Virus record (IMG/VR): IMGVR_UViG_3300047472_000161
Location: 1-48,494 of that record
Length of the DNA stretch: 48,494 nt
Source of the DNA: a virus
Reading direction: 5' to 3' (one strand)
Program-made: the position numbers and the translations under genes
The notes under the pieces: model-generated
Databases searched by the model: none
The model's input: only the letters and a program-made list of their open reading frames with translations
Told to the model about the DNA's origin: nothing
Shown here: piece after piece, positions 1 to 48,494 of the stretch
How the letters are laid out: each line of letters opens with the position of its first letter
How positions within the stretch are numbered: the stretch's first letter is position 1

Positions 1-127
1 GACGATGAGGCGAAGTTCTTCCGCAGTCACCAGCATCATGTCGGGCTGATCGTCCGGGCTATCGCGGTCGGGAAGCTCGGATACATCCTGAATGATCGTT
101 GCTACAGCCGCTTCTATTTCATTGGGG
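1..127. repeat. Terminal direct repeat, left copy
   Basis: Bases 1-127 are identical to 48368-48494. A length of exactly 127 matches the overlap left by a k=127 assembler when a circular or circularly permuted molecule is opened. A reading frame continues through the repeat, so the two copies are most likely one locus, giving a unit genome of about 48,367 bp. A true short terminal repeat is the alternative, but it would cut a gene in half. Confidence 0.95.
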
Positions 128-138
128 TTGGTGGTCAT
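1..138 (-). CDS. 5' part of junction-spanning early gene (287 aa in total)
   Basis: This is the N-terminal piece of the gene that continues at the other end of the window (47642-48494). Starting at the ATG at 138 the frame reads MTTNPNEIEAAVATI and runs off base 1 in frame. Joined across the 127-bp repeat, the protein is 287 residues. The ATG overlaps the TGA of the preceding membrane-protein gene (ATGA), as throughout this operon, which supports both the start and the circular join. Function is not recognised; see the entry at 47642. Confidence 0.85.
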   Translation of the reverse strand, partial: MTTNPNEIEAAVATIIQDVSELPDRDSPDDQPDMMLVTAEELRLIV

Positions 139-374
139 GAGCGGGGCTCCGATGACTTAGGCTGGAAGATCGCGACAAGCAGCGAAATCACCCAACCGGT
201 GAAAAGGAAAAATTTGAGAAGAAACCACGGGAACGGCGGGCAGTCCTCGCCAAGGGCGAACCATCCCGCTCCTGCCATTGCGAGGCACATGAACCCCACA
301 AGCGCACTGGACACCGCCGCTGTCGCCACGAATACGAAGACGCGGAAGATGAGTTCATCAACGATGCGCTTCAT
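135..374 (-). CDS. Small membrane protein, early left operon
   Basis: A 79-residue protein starting MKRIVDELIFRVFVF. Two or three hydrophobic stretches (about residues 8-40 and 53-72) predict an inner-membrane protein with a short charged tail. The start at 374 is chosen because GGGAGG lies about nine bases upstream; the longer frame begins in Arg/Ser-rich shadow sequence. The stop overlaps the next start as ATGA. No family is recognised. Small membrane proteins of phage left operons sometimes act in superinfection exclusion, but nothing here proves that. Confidence 0.7.
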   Translation of the reverse strand: MKRIVDELIFRVFVFVATAAVSSALVGFMCLAMAGAGWFALGEDCPPFPWFLLKFFLFTGWVISLLVAIFQPKSSEPRS

Positions 375-576
375 TGGCCGCGCCTCCCTTGATCGCGAGG
401 GCGGCGTCGTCCGGCTCATTCTCGTAAGGAACGCGACTGGCGAACGCCTCCAGCGCCTTGTCGAGGTCGCGGCTCCCTTCGGACATGTCATCACGGCCAA
501 GCAAGGACTTTGCCGCCTCACGATCAGCCCGCGTCACATCAACCCCTCGCGCGGGGGACTGCGTTGCGTTGGTCAT
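358..576 (-). CDS. Hypothetical 72-aa protein
   Basis: Begins MTNATQSPARGVDV and is rich in charged residues, soluble and probably helical (DREAAKSLLG, SRDLDKALEAF). Its ATG overlaps the upstream stop as ATGA, and its end overlaps the next gene by 17 bases. No domain is recognised. The tight coupling to neighbours is the main argument that it is a gene. Confidence 0.6.
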   Translation of the reverse strand: MTNATQSPARGVDVTRADREAAKSLLGRDDMSEGSRDLDKALEAFASRVPYENEPDDAALAIKGGAANEAHR

Positions 577-788
577 GCTGCGTTACTCCTGCGAATATCG
601 CGGAAAAGGCGGCCCAAAGGCTTTGTGTCGTATTCGCTCAAGCCGAGCCGACGCATGGTGCTCTCCGACGTGCCGAGAGCCATCAGAACGTCTCGCGCGA
701 TCACGTCTTCGCCATGCATGTTCATGATGTTGGCGACCGCGATCAGATAGCCCGCGTTGAAACTGGCCTTATCGATCTCAGCCATCAT
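573..788 (-). CDS. Hypothetical 71-aa protein
   Basis: Begins MMAEIDKASFNAGYL. It is predicted helical, with a stretch (DVIARDVLMALGTSESTMRR) that could form a helix-turn-helix-like unit ahead of a basic tail. ATGA overlaps join it to the genes on both sides. Function unknown; a small DNA-binding or host-modulating protein is possible but not shown. Confidence 0.6.
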   Translation of the reverse strand: MMAEIDKASFNAGYLIAVANIMNMHGEDVIARDVLMALGTSESTMRRLGLSEYDTKPLGRLFRDIRRSNAA

Positions 789-1336
789 CCCTCTCCCGAA
801 AGCCGGCTGTGCACAGAGGCGGCGCGGCGGAGGTGGCCGACATTCATGACCGCGCGCACGGCGGCCCCGTCAGACACGCTCGTCACGCCATCGGTGCCGA
901 TCAGCGCAATGCGTAGCGTTCCCACAAGCGGCCCCAGTGCCTCCTTCGCCTCGGCCAGATCGGCGCGGAGGGAATGAACTTGGCCGTAGAGACCGTTCAG
1001 TTCCTCGATTTGGAGACCCTGCTCCGCTTCCACCCGCTCGATCTCGGCTAGGAGCGAGAGCACTGCGGCAGGCTGGGCAGCGACGATGTATTCCGCGTTG
1101 GCGCTGTCCTGATCGAGCGTGGATCGCCGCGCGTTCATCGTCGCGATGGTCTGCCCATTGCCCTCGCCACCTGGAACGGTGCGAGAGAAAATCAGACCCG
1201 CAACTCGATCTGGCACTTCGGCCGCGTCGGCCTGCATCACTGCAAGCAATTCAGCGTCATCTGCGACGAGGCACTGCCACGGCCCGCTCGTAGCCCTCTC
1301 CGCCAACTGCCTTAGCTTCTCGCGATCGGGGGTCAT
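785..1336 (-). CDS. Ead/Ea22-like protein
   Basis: A 183-residue protein with the features of the Ead/Ea22-like family: an N-terminal LAERATSGPW block (about residues 11-20) and a central NAEYIVAAQPAAVLSLLAEI block, followed by a coiled-coil-like segment (EAEQGLQIEELNGLYGQVHS). These proteins are common in early left operons of lambdoid and other temperate phages. Their biochemical role is not established. The gene overlaps the methyltransferase upstream by four bases (ATGA). Confidence 0.75.
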   Translation of the reverse strand: MTPDREKLRQLAERATSGPWQCLVADDAELLAVMQADAAEVPDRVAGLIFSRTVPGGEGNGQTIATMNARRSTLDQDSANAEYIVAAQPAAVLSLLAEIERVEAEQGLQIEELNGLYGQVHSLRADLAEAKEALGPLVGTLRIALIGTDGVTSVSDGAAVRAVMNVGHLRRAASVHSRLSGEG

Positions 1337-2052
1337 GCTGCGATGTCCTGTTGGGCGGCGGCCAGAAGCATGTGGCCAACCACTTCGGCCATTGCTGGCG
1401 GGTTGCTATCGCCTAGGGCCTCGATGCGCTCGCGACGCTCATGCACGTCTTCGGAGCGCCAAGTATCCAGATCGAAAGCTGGGATGGAATGCGGGTTCCA
1501 ATCACCTCTGGAAGCTGCTGCCCGCGCGACGCGCTCAATCGCGGATGGTCCCGCCTGCCAGGCGATCTCCAGTCTCGACAGGCTGGTGCAGGCAATAAGG
1601 TACACTCGCCGGCGCGGATACGGAGCACCAATATCGTGAGCGCCGAACTCAAATCGGGCCACGTGGAAGCCAGCACGGGAAAGATCTCCAGAGACTTCGG
1701 CTTCCCACGCAGAGTTGCCCGGCGGCTGCTCCACGACAAACCATTCGACACCGGCACGGAGCCCGGCAACGAGCATGTAGGGCCACAGAGATACGCCGCT
1801 CCTATAGCCGTGTATGGCTGCTGCGACGCTGGTTTGCTGACAAGGAGGCCCGCCGAAGCAGACGTCGGCTCGAATGGCAGGCAGGGCTCGAACATCTTCA
1901 TAAATCTCGGCTCCGGGGTGAAGTCGCACCAGCTCTTGGCGCCGGCGCTCGTTGCTTTCGCACAGTGCTGCGATCTCAAATGCGCCGGCGCGCAGAAGGC
2001 CCAGGCTGTGGAAACCGATGCAGGAGAAGAGGTCTAGGACACGCAGACCCAT
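1333..2052 (-). CDS. DNA (cytosine-5) methyltransferase, compact phage type
   Basis: A 239-residue C5 methyltransferase that would transfer a methyl group from S-adenosylmethionine to cytosine in DNA. Motif I is LDLFSCIG (residues 6-13), motif IV FGGPPCQ holds the catalytic Cys71, motif VI appears as VVEQP (Glu108) instead of the usual ENV, motif VIII is YPRRRVYLIA (145-154), and a motif X-like NPPAMAEVVGH closes the protein. Family members are usually over 300 residues. The target-recognition region between VIII and X is very short here, so specificity is unclear. No restriction partner is nearby, so protection of phage DNA from host restriction is the likely role. Confidence 0.88.
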   Translation of the reverse strand: MGLRVLDLFSCIGFHSLGLLRAGAFEIAALCESNERRRQELVRLHPGAEIYEDVRALPAIRADVCFGGPPCQQTSVAAAIHGYRSGVSLWPYMLVAGLRAGVEWFVVEQPPGNSAWEAEVSGDLSRAGFHVARFEFGAHDIGAPYPRRRVYLIACTSLSRLEIAWQAGPSAIERVARAAASRGDWNPHSIPAFDLDTWRSEDVHERRERIEALGDSNPPAMAEVVGHMLLAAAQQDIAA

Positions 2053-2187
2053 CTACTCACCTCCATTGATACGGGCATTGCGGATCGCAGTAGGCCCGGC
2101 ACGATAGGTGCGGACAAAGGCCACGCCGATGAAAACAGCCAGGCTCGCCATAATTAAGCTGGCGATTGACCAGAGAAGAACTGCCAT
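2053..2187 (-). CDS. 44-aa single-pass membrane protein
   Basis: Begins MAVLLWSIASLIMASL, with one transmembrane helix (about residues 3-25) and a basic, polar tail. A GGAGGGG ribosome-binding site lies just upstream, and the stop TAG abuts the methyltransferase start. It fills the gap between recT and the methyltransferase precisely. Function unknown. Confidence 0.65.
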   Translation of the reverse strand: MAVLLWSIASLIMASLAVFIGVAFVRTYRAGPTAIRNARINGGE

Positions 2188-2190
2188 CCC

Positions 2191-3018
2191 CTACCCCTCC
2201 CTCTTCGCCAGCGCGGTGGGGTTGTCTTCGGTGACGGTTTCCTCCGCCTCCTCGACGATCTGGTGCTCGAGCGCCTCGAGCCTCGACAGCGGCTGCACGT
2301 CGGCCTCGGGCTGGCGCGTCACCTCCGCCTCGATGGGCTCGCGATGGCTCAGCGTCTCGTCGCGCTCGAAGGCGTCATCCAGATCGCTCGACATCGGCAG
2401 GCGTTTGGACAGGCGGCGCATCACGGTCTTGCGCGCCATCTCCGACCACCACTGCACCCACGGGCCGTTGCCCTTCGAGCGGCTGACGTTGCGGACCTTC
2501 TCGATCTCCTCGTGGCTCATCACCTCGAGCAGCCGGGAACCATCCTTCAGCACCGCCGTCGCGTAGGCCCCAATCGGCTTCCCGCGCGGCTGGTCAAGCG
2601 CCGGAGGCTCATGCTCGACGCTCTCGTCGAAACCGAGCTTCCAGACGAAGTGGTCCTTCTCGTAGACCACCTGCGCGGAGACGTAGGCGACCTCACCAGA
2701 CTGCCGGACCTTCTTAAGGATGCCGGCGATCATCGGCATGGCCTGCGCCTTGTCGCCGAACTTCACGATCGCGGCCTCGCGCCCATCCGGCAACAAGCCA
2801 TCCTGCGCGAGGCGGACGATAGCGCCGAACAGCGACCGGCGATCGACGTTGGCAAGGTCGGGCTGGTTCTGGATCGCAGTCTGGGCAACGCGCGTGAACT
2901 TCTCGACGCTGACGTGCTGAGGCAGGGCGGCCCGGAACTCGGGTGCCATCTGCTGAAGGCTCTGGCGGATCACCTGCAACGGGTTCGCGCGGTGTTCGGC
3001 AAGCTGGGTCGCCATCAT
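2191..3018 (-). CDS. recT: RecT-family single-strand annealing protein
   Basis: A 275-residue RecT-type recombinase that would bind the single-stranded DNA made by the neighbouring exonuclease and anneal it to complementary strands. Family features include LFGAIVRLAQDGLLPDGREAAIV, MPMIAGILKKVRQSG and the VQWWSEMARKTVMRRLSK block in the C-terminal half. The last 60 residues are acidic and variable. Two ATGs at 3018 and 3015 are possible; an AAGGA motif is better spaced for 3015. It overlaps the exonuclease gene, forming a two-gene recombination module. Confidence 0.93.
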   Translation of the reverse strand: MMATQLAEHRANPLQVIRQSLQQMAPEFRAALPQHVSVEKFTRVAQTAIQNQPDLANVDRRSLFGAIVRLAQDGLLPDGREAAIVKFGDKAQAMPMIAGILKKVRQSGEVAYVSAQVVYEKDHFVWKLGFDESVEHEPPALDQPRGKPIGAYATAVLKDGSRLLEVMSHEEIEKVRNVSRSKGNGPWVQWWSEMARKTVMRRLSKRLPMSSDLDDAFERDETLSHREPIEAEVTRQPEADVQPLSRLEALEHQIVEEAEETVTEDNPTALAKREG

Positions 3019-3956
3019 GCGTTCCTTTCTTTGACATCAAAGCGGCGGTGCGCCTTGCGGCCGCCGACATGGGTTCCGATCATTTCGTGGGTGATGAGCG
3101 TGCCGAGGCTGGCCTTCACGACGGGCGCGCCAACCCGGAAGCCCTCCAGCATCGCGGACGTGGCATCGCCCATGCGCTCGAGCATCTCGGCCTTGGCGGC
3201 ATCGGCGTCGGCCTTCGCGATCTTCTCGCGCAGCTTGGCTTCCATGAATGTGGCTGCCAGTTCGGTGCCGCGGTTCCAGTGACGCAGGTCGACGTGTCCG
3301 CCATCGCCGAGCCCATTGGCTGCTGCGATGTTGTCGACGTCTCGAGCATAGTCCGGCTTGGGCGGCTTGCCGGTGCGGACGCTGCGCCAGAACTCGGCGA
3401 CGCGCGCTTCCATGTCGGCGTAGATCACCGGGCGGAACTGCATCTGGAAGCGGCGCGGATCGTTGCCGCCAACCAGGGTGATTAGGTCGCACCATTCGAC
3501 GCCTGCGAGGCCCGCATATGCCTGTGCCTGAAGCTGATAATGGATCGGCGGCTCGTCGCCCCAATCCTTCGCAATCATCCAGTCGGCAGTTTTAACCTCG
3601 AGGATACCGCGGCCGCGCTGGGGGCAGATCACGATCTGGTCAGGATGGCCGCCGAGCCCTCGTCCGTTGTCGAGCCGATTGGGCGTGTCGACCGGGCGAT
3701 ATCCCCACAGCTTGAAGGCAATCTCGAGGACAGCCTTCTCGAGCATGACGCCGCAGAAAATGCGCATGTCCTCAGGCAAGCCGCTGGCATTTATCGCGTT
3801 GAAGTCTGGCGTCGCGATCGTGCCGTTCTTCCGGTGCCAAAGCTCGAAGTGCGTCAGCCAAGGGCTCTCACCGAACAGCGCGGCCACCTCGGAAGCACCG
3901 ACCACGGATGCCCGGAACGCCGCATCGCTGGTGTCGAGAGCGGGTGCGGTTGCCAT
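3015..3956 (-). CDS. YqaJ/lambda-type 5'-3' exonuclease
   Basis: A 313-residue viral recombinase of the YqaJ/lambda Exo nuclease fold. The active site is visible: VGASEVAALFG near residue 20, LGGHPDQIVI (Asp106) and ILEVKTADW (Glu120, Lys122), the D-ExK pattern of this family. It would resect one strand of double-stranded DNA and pass the product to RecT. The C-terminal half adds a helical region rich in Ala, Lys and Glu. The gene overlaps both neighbours by a few bases. Confidence 0.93.
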   Translation of the reverse strand: MATAPALDTSDAAFRASVVGASEVAALFGESPWLTHFELWHRKNGTIATPDFNAINASGLPEDMRIFCGVMLEKAVLEIAFKLWGYRPVDTPNRLDNGRGLGGHPDQIVICPQRGRGILEVKTADWMIAKDWGDEPPIHYQLQAQAYAGLAGVEWCDLITLVGGNDPRRFQMQFRPVIYADMEARVAEFWRSVRTGKPPKPDYARDVDNIAAANGLGDGGHVDLRHWNRGTELAATFMEAKLREKIAKADADAAKAEMLERMGDATSAMLEGFRVGAPVVKASLGTLITHEMIGTHVGGRKAHRRFDVKERNA

Positions 3957-4159
3957 TATGCGGCCTCCAGCGTTGCAGCGAGCGCTTCCAAGGCGTGGAG
4001 GTGCTGACGCAGCGCGCTCTCGGGCACAGCGGCGAAGGCAAATCCATTGGTCTTGGGGCCGCGTCCGGTCTGGCGATATTCGAGGTTGCCGAGGTAATGC
4101 CGGGTCAGTCGCGCGAGGCGATTGACGACCACCGATGGGCTTTCAGCAAGGGTATTCAC
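3956..4159 (-). CDS. Hypothetical 67-aa protein (GTG start)
   Basis: Begins at GTG 4159 (reads NTLAESPSVVVNRLARL), eight bases after an AGGA ribosome-binding site. Extending further upstream gives implausible Pro/His/Arg-rich sequence. The start overlaps the stop of the 33-residue gene upstream (GTGA), and the 3' end touches the exonuclease start. Soluble and helical; no family recognised. Confidence 0.6.
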   Translation of the reverse strand: MNTLAESPSVVVNRLARLTRHYLGNLEYRQTGRGPKTNGFAFAAVPESALRQHLHALEALAATLEAA

Positions 4160-4257
4160 AACCCAATTCCTTTCCCAATATCGCGGCCGAGCATGCGGCC
4201 AAGCGAGCCTCCGAAGCCGCGCAAAAATGCGGTGAGGATGATGCGGAGGAGCGGCAT
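4156..4257 (-). CDS. 33-aa small basic/hydrophobic peptide
   Basis: Reads MPLLRIILTAFLRGFGGSLG and ends GRDIGKGIGL. It is amphipathic, with a hydrophobic N-terminus and Gly/Arg-rich C-terminus. It is joined by an ATGA overlap to the gene upstream and by a GTGA overlap to the gene downstream. Both overlaps follow the operon's packing rule and leave no unexplained gap, which is why I call such a short frame. Function unknown. Confidence 0.55.
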   Translation of the reverse strand: MPLLRIILTAFLRGFGGSLGRMLGRDIGKGIGL

Positions 4258-4763
4258 CAGGCGGCACTCGTGGCTTTGGCGAGAATTGCCTTCAGGCACC
4301 CCCGTTGGGGCGCGGCGGCGCCTTCCTGCCAGCACCGCCCAAGGTCGTTGCCAGCAACGATCCCGCAGATGCCGCAGACCGAGCGCTTCGGCTCATCGAG
4401 AGCCTTCAGTTTGCCCGCCGACACCTTGGCGTAGAGCGTCTCGCTCTTGAGGTAGGAGCGTGCGGGTGTGCCATCGTCGCTATCGACGTCATCGACGCAG
4501 ATGACAAAGCGCGCGCCCTTCTCCTCGACCACGGTCGCTGGCCAGCTTTCGAGAATGTAGTCTGGCAATTCGGAATCGCAGGACATCGAGACGGGCCATG
4601 TCACCGACACGCGGTCGCCGGCACGGTAGAGCGGCTGCCGATCCGGGCACGTGAACTTCACCGAGGTCACGCCAAGGCCTGCGATTGCTCGGCGGATGAC
4701 GTCTCGCCTTGCGCATTCCGATTTGTCGGCCGCACAGTTGAAGCAGGTGCGATACGCGCTCAC
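4257..4763 (-). CDS. Hypothetical 168-aa cysteine-rich protein
   Basis: Begins at GTG 4763 (SAYRTCFNCAADKSEC), overlapping the upstream TGA as GTGA. Four N-terminal cysteines (CFNC, C, later C in FTCPDR) and a C-terminal CGICG...C...C cluster suggest two zinc-binding knuckles around a central beta-rich acidic region (FVICVDDVDSDDG). No family is recognised. A phage regulatory or host-takeover role is plausible from context only. Confidence 0.65.
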   Translation of the reverse strand: MSAYRTCFNCAADKSECARRDVIRRAIAGLGVTSVKFTCPDRQPLYRAGDRVSVTWPVSMSCDSELPDYILESWPATVVEEKGARFVICVDDVDSDDGTPARSYLKSETLYAKVSAGKLKALDEPKRSVCGICGIVAGNDLGRCWQEGAAAPQRGCLKAILAKATSAA

Positions 4764-5011
4764 GAGCAAATTCCCCACACGATCAGCGCGCCCATCAGCG
4801 CGCCCATCAGCGCCCATGCAGGCAGAGACGGCCACTGGTGCAGCGGCATCGCCGGACCAGCGTGCGGGTGGGCGATGGGCGCAGGATCGGCCGGATAGTC
4901 GTACCCGCCGCGATCGTTCACGAGGCACACGCGATGCCCGATGATGATCCGGTCGCCCGGCTGCGGTTCGGTGCGCTGGACGAGGCCGAGCGGTTCGGTG
5001 GTGGCGGTCAT
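4760..5011 (-). CDS. 83-aa protein with C-terminal membrane anchor
   Basis: Begins MTATTEPLGLVQRTEPQPG; a soluble N-terminal part (GDRIIIGHRVCLVNDRGGYD) is followed by one transmembrane helix near the C-terminus (LPAWALMGALMGALIVWG). The start overlaps the previous stop (ATGA). The repeated codons encoding ALMGALMGAL give a short tandem repeat at about 4786-4812. Function unknown. Confidence 0.6.
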   Translation of the reverse strand: MTATTEPLGLVQRTEPQPGDRIIIGHRVCLVNDRGGYDYPADPAPIAHPHAGPAMPLHQWPSLPAWALMGALMGALIVWGICS

Positions 5012-5406
5012 GCCGATGCTCCATTCTTTGCAGCGAGGCGATCCGCATCGATTTTCCGCCAAGCCGCGCTCACGCGCTCCCGCTCGGCGCGGATTTCCTC
5101 GTATTTTGCGGTGGTGATGCCCAAGCGGACGGCGACGAGCGGGCACTCAGCGATCAGCCAAGGCCAATCCTCCCAGTCCATGTCGTCGAGGCGCATCCAA
5201 TCCTCGTCATCCCAACGGGTGTCGTGGATGTCGTTGAGCTTGACCTCCGCGCGACGACATTCGGGATGGTAGAGGCTGCTGTAGAAGCCATCCTCAATCC
5301 CGACGTACCGGACCGCGCGCTCACCGATCTGGATGACCTTGCGGCAGCCCTCGCAGGGCTTGGCCTTGCGCACGGCTTTAACCCGCTTTTCGCTGATGAA
5401 GGTCAC
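5008..5406 (-). CDS. Zinc-finger-like protein, 132 aa
   Basis: The N-terminal half carries a treble-clef/LIM-like pattern: CEGCRKVIQIGERAV followed by YHPEC, so four ligands (three Cys plus His or Cys) bind one zinc. The middle is unusually rich in Trp, Asp and Glu (WDDEDWMRLDDMDWEDWPW), and the tail is a charged helix. It may bind nucleic acid or a host protein. It is coupled to both neighbours by short overlaps. Confidence 0.7.
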   Translation of the reverse strand: MTFISEKRVKAVRKAKPCEGCRKVIQIGERAVRYVGIEDGFYSSLYHPECRRAEVKLNDIHDTRWDDEDWMRLDDMDWEDWPWLIAECPLVAVRLGITTAKYEEIRAERERVSAAWRKIDADRLAAKNGASA

Positions 5407-5582
5407 AGCCGGTCCCTCCAGACAGAGCGGGTGATGAGGATGCCGGCGAACAGGTCGCAGGCAGCGCTAAACAGGCCATGCCCGTTCGGGTGATCGATGA
5501 TGTCCTGACAGATCAGCCGGAAGCCGAAGAGGCAGGCGAAGATCACGACCAGCGAACCGAAGAACTTCTCGTCGCGGGTCAT
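5403..5582 (-). CDS. 59-aa membrane protein
   Basis: Begins MTRDEKFFGSLVVIFACLF. One clear transmembrane helix (residues 8-25) and a second weak one near residues 40-52, with a basic C-terminus. The start at 5582 overlaps the preceding TGA; longer frames are Arg-rich shadow. No family recognised. Confidence 0.6.
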   Translation of the reverse strand: MTRDEKFFGSLVVIFACLFGFRLICQDIIDHPNGHGLFSAACDLFAGILITRSVWRDRL

Positions 5583-5761
5583 ACGATGATAGCCTTCCCG
5601 AGCTTCATCCGCTCGCGCATGTAGAACCGCGCCTTCACCGTCTCGTAGGCGTCGCCACCAAGCGGGAAGATCGCGTCCGCCATGCTCGGCCAAGACCGCG
5701 ACATCGCGTCCAGTTCGGCAGGCACAGGCGGGATCGTGGGGGTGATCGGGTGCGGGCGCAT
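5579..5761 (-). CDS. Hypothetical 60-aa protein
   Basis: Begins MRPHPITPTIPPVPAELDAM; proline-rich N-terminus, then a helical region ending RERMKLGKAIIV. The ATG at 5761 overlaps the upstream TAA (TAATG). Function unknown. Confidence 0.55.
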   Translation of the reverse strand: MRPHPITPTIPPVPAELDAMSRSWPSMADAIFPLGGDAYETVKARFYMRERMKLGKAIIV

Positions 5762-6144
5762 TATGCGTCTCCCAGCGTGATCTTGAGGTCGTCGAACGAC
5801 ACGCCGAACGTCGCCTTGACGCGGGCGCGAAGTTCCTCGCGGCAAGCCTCGACGCGTGTGTAGAGGGCGTTAGCCTCGGCCTGATCCTCGGGCGACGTGT
5901 CCCCCGTTTCGAGCCGCTCCCGGCGCGCGTCAGCGTGATCGCAGTGGCGGATCAGGTCGGCGGTCGTCAGGTCGCCCGGATCGATGTCGGCTGCCGTCTC
6001 GGCGACGAAATCGTGGTCGCGCGGCCGGTCCCAAGCGTTGGTCGGGGTCGCCGACATGCCGTGGAACTGGCGCTGCACGCCGCACTGCACGCAGCGGGCA
6101 AGCGGGCTGTCGGCGCGCCAGATGGTGGCGAATTGCGTGGCCAT
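5761..6144 (-). CDS. Hypothetical 127-aa protein with CxxC
   Basis: Begins MATQFATIWRADSPLARCVQCGVQRQ; a CxxC with a nearby His near the N-terminus, then an acidic helical body (ADLIRHCDHADARRERLE) and a C-terminal FDDLKITLGDA. One of several small potential zinc-binding proteins in this operon. It follows the first operon gene without a gap. Role unknown. Confidence 0.65.
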   Translation of the reverse strand: MATQFATIWRADSPLARCVQCGVQRQFHGMSATPTNAWDRPRDHDFVAETAADIDPGDLTTADLIRHCDHADARRERLETGDTSPEDQAEANALYTRVEACREELRARVKATFGVSFDDLKITLGDA

Positions 6145-6342
6145 CTATGCCGCCCTCCGCCCAAACGCCAACCGCTGGTTGAGCGCGTCCACACCCGCCA
6201 TCCGCCGCGTGTTCGCCGCAAACGCCTGCGAGATGCCGTCGATCGTGCGGATGACCGACTGGCGGTCTGGCGTGGTCGCGGTCGCGCAGGTCTCGTCGAC
6301 CAGTGCCGCGCGCTCCGCTTTGGTGAAATGATGCTTGGGCAT
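6145..6342 (-). CDS. First gene of the left operon, 65 aa
   Basis: Begins MPKHHFTKAERAALVDE; basic, helical, soluble. GGGAGG lies ten bases upstream of the ATG. It is the promoter-proximal gene after the operator cluster at 6387-6446, the position where lambda carries N. The sequence shows no Arg-rich boxB-binding motif typical of N, so an antiterminator role is only a positional guess. Confidence 0.6.
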   Translation of the reverse strand: MPKHHFTKAERAALVDETCATATTPDRQSVIRTIDGISQAFAANTRRMAGVDALNQRLAFGRRAA

Positions 6343-6386
6343 TGCCCGGAGCCTCCCTCGCCGCCCTGTGCGGCTGATGGGAGACT

Positions 6387-6446
6387 TCTACAAACTTCTT
6401 GTGCGTTACGTCAACAAGATTTTTGTGTCAGCACAAGATCGATGTG
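6387..6446 (-). promoter_or_regulatory. Left early promoter with three operators (OL)
   Basis: Three 15-bp near-palindromes lie at 6389-6403 (TACAAACTTCTTGTG), 6413-6427 (AACAAGATTTTTGTG) and 6432-6446 (CACAAGATCGATGTG, weaker). They match the three sites between cI and cro and have similar centre-to-centre spacing (24 and 19 bp). On the minus strand TTGACG (6414-6409), 16 bases, then TGTAGA (6392-6387) forms a plausible sigma-70-type promoter covered by the first two operators. The start of transcription would be near 6380, reading leftward. Confidence 0.7.
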
Positions 6447-6456
6447 CCCCAGATAC

Positions 6457-6480
6457 AAAAAAGCCCGCCGAAGCGGGCTT
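6457..6480 (-). terminator. Rho-independent terminator behind the lysogenic transcript
   Basis: An 8-bp perfect stem AAGCCCGC / GCGGGCTT with a four-base loop is followed, on the minus strand, by a T run. It sits downstream of the membrane zinc-ribbon gene (6504-6764). It should stop cI-side transcription before it enters the left early promoter. Confidence 0.85.
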
Positions 6481-6503
6481 GATGGCAAATTACGTCGATG
6501 CGC

Positions 6504-6764
6504 CTAGGCGGCTACCCGCCCCTCGAATCGATAGCCGCAGTGCTTGCAGACCCTCGCTTGTGGTTGGACCGCTTCGGCGCAATCTGGGCAGCGCTTGAGC
6601 GCATCTTCATCTCCTACGCTCGACAGGCAGGCGATCACGATCAGGGCGAATACGCCGAACACGGCGCCGAGGATGAGCCAGCCGAAGCCGCTCCTCCCCT
6701 TATTGCTGGCGACGACCGCACAAACGATCGCGATCATCACCCAGACGAAAAGCAGAAACTCCAT
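6504..6764 (-). CDS. Two-TM zinc-ribbon membrane protein
   Basis: An 86-residue protein starting MEFLLFVWVMIAIVC. Two transmembrane helices (about residues 3-20 and 27-47) are followed by a zinc ribbon, CPDC...CKHCGYRF. GGGAGG precedes the ATG at good spacing. It lies directly behind cI and before a terminator, so it is probably expressed in the lysogen. Lysogenic conversion or superinfection exclusion is a reasonable inference; similar proteins also occur as bacterial housekeeping genes of unknown role. Confidence 0.75.
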   Translation of the reverse strand: MEFLLFVWVMIAIVCAVVASNKGRSGFGWLILGAVFGVFALIVIACLSSVGDEDALKRCPDCAEAVQPQARVCKHCGYRFEGRVAA

Positions 6765-6799
6765 GTCGGCCTCCCTCGCCCTCAATGCGCGCACACATA

Positions 6800-7519
6800 C
6801 TACACCCGGCGGCCGACCCAAATAACGCGCCCGACGACATGCACGTCCTCGCGTGCAACGACCTGCGGTTTGATGTTTGGGTTGTCGGAGATCAGCTCAT
6901 ATCCGACCTTAGGCAGCACGCGAACGCGCTTGATCAACCCCGCATCTTCGATCCGTAGCGCCCAGATCCGATCGCTCTGATTGATCCTGTTTTGAGCCGT
7001 ATCGATCAGCACCGCGTCATCGTTGATGAGCGTCGGTTGCATGCTGTCCCCATCTCCTCGGGCCACGAAAAGCGCGTCGGCAGGTGACGAGGTGAGCGCG
7101 CGCCGCATGTTCCGGTTGAACGGCATTTGGCCTGTCTCGGGGAAATCCTCCAAGTGCGATCCGTTGCCCATCGCAAAGCGCATATCGACTTCACGGATCA
7201 TCTCCACGTCATCGGCAACCGCAGGGGGGAAGTCGGGCTCAGGCGAAACTTTCCGGGCTGGCGCTTCCTCGGATCGCTTGGGCTTGGCCGCCTCGTGGGC
7301 CTCTTCAATGGCCTGGCGCACGAACGGGAACCATACCGGAACACCCTTGTGCTTCTTCATCTCAAGCTGCTGGATGCTCTGGTACTGGAGCGCCTTGCCG
7401 CCGGCAGCCTTCCACAGGCGCGAGGCCGCGTCGGCCACCTCCTCCTGAGATAACCCAAGCGCCTCGCGCTTATCCTTCGCCCATTGCGAGACGTAATCGA
7501 TTGATTCCCAGACGTTCAT
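6800..7519 (-). CDS. cI: CI-like repressor: XRE HTH plus S24 peptidase domain
   Basis: A 239-residue LexA/CI-type repressor that keeps the prophage silent. The N-terminus holds an XRE-like HTH (LGLSQEEVADAASRLW, about 21-36). The C-terminal S24 peptidase fold shows the catalytic Ser159 in GDGDSMQPTL and Lys197 in LIKRVRV. The start at 7519 has AGGA upstream; the longer frame runs into the operators. No obvious Ala-Gly cleavage site is seen in the linker. Cleavage on SOS induction is therefore expected from the family but not certain. Confidence 0.93.
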   Translation of the reverse strand: MNVWESIDYVSQWAKDKREALGLSQEEVADAASRLWKAAGGKALQYQSIQQLEMKKHKGVPVWFPFVRQAIEEAHEAAKPKRSEEAPARKVSPEPDFPPAVADDVEMIREVDMRFAMGNGSHLEDFPETGQMPFNRNMRRALTSSPADALFVARGDGDSMQPTLINDDAVLIDTAQNRINQSDRIWALRIEDAGLIKRVRVLPKVGYELISDNPNIKPQVVAREDVHVVGRVIWVGRRV

Positions 7520-7531
7520 GGGGGGCGATCC

Positions 7532-7592
7532 TACAAACCATTTGTGGGACGCACCTCCACAAAGTTCTTGTGCTACAAACAAGGTTCTTGTA
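7532..7592. promoter_or_regulatory. Right operators (OR) between cI and cro
   Basis: Three 15-bp sites: 7532-7546 (TACAAACCATTTGTG), 7558-7572 (CACAAAGTTCTTGTG, perfect CACAA/TTGTG arms) and 7578-7592 (AACAAGGTTCTTGTA). Centres are 26 and 20 bp apart. The shared consensus is roughly NACAA-N5-TTGTR. On the plus strand TTGTGC (7569-7574), 16 bases, then TATCCA (7591-7596) is a candidate cro promoter overlapping the last two sites. Confidence 0.75.
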
Positions 7593-7602
7593 TCCAAGCA
7601 CA

Positions 7603-7839
7603 ATGAGCCACGCCGCATTCAAACGCGCCCTCGCCCACTTCGGCGATAAGCAGACCGAGATGGCCAAAGCTATCGGCACGTCGCAACAGCGGATTTCCTA
7701 CATTCTCGCGAAGGAAAACGCCTGCCCGGCCGATCTGGCGCCGGCCGTTTCGCGAGCCACGGGCATCCCGCTTCATGAACTTAGGCCGGATGTATTCAAG
7801 CGCCCCCGTTCGGCGAAGGCCGCACAGGTGGCCGCATGA
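7603..7839 (+). CDS. Cro/YdaS-like transcriptional regulator
   Basis: A 78-residue HTH protein starting MSHAAFKRALAHFGDKQTEM. The motif DKQTEMAKAIGTSQQRISYIL is followed by the YdaS-typical LAPAVSRATGIPLHELRPDVF. It diverges from cI across the operators and should act as Cro, repressing cI in the lytic state. No ribosome-binding site precedes the ATG, and the candidate -10 (TATCCA) ends only seven bases upstream, so a leaderless mRNA is likely. Confidence 0.85.
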   Translation: MSHAAFKRALAHFGDKQTEMAKAIGTSQQRISYILAKENACPADLAPAVSRATGIPLHELRPDVFKRPRSAKAAQVAA

Positions 7840-8231
7840 GGGGCTGGCGTAGCCTCGCAAGGGAAGCTCGCTACCCCGGCATCCGCGTGCCGACTGCCGA
7901 GCGGATCGAGATCATCGGCGAAGAGCGCGCGTTCCGCTCGGCTACTGTTTCCGGCCGCCAATCTCATCAATCTTGTCCGCAAGGACTGAGAATATCGAAG
8001 CGAGCCCGCGTGCTTCTTTGTCTGTCAGGAGCAGCATTAGGGTATGCTCTTCTTGGCCCTGCGATCCGTCGGGCTCGACGTCCCGATACAGGATGTCCAT
8101 CCGCCCTGTCGGGTAAGCTACGAGCATTTTTAGACCTGCCAGCCGAGCGGGTTGATTTCGCGCCATGTTCGATCCCGTTAGATGAGTGGCTCTCATCTCT
8201 GACGTTCCCCGCGTCGGGAGTCGAGGCATGA
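7836..8231 (+). CDS. Possible 131-aa frame behind cro (doubtful)
   Basis: The frame begins MRGWRSLAREARYPG with an ATGA overlap on cro and ends with an ATGA overlap on the next gene, which fits operon packing. However, from about residue 36 it runs antisense to a better-looking minus-strand gene (7942-8166). Its C-terminal two thirds look like shadow sequence. Either a short N-terminal gene was interrupted by insertion of the minus-strand gene, or this is chance. Confidence 0.3.
   Translation: MRGWRSLAREARYPGIRVPTAERIEIIGEERAFRSATVSGRQSHQSCPQGLRISKRARVLLCLSGAALGYALLGPAIRRARRPDTGCPSALSGKLRAFLDLPAERVDFAPCSIPLDEWLSSLTFPASGVEA
7942..8166 (-). CDS. 74-aa antisense gene within the right early operon
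   Basis: Begins MARNQPARLAGLKMLVAYPTG and continues with amphipathic, acidic sequence (RMDILYRDVEPDG, LLLTDKEARGLASIFSVLADKIDEIGG) typical of a folded protein. A weak GGGA precedes the ATG. It is the only minus-strand gene here apart from one near 10100. Base composition is less GC-rich than its neighbours, suggesting separate acquisition. No family recognised. Confidence 0.55.
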   Translation of the reverse strand: MARNQPARLAGLKMLVAYPTGRMDILYRDVEPDGSQGQEEHTLMLLLTDKEARGLASIFSVLADKIDEIGGRKQ

Positions 8232-8416
8232 CCCGCGCCGATCAGCTTCTCATTGTCGTTGGCATGCTGGCGCTCGTGGCGGCTTCGCTCCGCTACGCCC
8301 GCTTCCGTGTCGACGCCCTCAACGCCCGCATCTCCGACGAGTGCGAGGCGCGCGAGAATGCGCGTCAGCACTTCGGCGATCGGGACTGCTTCACCATCCA
8401 TGGGGACAGCTTCTGA
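8228..8416 (+). CDS. 62-aa membrane protein
   Basis: Begins MTRADQLLIVVGMLALVAASL, one N-terminal transmembrane helix followed by a charged cytoplasmic helix (RVDALNARISDECEARENAR). The stop overlaps the next ATG (TGATG). Unknown function; shape resembles small phage inner-membrane proteins. Confidence 0.6.
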   Translation: MTRADQLLIVVGMLALVAASLRYARFRVDALNARISDECEARENARQHFGDRDCFTIHGDSF

Positions 8417-8895
8417 TGCACCGCAGCGAAACAGTCGTTCCGAAAGCGCAACGGCTCAACAAACACCAGTTGCACGCACTCGTGATGGTTGGCTGGTCCC
8501 GCCTGATCGCCCGCTTCGGCAAGGGCGGCTTCGCGGACATGATGGAACTGACCACGGCGGGCGTCGACAAGCAGCTCGCCGGCTCGATGCCGCGTTTCGA
8601 GCAGATCGACCGCGCATTCGACGAGGACGACACGATCCTCGACCCGTGGCTCGACAGCAAGGGCAAGCGGATCGTCGACAAGACTGCGGTCTGCGACGTC
8701 GACGACTTCAAGGTGCTGCTCGCCCGCACGACCCTGAAGATCACCGAGGCAACTCACCCGGAAGGTCCTGGCGGCGTGGTTATCACGCACGGCGAATATC
8801 TCGATGGCGAGGATCTGATGCGCCAGCTCAACCGTGCCACGGCTCAGTGGCTTGAGCGCTGCGCCACCATCCGCGCGCCGAGGGCTGTCGCATGA
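8416..8895 (+). CDS. Hypothetical 159-aa protein, possible CII-like regulator
   Basis: Begins MHRSETVVPKAQRLNKHQLH. A helical segment, FADMMELTTAGVDKQLAGSM, could be an HTH, and the rest is a mixed alpha/beta domain ending in LMRQLNRATAQWLERC. Position two genes after cro is that of cII in lambdoid phages, but no sequence motif confirms this. It is cotranscribed with four-base overlaps on both sides. Confidence 0.6.
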   Translation: MHRSETVVPKAQRLNKHQLHALVMVGWSRLIARFGKGGFADMMELTTAGVDKQLAGSMPRFEQIDRAFDEDDTILDPWLDSKGKRIVDKTAVCDVDDFKVLLARTTLKITEATHPEGPGGVVITHGEYLDGEDLMRQLNRATAQWLERCATIRAPRAVA

Positions 8896-9035
8896 TCCTG
8901 CGCCGCGATCCCGAGACGCAGCGCCTGCGCGTCGAGCTCTCCCGCGAGGAGCAGTGGCGCTTCCATGCATCGAAGCTGCGCAAGGCCACGCTGGTCGAGG
9001 CGGATGCGCATCTTTTCAGGGCGGTGCGGCCGTGA
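8892..9035 (+). CDS. 47-aa hypothetical protein
   Basis: Reads MILRRDPETQRLRVELSREE and ends EADAHLFRAVRP; basic and helical. It overlaps the preceding stop as ATGA and its own stop overlaps the next GTG start as GTGA. Function unknown. Confidence 0.6.
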   Translation: MILRRDPETQRLRVELSREEQWRFHASKLRKATLVEADAHLFRAVRP

Positions 9036-9667
9036 CGGACTTCGGCATCGACATCTTCGTGAGCGCTGCCGTGTCGGAAGGCGTGGAAAACGGCGCTAGC
9101 ATTGAACGCCCGCTCCAGACTGGGCTCTCGCCTTCTTGCGGCGAGACGGCCGGCGAGCGCACACAATCGTCGATGCGCCCCAACTGTCGCCAGATCGATG
9201 CCTGCGAGGCAAAGAAGCCTGACCGCCACTGCCTTCGCTGCGCGATGGCTGCGGTGCGCGCGAACCCCGAATATGAGGCCCGCCGCCGCGCGACTGTTCG
9301 CGCTCGTATAGCGTCCGACCAATCGCACGCTGAGCGGCTTCGGAATGTCGGCCGGCGCGCGCTCAACGAGTGGCGTGCGCGCCCCGAGACCAAGGCTCAG
9401 CAGCGCGAGAACGCAATGGAGCAGCTTGGAAAGCTAAACTCTCCTGAGGCGCTCGCTCGGCGACGGGAGATCGTGCGCGAACAGCGCATCGGCTGGTGCC
9501 CGGTCGCACGTCGAGAAGAATATCTGATGCTGGCGCGCAAGATGCCCGCTGCCGAGGCCAAGCGCATCATCCTCGACGATATCCGCACCGAAGCGATTCG
9601 CGGGATCAACGCCATCTCGCGGGCTCAGCGCGAGCGCCACGCCCGCCAAAAACAGCAGGAGTATTGA
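9032..9667 (+). CDS. Hypothetical 211-aa basic protein
   Basis: Begins at GTG 9032 (TDFGIDIFVSAAVSEG). The middle is rich in Arg and Ala with two Cys pairs (CRQIDACEAKK, HCLRC). The C-terminal third carries a conserved-looking block, RIGWCPVARREEYLMLARKMPAAEAKRII. This overall plan (basic helices then GWCP...REEY) suggests a nucleic-acid-binding phage protein. I do not recognise a named family. Confidence 0.65.
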   Translation: MTDFGIDIFVSAAVSEGVENGASIERPLQTGLSPSCGETAGERTQSSMRPNCRQIDACEAKKPDRHCLRCAMAAVRANPEYEARRRATVRARIASDQSHAERLRNVGRRALNEWRARPETKAQQRENAMEQLGKLNSPEALARRREIVREQRIGWCPVARREEYLMLARKMPAAEAKRIILDDIRTEAIRGINAISRAQRERHARQKQQEY

Positions 9668-9669
9668 GC

Positions 9670-9825
9670 ATGCCTCGTTTCCTAGCCCGCATTCTCGGGC
9701 AACGCCGCGCTCCGAAACGCGCCAGCGCCCATCCCGGCCCGTCTGAGCGCGCCCGGCTTCGCGCGCTCAAAATCGAGAAGACCCGCCAGATGCGGTTCGA
9801 ACTCGGCCTGCCTTGGAGGATTTGA
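9670..9825 (+). CDS. 51-aa basic peptide
   Basis: Begins MPRFLARILGQRRAPKR and is strongly basic with an amphipathic N-terminus. It fits exactly between the preceding stop and the GapR-like gene. No domain is recognised. Confidence 0.5.
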   Translation: MPRFLARILGQRRAPKRASAHPGPSERARLRALKIEKTRQMRFELGLPWRI

Positions 9826-9827
9826 CC

Positions 9828-10082
9828 ATGCAGAATGGTGATGCCGACACTCGTCTCCGCCTTTTTGTCGAGCGCATTGAGAGGCTTGAGAGCGAGCAGA
9901 AGGGCCTCAACGACGACAAGAAGGACGTATACCTGGAGGCCAAGGCTTCCGGATACGACCCCAAGACCATGCGCACCATCGTCCGTCTGCGCAAGATGGA
10001 GAAGAATGCGCGCGACGAGGCGGAAGCCCTGCTCTCCACCTACAAGCGCGCGCTCGGCATGCAGGGGTCATTCGATCTGTGA
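9828..10082 (+). CDS. gapR: GapR-like (DUF2312) DNA-binding protein
   Basis: An 84-residue protein with the GapR/DUF2312 plan: a long helix LRLFVERIERLESEQKGLNDDKKDVYLEAK, then SGYDPKTMRTIVRLRKMEK and a C-terminal helix ending ALLSTYKRALGM. Cellular GapR in Caulobacter encircles overtwisted DNA and helps topoisomerases during replication. A GGAGG motif sits eight bases before the ATG, making this one of the better-initiated genes of the operon. Its place among replication genes suggests it manages phage DNA topology or displaces the host protein. Confidence 0.88.
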   Translation: MQNGDADTRLRLFVERIERLESEQKGLNDDKKDVYLEAKASGYDPKTMRTIVRLRKMEKNARDEAEALLSTYKRALGMQGSFDL

Positions 10083-10345
10083 GCCGCCGTGACGCTCAGT
10101 GCAGCGAACAGATGCCTCGAATGAGGAGCGCCCACAGCCCGATCGACACGAGGGCGGCGGATGCGAAATCGATCGCATCAAAGCTACGCGACGGCAGGCT
10201 CGTATACTCGCGAACCATCATCAGACCTCCTGTCCTACTCGGGTCTATGCTGTTGAGCACGCCCATGAATTTCAAACTGTCGCGCACTGGTTTGGTTTCG
10301 TCGGGCGCGACGAACCGAAATCTGATCGCAGGCGGCGCATTATGA
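10079..10345 (+). CDS. Possible 88-aa frame between gapR and rusA (doubtful)
   Basis: GTG at 10079 overlaps the gapR stop and the frame ends with an ATGA overlap on rusA, so it tiles the gap perfectly. The sequence (SRRDAQCSEQMPRMRS and onwards) looks weakly protein-like and is antisense to a minus-strand frame with a good ribosome-binding site. A shorter 26-residue start at 10265 is also possible. Confidence 0.3.
   Translation: MSRRDAQCSEQMPRMRSAHSPIDTRAADAKSIASKLRDGRLVYSRTIIRPPVLLGSMLLSTPMNFKLSRTGLVSSGATNRNLIAGGAL
10096..10221 (-). CDS. 41-aa antisense membrane peptide
   Basis: Reads MMVREYTSLPSRSFDAIDFA, then a transmembrane helix (SAALVSIGLWALLIRG). A GGAGG motif lies four to seven bases before the double ATG. 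It opposes the surrounding genes, like the antisense gene at 7942. It could be a small regulator or toxin-like membrane peptide; this is speculative. Confidence 0.45.
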   Translation of the reverse strand: MMVREYTSLPSRSFDAIDFASAALVSIGLWALLIRGICSLH

Positions 10346-10680
10346 TCGAGCTCGCTTGGCCCCCGTCGATCCTATCCGGTCATGCCAAGGGCAATGGCCG
10401 CTGGGCGAAGATCCGTGCGACCAAGCAGCATCGCGGGTGGGCCAAGGTGGCGACGCTCGCAGCGATGCCGCGCGTGCCGGAAACGGGAGATATCGCGATC
10501 CGCTTCACGTTCATCCCGCCAGACAACCGGAGCGACCGGACCAACTTCGCCAATCGGCTGAAGCCGGCGATCGATGGCATCGCGGACGCGCTTGGCGTGA
10601 ACGATCGCCGCTTCCTGCCCTCGTATGACTATCGCGCACCGGAGAAGCCGGGTCGCGTGCTCGTGGAGATCGGCGAGTGA
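10342..10680 (+). CDS. rusA: RusA-family Holliday-junction endonuclease
   Basis: A 112-residue RusA-like resolvase. The signature is SDRTNFANRLKPAIDGIADALGVND (residues 56-80), which includes the conserved Asp, Asn, Lys and paired acidic residues that bind metal. It would cut four-way junctions formed during replication and RecT-mediated recombination, resolving concatemers before packaging. The ATG overlaps the preceding frame, and the stop overlaps the next GTG. Confidence 0.9.
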   Translation: MIELAWPPSILSGHAKGNGRWAKIRATKQHRGWAKVATLAAMPRVPETGDIAIRFTFIPPDNRSDRTNFANRLKPAIDGIADALGVNDRRFLPSYDYRAPEKPGRVLVEIGE

Positions 10681-10958
10681 CATCCTTCCAGCACATGATG
10701 TGGAAGCACTTCAGCGTGCCTCCGAGCCGCGCCGGCCAGATGCCCGAGGGCCGCCGAGTGCTCGTCGTCATCTCCGAACTGACTGGAGTGCCGAAAGCCG
10801 CGATCCTCAGCCGCGACACGACGCAGCGCGTGTTCAAGGCCCGCCAGCGCGTGTGCGTCGAACTCCGCCATCGCGGCTGGTCCTATGGCCGTATCGGCCA
10901 CCTGCTGGGCCGCGACCACTCCACGATTGTCCAAGCCGTGAGGAGCGCAAGGGGATGA
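10677..10958 (+). CDS. DnaA domain IV-like DNA-binding protein
   Basis: A 93-residue protein whose C-terminal two thirds match the DnaA-box-binding domain: a helix (VISELTGVPKAAILSRDTTQRVFKARQ), then WSYGRIGHLLGRDHSTIVQAV, equivalent to the DnaA signature around GGRDHTTV. It has no AAA+ domain. Such proteins may bind DnaA boxes in the phage origin or compete with host DnaA. It starts at GTG 10677, overlapping rusA, and lies directly before the DUF1376 gene. Confidence 0.85.
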   Translation: MTSFQHMMWKHFSVPPSRAGQMPEGRRVLVVISELTGVPKAAILSRDTTQRVFKARQRVCVELRHRGWSYGRIGHLLGRDHSTIVQAVRSARG

Positions 10959-11731
10959 GCAAACAATCCTCCGCCTGGATGCCGCTCTATATCGGCGATT
11001 ATCTCGGCGACACGCAGCGCCTGACGACGGAGCAGCACGGGGCCTATCTCCTGCTGATCCTCGACTACTGGCGCAACGGGCCGGCGCCAGACGATGACGC
11101 CGTGCTCCAGCAGATCACGAAGCTTGAGCGCGCCGCGTGGAAGAAGCATCGCCCTGCCCTCGCGCGCCTCTTCCAGATCGCGGACGGCGAGTGGCGCCAC
11201 AAGCGGATCGACAAGGAATTGGCGTCTGCCGCTGACAACGCGGAGCGTCGTTCGAGCAAGGCAAAGGCCGCAGCCCAAGCACGTTGGGGCGATGCTACGA
11301 GCAATGCTCCAAGCATGCCCGAAGCAATGCTTGGAGAATGCCCGCCACCTTCACCCAAGAAGAAGAGTTCCGAAGCTTGCGCTTCGGCCAACGACGAGCC
11401 GGAAAAGCCGGTTCTGATCGACCCCGAAAAAGTCATGTTCGAGTCCGGCCGCGCGCTCCTCACGGAAGCCGCCGTCCCGCCCGCCAAGCAGGGTCCGCTC
11501 CTTGGGAAATGGAAGCGGGACTACGGCGCCGCGGCGGTCATCGTTGCCCTCGGCAAGGCACAGCGCGAAGGCGCGATCGACCCAGTTTCATTCATCGAAG
11601 GCTGTCTTCGCAACGGAGGCCACAATGGCAACGGCACTCAAAATCGTCGAGCAGACACCGACTACCGAGATCCGCTTCTCGGCGAGTACCTTGCGCGCCA
11701 CGGATCGGTGGGGCGGCATGATCACGGCTGA
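10955..11731 (+). CDS. DUF1376-type replication protein
   Basis: A 258-residue protein. The N-terminal DUF1376 domain (WMPLYIGDYLGDTQRLTTEQHGAYLLLILDYW, residues 8-40) is a winged-helix-like module common in phage replication initiators (O-like). A basic linker around residues 95-150 is encoded by DNA with iteron-like repeats. The C-terminal part (LLTEAAVPPAKQGPLLGKWKRDYG) resembles DnaB/DnaC-interacting tails. Likely role: origin binding and helicase recruitment. It overlaps the next gene by 107 bases. Confidence 0.8.
   Translation: MSKQSSAWMPLYIGDYLGDTQRLTTEQHGAYLLLILDYWRNGPAPDDDAVLQQITKLERAAWKKHRPALARLFQIADGEWRHKRIDKELASAADNAERRSSKAKAAAQARWGDATSNAPSMPEAMLGECPPPSPKKKSSEACASANDEPEKPVLIDPEKVMFESGRALLTEAAVPPAKQGPLLGKWKRDYGAAAVIVALGKAQREGAIDPVSFIEGCLRNGGHNGNGTQNRRADTDYRDPLLGEYLARHGSVGRHDHG
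11289..11386. other. Candidate replication origin inside the DUF1376 gene
   Basis: Two tandem 23-bp repeats, 11300-11322 and 11323-11345, share 18 of 23 bases (both begin AGCAATGCT and contain ATGCCCG). Each includes an 11-bp perfect palindrome (GAGCAATGCTC, AAGCAATGCTT). TCCAAGCAT/ATGCTTGGA forms a further inverted repeat (11308-11335). A dyad CGAAGC-TTGC-GCTTCG lies at 11371-11386. Iterons within the initiator gene mirror the lambda O/ori arrangement. Function is inferred. Confidence 0.5.
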
Positions 11732-12242
11732 GCGGTTCTCGATGCCGACGATGCCCGCTGGCTCCGGCAACGGGCTGCGTCGAGCATCAGCAGAATATGC
11801 CGCTGCCCTCGTGCCGTGCGGAGCCGAGCGTGCCGAGCACCTGCTGACCGCGCTGCGCCGCTCGACCATCATCACCAACGAGGCCCCGATGGAGGCCAAG
11901 GCAACGATGTCGATGCTGGTTGCCCAGCTTGCCGACATGCCGGCCGACCTGCTCTCGACGGCGTGCGATCGGTTCACGCGGCATCCCGGCCGACGGTTTT
12001 TTCCCAAGGCATCGGGTGAGCTGATCGCCTTCGTCTCGAAGGACTGGGAATATCGGAAGCTCGCTGCCGTGCGCTTCGCCCAGATGGCCAGCCAGGCCGA
12101 TGAGGAGGACGCGGAACGCAAGCGCCTCGCTGAGCCAATGGAGTGGACGCCGGAAGCGATCCGCGACCTCGGACAGTTCGCGGCCACTGGCGTTCGGCAG
12201 GGCTGGTTCACTCAAGCGCAGTTGGACGAGGCTACGGCATGA
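11625..12242 (+). CDS. Hypothetical replication-associated protein, 205 aa
   Basis: Begins MATALKIVEQTPTTEIRF with GGAGG upstream, inside the 3' end of the DUF1376 gene. The core reads LADMPADLLSTACDRFTRHPGRRFFPKASGELIAF, a pattern I associate with phage helicase-loader/P-like replication proteins. The C-terminal third is acidic and helical. No Walker motif is visible, so it is not a helicase. Position suggests it partners the DUF1376 protein. Confidence 0.6.
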   Translation: MATALKIVEQTPTTEIRFSASTLRATDRWGGMITAERFSMPTMPAGSGNGLRRASAEYAAALVPCGAERAEHLLTALRRSTIITNEAPMEAKATMSMLVAQLADMPADLLSTACDRFTRHPGRRFFPKASGELIAFVSKDWEYRKLAAVRFAQMASQADEEDAERKRLAEPMEWTPEAIRDLGQFAATGVRQGWFTQAQLDEATA

Positions 12243-12814
12243 ACATGCTCACCACCCTCCACATCGCCGACCCCGAGGAGCAATTCTCGCTCGGCTTCAA
12301 CCCTCCCGAAACCACGAGCTTTGACGAGTGGCGCGACATGGGCCGCAAGCTCTGCATGGGACGCCGCGCGGTGAACTGGCTGATCGGCGACTGGCTCATC
12401 TGGGGCAGCGACGAGAAGCGCTTCGGCCGCAAGGCACTGGAGGAGGCGAACGCGATCTTCCTCGCGGATGTCGACCGCTTCGGGCCGATCGTCGACACGT
12501 GCCGGCGTTTCCCGGAGACGCGACGCCATGCCGAGTTGAGCTTCGGGCACCACCTCGCCGTGATGACAGTGGACGACGACGGCGAGGCGGAGCGGCTGCT
12601 TGCCGAGGCCGAGGCGCAGCGCATGACTGCGGCACAGCTCAAGGCGACGGTGCGTGTCTCGACCGATCGCCAGGTGAACATGCTGGAGGACGACGATCCC
12701 GAGGACGCTGCGATGCGCCGGATCGTCCACGCCTGGAACCGGTCGCCGAGAGCGGCCCGTCAAGCCTTCCTCGAATTGGCGCAGGAATCTCACATGGGGG
12801 TGATTGAGTTATGA
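12239..12814 (+). CDS. Hypothetical 191-aa ParB-like DNA-binding protein
   Basis: Begins MNMLTTLHIADPEEQF. Residues 28-110 (FDEWRDMGRKLCMGRRAVNW, GDWLIWGSDEKRFGRKALEE, later RFPETRRHAELSFGHHLAVM) have the plan of plasmid/phage ParB- or KorB-like helical domains. No N-terminal ParB nuclease motif is seen. It ends the early right operon and overlaps the next gene by four bases. Confidence 0.55.
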   Translation: MNMLTTLHIADPEEQFSLGFNPPETTSFDEWRDMGRKLCMGRRAVNWLIGDWLIWGSDEKRFGRKALEEANAIFLADVDRFGPIVDTCRRFPETRRHAELSFGHHLAVMTVDDDGEAERLLAEAEAQRMTAAQLKATVRVSTDRQVNMLEDDDPEDAAMRRIVHAWNRSPRAARQAFLELAQESHMGVIEL

Positions 12815-13032
12815 CCAGCGTATCGCAGATCGATCCAGCGGAAATCCGGGAAGTGTTCCTCAAGGGCGGATGGAAGCTCATGGAGCGGACCTACGGCCTC
12901 GGCAATTCCAAGCTGATGCAGTTGCTCGCGGCGGCTGGGGGGAAAGACCTGCTGGCTGAGCGTAGGGCGGTGCAGCGGACTGGACGGAAGGCTGGGGGGC
13001 GGCAGGTTTCGCCGGTGCCGACCGATGCCTGA
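12811..13032 (+). CDS. 73-aa hypothetical protein before terS
   Basis: Begins MTSVSQIDPAEIREVFLKGG; a short helical domain (WKLMERTYGLGNSKLMQLLAAAGGKDLLAERRA) with a basic tail, possibly an HTH. It overlaps terS by eight bases, so it is translated with the packaging genes. Confidence 0.6.
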   Translation: MTSVSQIDPAEIREVFLKGGWKLMERTYGLGNSKLMQLLAAAGGKDLLAERRAVQRTGRKAGGRQVSPVPTDA

Positions 13033-13447
13033 GCTCACTCCGAAACAGGAGAAGTTCTGCGCGCTCTACGTCGAGCTCGGCAACGCGTCCGAGGCCTATC
13101 GGCAGGCCTACGACGCATCGCGGATGCAGGCTGCGACGATCAACGTGAAGGCGTCGCAACTGCTCGCGCAGGCTAAGATTACGGTAAGGGTCGCCGAGTT
13201 GAAGGCGGAGCACGCTGAGCGACACGCGATGACGGTCGATCGCATCCGCGACATGCTGATCGAAGATCGCGCCTTCGCCCGCGAATGCGAGACGCCCGCC
13301 GCTGCTGTGTCGGCAACGATGGGCCTCGCCAAGCTGTACGGGCATCTGCGTGAGAAGGTCGAGCACACGGGCAAGGACGGCAAGGAGCTCCCGATCGCCC
13401 CCGCCATCGCAATCTTCGCGCTGCCGGATAATGGGAGGGATGGGTGA
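13025..13447 (+). CDS. terS: Terminase small subunit
   Basis: A 140-residue terminase small subunit of the terS (Terminase_2) family: LTPKQEKFCALYVELGNASEAYRQAY at the N-terminus is the diagnostic HTH segment. It is followed by INVKASQLLAQAKITVRVAELKAEHAE and an oligomerisation helix. It recognises phage DNA and guides the large subunit for packaging. Located two genes before terL. Confidence 0.92.
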   Translation: MPELTPKQEKFCALYVELGNASEAYRQAYDASRMQAATINVKASQLLAQAKITVRVAELKAEHAERHAMTVDRIRDMLIEDRAFARECETPAAAVSATMGLAKLYGHLREKVEHTGKDGKELPIAPAIAIFALPDNGRDG

Positions 13448-13746
13448 GCAAGTTCCCGTGGCGCGAAGCCGACTACTATCTCGTCGCCTTCAATGACGAT
13501 CAGCGCGTCGTGTCTGGCCCGGTCAAGGTCGGCGGGACGATGGACGTTATAGGGTTCTCCGGCACAGTGAAGGTGGTCGCGTACCACGATGGCAAGCGCG
13601 TGCTGGCGGGGCACATCCCGAATGGCATGGGCATGCCAGTGATGAACGGAGATTCCGTCACCATCAATCCGCCAACAACGAAAACACAGGTGATCGTGCA
13701 TCTTCGCGACCTGTTCGGGTTCGATGGTGTCTGGGGCAACGCTTGA
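13444..13746 (+). CDS. 100-aa protein between terS and terL
   Basis: Starts at GTG 13444 (SKFPWREADYYLVAFNDDQRV). It is beta-rich with no helical segments or motifs that I recognise. It is coupled by GTGA and TTGA overlaps on the two sides, so it is surely part of the packaging operon. It may be a small packaging accessory or decoration-like protein. Confidence 0.65.
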   Translation: MSKFPWREADYYLVAFNDDQRVVSGPVKVGGTMDVIGFSGTVKVVAYHDGKRVLAGHIPNGMGMPVMNGDSVTINPPTTKTQVIVHLRDLFGFDGVWGNA

Positions 13747-15155
13747 ACAACCACACCGCCATCGCCCCGATCGGCCACAACGGTGGCCCGGCGATCACCG
13801 ATGAGACGATCAAGCCGCAGCTAGGCCCGCAAACAGTCTTTTTGAGCAGTGCGGCCGACATCGCGATCTACGGAGGCGGTGCCGGCGGCGGCAAGACATG
13901 GGGCCTGTTGATGGAGCCCCTGCGGCACATCGGCAATCCGCAGTTTGGTGCCGTGTTCTTCCGCCGCACCACGGTCCAAATCCGCAACGAGGGTGGCCTC
14001 TGGGACGAGAGCGCGACGCTCTACCCGCGCCTCGGCGCCGAGCCCAAAGAGCATGAACTGTGGTGGAGTTTCCCGAGCGGGGCCGCCGTCAGCTTCGCGC
14101 ACCTGGAGCACGACAAGACCCGGTTCAACTATCAGGGCGCGCAGATCCCGCTCATCTGCTTCGACGAGCTGACGCATTTCACGCCGACGCAGTTCTGGTA
14201 CATGGTCAGCCGAAACCGCTCGATGTGCGGCGTGCGTCCCTACATCCGCGCTACGTGCAACCCCGATGCCGATAGCTGGGTCGCGACGCTCATTGCGTGG
14301 TGGATCGATCAGGAAACCGGCCTGCCCATCCCCGAGCGTTCCGGCGTGCTGCGCTGGTTCGTCCGTGCCGGTGACAACCTCATGTGGGCCGACAGCCCCG
14401 AGGAACTGGCCGAATATCGGATGCCCGACGGCACGCCAATTCCGCCGAAGTCGCTGACGTTCATCCCGGCCAAGCTGACCGACAACAAGGCGCTGATGGC
14501 GGCCGATCCGGGCTACATGGCGTCACTGCTCGCGCTGCCGCTGGTCGAGCGTGAACGGCTGCTCGGCGGCAACTGGAAGATCAGGCCGGCGGCTGGGCTG
14601 TATTTCCAGCGGTCTTGGTGTCGGGTGGTGGATGCGATCCCCGCGGGGACGGTGTTTGGGCGGGGGTACGATCTTGCCGCCACCCCGCCGACGCCGGACA
14701 ATCCCGATCCGGATGCCACCAGCGCAACGAAGGTGGGCCGGACACCCGAAGGCCGATACATCGTGGTCGACAACCGGCGCACCCAATCGAGCCCGGCGGG
14801 CGTCGAGCGCTTCATCCTCAACACCGCGTCCGAGGATGGTAAGTCCGTCATCATCTCCCTGCCCCAAGATCCTGGACAGGCCGGCAAGTCGCAGGGCCAG
14901 CAGTTCGTAAAGATGCTGGCGGGCTATACCGCGCGCGTCTCGACTGAGACTGGCGACAAGGTGACGCGCTTCTCGCCGTTCTCGGCGCAGTGCGAGGCGG
15001 GCAACGTGGATGTGCTGCGCGGGCCGTGGAACGATGCATGGTTCTCGGCTCTGGAGGGCTTCCCCACCGCAAAACATGACGATGATCCAGACAGCACTTC
15101 GCGCGCGTTCGAGATCGTGTCGCTGGGGTCGACCTACAGCCTCGACAATCTCTGA
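13743..15155 (+). CDS. terL: Terminase large subunit
   Basis: A 470-residue packaging motor. ATPase: Walker A GGGAGGGKT (residues 44-52), Walker B LICFDE (137-142), coupling motif ATCNP (170-174). Nuclease: Asp310 in GRGYDLAATP and Asp376 in PQDPGQAGKSQG, as in Terminase_6C. The start is TTG at 13743, overlapping the previous stop as TTGA. The N-terminal IAPIGHNGGP is a phrase common in alphaproteobacterial phage proteins, which supports it. The next ATG falls after Walker A. Confidence 0.96.
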   Translation: MNNHTAIAPIGHNGGPAITDETIKPQLGPQTVFLSSAADIAIYGGGAGGGKTWGLLMEPLRHIGNPQFGAVFFRRTTVQIRNEGGLWDESATLYPRLGAEPKEHELWWSFPSGAAVSFAHLEHDKTRFNYQGAQIPLICFDELTHFTPTQFWYMVSRNRSMCGVRPYIRATCNPDADSWVATLIAWWIDQETGLPIPERSGVLRWFVRAGDNLMWADSPEELAEYRMPDGTPIPPKSLTFIPAKLTDNKALMAADPGYMASLLALPLVERERLLGGNWKIRPAAGLYFQRSWCRVVDAIPAGTVFGRGYDLAATPPTPDNPDPDATSATKVGRTPEGRYIVVDNRRTQSSPAGVERFILNTASEDGKSVIISLPQDPGQAGKSQGQQFVKMLAGYTARVSTETGDKVTRFSPFSAQCEAGNVDVLRGPWNDAWFSALEGFPTAKHDDDPDSTSRAFEIVSLGSTYSLDNL

Positions 15156-15197
15156 TGTCTCGGCGACATCATTGCAATCATGCGCGGGGGTGCTTCT

Positions 15198-15722
15198 ATG
15201 ATAAGTGCAGAATGGGTTCAGGCCATTGCGTCGGTAGCGACTTTGGGGGCCGCGGCCGTGGCGTTGATAATCGCTGCGAAAGCGCCAAGATTGGCAGCCC
15301 AGTTCGCCGAGTCTTATCGCCGCGACTCCTCAATCGCTGACGAGAAGCAGCGCATGAAAATGATGGTGTTTACTGCACTCGTGAAGGGTCGGCGCCAACT
15401 CATGCATGCGGATACGATTGCAGCCCTTAATCTTCTAGACATCGCATTCATCGATGCGCCCGAGATAAGAGAGGCTTGGCGAGGTTTCGTTGATGCAAGC
15501 GAGCGGAAGCCTTTCGAGGCAAATCTGTTGGTCGAAAGGTATAACACCATACTGGCCTCTTGCTCGCGGCACCTCGGGTTGTATGACCGGCTCACAGCTG
15601 AGGATCTGCGATTGGGTTATTATCCCGAGGGGCTTGGAAAGATGGACCAAGCTGCCTTTACTGAGGCCGAGGACCGCCTGGCTCGCGCTGCCGCAGCCAA
15701 AATGGTGACCAACCAACCGTAA
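15198..15722 (+). CDS. Membrane-anchored accessory protein (DUF6680-like), 174 aa
   Basis: Begins MISAEWVQAIASVATLGAAAVALIIAA, an N-terminal transmembrane helix, followed by a soluble helical domain (MVFTALVKGRRQLMHADTIAALNLLDIAFI, then REAWRGFVDASE and NTILASCSRHLG). This layout resembles the DUF6680 family as I recall it, not confirmed. The gene sits in a gap between terL and portal, and its DNA is visibly less GC-rich. It looks like a moron rather than a structural gene. A possible start at 15180 adds six residues. Confidence 0.7.
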   Translation: MISAEWVQAIASVATLGAAAVALIIAAKAPRLAAQFAESYRRDSSIADEKQRMKMMVFTALVKGRRQLMHADTIAALNLLDIAFIDAPEIREAWRGFVDASERKPFEANLLVERYNTILASCSRHLGLYDRLTAEDLRLGYYPEGLGKMDQAAFTEAEDRLARAAAAKMVTNQP

Positions 15723-15746
15723 TCGGATCGCCAGCCGCCCCCGATA
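15717..15746 (+). promoter_or_regulatory. Late promoter-like element 1 (portal)
   Basis: CCGTAATC at 15717-15724, exactly 16 bases, then CCGATA at 15741 (a GATAAC box two bases on). The portal ATG is 15 bases from the box start with no ribosome-binding site, consistent with a leaderless transcript. One of nine such elements. Confidence 0.65.
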
Positions 15747-15755
15747 ACCGACCGC

Positions 15756-17210
15756 ATGGGTGCGATCGTTCGATTTGCCGACCGACTGGTCAATCTGATG
15801 TCGGGAGCAGGCACTACCGCCGATAAGCGGACATGGGGCCGATACCAAACCCCGTGGCTGGATCAGGCCCAGATCGAGGCCAGCTATCGCGGCTCGTGGC
15901 TGATGCGGAAGGCGATCGACCTACCTCCCTACGACATGACCCGAGCCGGCCGTGACTGGCAGGCAAAGCCCGATCAGATCGAAAAGCTGGAGGCCGAAGA
16001 GCGCCGGCTGCAATTGTGGGATAAGCTGCGCCGCGGGCTCGTATTGGGCCGTCTCGGCGGCGGCGCGCTCATCCTAGGCATCAAGCAGGGTAGCCCGCTC
16101 GATCCTGTCGATCCGACCCGCGTCGTCCTCGGCGATGTGAGATATGCGCACCTGACAAGCCGCTACCGCCTCGGCCTTGGTGCGCCGATCACCGACCCGG
16201 AATCACCGTGGTATGGTCGGCCCAGCTATTTCCAGATGACGCCTGCCGGCGGCCAGCCCGTCCAGGTGCATCCCTCGCGCGTGATCGCATTCCGGGGCCA
16301 GCAGGTGCCCGACATGGCGACGGCCGATTGGCAGTCCGTGTTCTGGGGTGATCCGGTCGCGCAGTCGATCATGGATGCGGTGCAGAATGCCGACATGGCG
16401 CAGGGGGGCTTTGCGACGCTGATCGACGAGGCCAAGCTGGACATCATCAAGATGCCCGGCCTGATGCAGAACGCGGCGACGGCGGAATACGAGCAGCGCT
16501 TCATGGAGCGCCTGCGCCTCGCCAACCTCGGAAAGTCCACCCATCGCGCGCTCGTCATCGACGCGGACGAGGAATGGGATCAGCGGCAGATCAATTGGGC
16601 AGGCATGCCCGATGTGCTCGCCGCCTACGTGCAGATCGTGGCCGGCGCCGCGGATATTCCCGCCACGCGACTGCTCGGCAAGAGCCCGGACGGCATGAAC
16701 GCCACGGGCGAAGGCGACGAGAACAACTATCGCGAGATGATAACCGGGCGGCAGACGAACGACCTGAAGCCGCTGATCGACCAGATCGACGACCTACTGA
16801 TCCCGTCGGCGCTTGGCCAACGCGATCCGAACATCTCGTGGCTGTTCGCGCCGCTCTCGGTGATGAGTGAAACCGAGGCCGCCACGGTCGCCAAGACCAA
16901 GGCCGAGACGACACAGATCTACGCGAATAGCGGCCTCGTGCCGACGATCGCGATGGAAAAAGGTGTCCAGAACCAGCTTATTGAGGACGGTATCTATCCG
17001 GGCCTCGACGGTGTGCTGGATGGAATGAGCGACGAGGAGCGCTTCCCGTCCCTCACCGCGCCCGATCCCAACGAACCCGATCCGTCTGCGCTTGTCGCGA
17101 CGGGTGACCCCGGAAATGGCGGAAAGGAGGGCGATCCAACATCTCCCACGGCGCGGGGCGTTGACCCCAAGCGACGCCCCGCTCGTGCGGCACCTGCCAA
17201 GCAAAAGTGA
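15756..17210 (+). CDS. Portal protein (DUF1073 type)
   Basis: A 484-residue portal, the dodecameric ring at the capsid vertex through which DNA passes. Recognisable features are an N-terminal TPWLDQAQIEASYRGSWLMRKAIDLPPYDMTR block, GGGALILGI, and the GAADIPATRLLGKSPDGMNATGEGDENNYRE block (about residues 310-340), typical of DUF1073 portals. A Pro/Arg/Lys-rich low-complexity tail ends the protein. DUF1073 proteins are sometimes labelled Acb1-like; no Acb1 nuclease domain is seen here. Confidence 0.93.
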   Translation: MGAIVRFADRLVNLMSGAGTTADKRTWGRYQTPWLDQAQIEASYRGSWLMRKAIDLPPYDMTRAGRDWQAKPDQIEKLEAEERRLQLWDKLRRGLVLGRLGGGALILGIKQGSPLDPVDPTRVVLGDVRYAHLTSRYRLGLGAPITDPESPWYGRPSYFQMTPAGGQPVQVHPSRVIAFRGQQVPDMATADWQSVFWGDPVAQSIMDAVQNADMAQGGFATLIDEAKLDIIKMPGLMQNAATAEYEQRFMERLRLANLGKSTHRALVIDADEEWDQRQINWAGMPDVLAAYVQIVAGAADIPATRLLGKSPDGMNATGEGDENNYREMITGRQTNDLKPLIDQIDDLLIPSALGQRDPNISWLFAPLSVMSETEAATVAKTKAETTQIYANSGLVPTIAMEKGVQNQLIEDGIYPGLDGVLDGMSDEERFPSLTAPDPNEPDPSALVATGDPGNGGKEGDPTSPTARGVDPKRRPARAAPAKQK

Positions 17211-17213
17211 TCC

Positions 17214-18071
17214 GTGCCCTTCGACCCCAACAGCGCCGCGAGCCTCGCCCCCGGCCAACGCTACGACCTTGCGGGGATCGTGCGCCGGACCAAGAACCCG
17301 CGCCGCAAATCGATCGAGCTGAAGCCCACGCAGCCGACGCAGGCGCTCGCGTCTGACCTCTACACGGCGGCGTACAAGCCCATCGTCGATCTGGTGACGG
17401 CATCGGTGCCAGCGATCCTGGCGGCCTATGCCAGCGCCCTCCCCGTGCGCGATGCGGCCAGCTTCCGAGACGCGGCGACCGCCGGCGTGCAGCAGCAGGT
17501 GGATGGCCTCGGCGACCAGCTACAGCGCCTCGTGCTGTCCCTTGCCCCTTCTCTCCGGTCTTGGGCCTTGCGCGTCGAGCGCTGGCAGCGGGGCAAGTTC
17601 CGCGGCTCGATCCTGTCCGCAACCGGCGTGGACGTCGACACGCTGCTGATGGGCACCGGCACGCCGCAATCGGTCGGCGAGTATGTGAACTGGAACACGG
17701 CCCTCATGAAGGACGTCGGCGAACAGGCCCGGCAGCGGATCAGCAATGCCGTGTTCGCGGCGTTTCAGGCGCGCCAGCCTGCGTCCGATCTGGCGAGCGA
17801 TATCCGCGATATCGTGGGTATGTCGCGTAGGCGCTCGCTTAACATCGCGAGTGACCAGCTCACCAAGTTGAGTTCGGCCCTTGATCGCGAACGCGCAACT
17901 GAAGCCGGCATTGCGAAATACGCATGGCGATGGTCGCACAAACGACATGGCCGAAAGCAGCATATTGCCCGCGACGGAAAAGTGTTTCGCTACGATGATC
18001 CGCCCGACGATGGTCCTCCGGGGACACTGCCTTTCTGTGGCTGTAGGGCGCAGGCGCTGTTGGAGTTCTGA
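17214..18071 (+). CDS. Minor head protein (phage Mu F / SPP1 gp7 type)
   Basis: A 285-residue head morphogenesis protein starting at GTG 17214. The C-terminus carries the family signature in the form SHKRHGRKQHIARDGKVF then DDGPPGTLPFCGCRAQALLEF, matching Mu F-like proteins. The central region is helical. These proteins sit inside or near the portal and aid head assembly and DNA delivery. Translation follows portal after three bases. Confidence 0.88.
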   Translation: MPFDPNSAASLAPGQRYDLAGIVRRTKNPRRKSIELKPTQPTQALASDLYTAAYKPIVDLVTASVPAILAAYASALPVRDAASFRDAATAGVQQQVDGLGDQLQRLVLSLAPSLRSWALRVERWQRGKFRGSILSATGVDVDTLLMGTGTPQSVGEYVNWNTALMKDVGEQARQRISNAVFAAFQARQPASDLASDIRDIVGMSRRRSLNIASDQLTKLSSALDRERATEAGIAKYAWRWSHKRHGRKQHIARDGKVFRYDDPPDDGPPGTLPFCGCRAQALLEF

Positions 18072-18092
18072 GGCTTTTCTGCCATAAGGAGC

Positions 18093-18126
18093 GGCCCGGC
18101 ACGGTGCTACCAACACCGGCCGGGCC
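18093..18126. other. Strong 13-bp hairpin in the gap before the HNH gene
   Basis: GGCCCGGC, a bulged A, and CGGTG pair perfectly with CACCG and GCCGGGCC across a seven-base loop (CTACCAA). No T run follows, so it is not a canonical terminator. It could attenuate read-through, protect an mRNA end or mark the boundary of the inserted endonuclease gene. Confidence 0.6.
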
Positions 18127-18152
18127 TGACCACTATGACGATGGAGCGTCAA

Positions 18153-18710
18153 ATGGCTAAAGCCGCTTTAAAGCACGACGGCAGATCATCCAATCACGGC
18201 GTTATTGGGCCCGGAAATCCTTTCTATGTTCATGGCGAGAGCCACAAAACGCCAGAGCATTCGAGTTGGCAGGCCATGATTGCCCGCTGCCAAAATTCCA
18301 AACATGTCGCTTATCATCGGTACGGCGGCCGTGGAATTGCAGTCTGCCCGCAGTGGCTTGGTAGTGAGGGATATCGTCAGTTTCTGGCCGATATGGGCCG
18401 CCGGCCGTCATTGTCGCACACGCTCGATCGGCGTGACCCAAACGGAAACTATGAACCGGCAAATTGTCGATGGGCGACAAAGGTAGAGCAGCAATCCAAC
18501 CAGCGCTCTTGCGTCTACGTCGAGATCGACGGCGAGCGGGTAACGGTCTCCGAAGCGGGCAGGCGGCTGGGCATAGGTGCTAACACGCTCCGCTATAGAC
18601 TGGCGAAGGGCTGGCCTATGGACGAGGTGCTGACAGCAAGGAAATTGTCGGGTCGCGAGATAGGCTTGCGGGCCGCTGCCGCGCGATGGGGAGGCTCGAC
18701 CAATGCCTGA
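18153..18710 (+). CDS. HNH homing endonuclease-like protein
   Basis: A 185-residue free-standing endonuclease. The first part matches phage AP2/HNH proteins: TPEHSSWQAMIARCQNSKHV, YHRYGGRGIAVCPQWL, QFLADMGRRP, then HTLDRRDPNGNYEPANCRWAT, giving the His-Asn metal-binding core, followed by NQR. A C-terminal HTH (VSEAGRRLGIGANTLRYRLAKGW) resembles NUMOD-type modules. ATG 18153 has GGAG upstream; ATGs at 18135 and 18141 are alternatives. It separates two head genes, as expected for a mobile homing gene. Confidence 0.85.
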   Translation: MAKAALKHDGRSSNHGVIGPGNPFYVHGESHKTPEHSSWQAMIARCQNSKHVAYHRYGGRGIAVCPQWLGSEGYRQFLADMGRRPSLSHTLDRRDPNGNYEPANCRWATKVEQQSNQRSCVYVEIDGERVTVSEAGRRLGIGANTLRYRLAKGWPMDEVLTARKLSGREIGLRAAAARWGGSTNA

Positions 18711-19014
18711 CACCATGATCGAGAAGGTGTGTCGGGCGCTGTGCGTCGCGGTGGGAGATGCTCCCGACGAGCGCGTTCAAAAGCCGAGGGGGCTTCAGAC
18801 ATCAGTCGGCGAGATGCTGGCTGAACTGCCAACAATGGCGAGATGGGAGGGCTACTCTGAAACTGCCCGCGCTGTCCTCACCGCCCTAGGCGAACCCGAC
18901 GCCGCCACGCTCAAAGCCGGGGCCGAGGCAGATGCCGAGGGCTCCGAGACTAACGCTCGCGACGTGTGGCAGGCGATGCTTGGGGCGATGCTGGGGGATA
19001 AGGCTGATGGTTGA
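18703..19014 (+). CDS. Hypothetical 103-aa protein
   Basis: Begins MPDTMIEKVCRALCVAVGDA; helical, acidic, with a middle WEGYSETARAVLTALGEPD block of the type seen in small phage accessory proteins. It overlaps the HNH gene by eight bases and the next gene by eight. Function unknown; its presence beside the HNH gene suggests an accessory insertion. Confidence 0.6.
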   Translation: MPDTMIEKVCRALCVAVGDAPDERVQKPRGLQTSVGEMLAELPTMARWEGYSETARAVLTALGEPDAATLKAGAEADAEGSETNARDVWQAMLGAMLGDKADG

Positions 19015-19237
19015 TCCCATTCCGCTGCCACCAGACATCATCACCGTGAGCGATGACGAACTTACCGCTCTCAAGCTCGCGCGCGGCGGGTTCACCACCG
19101 AGGCCGGGACGCCGGAAGCGGCGATGTTTGAGCGCTTCGAAGAACTGGGCTTGGCCAAGCTGGTGATGGGCGGCGAGTGCAGCTGTTCGTGGAGGCTCAG
19201 CGGCTATGGGCTGACGCTCGCCTACAGCGAGGATTGA
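19007..19237 (+). CDS. Hypothetical 76-aa protein
   Basis: Begins MVDPIPLPPDIITVSDDELT and contains GECSCSWRLSGYGLTLAYSED at the end. Compact alpha/beta, unknown family. It is the last gene before a late promoter-like element. Confidence 0.6.
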   Translation: MVDPIPLPPDIITVSDDELTALKLARGGFTTEAGTPEAAMFERFEELGLAKLVMGGECSCSWRLSGYGLTLAYSED

Positions 19238-19241
19238 TCAG

Positions 19242-19271
19242 CCGTAATCCCCGCACGCCCGCGCCGCCAAT
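19242..19271 (+). promoter_or_regulatory. Late promoter-like element 2 (protease/scaffold)
   Basis: CCGTAATC at 19242-19249, 16 bases, then GCCAAT at 19266. The box is the most degenerate of the nine, but the upstream octamer, spacing and distance to ATG 19281 (15 bases) are conserved. No ribosome-binding site precedes the ATG. Confidence 0.55.
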
Positions 19272-19280
19272 GTGGCGCGC

Positions 19281-20435
19281 ATGGTATTCCTTGCCGACGC
19301 CCTGACGCTGGACGCGCCCCGCCGCACGCAGGATGGCTATATGGCCGTCCGAGCGAAGGCGGCGCGCACCGGCCATTACCAGTATGGCGGCCGCGAGGTT
19401 GACCCCGACAACAAGCATGGCCTGCGCGATCAGGCCGTCGTCAACGTGCTGCGCGACGAGGCGACCGTCTTCGATCAGCGCGCCGTGCACAGCTTCATCG
19501 GGAAGCCGATCACCAACGATCACCCCAGCGAGAGCGTGAACGCCGGGAATTGGCGGGACCACGCGCGCGGCACCATCATGGGCGCGAAGTGGGAGGAAGG
19601 CGGGTATCTCGCTTTCGACCTGCTGCTGACCGACGCATCGGCCATCAAGGCGGTGCAGGACGGCAAGCGCGAGCTTTCCAACGGATATGGCGCCGAGCTG
19701 GAGTTCGGCGACTTCACCGCAGCCGACGGCACCAAGTGCCAGGCGCGGCAGACCAGCATCACCGGCAACCACGTCGCGCTCGTCGATCGGGGCCGCGCTG
19801 GCTCCGAATGCCGGATCGTCGACGCGGCTGTCTGTGAATCCCTTCCCTCCAACCTGCTCGACAACCTGAAGACGGAGAAGCCCGTGAAGACCATGCTCAT
19901 CGACGGGCTGACCGTCGACGTGTCCAACGCCGATACGGCGATTGCGACGATCAACACCATCCTCGCGGCGCGTGATGCGGCCAATGTGCTCGTCACGACC
20001 CATGAGGCGACCATCACCGCCCGCGATGCCACCATCGTCGCCAAGGACGCCGAGATCACAAAGCTGACGGCCGATCTGGCCGCCGCGAAGGTGACCCCGG
20101 CCCAGATGCGCGATGCGGCCAAGGCCTACTCGCTCACCGTCGGTAAGGCCAAGGCGCTCGGCGTCACCGTCACTGACGCGATGGACGAGGCTGCGATCAA
20201 GCGCGCCGTCGTCGACAAGTCCATGGGCGACAAGGCCAAGGGCTATTCGGACGATCATGTCGCCATCGCCTTCGACGCGCTCACCAAGGACGCGAAGGTC
20301 GAGGACGGCGGCAAGGACGTGCTCCGCGACGCGATCTCCGGCCAGCCGCTCAATGTCGGTGATGCCGCCTCCCGCGAGGCCAAGGCGTTCGCCGACGCCA
20401 ACGACTTCAACGGCTGGCGGAACAAGGCCGCCTAA
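19281..20435 (+). CDS. Prohead protease fused to scaffold (DUF2213)
   Basis: A 384-residue protein. The N-terminal half (about 1-170) is a DUF2213-type head maturation protease: VFLADALTLDAPRRTQDGYM, KPITNDHPSESV (containing the His), GKRELSNGYGAELEF and SITGNHVALVDRGRAG. The C-terminal half is a helical, Ala/Lys/Asp-rich scaffold (AKDAEITKLTADLAAAK and onward). It shapes the procapsid and then cleaves it. Start at ATG 19281 rather than GTG 19272, given the promoter distance. Confidence 0.88.
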   Translation: MVFLADALTLDAPRRTQDGYMAVRAKAARTGHYQYGGREVDPDNKHGLRDQAVVNVLRDEATVFDQRAVHSFIGKPITNDHPSESVNAGNWRDHARGTIMGAKWEEGGYLAFDLLLTDASAIKAVQDGKRELSNGYGAELEFGDFTAADGTKCQARQTSITGNHVALVDRGRAGSECRIVDAAVCESLPSNLLDNLKTEKPVKTMLIDGLTVDVSNADTAIATINTILAARDAANVLVTTHEATITARDATIVAKDAEITKLTADLAAAKVTPAQMRDAAKAYSLTVGKAKALGVTVTDAMDEAAIKRAVVDKSMGDKAKGYSDDHVAIAFDALTKDAKVEDGGKDVLRDAISGQPLNVGDAASREAKAFADANDFNGWRNKAA

Positions 20436-20455
20436 TCCGCACAGGAGGATAGATC

Positions 20456-20914
20456 ATGGCCTACCAGTCGACTTACACGCAGTTCCAGCCGGACGGTTAC
20501 CCCGGCATGATGGGGAACATGGAGAATTGGAACGGGCTGACCCGTACCGCCTCCGCCACCATCGCGTTTGGTGCCCCGGCCCAGCGCAACGGAGACAAGG
20601 GCTGCGCGCCCCTCGCCTCGGGTGGTGAGTTCCTCGGCATCGCGATTGCCCACCACGTTCTGACCGGCGCGAACGGCGATGCCTATGCGCAGTACGACAA
20701 CGTGCCGCTGGCCGACGAGGCCGGCAAGATCGGCGGTGTCGCCGATGCCGCGATCACCGTCGGCGCCGCGCTCAACTGGAACACGACCTCGGGCCGGTGG
20801 ACCACCGCCGCAGCGTCGGGAACCGTCATCGCCGTACCGGGCGCGGAGGCTGACACCGCCGCCGCCGGTGCCGGCTCGTTCTTCTGGGTGCGGCTCCGCC
20901 GTATCCCGTCCTAA
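20456..20914 (+). CDS. Capsid decoration protein (DUF2190-like)
   Basis: A 152-residue Gly/Ala-rich, beta-structured protein with GAPAQRNGDKGCAPLASGGEFLGIAIAHH and AALNWNTTSGRWTTA, the pattern of DUF2190-type or related capsid cement proteins that bind the outer capsid surface. A strong AGGAGGA motif precedes the ATG, which fits the high expression needed. Directly upstream of the major capsid gene. Confidence 0.75.
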   Translation: MAYQSTYTQFQPDGYPGMMGNMENWNGLTRTASATIAFGAPAQRNGDKGCAPLASGGEFLGIAIAHHVLTGANGDAYAQYDNVPLADEAGKIGGVADAAITVGAALNWNTTSGRWTTAAASGTVIAVPGAEADTAAAGAGSFFWVRLRRIPS

Positions 20915-20926
20915 GGGGGCCTGAAA

Positions 20927-21889
20927 ATGCAGTTTCTCAACGACGCGCAGCAGGCGACCTTCGGGTTCGTCTACAACCAGTCGCTTCTCGTCAACACGAC
21001 CGTCTACGAGACGAAGTTCCCGGATCTCGACTTCGGGCGCCTCGTCTATGTGGACACGTCCTCGCCCGAGTTCGCGCCGGGCATTGCGACCTTCATCTCG
21101 TCCAGCGTTGGCAAGGCGGACTGGTTCTCCGGCGCCGCCAAGGACGTGAAGAAGGCCAACATCACCCGCGATCGTGTCGAGACGCGGTTCCACATGGCCG
21201 CGATCGGCTATGACTGGAACATCGAGGAAGCCGGTCAGGCCCAGCTCATGGGCATCAACCTGGACGGCGGCAAGGCGCTCGCGGCTCGCCGGGCCTACAC
21301 CGAGTTCATGTGGAACGTGACGCTGACCGGCGACACGACCAAGGGCCTCGCTGGCCTCATCACGCAGTCCGGCGTGACCACGGCAACCGCGCCCGCCGAT
21401 GGCACCGGCTCGGTGACCACCTGGTTCGACGGCAACGGCAACGCCACGAAGACGCCGACGCAGATCCTGCGCGACTTCAACAACGTCATCCTCGGCATCT
21501 TCACCGGGTCGCTGACGATCGAGATGGCCGACACGGTGCTGCTCCCGTACACCACGGAAGCGAACCTCGCCGCGACGCCGATGTCCTCGACCAACAGCGA
21601 GACGGTGCTGTCGTTCATCGAGCGCAGCAACGTCTACACGCGCCGCACTGGTCAGCCGCTTACCATCCGCGGCGAGCTTGGCCTCGACACGGCGGGTGCC
21701 GGCAGCACCAAGCGCATGGTGGCCTATGCCAACCGTCAGGACGTGGTGAAGCTGCATCTCCCGATGCCGCACCGCTTCCTCCCGGTCGCGACGGCCAACA
21801 ACATCCAGTTCGACGTTCCGGGCATCTTCCGCACCGGCGGCGTCGAAGTCCTGCGCCCCGGCGCGTTCCGCTATCTCGACGGGATCTGA
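20927..21889 (+). CDS. Major capsid protein (DUF2184 type)
   Basis: A 320-residue coat protein of the HK97-fold DUF2184 family. Features: FVYNQSLLVNTTVYETKFPDLDFG near the N-terminus, IGYDWNIEEAGQAQLMGINLD, LTGDTTKGLAGLI and a C-terminal RTGGVEVLRPGAFRYLDGI. It would form the icosahedral shell. Preceded by the decoration gene and followed by a small partner and a terminator. Confidence 0.9.
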   Translation: MQFLNDAQQATFGFVYNQSLLVNTTVYETKFPDLDFGRLVYVDTSSPEFAPGIATFISSSVGKADWFSGAAKDVKKANITRDRVETRFHMAAIGYDWNIEEAGQAQLMGINLDGGKALAARRAYTEFMWNVTLTGDTTKGLAGLITQSGVTTATAPADGTGSVTTWFDGNGNATKTPTQILRDFNNVILGIFTGSLTIEMADTVLLPYTTEANLAATPMSSTNSETVLSFIERSNVYTRRTGQPLTIRGELGLDTAGAGSTKRMVAYANRQDVVKLHLPMPHRFLPVATANNIQFDVPGIFRTGGVEVLRPGAFRYLDGI

Positions 21890-21892
21890 TCC

Positions 21893-22096
21893 ATGGCCGA
21901 CGACACCCCCAAGATGACCAAGGCGACCGCCACCAACGTGACGGATGGCCCGCGTGTCCTCAATGCCCAGCCGGTCGTCACGCTCCAGCCGGGCGAGAGC
22001 ACCGACGGCGACGTCACCATCTCGCAGGCCGAGCTTGATGTTGCCAAGTCGACCGGCTGGTTCGACTTCGGCAAGGCTAAGCCCACCGCTAACTGA
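21893..22096 (+). CDS. 67-aa protein downstream of the capsid gene
   Basis: Begins MADDTPKMTKATATNVTDGP; beta-rich small domain (VLNAQPVVTLQPGESTDGDV) that resembles the small head-stabilising or head-tail joining proteins often found here. Starts three bases after the capsid stop and ends just before a terminator. Confidence 0.65.
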   Translation: MADDTPKMTKATATNVTDGPRVLNAQPVVTLQPGESTDGDVTISQAELDVAKSTGWFDFGKAKPTAN

Positions 22097-22119
22097 TCCC
22101 GCCTCCCCTGGGACCACCT

Positions 22120-22150
22120 GGGCCGCTCCTCACAGGGCGGCCCTTTCTGT
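22120..22150 (+). terminator. Rho-independent terminator after the head operon
   Basis: GGGCCGC (22120-22126) pairs with GCGGCCC (22137-22143) around a ten-base loop and is followed by TTTCTGTT. It ends the capsid transcript. The stop codon of the convergent minus-strand gene lies in the loop. Confidence 0.8.
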
Positions 22151-22312
22151 TGTGAGGCGATCGAACCCGAAAGCTGGGTCCTTCGCCTTCAGCAGCTGCG
22201 CATTCAAATCTTCCACCCGCAGGATCAGATCCGCGATGGTGCCAGCCAAAACGAACAGTGCCACGAAAACGGCGAACAGGAGATATGCAATCGCGCTCAT
22301 TAGCCAGATCAC
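22130..22312 (-). CDS. 60-aa antisense-oriented membrane protein
   Basis: GTG at 22312 with GGGAGG upstream begins (V)IWLMSAIAYLLFAVFVALF; a transmembrane helix up to about residue 30 is followed by a charged amphipathic helix (RVEDLNAQLLKAKDPAFGFDRL). It is the only minus-strand gene between head and tail genes and ends at a terminator shared with the capsid operon. It looks like a moron; function unknown. Confidence 0.6.
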   Translation of the reverse strand: MIWLMSAIAYLLFAVFVALFVLAGTIADLILRVEDLNAQLLKAKDPAFGFDRLTTERAAL

Positions 22313-22346
22313 GTCAGCCTCCCACCTCCGCTAATTCTGGCATTAC

Positions 22347-22376
22347 CCGTAAGCGCTCTGCCGCTGTCCGCATACC
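22347..22376 (+). promoter_or_regulatory. Late promoter-like element 3 (first of a tandem pair)
   Basis: CCGTAAGC (one mismatch) at 22347-22354, 16 bases, then CATACC at 22371. An ATG follows at 22384, 13 bases from the box, with no ribosome-binding site. That ATG is in frame with the gene at 22459 and would add 25 residues ahead of its signal peptide. Confidence 0.6.
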
Positions 22377-22397
22377 TACCCTCATGGCCTACGCCTG

Positions 22398-22427
22398 CCG
22401 TAATCGCTCGCCACCCGGGCGCATAGC
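22398..22427 (+). promoter_or_regulatory. Late promoter-like element 4 (second of a tandem pair)
   Basis: CCGTAATC at 22398-22405, 16 bases, then CATAGC at 22422. The gene start at 22459 is 37 bases from the box and has a GGGAG ribosome-binding site, so this copy gives a conventional leader. Confidence 0.68.
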
Positions 22428-22458
22428 CTCCCCGCAAGGCCACTGCTGGGAGCGCTCG

Positions 22459-22932
22459 ATGCGCCATCTCCGATACCTCGTTCTCTCGCTGGCGGCCCTT
22501 CCCGCCATCGCCATTGCTGCGACACCGCCCGTTCTCGGGACGTGGAAGGACGCGGCCGGCAACGTGCAGCAGACGATCGGCACGACCTGCCTGAACGCCG
22601 ACAACACCCCCTGCACTTCGGGCGGCGGCTCCGGGGGAACCCCCGTTGCGGCCACGGCGACCACCACCAGCGTCACCGGCTCGGCCTCAGCCGTCACCCT
22701 GCTCGCAGCCAACACCAACCGCACCGGCGCGAGCATCACGAACGACAGCGCGGCGATCCTCTACATCCTGCTCGGCACGGGCACGGTGTCAGCGACCAAT
22801 TACACCTATGCGATCGATGCCAAGTCGACCGTCCCCGGCGTGGTCGAGATCCCCGCCGACTGGCACGGCATCATCACCGGCATCTGGGCCAGCGCAACCG
22901 GCGCGGCGCGTGTCACCGAGCGGAGCCAGTAA
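22459..22932 (+). CDS. Secreted or virion protein with signal peptide, 157 aa
   Basis: Begins MRHLRYLVLSLAALPAIAIA, a clear Sec signal peptide cleaved near AIA-AT. The mature part is Thr/Ser/Gly-rich and beta-structured (TATTTSVTGSASAVTLLAANTNRTG, then ILYILLGTGTVSATN). Such small beta domains often decorate capsids or tails, but a signal peptide on a virion protein is unusual, so periplasmic export is possible. It overlaps the SGNH hydrolase gene (TAATG). Confidence 0.7.
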   Translation: MRHLRYLVLSLAALPAIAIAATPPVLGTWKDAAGNVQQTIGTTCLNADNTPCTSGGGSGGTPVAATATTTSVTGSASAVTLLAANTNRTGASITNDSAAILYILLGTGTVSATNYTYAIDAKSTVPGVVEIPADWHGIITGIWASATGAARVTERSQ

Positions 22933-24161
22933 TGGCGAGCCCCATCGTCCAGCCTCCCGGTAGTGGCATCCTCGATCCCCGCATCAACGTTCGCCCGGCC
23001 TCACTGCGCCAGGTCACGAACCGCTGCTTTCTGCCCGGCAACTATTCCGCGACGCTCGCGATGTTCGGCCGCTCGTGGCAGATGAGCTATGTCCCGGTCA
23101 CCGCGCTCAAGATCGCGATCCCCAACTGGTATGTGAACACGACCACGGGCGGCGAGACGGGCTTCGGCGGCACGCTGACCGCCACGGCATCGGTCGAGTA
23201 CCCCAAGGGCACGCTCACCCGGATCACCTTCAACAACGGGGGCACCTCGGGCACGACGGCCGACTTCACCACCCTGTGGTCGGACCTGACCCAGCTTGGC
23301 TTCACGATCCCCGCTTTCACGCCGTTTCGCCTCGCGATCGACATGTCGAACCCCGTCGGGCTGGCGAACCACAACTATGCCTTCGCATGTGACCGTGGGC
23401 GCGGCGACGAGTTCGCCTATAACGGCGCCGACAACACGATGAACACGACCGTTGCGGGGGCGGGCACCACCTCCGCCTATTACCCGGCCGCCGTGCTCGC
23501 GCTCTCCGACCGCAATGTCTGGGCGGTGATCGGTGACAGCCTCTCGGCCGGCATCAACGAGACGATCACCGACCCGTGCGGCGGCCGCGGCTTCGCAGGC
23601 CGTGCGCTGGCGAAGTTCGGCCCGCACCTCAACTATGGCGTGCCCGGCGATTACGCGCAGTGGTTCGTCGCGGGCCATGCGCGCAGGCTGGAGTTGATCC
23701 AGGCGGCCGGCGTGACGTCGATGCTGAACCTCTACGGCTCGAACGATATCTACAACGGTCGGACCTCGGCCCAGCTTATCGCCGATCGCGCCACGATCCG
23801 GGGCTACCTGCCGGGGGTCAACGTCTACGATGGCACGGTCACGCCGCGCACCTCCAGCACGGATGGCTGGAAGACGGCTGCGAACCAGACGATCAGCAAC
23901 ACCACGACGAATACCCAGCGCACGACCTTCAACGCGGCGGTGCGTGCAGGCCTGTCGGGCTCGCCGGGCTTCGTCGACATCGCCGCGCATGTCGAGACGT
24001 CTACGACGGACGAGTTCGGTCCGGTGCTAGATGGCGGCGTCCTGATCCCTCGCCTGTTGCGCAAGGCCGACGGCACCGCACCGGATGGCGTCCACCTGGG
24101 CACCGAGGGCTATCGCTCACTGGAGCCCCTGTTTTCCTCGCTTCTGGCGGTGACGCGATGA
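22932..24161 (+). CDS. SGNH/GDSL-family hydrolase
   Basis: A 409-residue protein. After about 195 residues of beta-rich N-terminal domain comes an SGNH hydrolase with the block I nucleophile Ser203 (VIGDSLSAG), a block II Gly in NYGVPGD, block III GSND (269-272) and block V Asp385/His388 (DGVHLGTEGYR). SGNH enzymes remove acetyl or acyl groups from polysaccharides. Placed between head and connector genes, it is probably virion-associated and acts on acetylated capsule or exopolysaccharide. No signal peptide is seen. Confidence 0.85.
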   Translation: MASPIVQPPGSGILDPRINVRPASLRQVTNRCFLPGNYSATLAMFGRSWQMSYVPVTALKIAIPNWYVNTTTGGETGFGGTLTATASVEYPKGTLTRITFNNGGTSGTTADFTTLWSDLTQLGFTIPAFTPFRLAIDMSNPVGLANHNYAFACDRGRGDEFAYNGADNTMNTTVAGAGTTSAYYPAAVLALSDRNVWAVIGDSLSAGINETITDPCGGRGFAGRALAKFGPHLNYGVPGDYAQWFVAGHARRLELIQAAGVTSMLNLYGSNDIYNGRTSAQLIADRATIRGYLPGVNVYDGTVTPRTSSTDGWKTAANQTISNTTTNTQRTTFNAAVRAGLSGSPGFVDIAAHVETSTTDEFGPVLDGGVLIPRLLRKADGTAPDGVHLGTEGYRSLEPLFSSLLAVTR

Positions 24162-24277
24162 GCGCGCAGCCACTCACAGCGCGGCAAAAGGCGGCCATCA
24201 TCGTTGGCGCCGATATCGTCCTGTGGTCGCTCCTCCTGATCGCTGGCAGCGGGCTTTATCATCTGGTGGTCCGCTGA
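24158..24277 (+). CDS. 39-aa membrane peptide
   Basis: Reads MSAQPLTARQKAAIIVGADI, then a transmembrane helix (VLWSLLLIAGSGLYHLV). It overlaps the SGNH gene by four bases and the next gene by one base. Unknown function. Confidence 0.6.
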   Translation: MSAQPLTARQKAAIIVGADIVLWSLLLIAGSGLYHLVVR

Positions 24278-24726
24278 TGGCTTACACCGCACCCACGATC
24301 ACCGACTTCCGCACCCGCTATCCGGCCTTCAGCGATGCCACGGCCGTCCCCGACGCGACGATCGATTACTGGCTGACCGACGCCCTGCGGTTCGTGGACC
24401 AGTCGTGGACAGAGGGCGACTATGCCCCGGCCCTGATGGCCCACGCTGCCTATGAGATGGCAAAGCGCGGCCTCGGTGCTGGCAGCGACATCACCGGCAT
24501 CGCGGCATCGGGCGTCACGGACTTCAAGAGCGGCACGTTCTCGGCGCGCTTTAGCGACGAGGCGGTCAAGCAGGCAGTCGCGGGCGGCTATCAGTCGAAT
24601 GTCTACGGGCAGGAATATGCCGAGCTGCTGGCGCGGAATCGCGGCGGGCCTCGCGTCACCGCGCCCGGCCATCTGCCCTGCGACTTCGGCTTCGTCGGGC
24701 TGCTGTCGCCGTATCGGGGGTTCTGA
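24277..24726 (+). CDS. Head-tail connector (DUF4054-like)
   Basis: A 149-residue connector: YTAPTITDFRTRYPAFSDATAVPDATIDYWLTDA is the typical opening of DUF4054/gp6-like adaptor proteins, followed by APALMAHAAYEMAKRG. These form a ring under the portal. Starts with TGATG coupling and is followed by three more joining genes. Confidence 0.8.
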   Translation: MAYTAPTITDFRTRYPAFSDATAVPDATIDYWLTDALRFVDQSWTEGDYAPALMAHAAYEMAKRGLGAGSDITGIAASGVTDFKSGTFSARFSDEAVKQAVAGGYQSNVYGQEYAELLARNRGGPRVTAPGHLPCDFGFVGLLSPYRGF

Positions 24727-25103
24727 TGAACCTCCCCGCCGCCTTCGCCAGCCTCGCGCAGAGCATGTCTGCCGCGTTCGGCGCGCCGTTCTATGCGGGC
24801 GTCGTCATCAGCCAGGCCGATCCTGTCACCGATGACGGCGGCTCGATCTCGACGCCTGGCACACCGCTCGAGCGCGGTTGCTCAGTTCAGATTGACGTTG
24901 CAACCGAGGCGATGCGCCGGTCGGACGGTTATTCCGACGGCGACGTGCGCTTCATCATCCTCGCCGCGACGCTGGACGGCGGCCTCGACACCGACGCGTC
25001 CGTGGAAGTGGCGGCAGGCCCGTTCGCCGGCAGTTGGCTAGTTTCCTCGATCGAACGCGATCCGGCGGGCATCGGCTGGGTCGGGAAGGGTCGACGTGCC
25101 TAA
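24726..25103 (+). CDS. Head closure/neck protein, 125 aa
   Basis: Begins MNLPAAFASLAQSMSAAFGAPF. A beta-barrel-like middle (SVQIDVATEAMRRSDGYSDGDVRFIILA) and a C-terminal ERDPAGIGWVGKGRRA fit the head-tail joining slot between DUF4054 and HK97 gp10 genes. No exact family is recognised; identity rests on synteny. Confidence 0.65.
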   Translation: MNLPAAFASLAQSMSAAFGAPFYAGVVISQADPVTDDGGSISTPGTPLERGCSVQIDVATEAMRRSDGYSDGDVRFIILAATLDGGLDTDASVEVAAGPFAGSWLVSSIERDPAGIGWVGKGRRA

Positions 25104-25527
25104 GATCACCGGCGGCAAGGCGGCTTCGGCGCGCATCAAGGCGATCAGCAGCGATGAAGGTAAGCGTCGCTTGGGTCAGGCTCTGTTCGCGGCCGGTCAG
25201 GCAATCCAGATCGAGGCTCAAATCAGCATCACCGAGGGCGCGGTCAGCGGAAAGAACCACGTCCCGTCGCGCCCCGGCGAGCCACCCAATCAGGACACGG
25301 GCGTGCTGGCGAACAATATCGAGACGGTTCAGACCGGCCCGCTCACTGTCGAGGTGTCATCGAACGCGCCCTACGCTGCTGCGCTCGAATACGGCACGTC
25401 CAAGATGGCCGCTCGCCCATACATGGCACGCGCTGTTGCTCGCAAGCGAGGCGAGATCCCGGCAATGATCCGGGATGCCATCGACATCATCATCAAGAGC
25501 GAAGGTGGCGTCCGTGGCAATCGATAG
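25096..25527 (+). CDS. HK97 gp10-like neck protein
   Basis: A 143-residue protein starting at GTG 25096. The C-terminal half (PSRPGEPPNQDTGVLANNIE, NAPYAAALEYGTSKMAARPYMARAV) matches the HK97 gp10/phage neck family, in particular the Y.LEYGT and RPYM motifs. It joins tail to head. It overlaps both neighbours. Confidence 0.9.
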   Translation: MPKITGGKAASARIKAISSDEGKRRLGQALFAAGQAIQIEAQISITEGAVSGKNHVPSRPGEPPNQDTGVLANNIETVQTGPLTVEVSSNAPYAAALEYGTSKMAARPYMARAVARKRGEIPAMIRDAIDIIIKSEGGVRGNR

Positions 25528-25954
25528 TTCCCTCGCCGTCCGTCGCGCGCTGCTGATCCTGATGAAGGCCGACGCGTCACTGACTGCCATCGTGCCGGCA
25601 GCGTCGATCTACCCTCAGACCACGCCAGCCGTGCCGCCATATCCGTTCATTCGGGCCGGGGCGCCCATCCTCACGCCACTGATTGCCTCGTGCCTGGACG
25701 GCTCCGAGGTGACGATCGCGATCCACGGCTTCTCGACCGGCCGGCTGTCGGGGAAGCAACTGATCGAGACGGCCGAGGATCATGCGTCCCGGATCGGAGC
25801 GGCTATTGCGAAGGCGCTCGACCGAAAGGCGAAGGCTATCGACGGCGGGACGGCGAAAATCCGCTGGGCCGGATCGCAGCTTCTCCAGGACCCGGAAGAG
25901 GCGAGCGCCTATCACACCGTGCAGAACTTCCGCGTGCGCTGCATTACGGCCTGA
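25514..25954 (+). CDS. Tail completion protein (DUF3168-like)
   Basis: A 146-residue protein starting at GTG 25514 (AIDSSLAVRRALLILMKADA). The core IVPAASIYPQTTPAVPPYPFIRAG and the C-terminal HTVQNFRVRCI fit the DUF3168 tail terminator family, which caps the tail tube. Overlaps the gp10-like gene by 14 bases. Confidence 0.85.
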   Translation: MAIDSSLAVRRALLILMKADASLTAIVPAASIYPQTTPAVPPYPFIRAGAPILTPLIASCLDGSEVTIAIHGFSTGRLSGKQLIETAEDHASRIGAAIAKALDRKAKAIDGGTAKIRWAGSQLLQDPEEASAYHTVQNFRVRCITA

Positions 25955-25968
25955 TGTAGGCTGTGCTT

Positions 25969-26244
25969 ATGTCAACGCTGGCTGACCGTGACCTTATCTT
26001 GGCGATCCTTCGCCGCCTCATCTTCAATGGGCACCTAGACGCTGCGGATGTCGATGCCATAGCGTCGGATGTGGAGGCGGCGGGCGAAGAGGATCACGCG
26101 CAAGCGGCCCATGAGGCGCGGCTAGCGGTGATCGAGGCGGCCATGATCGGCGAGCCGGTCGTCAATTTGGATGCTGAGCGGCGGCGCAAGGAAATGCGAG
26201 TGAGGACGGCTATGCTGGACAACGATAAACCCCATCAGCCGTAA
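25969..26244 (+). CDS. Hypothetical 91-aa protein
   Basis: Begins MSTLADRDLILAILRRLIFNG; helical, with LDAADVDAIASDVEAAGEEDH and a basic C-terminus. No ribosome-binding site is seen. It lies between tail terminator and major tail protein. Related phages carry a small non-structural helical gene here; function unknown. Confidence 0.55.
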   Translation: MSTLADRDLILAILRRLIFNGHLDAADVDAIASDVEAAGEEDHAQAAHEARLAVIEAAMIGEPVVNLDAERRRKEMRVRTAMLDNDKPHQP

Positions 26245-26268
26245 TCGGCCTATCACCCTGCGCCTAGC
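26239..26268 (+). promoter_or_regulatory. Late promoter-like element 5 (major tail protein)
   Basis: CCGTAATC at 26239-26246, 16 bases, then CCTAGC at 26263. The gene start at 26298 is 35 bases away and has a GGGAG site, so this copy drives a mRNA with a leader. Confidence 0.65.
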
Positions 26269-26297
26269 CTTCCCGCAATTATCGTCGGGAGCCGCGC

Positions 26298-26744
26298 ATG
26301 TCCTACCCCACCGAGATCGATTGGGCGCTCATCAAGATGGGCGACGGCGCCTCGTCGGAAGTCTTCACGGCGATCTGCGGAATGCAGGACGCCACGGTCA
26401 ACACCACCGCGCAGACGCAGGACCGCTACGTCCGCGACTGCCAGAAGCCTGGCTCTGTTCCGAAGCGCAAGGTGAAGGTGACCGGCCTCGCCCAGACCAT
26501 CACCGGCACCGGCCTCACCAACGCCGACACGATCGAGGATTTGCAGGCCGCCATCGGCAAGCACAAGAACTTCAAGATCGAGGCATATGCCGACGATGGG
26601 ACGGATGCCGGCTCGCTGCTGGGCACCTTCGCGGGCAACTATGTGATGACCGCGAACAACCTCAACCTCCAGCGCGAGAATGCCGGCTCGTCGGAAATCA
26701 ACCTGTCCAGCGATGGCGACTGGACCTGGACGCCAGCCTCGTGA
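26298..26744 (+). CDS. Major tail (tube) protein
   Basis: A 148-residue tube protein starting MSYPTEIDWALIKMGDG. Features: AICGMQDATVNTTAQTQDRYVRDC, VTGLAQTITGTGL and NNLNLQRENAGSSEINLSSDG with a terminal WTWTPAS, typical of GTA/siphophage tube subunits. It would polymerise around the tape measure. Directly precedes the tail assembly chaperone pair. Confidence 0.85.
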   Translation: MSYPTEIDWALIKMGDGASSEVFTAICGMQDATVNTTAQTQDRYVRDCQKPGSVPKRKVKVTGLAQTITGTGLTNADTIEDLQAAIGKHKNFKIEAYADDGTDAGSLLGTFAGNYVMTANNLNLQRENAGSSEINLSSDGDWTWTPAS

Positions 26745-27220
26745 GCCTTTCGGCTTCGATCGATCTCGACTGGGCAGACGGCTCCTACCATTTTGCGCTC
26801 CTGCTGCCCCAGCTCGTCGAGCTTGAGGATAAGTGTGGCACGATCGACGCGAGTGGCGTCCGGCGCCGAAAGGGCATCATCGCGATCTACGGCGACCTGA
26901 TCGCAGGTCTGAGCGTGCAGGCAGGCCAGATCGTAGCCAACCCGCTAATGGGCTCGGCATCGGCCTATGAGGCCCGCGAAGTGATCCGGCTGGCGCTTCT
27001 CGGCGGCGGGCGCGGCGTCGTTGACGGCAAGCCCGTCACGGTCGATCCGACCATGGCTCTCCGTCTGGTCCAGGCCTACGTCGATGCCCGACCCATCATC
27101 GAGCGCTGGACGACGGCCGCCGCGATCCTCAAGGCCGCAGTGGAGGGCTACGAGCCCCCAAAAGCCGCGCCGGCCAAGGCGCCGGCAAAAAGGCAGACCC
27201 GGAAGAGCCAATCGACGTAG
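26741..27220 (+). CDS. Tail assembly chaperone, short (G-like) product
   Basis: A 159-residue protein starting at GTG 26741 (SLSASIDLDWADGSYHFALL), overlapping the tail tube stop. The helical core LEDKCGTIDASGVRRRKGIIAI and AYEAREVIRLALLGGGRG, together with the position, matches GTA-type tail chaperones. The C-terminus is Lys/Ala/Pro-rich (PPKAAPAKAPAK) and encodes a run of five A at 27187-27191, where a -1 shift would extend it. Confidence 0.82.
   Translation: MSLSASIDLDWADGSYHFALLLPQLVELEDKCGTIDASGVRRRKGIIAIYGDLIAGLSVQAGQIVANPLMGSASAYEAREVIRLALLGGGRGVVDGKPVTVDPTMALRLVQAYVDARPIIERWTTAAAILKAAVEGYEPPKAAPAKAPAKRQTRKSQST
27187..27193 (+). other. Candidate -1 ribosomal frameshift site
   Basis: A run of five A followed by GG, in frame GCA AAA AGG. 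Slipping back one base gives AAG and moves into the frame that continues to 27399. The heptamer is not a perfect X XXY YYZ signal, so efficiency is uncertain, but a G/GT frameshift at this position is standard for lambda-like tails. Confidence 0.55.
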
Positions 27221-27399
27221 CGGCTGTGATGGCCAACTGCCGAATGATGAACGGGCTGGATTGGCGGACCATCGGATACGCCGAATATCAGACCATGCTC
27301 GCAGGCTGGAACGCCGCGCAGTCCGCCGACGGCAAGGGCGGTGCGGTCGCCGACACCAAGCGGCTCAAGCGCTTCATGGATGCCCACACGCTGCAATAG
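27190..27399 (+). CDS. T-like extension of the tail chaperone (via -1 frameshift)
   Basis: After the shift the frame reads KADPEEPIDVAAVMANCRMM, then NGLDWRTIGYAEYQTMLAGW and ends MDAHTLQ. This is clearly protein-like sequence and is out of frame by -1 relative to the G-like gene. The fused product would be about 219 residues and would recruit the tape measure. Independent initiation at ATG 27229 (56 residues) is the alternative. Confidence 0.6.
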   Translation, partial: KADPEEPIDVAAVMANCRMMNGLDWRTIGYAEYQTMLAGWNAAQSADGKGGAVADTKRLKRFMDAHTLQ

Positions 27400-27408
27400 G
27401 AGGGTTCG

Positions 27409-29319
27409 ATGGCGGATGATGCATCGCGGGTCGTCGTCGCCCTCATCGGCGATAGCAGCAACCTGGACTCCACGACCGGCGCCGCAGCTCGATCCTTCGA
27501 TCGCGGCATGTTGCAGATCGAGAACTCTGCCCGGCGCGCTGAAACGGAGGTCGTCCGCAGCACGGGCGCAATCCGGTTTGCCACGCGCGATCTCGGCTTT
27601 CAGATCAGCGACATCGGCACCCAGCTTGCGGGTGGCCAGAGCCCCTTCCTCATCTTCGCGCAGCAGGGGCCGCAGGTCGCGAACGCCCTCTCCGAGATCA
27701 GCGCGGCCGGCGCTGGGCTGGGCACGGTTCTATCGGGCGTGGCCCTCCCGGCCCTGCTTGCCGTGGCGTCGATCATCGGAGTGATTTATTCCAAATCGCA
27801 GGAAGCGGCCGACGGCCATAAAACTCACGAGAAGGCCGCCAAAAGCCTTGAGGCATCCATCCACGATCTGAACGTGGCGCTCGGCAAGGAAATTCAGACC
27901 ACGCAGGAGGCGACTCAGGCGAACTATAGCAAGGCGCAAAGCGACTTTGCCGCAGAGTTGGCGACACGCAAGCAGACTATCGCCATCCTCGAAAAAGCAA
28001 AGGCAGAGCGCGATGCGGCCAAGGGTGTCGGCGGCCTCGGAGGCGGTACGGGCGGCGCGAATCTCACGACGGTCAACGCGGCGAATAGGGTTGACGACCT
28101 CCAGGCGCAGCTCGACAAGCAAAATCGGGCAGTTGTTGAAGGAGGCCAAGCCGTCCTTCGTGCTGGCATCCCCATCCTCATGCAGCGCGTTAAGGAGGCA
28201 ACGGATGCCACGGCAGCTGCGAACGGCCGCTACGAGCGCTCGCTTGCCGCTCTGAACGCGCAGTATCAGAAGACCGGTGACGGTAAGGCATATGAGCGCG
28301 AACTGAAGGCGATCACCGATACGCGCGACGCGGCGATCGAAGCGGCAAACAAGCACACCCGTGCGACCCGCGGACACAGCGAGGCCGAGCGCGAGGCGGC
28401 GCGAGAGGCGCGCGAGCATGAGAAGGCGCTGGAGGAATTGCAGCGCACGTTCGACGCGCTGACCAAAGCGCTTGATCCGGGTCAGGCCGCGCTCGACACC
28501 TACCGGGACCGGCTGGCCGATATCGATCGACTGGTGCGCGCGGGCAAGTTCACCCCGGAGCGTGCGGAGGATCTGCGCGGCCGAGCGCTGGATGCCTTCA
28601 TCGACGCTGATCAGAAGCAGGCTGGCGCAGACTATGACACCCAGCGCGAGCGTGTTCTGGGCTCCTATGCGAAGAACCCTGCCTTCAGTAGCGGGCATGA
28701 GTTCGGCGATTTCAAATTCAACACCAAAGAAACCGATAAGACGATCGGTGACATGGTCGATGATGGCCCGTTCGGTACGAAGGCCTACAAGCAGCAGGAA
28801 GACAATGTAAAGTCGCTGGCCAAGATCTATCAGGAAGCCTTCACGGGCGGATCGAAGAATATCGGCGATGCGCTCAAGCGCGAACTGCTGAATGCCGTGG
28901 CGACCGGTCTGGCACGGCTGACCATCAGTAAGCTGGGCGGCCTGTTCTCTGGCGGCGGGGCTCTCGGCAGCATCGGCTCTTTTCTCGGCTTCGGGCGAGC
29001 CAGCGGCGGCTATGTCGCGCCGGGCCAGACCGTGCGCGTCAATGAGCAGGCCGGCGGCATGGAACTGCTGCGCATGGGATCGAACGGCGGCGAGGTCATC
29101 CCGCTCGGCAGCGGCCGCGCGGCGCAAACCAGCAGCAACATCAACCTGACCCAGCATATCAGCGTGGACGGGCGCAACAGCGTCACCCCGGCCAACTTTG
29201 CGGCGCAGATCATCAGTATCGCGAACGCCCACGCCAATCAGGTGGCCGCCGCCGCGCAACAGGGCGCCCTCAGCGGCGCGCCGGGACGTGTCCGGCGCAC
29301 GCAGGTTCTCGGCACCTGA
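27409..29319 (+). CDS. Tape measure protein
   Basis: A 636-residue lambda H-like tail length protein. The N-terminus has the marker AIRFATRDLGFQISDIGTQLAGGQSPFLIFAQQGPQV (about 63-98), followed by hydrophobic helices (LGTVLSGVALPALLAVASIIGVIY). A long helical middle (residues 140-400) is rich in Ala, Lys and Glu, and the C-terminus has a Gly-rich FGRASGGYVAPGQTVRVNEQ block. AGGAGG precedes the ATG. The length predicts a tail of roughly 90-100 nm by the usual rule. Confidence 0.93.
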   Translation: MADDASRVVVALIGDSSNLDSTTGAAARSFDRGMLQIENSARRAETEVVRSTGAIRFATRDLGFQISDIGTQLAGGQSPFLIFAQQGPQVANALSEISAAGAGLGTVLSGVALPALLAVASIIGVIYSKSQEAADGHKTHEKAAKSLEASIHDLNVALGKEIQTTQEATQANYSKAQSDFAAELATRKQTIAILEKAKAERDAAKGVGGLGGGTGGANLTTVNAANRVDDLQAQLDKQNRAVVEGGQAVLRAGIPILMQRVKEATDATAAANGRYERSLAALNAQYQKTGDGKAYERELKAITDTRDAAIEAANKHTRATRGHSEAEREAAREAREHEKALEELQRTFDALTKALDPGQAALDTYRDRLADIDRLVRAGKFTPERAEDLRGRALDAFIDADQKQAGADYDTQRERVLGSYAKNPAFSSGHEFGDFKFNTKETDKTIGDMVDDGPFGTKAYKQQEDNVKSLAKIYQEAFTGGSKNIGDALKRELLNAVATGLARLTISKLGGLFSGGGALGSIGSFLGFGRASGGYVAPGQTVRVNEQAGGMELLRMGSNGGEVIPLGSGRAAQTSSNINLTQHISVDGRNSVTPANFAAQIISIANAHANQVAAAAQQGALSGAPGRVRRTQVLGT

Positions 29320-29322
29320 CGG

Positions 29323-29352
29323 CCGTAATCGGTTGGAGGCACGGGGCATAGC
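29323..29352 (+). promoter_or_regulatory. Late promoter-like element 6 (tail tip genes)
   Basis: CCGTAATC at 29323-29330, 16 bases, then CATAGC at 29347. The next ATG is at 29364, 17 bases from the box, with no convincing ribosome-binding site. Confidence 0.7.
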
Positions 29353-29363
29353 GTGGCGGTGCC

Positions 29364-30047
29364 ATGGCGCTGCGCACCTTCCATCCATGCCGTTTCAACT
29401 TCCAGACGACCAACATCCGACGCGTCGGGAATGTCGTTGATGGCGGCACGGCGCTGTCCGGTTTCAGCGACACCATCGAGACCGATGGCGGCGGCTTCTG
29501 GATGGCGGACTTCACCGACGGTGAGGCAATCGGGCGCGAGGATGGCCTAGCCTGGCGCGCACAGACCGACGACATGGGCGCGGGCTCGACGCCAGTCATA
29601 GTTCTCTTCTGCGCAGAGCGGCACTTTCAGCCCGTCCTCGACCGTCCCTCCTCGTTCGGGACGCCGCCCAACACTCCCGTGGCGGACGACGCGCCGGACA
29701 AGGGCGCCCACTACACGGTCACCGCCGACGCGCCACTCCGCGCCACCACTCTTTCCATCACTGGCAACTCCGAGCTTCCGATCATCGGCGGCGAGAAGTT
29801 CTCGATCCTGCATCCGAACTGGGGGTGGCGGACGTATCTGATCGGACCCGACGGCCTTCGAGACGACGGAACGATCAGCTTTCGGCCACCCCTTCGCGAG
29901 GCTGTGGCGGCTGACACCTATCTGGAGTTCGACACTCCGCGCTGCCAGATGCGGCCGGCGCAGAAGGTGGACAATCCGACCGAACAGGGCGCTTTCACGA
30001 CCTGCGCGATCTCGTTTGTCGAGGACATGCGAAAGCCGCCCGCGTGA
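29364..30047 (+). CDS. Distal tail protein, GTA gp12-like position
   Basis: A 227-residue beta-rich protein, MALRTFHPCRFNFQTTNIRR and FSDTIETDGGGFWMADFTD near the N-terminus, NWGWRTYLIGPDGLRDDGTI in the second half. Its place directly after the tape measure and before two further small tip genes matches the gene order of gene transfer agents and related siphophages. Probable distal tail ring. Confidence 0.75.
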   Translation: MALRTFHPCRFNFQTTNIRRVGNVVDGGTALSGFSDTIETDGGGFWMADFTDGEAIGREDGLAWRAQTDDMGAGSTPVIVLFCAERHFQPVLDRPSSFGTPPNTPVADDAPDKGAHYTVTADAPLRATTLSITGNSELPIIGGEKFSILHPNWGWRTYLIGPDGLRDDGTISFRPPLREAVAADTYLEFDTPRCQMRPAQKVDNPTEQGAFTTCAISFVEDMRKPPA

Positions 30048-30589
30048 AAATGTCGCTCCTTTTCCGGATCGCGGCGGATCCGATCGGCCGCGTTTGGGGC
30101 GGTCTTTTCGATCTCGAGATCCCGGCAGACATCGTGGAGGACGAGCCAGCGCTATATCTCGGCGGCGGCCAGCTCCTGAATATTCCCGACCTCGAACACC
30201 TCATCAACGGCAACGCGGCTCGGCTAGACGTCCAGGTCAGCGGCACGTCGGCGGAGACGCTTCGTCTGGCAATGGAGGCCGCACCGAGCGTGAAGGGCGC
30301 CGCGGTGCACGTCGGCTTCGCCTATTTCGACGATGACTGGCAGTTGCTGGAGGTCGAATGGCTCGCCGTGCTGCGGGCCGACACCCTCAGCGTTGATAGC
30401 CAGCCGAGCGAGAACGGCCGCACCCGCTCGATCACGCTCAGTATCGGCACCGATTTCACGGATCGGAGCAAGGCCCCAGTCGCCCTGTTCACGGATTCCG
30501 ATCAGCGGCGCCGCTCGCCCACGGATGCCATCTTCGATCATGTCGCGGGCATCAACGCCGGCACTGCTCGGAGCTACGGGCCGCGATGA
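30044..30589 (+). CDS. Tail tip protein, DUF2163-like position
   Basis: A 181-residue protein starting at GTG 30044 (ATG 30050 possible). Begins MSLLFRIAADPIGRVWGGLFDLEIP; contains INGNAARLDVQVSGTSAETLRLAM and SENGRTRSITLSIGTDFTDRSK, a pattern of tail hub subunits. In gene transfer agents a DUF2163 protein occupies this slot. I cannot confirm the family. Confidence 0.65.
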   Translation: MKMSLLFRIAADPIGRVWGGLFDLEIPADIVEDEPALYLGGGQLLNIPDLEHLINGNAARLDVQVSGTSAETLRLAMEAAPSVKGAAVHVGFAYFDDDWQLLEVEWLAVLRADTLSVDSQPSENGRTRSITLSIGTDFTDRSKAPVALFTDSDQRRRSPTDAIFDHVAGINAGTARSYGPR

Positions 30590-30984
30590 GCGATCTCGGG
30601 GCATATCTGACGCTGGCGATGCGCACGCCTTGGGCTTGGTCGACCCATGACTGCTGCACCTTCATTGCGAACTGGAGCATCGAGCGCGGCCGTTCCGATC
30701 CGATGGCGTTCATTCGTGGCCACTATCGCACCGAGCGCGGGGCGCTGAAGGCCATCAAGCGTGGCGGCGGGCTGCTGAAGCTCGTGTCGCGCGGCATGGC
30801 GAGTGCCGGCGTCCCCCGCGTCGATGACGGTCCCGAGCCGGGCGATGTCGCCGTCATCGAGATCAAGACGGAAGACCGGCTCAACGAAGCCTGTGCGATC
30901 TGGACTGGCCATCGATGGGCCGCGCTTGGGGTGCGCGGCATCACCTGTGGGCCGGCCCACGCCCTCGCGGTCTGGAGGCCCTGA
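30586..30984 (+). CDS. Tail tip NlpC/P60-related (DUF6950-like) protein
   Basis: A 132-residue protein. STHDCCTFIANWSIERGRSDPM, with HxC-type active-site context, RGHYRTERGALKAIKRGGG, and EPGDVAVIEI match DUF6950, a family related to NlpC/P60 peptidases. GTA gene 14 in the same slot is an NlpC/P60 peptidase. It may help the tail cross peptidoglycan; loss of canonical catalytic residues cannot be excluded. Confidence 0.75.
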   Translation: MSDLGAYLTLAMRTPWAWSTHDCCTFIANWSIERGRSDPMAFIRGHYRTERGALKAIKRGGGLLKLVSRGMASAGVPRVDDGPEPGDVAVIEIKTEDRLNEACAIWTGHRWAALGVRGITCGPAHALAVWRP

Positions 30985-33746
30985 TGGGCAAGGTGATCAC
31001 CAGCATCCTGGAATACACCTCGCTGGCGGCGCTGGCCGTATTCACCGCCGGCGTCGGCGCAGGTGTAGCGATCGGCGGCCTCTCCATCGGTGCGGCCGCG
31101 TCCTTCACGGCGGCAGGCATCGGCGGAGCGCTGGGCATCGGTGCGGCCGCCTTCACCGGCCTCGCGCTCACCGGCCTCGCCACGATTGGCACGTTCCTAC
31201 AGAAGGTGCCGAAGCCCACCACGACGGCAACCGCGCTAAAGCAGCCGACGCCGCCTCGCGTGTCCGCCTATGGTCGCAACCGGCTGCACTGGAGCTACAT
31301 CCTGTTCGACGTCGCCGGCGATGGCTGGGCGGTTGACGTCGGCGTCTTTCACGACGGCCAGATGGACGGCATCGAGACCTATTACATCGGCGACCAGATC
31401 GTGACGGTGCTCGCGGGCGGCTGGATCTTGAAAGGCCCAGGCGGCGAGTGGGGCGATGAGGATACGGTTCGTGTCGGCGTGCGGCTCGGCGTGCCCACTG
31501 AGACGGCGTTCTCCGAGGTCATCGCCAAGATGCCCGGTATCTGGACCTCGAACCATCGGGGCGACGGCTGCGTCACGGGCTTCATGCTCTCGAAGAACGT
31601 CAAGACCGAGAACTATCAGAAGATTTTCCCCTACGGCGGCCCGAACCAGCAAGCCCTCTCGATCGCGGGGCGCTGGCAGCGCGTCTTCGATTGGCGCGAC
31701 CCGAGCCAGAACGTCGCGGATCAATCGACGTGGAATTGGACCGAGAACGCGATCCTCCACCTCGCGCACTACCTGCTCGTGCGGATGAACAAGGACTGGT
31801 CGCTGCACTTCGCCCCGACGCTCGACTATTGGACGGCAGCGGCGAACGATGCGCAGTACCAGATGGCGCTCAATGGCATCCAGCGCTTGCTCGTGGCGGA
31901 CATTCCCGCCGGCGCAACCAGTGCGACGCTTGATTCCGTGGCGGGTCTGGCGGTCGGCCGAACCGCCCTGATCGTGGACGAGCCCGATCTGTCTCACAAC
32001 GAGCCGCGTCCGGTCACCAGCATCGTCGGCAACACGATCCATTGGTCGCTCCCGCTGGCATGGGGGCATCCTGCCGGGTCGATAGTGTTCTATCAGTCCG
32101 ATAACAGCCTGATCGCCGAGGATCGCTATCGCTCCTGCGTCGCCCACCAGCACACCGACGCGCACAAGGACGTGCTGGCCCACCTGCTCGCCTGTTGCGA
32201 CGGCTGGCTCTCCCCGCGCTCCGACGGCGCGCTCGTGGTCTATTCCGGGCGCTACTATCCGCCGACGGTCACGATCGGGCCGGACGAGATCGTGTCCTAC
32301 ACCCTCCAGGAGGGCGTGAACGAAGAAGACGCGATCAACACGATCACCGTCACCTATGTCGATCGGGCCAACGACTTCAACACGGTCGCGACGGACGATT
32401 GGACCGACGAAGACGACATCGTGGCGCGCGGCAAGCAGCTCACCGATGCGCTCGACAACCAGGTGCCCAGCCATTCGCAGGCCCGCCGCCTCGCCAAGCG
32501 CGCGATGGCCAAGATCATGGCGCCGTATCGCGGCTCGATCACAACGACCTCTGACGGTCGGGCGGTGCTGGGCGAGCGCTACATCCACCTCCAGATCATC
32601 GAGGCGGGCTCGACCTTCTATGATGGCCCGGCCGAGATCCAGAAGGTGACGCGTAACCTCCAGACCGGCGGCGTGACGTTCGACTGGATCAGCGCTGACC
32701 CGAACATCGATGCGTGGGACCCGGCGACCGAGGAAGGCCTGCCCGCCCCTGTCGGAACCCGCGTCGCCCTCGCGCCGGTCGATCCGCCGGTCATCACCGC
32801 AGCCATCTCGGACTTCTCCAGCATCAGCACGGATGGCACCGGCGTTCGCATCGACATCACCGCGACGGGACCGGATCGCACCGACCTGACGTGGTTCGCG
32901 CGCTGGCGGCCACAGGGCGCGGCGGTATGGAACGATCAGCAGTATAGCGATATCGATCCGGGCGCGTCGGTCTCGATCGTCACCGGATTCGTGCCCACCA
33001 ATGCCATGGTCGAGGTCGAGGTGGCCTATCGCACCGGCGATGCGCGCCTGTCGGACTTCTCCTCGCCGCCGACGGTCGTCAACACTTCGGCCTATGGCAC
33101 GCCGCCTGATCCCGCTGCGGTGCCGACGCTCACCAGTTGGGGCGCCAGCCTCAACATGCTGGTCGATCCGATTCCGCGCGCCTCGCAGTACAAGTGGAAC
33201 GTCTACGAGGACGACGGCACCACCCTGATTGCCAGCCACACCACGCCGGATCGCAGCCTCGGCTACACGGCCGCCATGGCCGCTCTCGACGGCGTTCAGC
33301 GCAGCTATGTCATTGGCGTGCAGGGCGTGAACTCGGCCGGCACTGGCACGGAAGCAAAGAGCGTCGTGGTCAGCAAGCCCGCGCCGGCTGCCGTGGGTTC
33401 GCCCGCGATCCCGGACGCGACCGCCAACACCACGGCCACCTGCTCGGCCGTCTCGGGTGCCGTCGGCTACGCTGCCTTCATCTACACCGTCTCGGGCTTC
33501 AATCCGATCACGCAGGGCGCCTATGTGCCGTCGGGCACCAACTCGATCCCTCTCAACGGCCTGAGCGCGAACACATGGTACGGCCACATCGCTGCCTATG
33601 ACGAGTGGACCAGCAACCCTGCCTTCCTGAACCTGTCGAGCGAGATCACCTTCCACATCACGGCGGGCGGCGGATCGACACCGGTCGGCGGCGGCACTGG
33701 CGGCGGCGGCTATACTGGCGGCAACCCCTACAACCGTCCGCCATAA
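30984..33746 (+). CDS. Tail tip / host specificity protein (J-like)
   Basis: A 920-residue tail hub. The N-terminus contains Gly/Ala-rich hydrophobic helices (YTSLAALAVFTAGVGAGVAI and following) then a conserved hub domain (GYDVAGDGWAVDVGVFHDGQM region, residues 110-450). The C-terminal 300 residues include two fibronectin-III/Ig-like domains and a Gly-rich end (GGGTGGGGYTGG). It closes the tail tip and contacts the host. It starts with a TGATG overlap. Confidence 0.88.
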   Translation: MGKVITSILEYTSLAALAVFTAGVGAGVAIGGLSIGAAASFTAAGIGGALGIGAAAFTGLALTGLATIGTFLQKVPKPTTTATALKQPTPPRVSAYGRNRLHWSYILFDVAGDGWAVDVGVFHDGQMDGIETYYIGDQIVTVLAGGWILKGPGGEWGDEDTVRVGVRLGVPTETAFSEVIAKMPGIWTSNHRGDGCVTGFMLSKNVKTENYQKIFPYGGPNQQALSIAGRWQRVFDWRDPSQNVADQSTWNWTENAILHLAHYLLVRMNKDWSLHFAPTLDYWTAAANDAQYQMALNGIQRLLVADIPAGATSATLDSVAGLAVGRTALIVDEPDLSHNEPRPVTSIVGNTIHWSLPLAWGHPAGSIVFYQSDNSLIAEDRYRSCVAHQHTDAHKDVLAHLLACCDGWLSPRSDGALVVYSGRYYPPTVTIGPDEIVSYTLQEGVNEEDAINTITVTYVDRANDFNTVATDDWTDEDDIVARGKQLTDALDNQVPSHSQARRLAKRAMAKIMAPYRGSITTTSDGRAVLGERYIHLQIIEAGSTFYDGPAEIQKVTRNLQTGGVTFDWISADPNIDAWDPATEEGLPAPVGTRVALAPVDPPVITAAISDFSSISTDGTGVRIDITATGPDRTDLTWFARWRPQGAAVWNDQQYSDIDPGASVSIVTGFVPTNAMVEVEVAYRTGDARLSDFSSPPTVVNTSAYGTPPDPAAVPTLTSWGASLNMLVDPIPRASQYKWNVYEDDGTTLIASHTTPDRSLGYTAAMAALDGVQRSYVIGVQGVNSAGTGTEAKSVVVSKPAPAAVGSPAIPDATANTTATCSAVSGAVGYAAFIYTVSGFNPITQGAYVPSGTNSIPLNGLSANTWYGHIAAYDEWTSNPAFLNLSSEITFHITAGGGSTPVGGGTGGGGYTGGNPYNRPP

Positions 33747-33765
33747 GCCAGCGCGGCCGTGTCAG

Positions 33766-33795
33766 CCGTAATCACTCCCCGACCCGCCGCTTATC
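33766..33795 (+). promoter_or_regulatory. Late promoter-like element 7 (post-tail-tip genes)
   Basis: CCGTAATC at 33766-33773, 16 bases, then CTTATC at 33790. The start codon is at 33804, 14 bases from the box, with no ribosome-binding site. Confidence 0.65.
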
Positions 33796-33803
33796 CCAGC
33801 ACC

Positions 33804-33983
33804 ATGACCATCCAGATCGATCAGGCAGCCGTCGCCGCTGGAAATTTCAAGCGAGCGGAACTGCACATCACGGTCAACCGCGCTGACGGGACCATCGAAG
33901 ATCATGGGTGCGTCACAGCTTCCGACTTCACCGAAACCGGCCGCCCGAAGCGCGCCGCTCGCCGCTCTGGAGCCCCGAAATGA
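33804..33983 (+). CDS. 59-aa hypothetical structural-region protein
   Basis: Begins MTIQIDQAAVAAGNFKRAEL; beta-rich followed by a basic tail (PKRAARRSGAPK). It starts at the ATG 14 bases from the late-element box and overlaps the next gene by four bases. Unknown function. Confidence 0.6.
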   Translation: MTIQIDQAAVAAGNFKRAELHITVNRADGTIEDHGCVTASDFTETGRPKRAARRSGAPK

Positions 33984-34210
33984 GCTGGACCATCCCCGCC
34001 ACGGTCGTGAACTCGCAGAAGATCGCGTGCCAGATCCCGATCGAGATGGACGGCGAGCAGGTCACGGCCACCTTCGTCCGAACGATCGTCGAGGCCACGC
34101 CTGATGACGTCGCCGGCAAGACGCTGACCTTCGCTCTCCCGCAGGGCGCCGTGGATGACATCCCCGACGGCGCGAAGCTGTCTGTCACCATTGAAGTCGT
34201 GGAGGCCTGA
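33980..34210 (+). CDS. 76-aa hypothetical protein
   Basis: Begins MSWTIPATVVNSQKIACQIP; small beta-barrel-like sequence with VTATFVRTIVEATPDDVAGK. Likely a tail or fibre accessory. Joined by ATGA to the upstream gene. Confidence 0.6.
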   Translation: MSWTIPATVVNSQKIACQIPIEMDGEQVTATFVRTIVEATPDDVAGKTLTFALPQGAVDDIPDGAKLSVTIEVVEA

Positions 34211-34212
34211 CC

Positions 34213-34608
34213 GTGGCGAACGTTCTCGCGAACAGTGGCCGTGCGATCATCACCAGCCGCCTGTCGGGCGGCGGCACCGAGCCCAAGCAGATCGGCATCG
34301 GAACCGGCGCTGGCACCTCCGCTGTGACCGACACGACGCTCTTTTCCGAAAAAGCGGCGGACCTTTCATCCACGACCGGTTCGCGCGTCGCGGGCACCTC
34401 GTCGCAGGTGACGACGAGCGTCAATAACGACACGTATCAGGTCACAGGCACGGTCACGGCAACCGGCGCCGGCACGGTCACGAACGCGGGCCTGTTCGAC
34501 AATTCGACGATCGGCTCCGGCAACCTGTTCCTGAAGGGCGATTTCACGGGCATCACGCTCGCGATCAACGACAGCATCACCTTCACGTTCAAGCTACAGG
34601 CGGCTTGA
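34213..34608 (+). CDS. Tail fibre-like protein, 131 aa
   Basis: Starts at GTG 34213; ANVLANSGRAIITSRLSGGG with Gly/Thr/Ser-rich beta repeats (GTGAGTSAVTDTTLF, TVTATGAGTVTNAGLFDNS) and a FTFKLQAA end. This is common in phage fibre or T4 gp10/12-like accessory proteins. It precedes the repeat-rich gene. Confidence 0.65.
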   Translation: MANVLANSGRAIITSRLSGGGTEPKQIGIGTGAGTSAVTDTTLFSEKAADLSSTTGSRVAGTSSQVTTSVNNDTYQVTGTVTATGAGTVTNAGLFDNSTIGSGNLFLKGDFTGITLAINDSITFTFKLQAA

Positions 34609-34614
34609 GGTCGT

Positions 34615-35709
34615 GTGGCGACGTTTGCGCAGCAGATAACGTCTGACGCCAACGACGGCTATTCTGACGCATCGGTAGGTACCTGGAATCCGACCGCGAC
34701 ATTCCTGCGGCTCGGACAGTTCTCCACCCACACCTATTACGCTGGATTCCGCTTTACCGGGATCACGATACCGCACAGCGCGGTCATCACTGCGGCTACG
34801 CTCACCCTCACAATGTTCACCGGCTACAGCGGGACGTTCGTCGCCTCGTTCTATGGCGACGCGGTTGACAATGCAGCCGCTTGGTCGGCCACCTCACGCC
34901 CTGACCAGATCACCAGGACCTCCGCGTCGGTAGCGGCGCAGTCAGGCGCGTCGGGCGCGGTTCTGGTGCACAATGTCGCTGCGATCATTCAGGAAATCGT
35001 GAGCCGCGCCGGCTGGGCGTCGGGCAATGCGATCCGCATCGGCAGCGCCTTCACAACGACGACGGGCGGAGACTGCGAGTATTACGACTTCACCGGCGAT
35101 CCGACGAAGGCGGCAACCCTGTCGATCACCTATTCTGTACCGTCGAACTTCACCCAATCCATCGCCGCCTCAACCACGTTAACCGCATCACTGCGCAAGT
35201 CGGCCGGCCGCACGCTTGCCGTGTCGCTGTCGAGCGTCGCCAGCCTCCGCCGCGCGATCGGCAAGCCCATCTTGGCTACCTTCACCGGTACGCCCTCGCT
35301 GAGCGCCGGCAAGCGTGCCCTCGCGGCCATCAGCGCCTCGTTCACCGGGACCGTCACCATGACGCGCGCTGTGGGCCATCTCGTGACGCAGACCGTCTCT
35401 GCCTCCTTCTCAACGGCCGCGTCGCTCACCGCCCGTCTCAATGCCCGCGTGACGATCGCGGCGCAGGTCGTGCCCCAGGTGTCGATCAGCGCCGGCAAAG
35501 CCTTCCGCCGCACGATCACCGTCGCCGCGCCGTTCTCCGCGTTCGTGGGCCGGATCTATGCGGTGACGATCAGCGCGGCCTTCTCCGGCATCGCGTCGCT
35601 GTTCCACGCCTCGCAGTCCGCGCCGCCGCCGGATCGCCTGATCCAGCTCGGCAGCGCGAACCGCATCATCGACCTCCCCGCCTCCGCTGACCGGATCATC
35701 GAGCTATGA
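34615..35709 (+). CDS. Virion protein with C-terminal beta-repeats, 364 aa
   Basis: The N-terminal 175 residues (DANDGYSDASVGTWNPTATF, then RFTGITIPHSAVITAATLTL and AIRIGSAFTTTTGGDCEYYD) form a DNRLRE/carbohydrate-module-like beta domain. Residues 185-340 contain about eight imperfect repeats of roughly 20 residues with the theme SASF-G-xSL-x(6-8)-R-x(2-3) (for example ISASFTGTVTMTRAVGH, VSASFSTAASLTARLNA, ISAAFSGIASLFHA). The end DRLIQLGSANRIIDL is typical of phage fibre-associated proteins. Start at GTG 34615 is assumed. Confidence 0.7.
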   Translation: MATFAQQITSDANDGYSDASVGTWNPTATFLRLGQFSTHTYYAGFRFTGITIPHSAVITAATLTLTMFTGYSGTFVASFYGDAVDNAAAWSATSRPDQITRTSASVAAQSGASGAVLVHNVAAIIQEIVSRAGWASGNAIRIGSAFTTTTGGDCEYYDFTGDPTKAATLSITYSVPSNFTQSIAASTTLTASLRKSAGRTLAVSLSSVASLRRAIGKPILATFTGTPSLSAGKRALAAISASFTGTVTMTRAVGHLVTQTVSASFSTAASLTARLNARVTIAAQVVPQVSISAGKAFRRTITVAAPFSAFVGRIYAVTISAAFSGIASLFHASQSAPPPDRLIQLGSANRIIDLPASADRIIEL

Positions 35710-36002
35710 CCACGCCCAAGCTGATCACCCCCGAGCCCCTCGTCTGGCCCGGCAAGTGGCCCGAAGAGGTGCTGAACTACGGCGTCAAATGGACGCGGCC
35801 GCTGGCTGGCGACATCATCGTCTCGGCGAGCGTGACGCAGATGTATGGCCACCTCACCATCGTGAGCCAGACGTTCGTCGGCGACCAGACCACCTTCGTG
35901 GTGAGCGGCGGCAAGTCGGGCGTCCCCTCCCTCATCAGCATCATCGTCACGACTGGCGCCGGACTTACGCTGGAGGCCCGCGGCTTCATCGGCGTGTCCT
36001 GA
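35706..36002 (+). CDS. Fibre-tail adaptor-like protein, 98 aa
   Basis: Begins MTTPKLITPEPLVWPGKWPEE. DIIVSASVTQMYGHLTIVSQ and GVPSLISIIVTTGAGLTLEA form a small beta sandwich resembling the phage fibre-tail adaptor family, which links spikes to the tail. It overlaps the upstream gene by four bases. Confidence 0.75.
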   Translation: MTTPKLITPEPLVWPGKWPEEVLNYGVKWTRPLAGDIIVSASVTQMYGHLTIVSQTFVGDQTTFVVSGGKSGVPSLISIIVTTGAGLTLEARGFIGVS

Positions 36003-36006
36003 CCGG

Positions 36007-36036
36007 CCGTAATCGCTCGGCAGCGCCGCCCATAGG
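36007..36036 (+). promoter_or_regulatory. Late promoter-like element 8 (spike operon)
   Basis: CCGTAATC at 36007-36014, 16 bases, then CATAGG at 36031. The ATG at 36045 is 14 bases from the box. No clear ribosome-binding site. Confidence 0.7.
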
Positions 36037-36044
36037 GTTGGGCC

Positions 36045-36401
36045 ATGGCGGCCCCTTACGACATCCATCTCCAGCGCAATGATGATTGGCAGGCGGGCTG
36101 GACGATCCGCCAGCGCGACGTCCCCGTGGACCTCACCGATTGCGTCCTCGCCGGCCATGTCCGCGCCCCGCTCGACAACACGACGCTGATCGCCTCGTTC
36201 GACATCGAGATCACAGACGCGCTGAACGGTGAAGCGACGCTGACACTGAAGGCGTCGGAGGGCTCGCCTCTCAATGCTGTGGGCAACGCGATCCAGGTGG
36301 CACGCCTGCCCTACGACATCCGCCTGACCTACCCGGACGGCCTGCACCTCGTCCTCGTCACGGGCCACGTCATCCTCAGCCGAGGGAACACCCACCTATG
36401 A
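36045..36401 (+). CDS. 118-aa baseplate/fibre accessory protein
   Basis: Begins MAAPYDIHLQRNDDWQAGWT; the core DVPVDLTDCVLAGHVRAPLD and TLTLKASEGSPLNAVGNAIQ resembles small BppU-like or baseplate N-terminal domains found before spikes. It overlaps the spike gene by four bases, so the two are likely partners. Confidence 0.7.
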   Translation: MAAPYDIHLQRNDDWQAGWTIRQRDVPVDLTDCVLAGHVRAPLDNTTLIASFDIEITDALNGEATLTLKASEGSPLNAVGNAIQVARLPYDIRLTYPDGLHLVLVTGHVILSRGNTHL

Positions 36402-38608
36402 GCGGCGGCATCTCGATCAAGGTTGAGGGCCCGCGTGTCGTTCTCGACATCGGCGCCGGGCGTGGCGCGAGTGGTGCAAGCGCGTATCAGGCGTGGCTCG
36501 CAGCGGGCAACTCGGGTTCGGTCTCCGACTTCATCGGCGATGTGAACTACCAGACGTGGCTGTCGGTCGGGAATGTCGGCACCAAGGCCGACTTCCTCAA
36601 CAGCATGAAGGGCGCGCCGGGGCCGGGCCTTAACAACCGCGACCAATGGGTCAGCGGCACGACCTACACCTCCAGCGACTACGTGTTCGCGGACGATGGC
36701 AACGGCGGTCAGGCGATGTATGTCGCGCGCGGCGTGGCCGGGCACACGTTCGTATCGACGCTGCCTCCGAAGAACGACGCAAGCAACTGGAACAAGCTGA
36801 GCGCACCGCAGGGGCCTCCGGGCACGACCGCGCTCACCACCGATTGGGGCGATGGCACGGCCACGGATAAGGCTCCGGTGGTGGCGTTGGTGCAGTCCAA
36901 GCTCAATGGCAAGGCGGATGCCTCGGCGCTGGCCGGCAAGCTCGACGGAACCACCGCTGCGGTGATCGGCAAGCTGGGGTTCAATCCCATCCCGCGCGCC
37001 ACCTTCGACGCGGCTCCGGCCCTAATCCTGCCTGCCAACACGCCGATGCTGGATATTTCCGGCAAGAGCGTCGCCGGCGACTATGGGGATGCCGCCTATC
37101 GGCTGGTGGCGACCGAGCCAAGCCATCCCGGCAAGATCCAGATCGGCGGATCAAGCGGCCCATGGTACGAACTCATCAGCGACTTTGCCCGCCCGGATCG
37201 CTTCATTCGCACCGGCGACACGGACGACAGCGCGTCGTGGAACCGGGCCCGCGATTGGATGGTCGCCAAGAACGTGCTGGCGTTTCAGCTTGAATCCCGT
37301 CCTTATGACATCAGTAGCGGGCAGGTTTCCTTTAACGGCATCGCGGCCCAAATCATCGGATCCGGCTATACCGAATGCGGCAACGTCAATGGCTGGAACG
37401 CCAACATGACGGCGTTCGGCAACGCCGCGAAAGGGACGTGGGTGCGTGCAGGCGCAACCGGCTTCCGCGCACTCACCTTCTCGGGCTCCAACGCTGACGC
37501 GCGCGGCGCGCGGATCGATCGCCTCGGCTTCGTACAGACGCACGCGAACCCGACCGCCGGCTGGGCGCCGACCAACTATGACTACCTGATCGAGAACGAC
37601 AATACCTTCGGCGGCATGACGGTCGGCGACGTGATGTTCCTCGGCATCAACAAGGGCATCCACTGCGACCAGAGCGGGCGGCTGACCCTCGAATATTTCA
37701 AGGGGCAGTTCTACCGGGAGGGGCTGTATCTCGACCGAGCGCTCGACAGTACCTTCGTCCCTCGGATGCAGATTTGGACCTTCAACGGCCTGCCCGACCC
37801 GGTCGCGACATGGCAGGCTGCGAATGCAAAGGTCTTCCGTCTGTTCCGATGCGACGGACTGTTTGGCGGCACTGGCTTCGCCCTCGGAGTCAACACGACG
37901 CTGGAGCTGAACTCCAATGCCAACGGCTGGCCGACCGATATCCATTGGAGCAAACTGTGGTCTGACGTTTCCCAGTACGGCATCTACAACAATGCCGCTG
38001 GCGGCGCGCGCGTGACAATCCTGGATTTCGTTGGCCAGTGCGAAAACTATGCAAGCCACACGGGAGCTGCCCTTCCGAATAGCTATGGCTATTATGGAAC
38101 GTCAGGCAGCGGAGGCGGGCTGATCACGCTCGGCAATTGCCGTTTCCAGCGCTTCTCAGGTGCCGGCATTTACAATGCTTCAAACACGACCGTCCTCGTT
38201 ACCGGCGTGACGGTCGCTGATAACCATGCGGGTGCCAAAATTTTCTCGGCGCCGGGCGGTAAGCCGATTCAGATTTCGAACCCGTACTACCTTGTCGACG
38301 ATGGCACAGGATCGGTCGGCGTCCGCGGCACGGATTATGTGCTGCCTTCCGGCGATCAAACGTATTATTTTAGCGGATTCTGCGACGGCTCTGGTGTGGC
38401 GAGTTTTAGCCATGGTTTGGGAGCGAACGCCCGGACGTATCTGCGTGATGCCTTCGCGATTGTGAAGGGCAACAGCGGCGAGGCTGTCGCAATGACCATG
38501 GGCAGCATGGACGGCTCCGGGATCAACTTCTCGTCGAATGCGATCTATGCCGGCCGCGCATACCGGGCTCGTCTGACGGTTGCGCCAGACATTGGAGCCT
38601 CGTGGTAG
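36398..38608 (+). CDS. Tailspike / tail fibre protein, 736 aa
   Basis: Receptor-binding protein. The N-terminus has two YxxWLxxGNxGS repeats (YQAWLAAGNSGS, YQTWLSVGNVGT) and collagen-like GAPGPG and QGPPGTT, as in fibre shafts. It is followed by a ChiC-like NRDQWVSGTTYTSSDYV module. Residues 220-650 show the Asn/Gly-rich pattern of a right-handed beta-helix (pectate lyase fold) tailspike. It could depolymerise host polysaccharide; no active site is assigned. Confidence 0.85.
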   Translation: MSGGISIKVEGPRVVLDIGAGRGASGASAYQAWLAAGNSGSVSDFIGDVNYQTWLSVGNVGTKADFLNSMKGAPGPGLNNRDQWVSGTTYTSSDYVFADDGNGGQAMYVARGVAGHTFVSTLPPKNDASNWNKLSAPQGPPGTTALTTDWGDGTATDKAPVVALVQSKLNGKADASALAGKLDGTTAAVIGKLGFNPIPRATFDAAPALILPANTPMLDISGKSVAGDYGDAAYRLVATEPSHPGKIQIGGSSGPWYELISDFARPDRFIRTGDTDDSASWNRARDWMVAKNVLAFQLESRPYDISSGQVSFNGIAAQIIGSGYTECGNVNGWNANMTAFGNAAKGTWVRAGATGFRALTFSGSNADARGARIDRLGFVQTHANPTAGWAPTNYDYLIENDNTFGGMTVGDVMFLGINKGIHCDQSGRLTLEYFKGQFYREGLYLDRALDSTFVPRMQIWTFNGLPDPVATWQAANAKVFRLFRCDGLFGGTGFALGVNTTLELNSNANGWPTDIHWSKLWSDVSQYGIYNNAAGGARVTILDFVGQCENYASHTGAALPNSYGYYGTSGSGGGLITLGNCRFQRFSGAGIYNASNTTVLVTGVTVADNHAGAKIFSAPGGKPIQISNPYYLVDDGTGSVGVRGTDYVLPSGDQTYYFSGFCDGSGVASFSHGLGANARTYLRDAFAIVKGNSGEAVAMTMGSMDGSGINFSSNAIYAGRAYRARLTVAPDIGASW

Positions 38609-38628
38609 CGCGCCAGCACCTCCGCCGT

Positions 38629-38859
38629 TTAGGCCGGCCGAGGTCTCTGCGGAGGCGATGAAACGATCTCGTCGATCGCACCCTTGATTAGCAACTGCAC
38701 GCGCCCCTGTTCCTCGGCCGACCCGGCGTAGGTCGCGGCCTCGTCCATCACCGCCCCGATCTGGCGCAGATCTCGCTCGTCCACTACGCCACGTCGCTGA
38801 AGCGAGCTCATCAACTGAAGGATGCCATGAAGAGCGGCGGATTCCATAGAGTTCGTCAC
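38629..38859 (-). CDS. 76-aa helical protein at the end of the island
   Basis: GTG at 38859, preceded by AAGGAGG at seven bases, begins (V)TNSMESAALHGILQLMSSLQ. Helical; GVVDERDLRQIGAVMDEAAT is a likely helical hairpin. It is the last gene of the minus-strand island and converges on the spike gene. Unknown function. Confidence 0.65.
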   Translation of the reverse strand: MTNSMESAALHGILQLMSSLQRRGVVDERDLRQIGAVMDEAATYAGSAEEQGRVQLLIKGAIDEIVSSPPQRPRPA

Positions 38860-38861
38860 CC

Positions 38862-39974
38862 TCAATCCTCCTTCACCCACTGATCGGTCCAATGGATCTG
38901 CACGGCATGAATGTCGATGTCTTGGTGTTCATCGATAGAAACGCGAACTTCGGTCTGATCGACATCGCGAGGCAGTGAGAAGCGGTGCTCAACCAGCAAT
39001 CCCTTGGTCGGCGCCGTCAGCGTTTCATCGCCCTTGGCCCAAGTCACGGTAGCCTCATCCGACACAACATCGCTCGCGACCCGGATCGGTGCGCCGTTCC
39101 GTGATGGTCGGGCCTCCCCGAACACGCGAGCAAAATAGTTGCCGGCTTTCAGGGGCATATATGGGCCGTAGACAAGCGTCCCCGGCCGACCTGTCGAGCG
39201 GATCGCGGAGAACTGTTTGTTGCCAACGGCGGTGCGCAGTCTCGGATGACCAGCCCTGAAATAGTATCCCGGGCCAACGTCGGCGCGAGCGTCCCGCCTG
39301 CCGCGCATAATGCCGTCGACCTCCGCCTTGATGTCGGCATACCGGGTCTGAAAGTCAGGAGACTTTGAGCGAAGCCGCTGCCGAATGAAGGGGCCGTGAT
39401 TGGTGTAACCAGAGTTCGCGACCTCAAAGACGAAAGAGTCCCCTAGCCCGCGCGTCTCCACCATGTCACGGAGGATATCGTACAATATCCACTGATCGTC
39501 CGGGATGCTCTGGCTCCAGATGGTGGCATGCAGGAAATCTTGGTCGGGGATGTCCTCGACCCTCCGCCAATATTTCTGGATTAGGTCATGTGCGACTGCG
39601 TGAGACAAGTTTAGCGCAAAACCCCCAGCATTGATGTCATAACCATGTTCCGATGCACAGAAGCCGGAGAAAATGCCTGCGTACTGCCCTTTGTCGGACA
39701 GGTAATGGCGCACGTCGAAGTCCATGTCACCAATGAACGCATCTGCATCAAGATAATAGACCCAGCCTCGGACCCCTCGATCAAGCATCTCCTTCAGCAT
39801 GTAGACGCGGTTATAGGTGGACTGCCACGCCATATGGCCGCGCTTCACCCCGACGAAGCTCTCATATTTAAATCCATTGCGGATGCAGAACTGCCGCACC
39901 GTACGCGAGGTTTGATGCAGCATCGGATAATAGAAAACCGGGTCTGCGGTCTGGATGAAGGTGATGTCTGTCAT
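38862..39974 (-). CDS. Glycosyltransferase-like protein with C-terminal beta domain
   Basis: A 370-residue protein. The N-terminal 220 residues look like a GT-A fold transferase: FIQTADPVFYYPMLHQTSRT, WQSTYNRVYMLKEMLDRG, the DxD motif in WVYYLDADAFIGDMDF (Asp76, Asp78) and INAGGFALNLSHAV, as in GMA12/MNN10-type galactosyl/mannosyl transferases. The C-terminal 110 residues (VRVSIDEHQDIDIHAVQIHW) form a beta-sandwich that may bind carbohydrate. Target unknown: host surface glycan or virion protein. Confidence 0.8.
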   Translation of the reverse strand: MTDITFIQTADPVFYYPMLHQTSRTVRQFCIRNGFKYESFVGVKRGHMAWQSTYNRVYMLKEMLDRGVRGWVYYLDADAFIGDMDFDVRHYLSDKGQYAGIFSGFCASEHGYDINAGGFALNLSHAVAHDLIQKYWRRVEDIPDQDFLHATIWSQSIPDDQWILYDILRDMVETRGLGDSFVFEVANSGYTNHGPFIRQRLRSKSPDFQTRYADIKAEVDGIMRGRRDARADVGPGYYFRAGHPRLRTAVGNKQFSAIRSTGRPGTLVYGPYMPLKAGNYFARVFGEARPSRNGAPIRVASDVVSDEATVTWAKGDETLTAPTKGLLVEHRFSLPRDVDQTEVRVSIDEHQDIDIHAVQIHWTDQWVKED

Positions 39975-39982
39975 GGTGGCGA

Positions 39983-40711
39983 TTAGCCTTTGCGGCCAAT
40001 GATGAACGCGCCGTGATAGCCGCCATGATTGCTATGCTGGACAGTGAAGCGCCCGATCCCAGCCTTATAAAGCATAGCCATGATCTGGTTCAGATCATAG
40101 TCGTACATCATCATCGTTCCCGAACCCGGCGCGGTCTCAATGAGCGTCTTCATCCGCTCTCCGTCCCACGACACATAATCCATGCCGAGACCGCCCATGG
40201 TGACAGCGCCGCGCTCCTTGAAGGTCGTGAACTGCACGGTCACACCGCCGCCAGGCGCCAGCTTGTCGAGCAGCTTCTGGAACAAGGGCAAGCCGTTGGC
40301 CGGATGGATGTGCTGGAACACGATAGTCGAGTTGATCCAATCGACCCGATCGGCAGGAATCTCATCAATCGTCTCATGGATGCTGACGTTGCCAGGAACA
40401 TTCTTGCGGGCCTCCGCACGCATTCCCTCGGCGACATCGACGCCATAGACTTTATCGGCTACCTCAGCCATGGCGCAGCACAGGCGCCCAGCGCCACAGC
40501 CAAAATCGATCGCGGACTTCGGGCTGAAGGCGCCATAATGCCCCCGGAGCACTTCGAGTTGCCACGCGATGTCGGCCCGGCCGGTTGCCCAGAAATGCTC
40601 GATCCGCTCAGGCGTCAGATTCTCGCGGAAATATTCCACATGGCTAAACACGCCATAATAAGGCTCGCCAGCGATGCCCTGCCAATCTTCGTCCGTGTTT
40701 CTAACAGCCAT
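39983..40711 (-). CDS. SAM-dependent methyltransferase, class I
   Basis: A 242-residue methyltransferase with motif I SAIDFGCGAGRLCCAMAE (67-84), then KVYGVDVAEGMRAEARKNVP and the post-motif DWINSTIVFQHIHPANGL. The N-terminus (EPYYGVFSHVEYFRENLTPE) recalls methyltransferases of glycan-decorating clusters. It lies between two further sugar-modifying genes. GGAG precedes the ATG. Confidence 0.85.
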   Translation of the reverse strand: MAVRNTDEDWQGIAGEPYYGVFSHVEYFRENLTPERIEHFWATGRADIAWQLEVLRGHYGAFSPKSAIDFGCGAGRLCCAMAEVADKVYGVDVAEGMRAEARKNVPGNVSIHETIDEIPADRVDWINSTIVFQHIHPANGLPLFQKLLDKLAPGGGVTVQFTTFKERGAVTMGGLGMDYVSWDGERMKTLIETAPGSGTMMMYDYDLNQIMAMLYKAGIGRFTVQHSNHGGYHGAFIIGRKG

Positions 40712-40771
40712 TTACGCAACTCCGAAATTTGGGCGCAACATAGCCAGCACCCTCGGCGGCGCAAGCGGGGT

Positions 40772-41083
40772 TCAATGGGCAGTTGGAACCGCCAACCGAA
40801 CATCCGGCCGATCGATCACGATGAGAGGCAGGCACCGTTCCGGCGGCAGCGTCCCGTCCATCACTTCCGGCGGTATCGGCTCTCGCAGCGCGAAGTCGGC
40901 ACCGGCTTCTATCGGAAGCCGCTTACGGTCCAACCCTTCGATGCAGATCATGCGAGCGGGAATCCTGTACTGCTCGCCCTTCGCCACCAGCCATTCAGGC
41001 ACGATCCAGAGCCAGTCCTGGTGCGTGATCAAATCGCACTCCAGGACATATTCCCCAACTGCTACAAGTGCTCGCCTGACCAT
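40772..41083 (-). CDS. 103-aa hypothetical protein of the island
   Basis: Begins MVRRALVAVGEYVLECDLIT; DWLWIVPEWLVAKGEQYRIPARMICIEGL suggests a compact alpha/beta domain. The first gene downstream of the repeat at 41113. No family recognised. Confidence 0.65.
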   Translation of the reverse strand: MVRRALVAVGEYVLECDLITHQDWLWIVPEWLVAKGEQYRIPARMICIEGLDRKRLPIEAGADFALREPIPPEVMDGTLPPERCLPLIVIDRPDVRLAVPTAH

Positions 41084-41112
41084 GGCGCACCCTTACGTGC
41101 GTGCTTGCGCTT

Positions 41113-41144
41113 CGCAAGCGAACTTCGGTTGCGATAATTACCGC
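41113..41144 (-). promoter_or_regulatory. 32-bp repeat, copy A (likely island promoter)
   Basis: Shares 28 of 32 bases with 42333-42364. Both start CGCAAGCGAACTTC and end GATAATTxCCGC on the plus strand. Each copy lies 30-50 bases upstream of the start of a minus-strand island gene, so a shared promoter/operator is the simplest reading. Confidence 0.6.
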
Positions 41145-41217
41145 AGTACGAGAGCGGCGTCAGCAGGACCCGCCGCAGCCTCGCGTCGCGCTCATTCGCG
41201 CTACGAACGACTAAGCC

Positions 41218-41247
41218 GCCGCCGGTTTTGAAATCTCGGCCGGCGGC
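41218..41247 (-). terminator. Hairpin behind the FkbM gene
   Basis: GCCGCCGG pairs perfectly with CCGGCGGC over a 14-base loop, just past the stop at 41260 in minus orientation. No T run follows; it may be a weak or Rho-assisted terminator. The rest of the 41084-41259 gap holds the repeat at 41113 and no reading frame that I support. Confidence 0.4.
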
Positions 41248-41259
41248 ATGTGTATCAGC

Positions 41260-42285
41260 TCAGAGCATAGGGTTGCGCCAGACATGCGTGCCATCACAGC
41301 GAAGATGCTCTTCACCGTTGGTCCGGTCAAAGCGCGCGGGCTGCTCGTTCTCCAAACGCCAGCCATGAGACTGCAAATCCCGAATGATGCGGAACTCTGC
41401 CTCGCGGCTGTGGGTGCCCACCACCATGTAACGGACGCGTTCGGTGAGAAAGTCGAGCGCCCCCCCGATCACATCGGCCTCGGCTCCCTGTACGTCGAAA
41501 TGGATCAGATCGACGACCTTCTCGTCCTTGAGCAGCGTCGGGATGCTGATACTCTTCACCATATCATAGCCGTCGCGCGGCTCAGGCGTCTCCGAGAAGA
41601 GGGCGGACTCGCCCCAGTCGCCAAGCACGTCAATCTGTGGAAACAGCGCGTAGCCATCCTTTGCACCAGCAACCGCGGCATGGATGTTGTGGAACGACGG
41701 ATCAAAGCCGTTGTCGGCGAAGTTGATCTTCAGGTTCTCAACGCGCCCGGCGCTGCCCTCCACTGCATAGAGGCGGATCGGGCCGCGGCGGATCTGGCGG
41801 GCTAGCACGCCGCCGTTCACACACCAGGTTCCGAGGCCGGCACCAAGCTCGGCCATCACGAATGGGCCGATCCCAGCCTCGACGGCCTTGATCGTGCCGA
41901 CATACTCAATTGGCTCTGCCACAAAATCGCCGATGCGCGTTGGGATGTCGTTGAACACCCTGCCGCCGAGATCGCGAGTGACGGTGGTAAGCGCAGCGCG
42001 AGTGCGACCGCCGATGAAATTGTTGATGTAGTCCGGGTCATGCGGCGCAGGGGCCAACCGCCGGCGCATCAGATCTTCGTCCCCGAGCGAAAGACCATGG
42101 GCAAGGAGGTCGACGTGCGGCTGAAACCGGGCAACGAACTCTTGACACGCGACTGTCGACCGAAGGGCCTCCGAGAGGCTGAGCCCAGACGAAGCATGTG
42201 CCTTGACGACAGCATCGCTCTCGGGCTCGCGGCCAAGCACGCCACGATAGACTTCTCGGACCAGATCTTCGGTAAACTGTACCAC
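41260..42285 (-). CDS. DUF4214-FkbM methyltransferase
   Basis: A 341-residue fusion. Residues 3-55 (EDLVREVYRGVLGREPES, LSLSEALRSTVACQEF) match DUF4214, a small domain found in surface and S-layer-related proteins. The rest is an FkbM methyltransferase with motif I VMAELGAGLGTWCVN (143-157), LYAVEGSAGRVENLKINF and IHFDVQGAEADVIGGAL, family hallmarks. FkbM enzymes O-methylate sugars and macrolides, so sugar methylation is likely here. Its upstream repeat (42333) suggests independent expression. Confidence 0.88.
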   Translation of the reverse strand: MVQFTEDLVREVYRGVLGREPESDAVVKAHASSGLSLSEALRSTVACQEFVARFQPHVDLLAHGLSLGDEDLMRRRLAPAPHDPDYINNFIGGRTRAALTTVTRDLGGRVFNDIPTRIGDFVAEPIEYVGTIKAVEAGIGPFVMAELGAGLGTWCVNGGVLARQIRRGPIRLYAVEGSAGRVENLKINFADNGFDPSFHNIHAAVAGAKDGYALFPQIDVLGDWGESALFSETPEPRDGYDMVKSISIPTLLKDEKVVDLIHFDVQGAEADVIGGALDFLTERVRYMVVGTHSREAEFRIIRDLQSHGWRLENEQPARFDRTNGEEHLRCDGTHVWRNPML

Positions 42286-42332
42286 GCGAACTCTCCCAAA
42301 TATTTGCTCACCCTACCCTGCCGGGCGTGCCG

Positions 42333-42364
42333 CGCAAGCGAACTTCAGTCGGGATAATTCCCGC
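42333..42364 (-). promoter_or_regulatory. 32-bp repeat, copy B (likely island promoter)
   Basis: Partner of copy A at 41113-41144 with four mismatches. It is 48-79 bases upstream of the FkbM gene start at 42285 and next to a late promoter-like element facing the opposite way. Confidence 0.6.
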
Positions 42365-42392
42365 TGTCGGCGATCCGGGTTGCCAGCACCGG

Positions 42393-42422
42393 CCGTAATC
42401 GCCCACCCCGCCCGGCCATAGC
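42393..42422 (+). promoter_or_regulatory. Late promoter-like element 9 (lysis genes)
   Basis: CCGTAATC at 42393-42400, 16 bases, then CATAGC at 42417. The ATG of the 26-residue gene at 42431 is 14 bases from the box, with no ribosome-binding site. Confidence 0.7.
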
Positions 42423-42430
42423 GTCGGCGC

Positions 42431-42511
42431 ATGATCGCCCTGACATCAGTAGAGCGCGCGCGCTTGATCGCAGAGCGTCGCGCCATGCTCACGCAGTCCG
42501 ACATCCGATGA
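42431..42511 (+). CDS. 26-aa leader peptide or tiny gene before the lysis operon
   Basis: Reads MIALTSVERARLIAERRAML and ends TQSDIR. Its ATG lies 14 bases from a late-element box, and its stop overlaps the next ATG (ATGA). That coupling suggests it is translated from a leaderless mRNA and passes ribosomes to the membrane-protein gene. Function unknown. Confidence 0.55.
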   Translation: MIALTSVERARLIAERRAMLTQSDIR

Positions 42512-43080
42512 CGCACGCCGCGACCCTAGGCGCGAAGATCGCGGCGATCAGCACAACGTTCTCGCCGTATCCCGCCAGCTTCAACGGCAATCCGTGGCTC
42601 TACGGCATGTCGCTAGCCTCCCTCATGGCGATCACGATGTTCAGCGCGATCGTCTGCGGCTGGATGATGCGCGACATCTGGCGGGACCGGTTCAACGACC
42701 ACCCGACCACGCCCGTCTTCCTGTTCCGGCTCATGGTCGCGATCATCAGCTTCACGGCCTTCCTGCGGTGCCTGCCCGAGGTCGCCTACATGACCTGCTA
42801 CGGCGAGGTGACTGGTGACACGATGGGCCAGATCCTCACTGTCAAGCGCATGGCGGATGTCATCGCCCTACCGCTGGTCGTCGGCTGGATGACCATCCTG
42901 GTGCTGGTCTATCCATTCGTGACGCTCGCCCTGAAAGCGCACCGCCAGCTTGGAATCGGCTTCGTCGATCCGCTCGGCGTCTGGCCCCGACTTGTTCGGC
43001 CGGTCGCCATCCTGTTCACGATCCTTGTGATTGCGTCGCTTATGGCTGCGGCGAAAGGGTCCATGGGCCATGGTGTGTGA
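42508..43080 (+). CDS. 190-aa polytopic membrane protein
   Basis: Four predicted transmembrane helices (about residues 35-55, 70-88, 118-140, 163-182). Between helices are YMTCYGEVTGDTMGQIL and KAHRQLGIGFVDPLGVW. Sits at the head of the lysis block; could be a holin-like or accessory membrane protein. No family recognised. Confidence 0.7.
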   Translation: MTHAATLGAKIAAISTTFSPYPASFNGNPWLYGMSLASLMAITMFSAIVCGWMMRDIWRDRFNDHPTTPVFLFRLMVAIISFTAFLRCLPEVAYMTCYGEVTGDTMGQILTVKRMADVIALPLVVGWMTILVLVYPFVTLALKAHRQLGIGFVDPLGVWPRLVRPVAILFTILVIASLMAAAKGSMGHGV

Positions 43081-43454
43081 GCGATCTACCCGCCCGCACC
43101 GCTGCCCTTGCCTGCACCGGTTGCGTCAGCGTCATCGGCCTCGACTTTCAGGCTGCGCCGGTCCTGATCGGGCTGTCCGCCGCCTTCCTCGTGCGGGTGC
43201 CGCTGATCAAGCCCAAGGGTCGGCTGGTGTCGGAAGCGTCCTTCACGCTGCTCGGGATGCTCGGGGCCTTCGTGACGATCGTCGATCAGAAGATCGGTCC
43301 AGGCCCGGCGTTCTGGACCGGCATCGGATTCGGCGCGGTGTCGGCGTCCCTCGCCGAGCTGGGCAAATCTGCGATGTACGGCGCGTTTCAGGAGCGGTTG
43401 CAGGCTGCCGGCCGCGCGCTGCTCGGGCTCAGCGGGGGAGCGCCTAAGCCGTGA
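43077..43454 (+). CDS. Small membrane protein, holin-like
   Basis: A 125-residue protein starting at GTG 43077 (SDLPARTAALACTGCVSVIG). Two or three hydrophobic helices (VLIGLSAAFLVRVPLI; FTLLGMLGAFVTIV; FWTGIGFGAVSASLAEL) with a short basic tail. Position immediately before the lysozyme gene suggests a holin or antiholin role. It overlaps the lysozyme gene by four bases. Confidence 0.65.
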   Translation: MSDLPARTAALACTGCVSVIGLDFQAAPVLIGLSAAFLVRVPLIKPKGRLVSEASFTLLGMLGAFVTIVDQKIGPGPAFWTGIGFGAVSASLAELGKSAMYGAFQERLQAAGRALLGLSGGAPKP

Positions 43455-43903
43455 CCCCAGCCGAACAGCAGGCCCTCGCTTATACCGACCACGACCTCGA
43501 CACCGACGAGGGCACGATCCCCTACGTCTATCTGGATCACCTCGGGTTTCAGACGATCGGGCGCGGCATCCTCGTGGACCGGCGCAAGGGCGGCAAGCTG
43601 CTCCCCGAGGAGATCGCCTTCATCAACCAGAACCGGCTCAAGCGGGTGCTGGCGGGCGTGCAGGGCGAGCCCTGGTATCCGTCCGTGGCCAACGACCCGG
43701 TGCGGCTCGCGGCCATCCTCAACATGCAGTTCCAGTTGGGAAGCGAGAGCGACGAGGAGTTCGTCTCCTCCTTCGCCTGCATCGCGAAGCGCGACTGGAT
43801 CGGCGCCGGCAAGAACCTCCGCGCATCGCTGTGGGCGAGCAAGCAGACACCAGCTCGCGCGAACCGCGTCATCACCGCCATCGAAACAGGGAAACGGCCA
43901 TGA
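43451..43903 (+). CDS. Endolysin, GH24 (T4-type) lysozyme
   Basis: A 150-residue muramidase. The catalytic triad is Glu20 (DEGTIPY), Asp29 (LDHLG) and Thr35 (QTIGRG), with the same 9- and 6-residue spacing as T4 lysozyme Glu11-Asp20-Thr26. No signal peptide, so it depends on a holin. Starts at GTG 43451. Confidence 0.92.
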   Translation: MTPAEQQALAYTDHDLDTDEGTIPYVYLDHLGFQTIGRGILVDRRKGGKLLPEEIAFINQNRLKRVLAGVQGEPWYPSVANDPVRLAAILNMQFQLGSESDEEFVSSFACIAKRDWIGAGKNLRASLWASKQTPARANRVITAIETGKRP

Positions 43904-44187
43904 CCGATACGCCCATCACCGTCTACGAATCCGCCCTGACGCCCATCCTGCGCTCGCTGGTCACCAAGGCCGTCGTGGCCGCTGGCGCCGCATTGGTCGC
44001 ACATGGCTTCCTCTCCGAGGATCAGGTGAACGCCGCGGTTGCGCCGGTCACTCAGGAAGTCGTCGGCGCGATCATCGCGCTCGGTTCGGCCGCCTACGCC
44101 GCGTGGGCCGCCAAGCGCACGAACGACAAGCTCGTCACCACCGCCTCCGCCGCGCCGGACAGCGTGGCCATCGTGAAGGGAAATTGA
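43900..44187 (+). CDS. Holin (Pam3-gp28-like)
   Basis: A 95-residue protein starting MTDTPITVYESALTPILRSLV. Two hydrophobic segments (AVVAAGAALVAHGFLSED and VVGAIIALGSAAYAAWAAKR) around a short acidic loop, then a charged tail, match the putative Pam3-gp28 holin family. It follows the lysozyme by a four-base overlap. Confidence 0.8.
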   Translation: MTDTPITVYESALTPILRSLVTKAVVAAGAALVAHGFLSEDQVNAAVAPVTQEVVGAIIALGSAAYAAWAAKRTNDKLVTTASAAPDSVAIVKGN

Positions 44188-44188
44188 G

Positions 44189-44530
44189 ATGAAGCGCATG
44201 TTTCTGATGATACCGTTGGCCGCGCTGGCGCTGGCAGCTTGCTCGACCGTGGGCACAGTCAGGCTCAACGCCGACAAGGCTTTCCTGACCGCGCAGGTCG
44301 CGTTCAAGTCGGCCCAGCAGACCACGCTGGCGACCTGCACCGTTCCGACGGTCCAGACGACCGCAGCCTGCCAGACCGCCATCGCGCTGCTCCACACCGG
44401 CGCTCAGTACGAGGCCGCTGGCTTCTCCGCACAGCAGGCCGGCAGCGCGTCTGACGAGGCGACCGCCGTCACCAACCTCACCAACCTGATCGGGCAGCTG
44501 ACCGCGCTCGGCGTTCTGAAGGCGAACTGA
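44189..44530 (+). CDS. Lipoprotein, possible outer-membrane spanin component
   Basis: A 113-residue protein with a lipoprotein signal (MKRMFLMIPLAALALAAC, lipobox LAAC). The mature part is Ala/Thr-rich and helical (ADKAFLTAQVAFKSAQQTTL). Placed among lysis genes it may serve as an outer-membrane spanin or exclusion lipoprotein; spanin pairing is not visible. Confidence 0.7.
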   Translation: MKRMFLMIPLAALALAACSTVGTVRLNADKAFLTAQVAFKSAQQTTLATCTVPTVQTTAACQTAIALLHTGAQYEAAGFSAQQAGSASDEATAVTNLTNLIGQLTALGVLKAN

Positions 44531-44531
44531 C

Positions 44532-44750
44532 ATGGCGAAGCTCACCGAAGCCGAAGTGCTGGAGATGCTGGCGACCGCGACCGGCCTCGTGGCGCAGCTC
44601 AGCACCCTCGTTCCGCAGCTGGTCGAGAACTATCAGACCGTGAAGACGGCGCTGGGTGAGGACGATGCGGCGGCCGTCGAAGCGCAGATCGTGCAGGTGC
44701 ATGCCGATGTGCAGTCGCTCGATGCGCAGTTGATGGCGCTGAAGGCATGA
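44532..44750 (+). CDS. 72-aa coiled-coil protein
   Basis: Begins MAKLTEAEVLEMLATATGLV; continuous amphipathic helices (LVPQLVENYQTVKTALGEDD, HADVQSLDAQLMALKA). Follows the lipoprotein by one base. Unknown function, possibly a partner of the lipoprotein. Confidence 0.6.
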   Translation: MAKLTEAEVLEMLATATGLVAQLSTLVPQLVENYQTVKTALGEDDAAAVEAQIVQVHADVQSLDAQLMALKA

Positions 44751-44774
44751 CCGAGGGCTGGGGTGGAGACTGAG

Positions 44775-45038
44775 ATGGACGCGCTCCAATTCGCCTACTG
44801 GCTTCAGGGGTTCGCCGAACTCAATGGCGCACCTCCGAGCGAAGAGCAGTGGCAATCGATCCGCAATCACCTCCAGCAGGTGTTCAAGAAGGTCACCCCG
44901 CAGATCGGCGGCATCCCCAAGTTTGAACCGAGGGATTTGGGGCCAGCGATCGCCCAACGCCTTCCTCCCACATGGGCCGAATGCAGCTCCGCCGCTGGAG
45001 TGAACGACGGCTGCGGCACGCGTGTGGTCATCTGTTGA
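44775..45038 (+). CDS. 87-aa small phage protein
   Basis: Begins MDALQFAYWLQGFAELNGAP and continues EEQWQSIRNHLQQVFKKVTP, a motif set seen in many short phage proteins of unknown role. GGAG precedes the ATG at six bases. The end overlaps the next frame, so the last 20 residues are less certain. Confidence 0.7.
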   Translation: MDALQFAYWLQGFAELNGAPPSEEQWQSIRNHLQQVFKKVTPQIGGIPKFEPRDLGPAIAQRLPPTWAECSSAAGVNDGCGTRVVIC

Positions 45039-45277
45039 CCCTCCTCGGACGCCTCACCGGGTCGGAGCCGCCCAAGCTCGCCGATGGGGCGTTCGCCTAC
45101 GTGGATGGCGCGGGTCCGCTGCGCGACCAGTTCTGCATTCGCGTGCGCTCCGGTCCATCGCTCTCCGTCGACGATCCCGCGATCGGCCCGACTTTCACCA
45201 AGCTCGATCGCGCGCAAGCTTATGCCGACTGGTGCAACGGCACCGGCGGCTTCAGCTATGGTGCTGGCGCGGTCTGA
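44972..45277 (+). CDS. Hypothetical 101-aa protein
   Basis: Begins MGRMQLRRWSERRLRHACGH; the reliable part is from residue 30 (RLTGSEPPKLADGAFAYVDG, RSGPSLSVDDPAIGPTFTKL, ADWCNGTGGFSYGAGAV), a beta-rich domain. It overlaps the upstream gene by 67 bases, so the exact start (44972 or 44981) is uncertain. The 178-base gap that follows (45278-45455) is AT-richer and holds at most a 31-residue frame at 45286 that I cannot support. Confidence 0.6.
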   Translation: MGRMQLRRWSERRLRHACGHLLTLLGRLTGSEPPKLADGAFAYVDGAGPLRDQFCIRVRSGPSLSVDDPAIGPTFTKLDRAQAYADWCNGTGGFSYGAGAV

Positions 45278-45455
45278 ACTGGGCGATGCAGGTGAATAGG
45301 CGCTCGCCTGCCGGGGGGAACATAAAGCCGACGAACGCCACAGAGTTTCTAGTCAGAATGAGCTTAATGAAAGGTAAATGAGGCGCGGGCGAATTGCCCG
45401 GTCGCCCATATCGGCCGCTAATTGATCCGATCGTCACGCGGCGCGTTACCTTCCC

Positions 45456-45605
45456 ATGGACACGCCACCTCTCAAGCCGCCGTCAGAGATGACCGACAAG
45501 GAACTCCTGCGCGAGTGGGAATGCTTGGACTGCGACGTCGAGGAAGAGGACGAGCGGACCAAGGCCCTCGCGGCCGAGCTGGATAAGCGCCAGATAGACG
45601 TCTGA
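45456..45605 (+). CDS. 49-aa acidic peptide
   Basis: Reads MDTPPLKPPSEMTDKELLRE and ends DKRQIDV, an acidic helical sequence with ECLDCD, which includes CxxC. No ribosome-binding site; a loose TTACC-like box precedes it at leaderless distance, but it is not a good late element. Unknown function. Confidence 0.5.
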   Translation: MDTPPLKPPSEMTDKELLREWECLDCDVEEEDERTKALAAELDKRQIDV

Positions 45606-45629
45606 TCCGCGGCACCCCATATTGCTGCC

Positions 45630-45848
45630 ATGCCCTACATGTCTCTCGCCAACATGCGCCAGAACGGCGCAACCTCCATCTGGGCTTATTGCGAGTGCGG
45701 GCACGCGGCAGTCGTGGATGTGACGGGCTGGGATGAGGCGCTGGAGGTGCCGAACCTGCGCTTCAAGCTGCGCTGCTCGAAATGTGGCAAGCGGCCGAGG
45801 CAGACGGTGCCTAATTGGCCGGGCCGTGGTGTGAACCCGAACCCATGA
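45630..45848 (+). CDS. Zinc-ribbon protein, 72 aa
   Basis: Begins MPYMSLANMRQNGATSIWAY; YCECGHAAVVDVTGWDEALE and LRCSKCGKRPRQTVPNWPG give two CxC/CxxC knuckles that bind zinc. The last gene of the late strand before attP. A CATATT box lies 12 bases before the ATG. Confidence 0.7.
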   Translation: MPYMSLANMRQNGATSIWAYCECGHAAVVDVTGWDEALEVPNLRFKLRCSKCGKRPRQTVPNWPGRGVNPNP

Positions 45849-45858
45849 TGGGGTCGGG
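45836..45858 (+). terminator. Hairpin at the end of the late region
   Basis: CCCGAACCC pairs with GGGGTCGGG over a five-base loop with one mismatch, spanning the last stop codon. No T run follows. It may end late transcription before attP. The remaining 45859-46158 holds attP and the arm sites and no gene. Confidence 0.4.
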
Positions 45859-45939
45859 CTACATATGGGAACAGTGTGAGAACATCAGCCCTTCGCGACG
45901 ATTCGTCAGAGGCTGAAAACGCTGGTTCTGATCGCTGTT

Positions 45940-45960
45940 GGTTTACAGCAGTTTGTAAAC
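45940..45960. promoter_or_regulatory. Integrase arm-type sites, left pair
   Basis: GGTTTACAG at 45940-45948 and TGTAAAC at 45954-45960 form an inverted pair with the same sequence as the pair on the other side of the core. This is the pattern of arm sites bound by tyrosine integrases. Confidence 0.65.
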
Positions 45961-45994
45961 TGCCCGGCGCCGTGACTGCTAACCCATTGAAAGA

Positions 45995-46042
45995 TGGTAG
46001 CGGAGGAGGGACTTGAACCCCCGACACGCGGATTATGATTCC
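45995..46042 (-). other. attP: attP core from a CAU tRNA gene 3' half
   Basis: On the minus strand the 48 bases match the 3' part of a tRNA: anticodon loop ATCATAA with CAU, stem TCCGC, variable GTGTC, T-arm GGGGG-TTCAAGT-CCCTC, acceptor CTCCGCT, then ACCA. Homology stops at the anticodon stem, so this is a partial tRNA kept to restore the host gene after integration. It resembles elongator tRNA-Met; tRNA-Ile2 is the other option. Confidence 0.82.
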
Positions 46043-46092
46043 TGAGCCCAAGACGGCATTTTCGTTTCGTATCAGCGACTTATGTAGATTGT

Positions 46093-46155
46093 GGTTTACA
46101 GTTAATGCCCGTCAAAAGCCCCACGAATCCGTAGCCTACCGAGCGCTTGTAAACC
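46093..46155. promoter_or_regulatory. Integrase arm-type sites, right pair
   Basis: GGTTTACAG at 46093-46101 and TTGTAAACC at 46147-46155. Together with the left pair these give four copies of the GTTTACA word around the tRNA-derived core and beside the integrase stop codon. Confidence 0.6.
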
Positions 46156-46158
46156 GAT

Positions 46159-47166
46159 TTAGGCGCTTAATCGCTCGACCAGAGACACGACAACGCGGGC
46201 CTCGTCGACATAGCGAGCGCGGATCTCGGCGATCTTCGCGGCGGTCCATCCGATCACGCGGGCGATCTGCTCGTCGGTCAGCCCCTTCGACGCAAGGAAG
46301 GTGACGTAGCTCCCGCGCAGGTCATGAATGGTCCGGTCGAAGCCGGTGGGCTTTCTGCGCTGCCAGACCGTCTCCAGCCCGCTTTCGGTCCACGCCTTGC
46401 CCCGGCTGTTGAGGAGGACGGCGCCATCCTTCCGCCCGATCTCGTCGAGCAGGGTCTGAAGCTCCGGCAGGATCGGTATGACAGCCCGGCCGCCGCGCTT
46501 GCGGGTCTTCTCGATCGTGATCTGCTTATCGAACACCTGCGCCCATTCCAGATGCACCAGATCGCCAAGCCGGAGCCCCGTGAGGCTCGCCAGCTTCAAA
46601 GCTGTCATCACGTGCGCCGGGAAGTCCTTCAGCCCCTCCACGGCCTTCCAGTGGCGCTCCTCCCAAATCTGATCGGACTTGTCAGCGGTGTGGAGCAGTT
46701 CGATGCCGTGGCAGAAATGGCGCTCCAGCTTGCCGTTCTCGGTCGCCCAGTTGAGGATCGTCACCATCATGACCGTGGCCTTGTCAGCCGATCGAGGCTG
46801 AGCCGCCCACTGGTTGCGCCATTCGATCACGTCGCCGCGCATCCGCCAGTCAGTGAACGCGCCGAGCGGGGTTTCGCCGAATCGCTGGGAAATGCGGGTG
46901 AGCCACAACCGATAGTCGCGCTTCGTCTGGTCGCGCAGCTTCAGATATTTCGGGCTCTTCTCATAATCCGCGATCAGGCTGTCGACCGTGTTCCCGCTGG
47001 TGCCGAAGGCGGTTCCCTGGGCCTTGTATTGCGCGTCTAGAAGCTCGCGGGTGACGACCGGCTTGGCCCCATCCTGCTGGAGGATGCAGGGGCCGCCACG
47101 CCATGCGTACACATAATGCCGAACGCCACCTTTCCGGGGCTTACTGACGATGTGCAGGCCGGTCAC
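46159..47166 (-). CDS. int: Tyrosine integrase
   Basis: A 335-residue recombinase that would join attP and the host tRNA site. N-terminal Arm-binding domain, then a core-binding helical domain (SPKYLKLRDQTKRDYRLWLT), then the catalytic part: Arg in SLTGLRLGDLVHLEW, Lys in TRKRGGRAVI, HDLR in TIHDLRGSY, and Tyr in ARYVDEA with the IGWT block before it. GTG 47166 is chosen because AAGGA is eight bases upstream; ATG 47202 is an alternative. Last gene of the left operon. Confidence 0.92.
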   Translation of the reverse strand: MTGLHIVSKPRKGGVRHYVYAWRGGPCILQQDGAKPVVTRELLDAQYKAQGTAFGTSGNTVDSLIADYEKSPKYLKLRDQTKRDYRLWLTRISQRFGETPLGAFTDWRMRGDVIEWRNQWAAQPRSADKATVMMVTILNWATENGKLERHFCHGIELLHTADKSDQIWEERHWKAVEGLKDFPAHVMTALKLASLTGLRLGDLVHLEWAQVFDKQITIEKTRKRGGRAVIPILPELQTLLDEIGRKDGAVLLNSRGKAWTESGLETVWQRRKPTGFDRTIHDLRGSYVTFLASKGLTDEQIARVIGWTAAKIAEIRARYVDEARVVVSLVERLSA

Positions 47167-47347
47167 GATTCTGGTCCTTCGCCTTCCAGCGGTCATATTC
47201 ACTCTCTGCTCGCGATTCTCCCGGCGGATGGACGGTCACCCCATCTGACCGGATGTCAACCGGCCCGATCGGCAAGCCGTATCTGCGGAACACGTCGAGG
47301 ACGCTTTCGACCTCGCTGACGGGCACGAGGCGGCGCTTCGTGGTCAT
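47141..47347 (-). CDS. 68-aa protein upstream of int, possible excisionase
   Basis: Begins MTTKRRLVPVSEVESVLDVFRR and contains GLPIGPVDIRSDGVTVHPP, a pattern common in small genes just before alphaproteobacterial phage integrases. Basic ends; DNA binding plausible. Overlaps int by 26 bases. The excisionase call is positional. Confidence 0.6.
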   Translation of the reverse strand: MTTKRRLVPVSEVESVLDVFRRYGLPIGPVDIRSDGVTVHPPGESRAESEYDRWKAKDQNRDRPAHRQ

Positions 47348-47520
47348 TCTCCCCCTCCCCGCCCCGCCGCAGCGAGCATGGAATTGAGAGCAGCGCGCCC
47401 GAGATACGCCATCTCCGCGTCGGTCATCTCGATAGGCGGCAGATCGCGGTGCTGGCTCCAAGCAAGCTGGATCGCCGCGCCGATGGTCTGGGCCATGCCC
47501 TTGGCTTCATCCTCGGTCAT
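47344..47520 (-). CDS. 58-aa hypothetical protein
   Basis: Begins MTEDEAKGMAQTIGAAIQLA; helical, with LPPIEMTDAEMAYLGRAALN. ATG 47520 overlaps the upstream TGA (ATGA), and its stop overlaps the next start. ATG 47526 would add two residues. Unknown function. Confidence 0.6.
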   Translation of the reverse strand: MTEDEAKGMAQTIGAAIQLAWSQHRDLPPIEMTDAEMAYLGRAALNSMLAAAGRGGGE

Positions 47521-47642
47521 GACCATGGGCTCGCTACCCGGCGCTTGGCCTTGCCGCACTTCGAGCACCTGCTCTCTTGAATGAGATGTCCTCTTTCGGT
47601 CGTCGCCTCGTCCCGCCAACGGGACCAATCGTGCCAGCACAT
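47517..47642 (-). CDS. 41-aa zinc-ribbon peptide
   Basis: Reads MCWHDWSRWRDEATTERGHL and ends with ESRCSKCGKAKRRVASPWS, the CxHxW...CxxCG pattern of a widespread small phage and bacterial zinc-ribbon protein. Both ends overlap neighbours by ATGA. Exact role unknown. Confidence 0.7.
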   Translation of the reverse strand: MCWHDWSRWRDEATTERGHLIQESRCSKCGKAKRRVASPWS

Positions 47643-48494
47643 CACTTCGAACCCTCCCCCGGAGCCTCGATGGCGCGGATGGCTGTGGCAATTTCGCGCC
47701 CGATAATCCTCGTTATGTTGTAGTCGGAATCGGCTAGATGTTCAGCCACTCCCGCCGCCGCATCCCGCCCAGCGATGAAGCCGGTGGTGAATGATGAACG
47801 CGGTGCGCTCAGTTCGAGGATGCGGCCAGAGCCTCCGCACAGATCGCAACCATCAACGATTGCGGCGGCGCAGTTCGGGCACGCGATACCGGGAGCCTTC
47901 GCAGCTTCCAGCCGAACCGCTTCTTTTCCCTCCCCCGCCGGGGCTGGCGGTGTGCGGAGGGCGGCAGCCTTCTCCTCCCAATAGATTGCCTGCTCGATCG
48001 CATTGCAATCGGCGTCCGCATTGTCGCGCAATTCGCGCGCTGTCCGAAGCATGTCGTCAGCCCTCTCCACCTCGGGAGTGGCGGCGGGCGAAGAGGGGGC
48101 GGCGGTTCCGCTGATCCAAACGTGTTCTGTCGCAGACGCGGACTGCCAGCCATGGTAGCTGATTTCAGCCTCTGCATCTTCCTTGCGCACGAACCGAACT
48201 GCTTTGCTCGCGTCTTTGGTCCAATTCTCTTGCTGGAGCGTCGGATCTACAGCGTTCTGGACCTCCCATCTGCCATAGATCGGCGCCCACCATTTTCCGG
48301 CGCGTTCAATGAGCCACCCATCCGCCACCCCGCGCGCCGATGCTGCGAATCCTTCAAGGTTGCGCTCGACGATGAGGCGAAGTTCTTCCGCAGTCACCAG
48401 CATCATGTCGGGCTGATCGTCCGGGCTATCGCGGTCGGGAAGCTCGGATACATCCTGAATGATCGTTGCTACAGCCGCTTCTATTTCATTGGGG
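47642..48494 (-). CDS. 3' part of junction-spanning gene
   Basis: Continuation of the frame that begins at base 138 after circularisation. Full length is 287 residues. A helical region at about 40-60 (MMLVTAEELRLIVERNLEGF) and a Trp-rich stretch (IERAGKWWAPIYGRWEVQNA) precede an acidic Ala-rich middle. The C-terminal part has CPNCAAAIVDGCDLCGG, a Cys4 zinc ribbon. No family is recognised. It is the seventh gene of the left operon upstream of int and is tightly coupled to the genes on both sides. Confidence 0.8.
   Translation of the reverse strand, partial: PNEIEAAVATIIQDVSELPDRDSPDDQPDMMLVTAEELRLIVERNLEGFAASARGVADGWLIERAGKWWAPIYGRWEVQNAVDPTLQQENWTKDASKAVRFVRKEDAEAEISYHGWQSASATEHVWISGTAAPSSPAATPEVERADDMLRTARELRDNADADCNAIEQAIYWEEKAAALRTPPAPAGEGKEAVRLEAAKAPGIACPNCAAAIVDGCDLCGGSGRILELSAPRSSFTTGFIAGRDAAAGVAEHLADSDYNITRIIGREIATAIRAIEAPGEGSK
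48368..48494. repeat. Terminal direct repeat, right copy
   Basis: Identical to 1-127; see that entry. The repeat lies inside the 287-residue junction-spanning gene. Confidence 0.95.

Follow-up and report, generated by a model that had tools for sequence, protein, structure and literature searches.

A candidate lysogenic-conversion cassette of glycan-modification genes beside the tailspike gene of a temperate phage

We found that a temperate virus carries, between its tailspike-like and lysis genes, an inverted island of genes whose functional class, glycan modification, is well supported by comparison with related proteins and gene clusters. Our preferred reading, to which we give a probability of roughly 0.6, is that the island is a lysogenic-conversion cassette, occupying a cargo slot that alphaproteobacterial temperate phages have between their tailspike and lysis genes. 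The window, by which we mean the whole stretch of DNA that was analysed, is the complete IMG/VR virus record IMGVR_UViG_3300047472_000161 (48,494 bases).

The island and its phage

The window encodes a tyrosine integrase (46159..47202, minus strand; Pfam Phage_integrase, 2.8e-9) and an S24-type repressor (6800..7618, minus strand; Pfam Peptidase_S24, 3e-16), and because both are present we regard the virus as temperate, which is the lifestyle expected of the carrier of a lysogenic-conversion cassette. Its terminase is 79–82% identical to terminases in several Novosphingobium genomes, which makes a sphingomonad bacterium the probable host. The late genes, which begin with the terminase at 13743 and extend through a tailspike-like gene ending at 38608, are on the plus strand, and the lysis genes share this orientation. 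The left marker of the slot is this tailspike or tail-fibre-like gene (36398..38608, plus strand, 736 aa), which matches PHROG tail families (1e-12 and 5e-8) and, weakly, a Pfam beta-helix family, and whose product is probably the host-gripping protein. The right marker is the lysis block (42508..43903, plus strand), comprising membrane proteins of 190 and 125 aa and an endolysin/lysozyme-like protein of 150 aa, which was recognised from hydrophobic segments and PHROG endolysin and tail lysozyme matches.

Between these markers are four genes on the minus strand and probably a fifth, all opposed to the late genes, and the inverted island that an earlier note had described from the letters of this DNA is therefore real. 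Read in the direction of the minus strand, they encode an FkbM methyltransferase with a GTG start and a divergent DUF4214-like N-terminus (41260..42285, 341 aa), a small protein of 103 aa (40772..41083), a class I SAM-dependent methyltransferase (39983..40711, 242 aa) and a GT34-like glycosyltransferase with a separate C-terminal module (38862..39974, 370 aa). The likely fifth gene, taken from the list of open reading frames (38629..38847, minus strand), has its ATG shortly past the glycosyltransferase stop and would encode 72 aa from that codon or 87 aa from a TTG at 38892; its GC3 is 0.73, and searches that included Pfam and PHROG found no homologue. The island as a whole has a GC content of 0.593 compared to 0.648 in the late genes, and a GC3 of 0.68–0.73 compared to 0.83 ± 0.045.

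A repeated element of about 32 bp, which the same note had assigned to the island as its own upstream sequence, was recovered in two copies, one of which precedes the 103-aa gene by about 30 bases (41113..41144, minus strand) and the other the FkbM gene by about 48 bases (42333..42364, minus strand). The repeat exceeds chance (0 matches in 100 shuffles), and a third, weaker copy, degenerate and partial, lies upstream of the class I methyltransferase gene (40756..40779, minus strand). The element may serve two units as promoter or operator, or it may be a relic of stepwise insertion. The promoter scan found no minus-strand sigma-70 promoter at the element, which is no convincing candidate for one. 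The element was not found in IMG/VR, and a host-wide promoter is unsupported given only two matches, each with 2 mismatches, in 200 sphingomonad-family genomes. An RNA hairpin was rejected, as the copies, read from their sequence, would pair in different registers (z −0.47 and −1.94). The two putative units would consist of FkbM alone and of the 103-aa gene, the methyltransferase, the glycosyltransferase and the small gene.

That the island is embedded among the late genes, with the spike gene on one side and the lysis genes on the other, is what would be expected if the same surface change were made during infection, masking receptors in the lytic phase such that released progeny avoid debris and infected cells. 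Such a use has been proposed for small O-antigen-modifying phage proteins (PMC12373910), but the island is inverted to the late operon, so that the late transcript would supply no sense RNA for it, and it has upstream elements of its own; we consider lytic-phase masking unlikely.

Enzyme families and their bacterial relatives

Judged by homology, the island enzymes are drawn from bacterial gene pools, and two of the three belong to polysaccharide families. Both the families and the genomic relatives are consistent with the surface-polysaccharide enzymes expected in a conversion cassette, and chromosomal and plasmid relatives of the glycosyltransferase and of FkbM occur in alphaproteobacterial polysaccharide and polysaccharide-export clusters.

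The glycosyltransferase scores 15.3 bits against Pfam GT34 (PF05637), below the cut-off of 23. D76-A-D78, N115-x-G117 and D160-Q161 are nonetheless invariant across the 13 aligned sequences formed by this protein and 12 bacterial relatives, and we take conserved DxD, NxG and DQ positions to be marks of GT34-like enzymes. Its tail (about residues 240–364) is a separate module, shared without the catalytic part with other glycosyltransferase-type proteins, among them a plasmid-borne DUF6492 protein of Sphingobium. The proposal of a DxD glycosyltransferase with a beta-sandwich tail thus holds for the DxD motif and the separate tail module, whose beta-sandwich fold is conjectural; single-sequence AlphaFold returned unusable models (pLDDT 34 for the glycosyltransferase, 40 for FkbM).

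Relatives of the glycosyltransferase were present in 16 of 398 host-family genomes, the best being a sphingomonad protein with 45% identity over glycosyltransferase residues 4–360. The annotated sphingomonad clusters in which relatives lie (L180, L187 and L189) hold an ABC-2 permease, a Wzz-type protein and large glycosyltransferases, together with methyltransferase-GT34 fusions and type I secretion genes. These ABC-exporter clusters share the GT34-like and FkbM families with the island, at up to 45% identity for the glycosyltransferase, but unlike the island they are chromosomal and come with an exporter and many glycosyltransferases. They were chosen for holding glycosyltransferase relatives, such that the methyltransferase relatives found in two of them are partly ascertained. 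Several of the host glycosyltransferases end in DUF4214, whereas that of the phage ends in another module.

FkbM lies above the family cut-offs of both Pfam PF05050 (1.4e-9, 38.8 bits, cut-off 22.7) and TIGR01444 (3.8e-12, 46.9 bits, cut-off 37.7). Its N-terminus gave no match to Pfam DUF4214 (PF13946) and a borderline one to a DUF4214 profile built in this analysis (E 0.055 against 20,179 ORFs), but it is 50% identical over 54 residues to an ORF (L235:10000-10989) that itself scores 3e-4 with that profile, and by transitivity this sequence likeness makes it a divergent DUF4214 relative. What had been read as a DUF4214-FkbM fusion is accordingly secure in its FkbM part, with a head that belongs near DUF4214 below the Pfam cut-off. 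The best FkbM match in the 398 genomes (37% identity), from a search run independently of the choice of glycosyltransferase clusters, is a gene in one of the polysaccharide clusters with a glycosyltransferase relative (G307), and in Novosphingobium PhB165 only about 5 kb separates a relative of FkbM from one of the glycosyltransferase tail. The substrates of FkbM enzymes are diverse.

The class I methyltransferase matches Pfam Methyltransf_25 (4e-11, 43.9 bits, cut-off 27), which bears out its predicted class. An 83% identical twin is encoded in a sphingomonad-family chromosome, and the likeness in DNA (82% identity) is confined to the ORF, suggesting capture. The closest relatives (83% and 66%) are stand-alone chromosomal genes outside polysaccharide clusters, and because the twin stands alone the link of this enzyme to polysaccharide is weaker than that of the glycosyltransferase and FkbM. 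One relative (L234) adjoins what appear, from their sequence, to be capsule-export genes; a scan with the methyltransferase alignment gave mostly distant generic matches. The 103-aa protein has two sphingomonad-family homologues at about 34% identity.

Some phages glycosylate and methylate their own DNA, a general precedent under which the glycosyltransferase and methyltransferases would protect phage DNA against restriction. Neither methyltransferase convincingly matches a DNA methyltransferase family, the relatives of the glycosyltransferase and FkbM are polysaccharide genes, and the island enzymes are encoded apart from the replication genes, all of which makes DNA modification barely credible as an account of the island.

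Among phages, no close DNA relatives of the island were found. The glycosyltransferase and class I methyltransferase have no relatives in phage records and the 103-aa protein no homologues there, viral scans with single island proteins were empty, and a viral scan with the glycosyltransferase alignment found one weak viral locus; a PDB sequence search was uninformative. The fusion had been called uncommon in phages, and at E ≤ 0.01 FkbM indeed matched only 1 of 50,697 phage records, that of phiLM21, in an alignment that begins at residue 31 and so skips most of the DUF4214-like head, which limits what the count says about the fusion itself.

The slot beside the tail fibre in related phages

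The survey covered 25 related phages and prophages whose fibre end was readable, and in each we examined the stretch that follows the final tail-fibre gene, counting a slot as filled when the fibre-adjacent gene was inverted and at least 200 aa long. Slots were filled in 5 of the 25, and all five cassettes were of glycan type, making six of six with the window included, a small sample in which the gene calls of the relatives come from ORF maps. The slots contain FkbM in phiLM21, Acyl_transf_3 and a Wzy_C-like protein in L129, Acyl_transf_3 in L139, GT2 and a methyltransferase in L144, and a methyltransferase, DUF1796 and GT34 in L145, with endolysin or lysis-type genes on the far side of the cassettes. 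As a control, among 114 other right-arm genes of these relatives no glycosyltransferase, FkbM or acyltransferase-3 family had at least two members; the tally covered families of that size, with 39 single-member families outside it. Three further loci (L133, L134 and L138) were left out because they represent the wrong contig, a different prophage or a different gene order. Because phage records contain no relative of the L139 acyltransferase at 1e-15, the survey was not widened through it.

The slot genes are mostly non-homologous, and the only clear relative of a window gene is FkbM of the Sinorhizobium phage phiLM21 (gp46), which occupies the same slot in the same inverted orientation at 31% identity; phiLM21 differs from the window in carrying this single gene, with neither glycosyltransferase nor class I methyltransferase beside it. 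No meaningful alignment was obtained between the glycosyltransferases of the window and L145 or between the methyltransferases of the window and L144. The L145 glycosyltransferase was rejected as a close relative, the two being related at superfamily level only (hhalign E 4e-6). A comparable order occurs in prophage Phi3LM21, where, in the passages covered of a 2017 paper, tail fibre p48, FkbM p49 and chitinase p51 place FkbM by number between tail fibre and chitinase (PMC5537653). The same passages call the FkbM proteins of phiLM21 and Phi3LM21 unrelated and contain no discussion of a slot, and a limited literature check found no earlier description of an inverted slot adjacent to the spike.

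Low GC3 and the ORF-limited match to a chromosomal gene make the island look recently acquired, as would be the case for passenger genes that benefit the host, for example through surface properties or stress, and have no role in phage exclusion. The same functional class, however, recurs at this one spike-adjacent site in six phages, although the genes found there are mostly unrelated, and we regard a mere passenger role as quite unlikely.

The earlier note had offered lysogenic conversion of the host surface or glycosylation of the spike, and while the glycan class stood up, through the clusters of the relatives and the slot cassettes, the evidence favours the host surface over the spike. 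A scheme in which the enzymes add sugars and methyl groups to the tailspike, or to a different virion protein, would fit the adjoining spike gene and the type I secretion genes near some glycosyltransferase relatives. Relatives of the glycosyltransferase and FkbM sit in polysaccharide-export clusters, however, and the slots of L129 and L139 hold acyltransferases that, unlike the island enzymes, are membrane proteins, and in L129 also a Wzy-like protein, which are ill-suited to modifying a virion protein in the cytoplasm; a virion target is thus improbable.

Proposed mechanism and known systems

Under lysogenic conversion, the prophage would express the island through the island's own minus-strand units, and the soluble enzymes so made would have as their cytoplasmic target a lipid-linked host polysaccharide of the kind that ABC exporters handle. 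A sugar would be attached by the GT34-like enzyme, and sugars would be methylated, possibly at the end of the chain, by the class I methyltransferase and by FkbM. Once exported, the polysaccharide would differ at the site recognised by the neighbouring spike, such that the lysogen is shielded from superinfection or progeny are kept from sticking to debris. Expression in the lysogen, the substrate, the order of reactions and the effect on adsorption are all projected here from homology and position. We favour decoration or capping before export because the island enzymes have no predicted membrane segments and ABC-exporter pathways finish their polysaccharide in the cytoplasm, where such enzymes could reach it.

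Methyl end-caps control the length and export of ABC-dependent O-antigens, and WbdD of E. coli O8/O9a, which caps a polysaccharide made in the cytoplasm and exported by an ABC transporter, offers a possible analogy for capping by the phage (PMC3482155). A bolder version, which we hold to be doubtful, is that the slot is a dedicated exchange site of temperate phages of alphaproteobacteria in which spike and receptor-altering genes travel together, and that in this phage the glycosyltransferase and both methyltransferases end-cap an ABC-exported polysaccharide, altering chain end and length at once by a route distinct from Gtr glucosylation and O-acetylation.

In Shigella serotype conversion, temperate-phage genes expressed from the prophage alter the host surface polysaccharide (PMC3851460). 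The role proposed for the island resembles that of the Shigella cassettes (gtrA-gtrB-gtr(type), and oac of Sf6), likewise polysaccharide-altering genes of temperate phages. A gtr cluster lies beside int-attP and joins a type-specific glucosyltransferase to GtrA and GtrB, which bring glucose through the membrane; our scans found no Gtr family. The island differs in having no recognised gtrA or gtrB, in enzymes that look cytoplasmic, and in pairing methyltransferases with a GT34-like enzyme. The Shigella genes adjoin int-attP, whereas the island lies between tailspike and lysis genes, the latter separating it from int.

Phage conversion of surface polysaccharide has long been described (PMC3851460), and the kind of system is therefore already known. 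The present case stands apart in its set of enzymes, in apparently lacking a flippase, in its host group and in the recurring inverted slot beside the spike. Surface-sugar conversion is known mostly from enteric phages with Gtr glucosyltransferases and acetyltransferases. If our reading is right, conversion would extend to sphingomonads and rhizobia through cassettes of soluble glycosyltransferases and methyltransferases, receptor-altering genes in related phages could be located by a simple rule, as inverted genes directly after the spike, and the specificity of the spike would have a testable link to the change in its receptor.

Candidate enzymes in the window

Among the head and tail genes, an ORF at 22542-24161 carries the SGNH-esterase-like motifs GDSLSAG and GSNDIY and, judged from its sequence, possibly encodes a virion esterase. 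A minus-strand ORF of 239 aa at 1333-2052, with a GGPPCQQTS motif, looks like a DNA cytosine methyltransferase, likewise judged from its sequence alone.

Further genes in related phages

In a Novosphingobium prophage, an inverted alpha/beta-hydrolase-type gene (comparison stretch L117:3326-4375) lies rightward of the genes that come after the fibre, a position that is possibly a second cargo site. The right arm of related phages holds ATP-dependent DNA ligase genes (L149:17311-18240 and NC_029046.1 49750-50742).

DUF4214 fusions in alphaproteobacterial glycan clusters

In glycan clusters of alphaproteobacteria, DUF4214 occurs fused to GT34-like enzymes, to methyltransferases of the FkbM and class I types, and to a GT9 protein. 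These fusion proteins were located at L184:13042-14163, L231:11264-14593, L112:161-5050 and, in a sphingomonad polysaccharide cluster, L189:9718-10671; type I secretion genes adjoin some of the fusion genes in this set. DUF4214 may be a docking module common to one glycan system.
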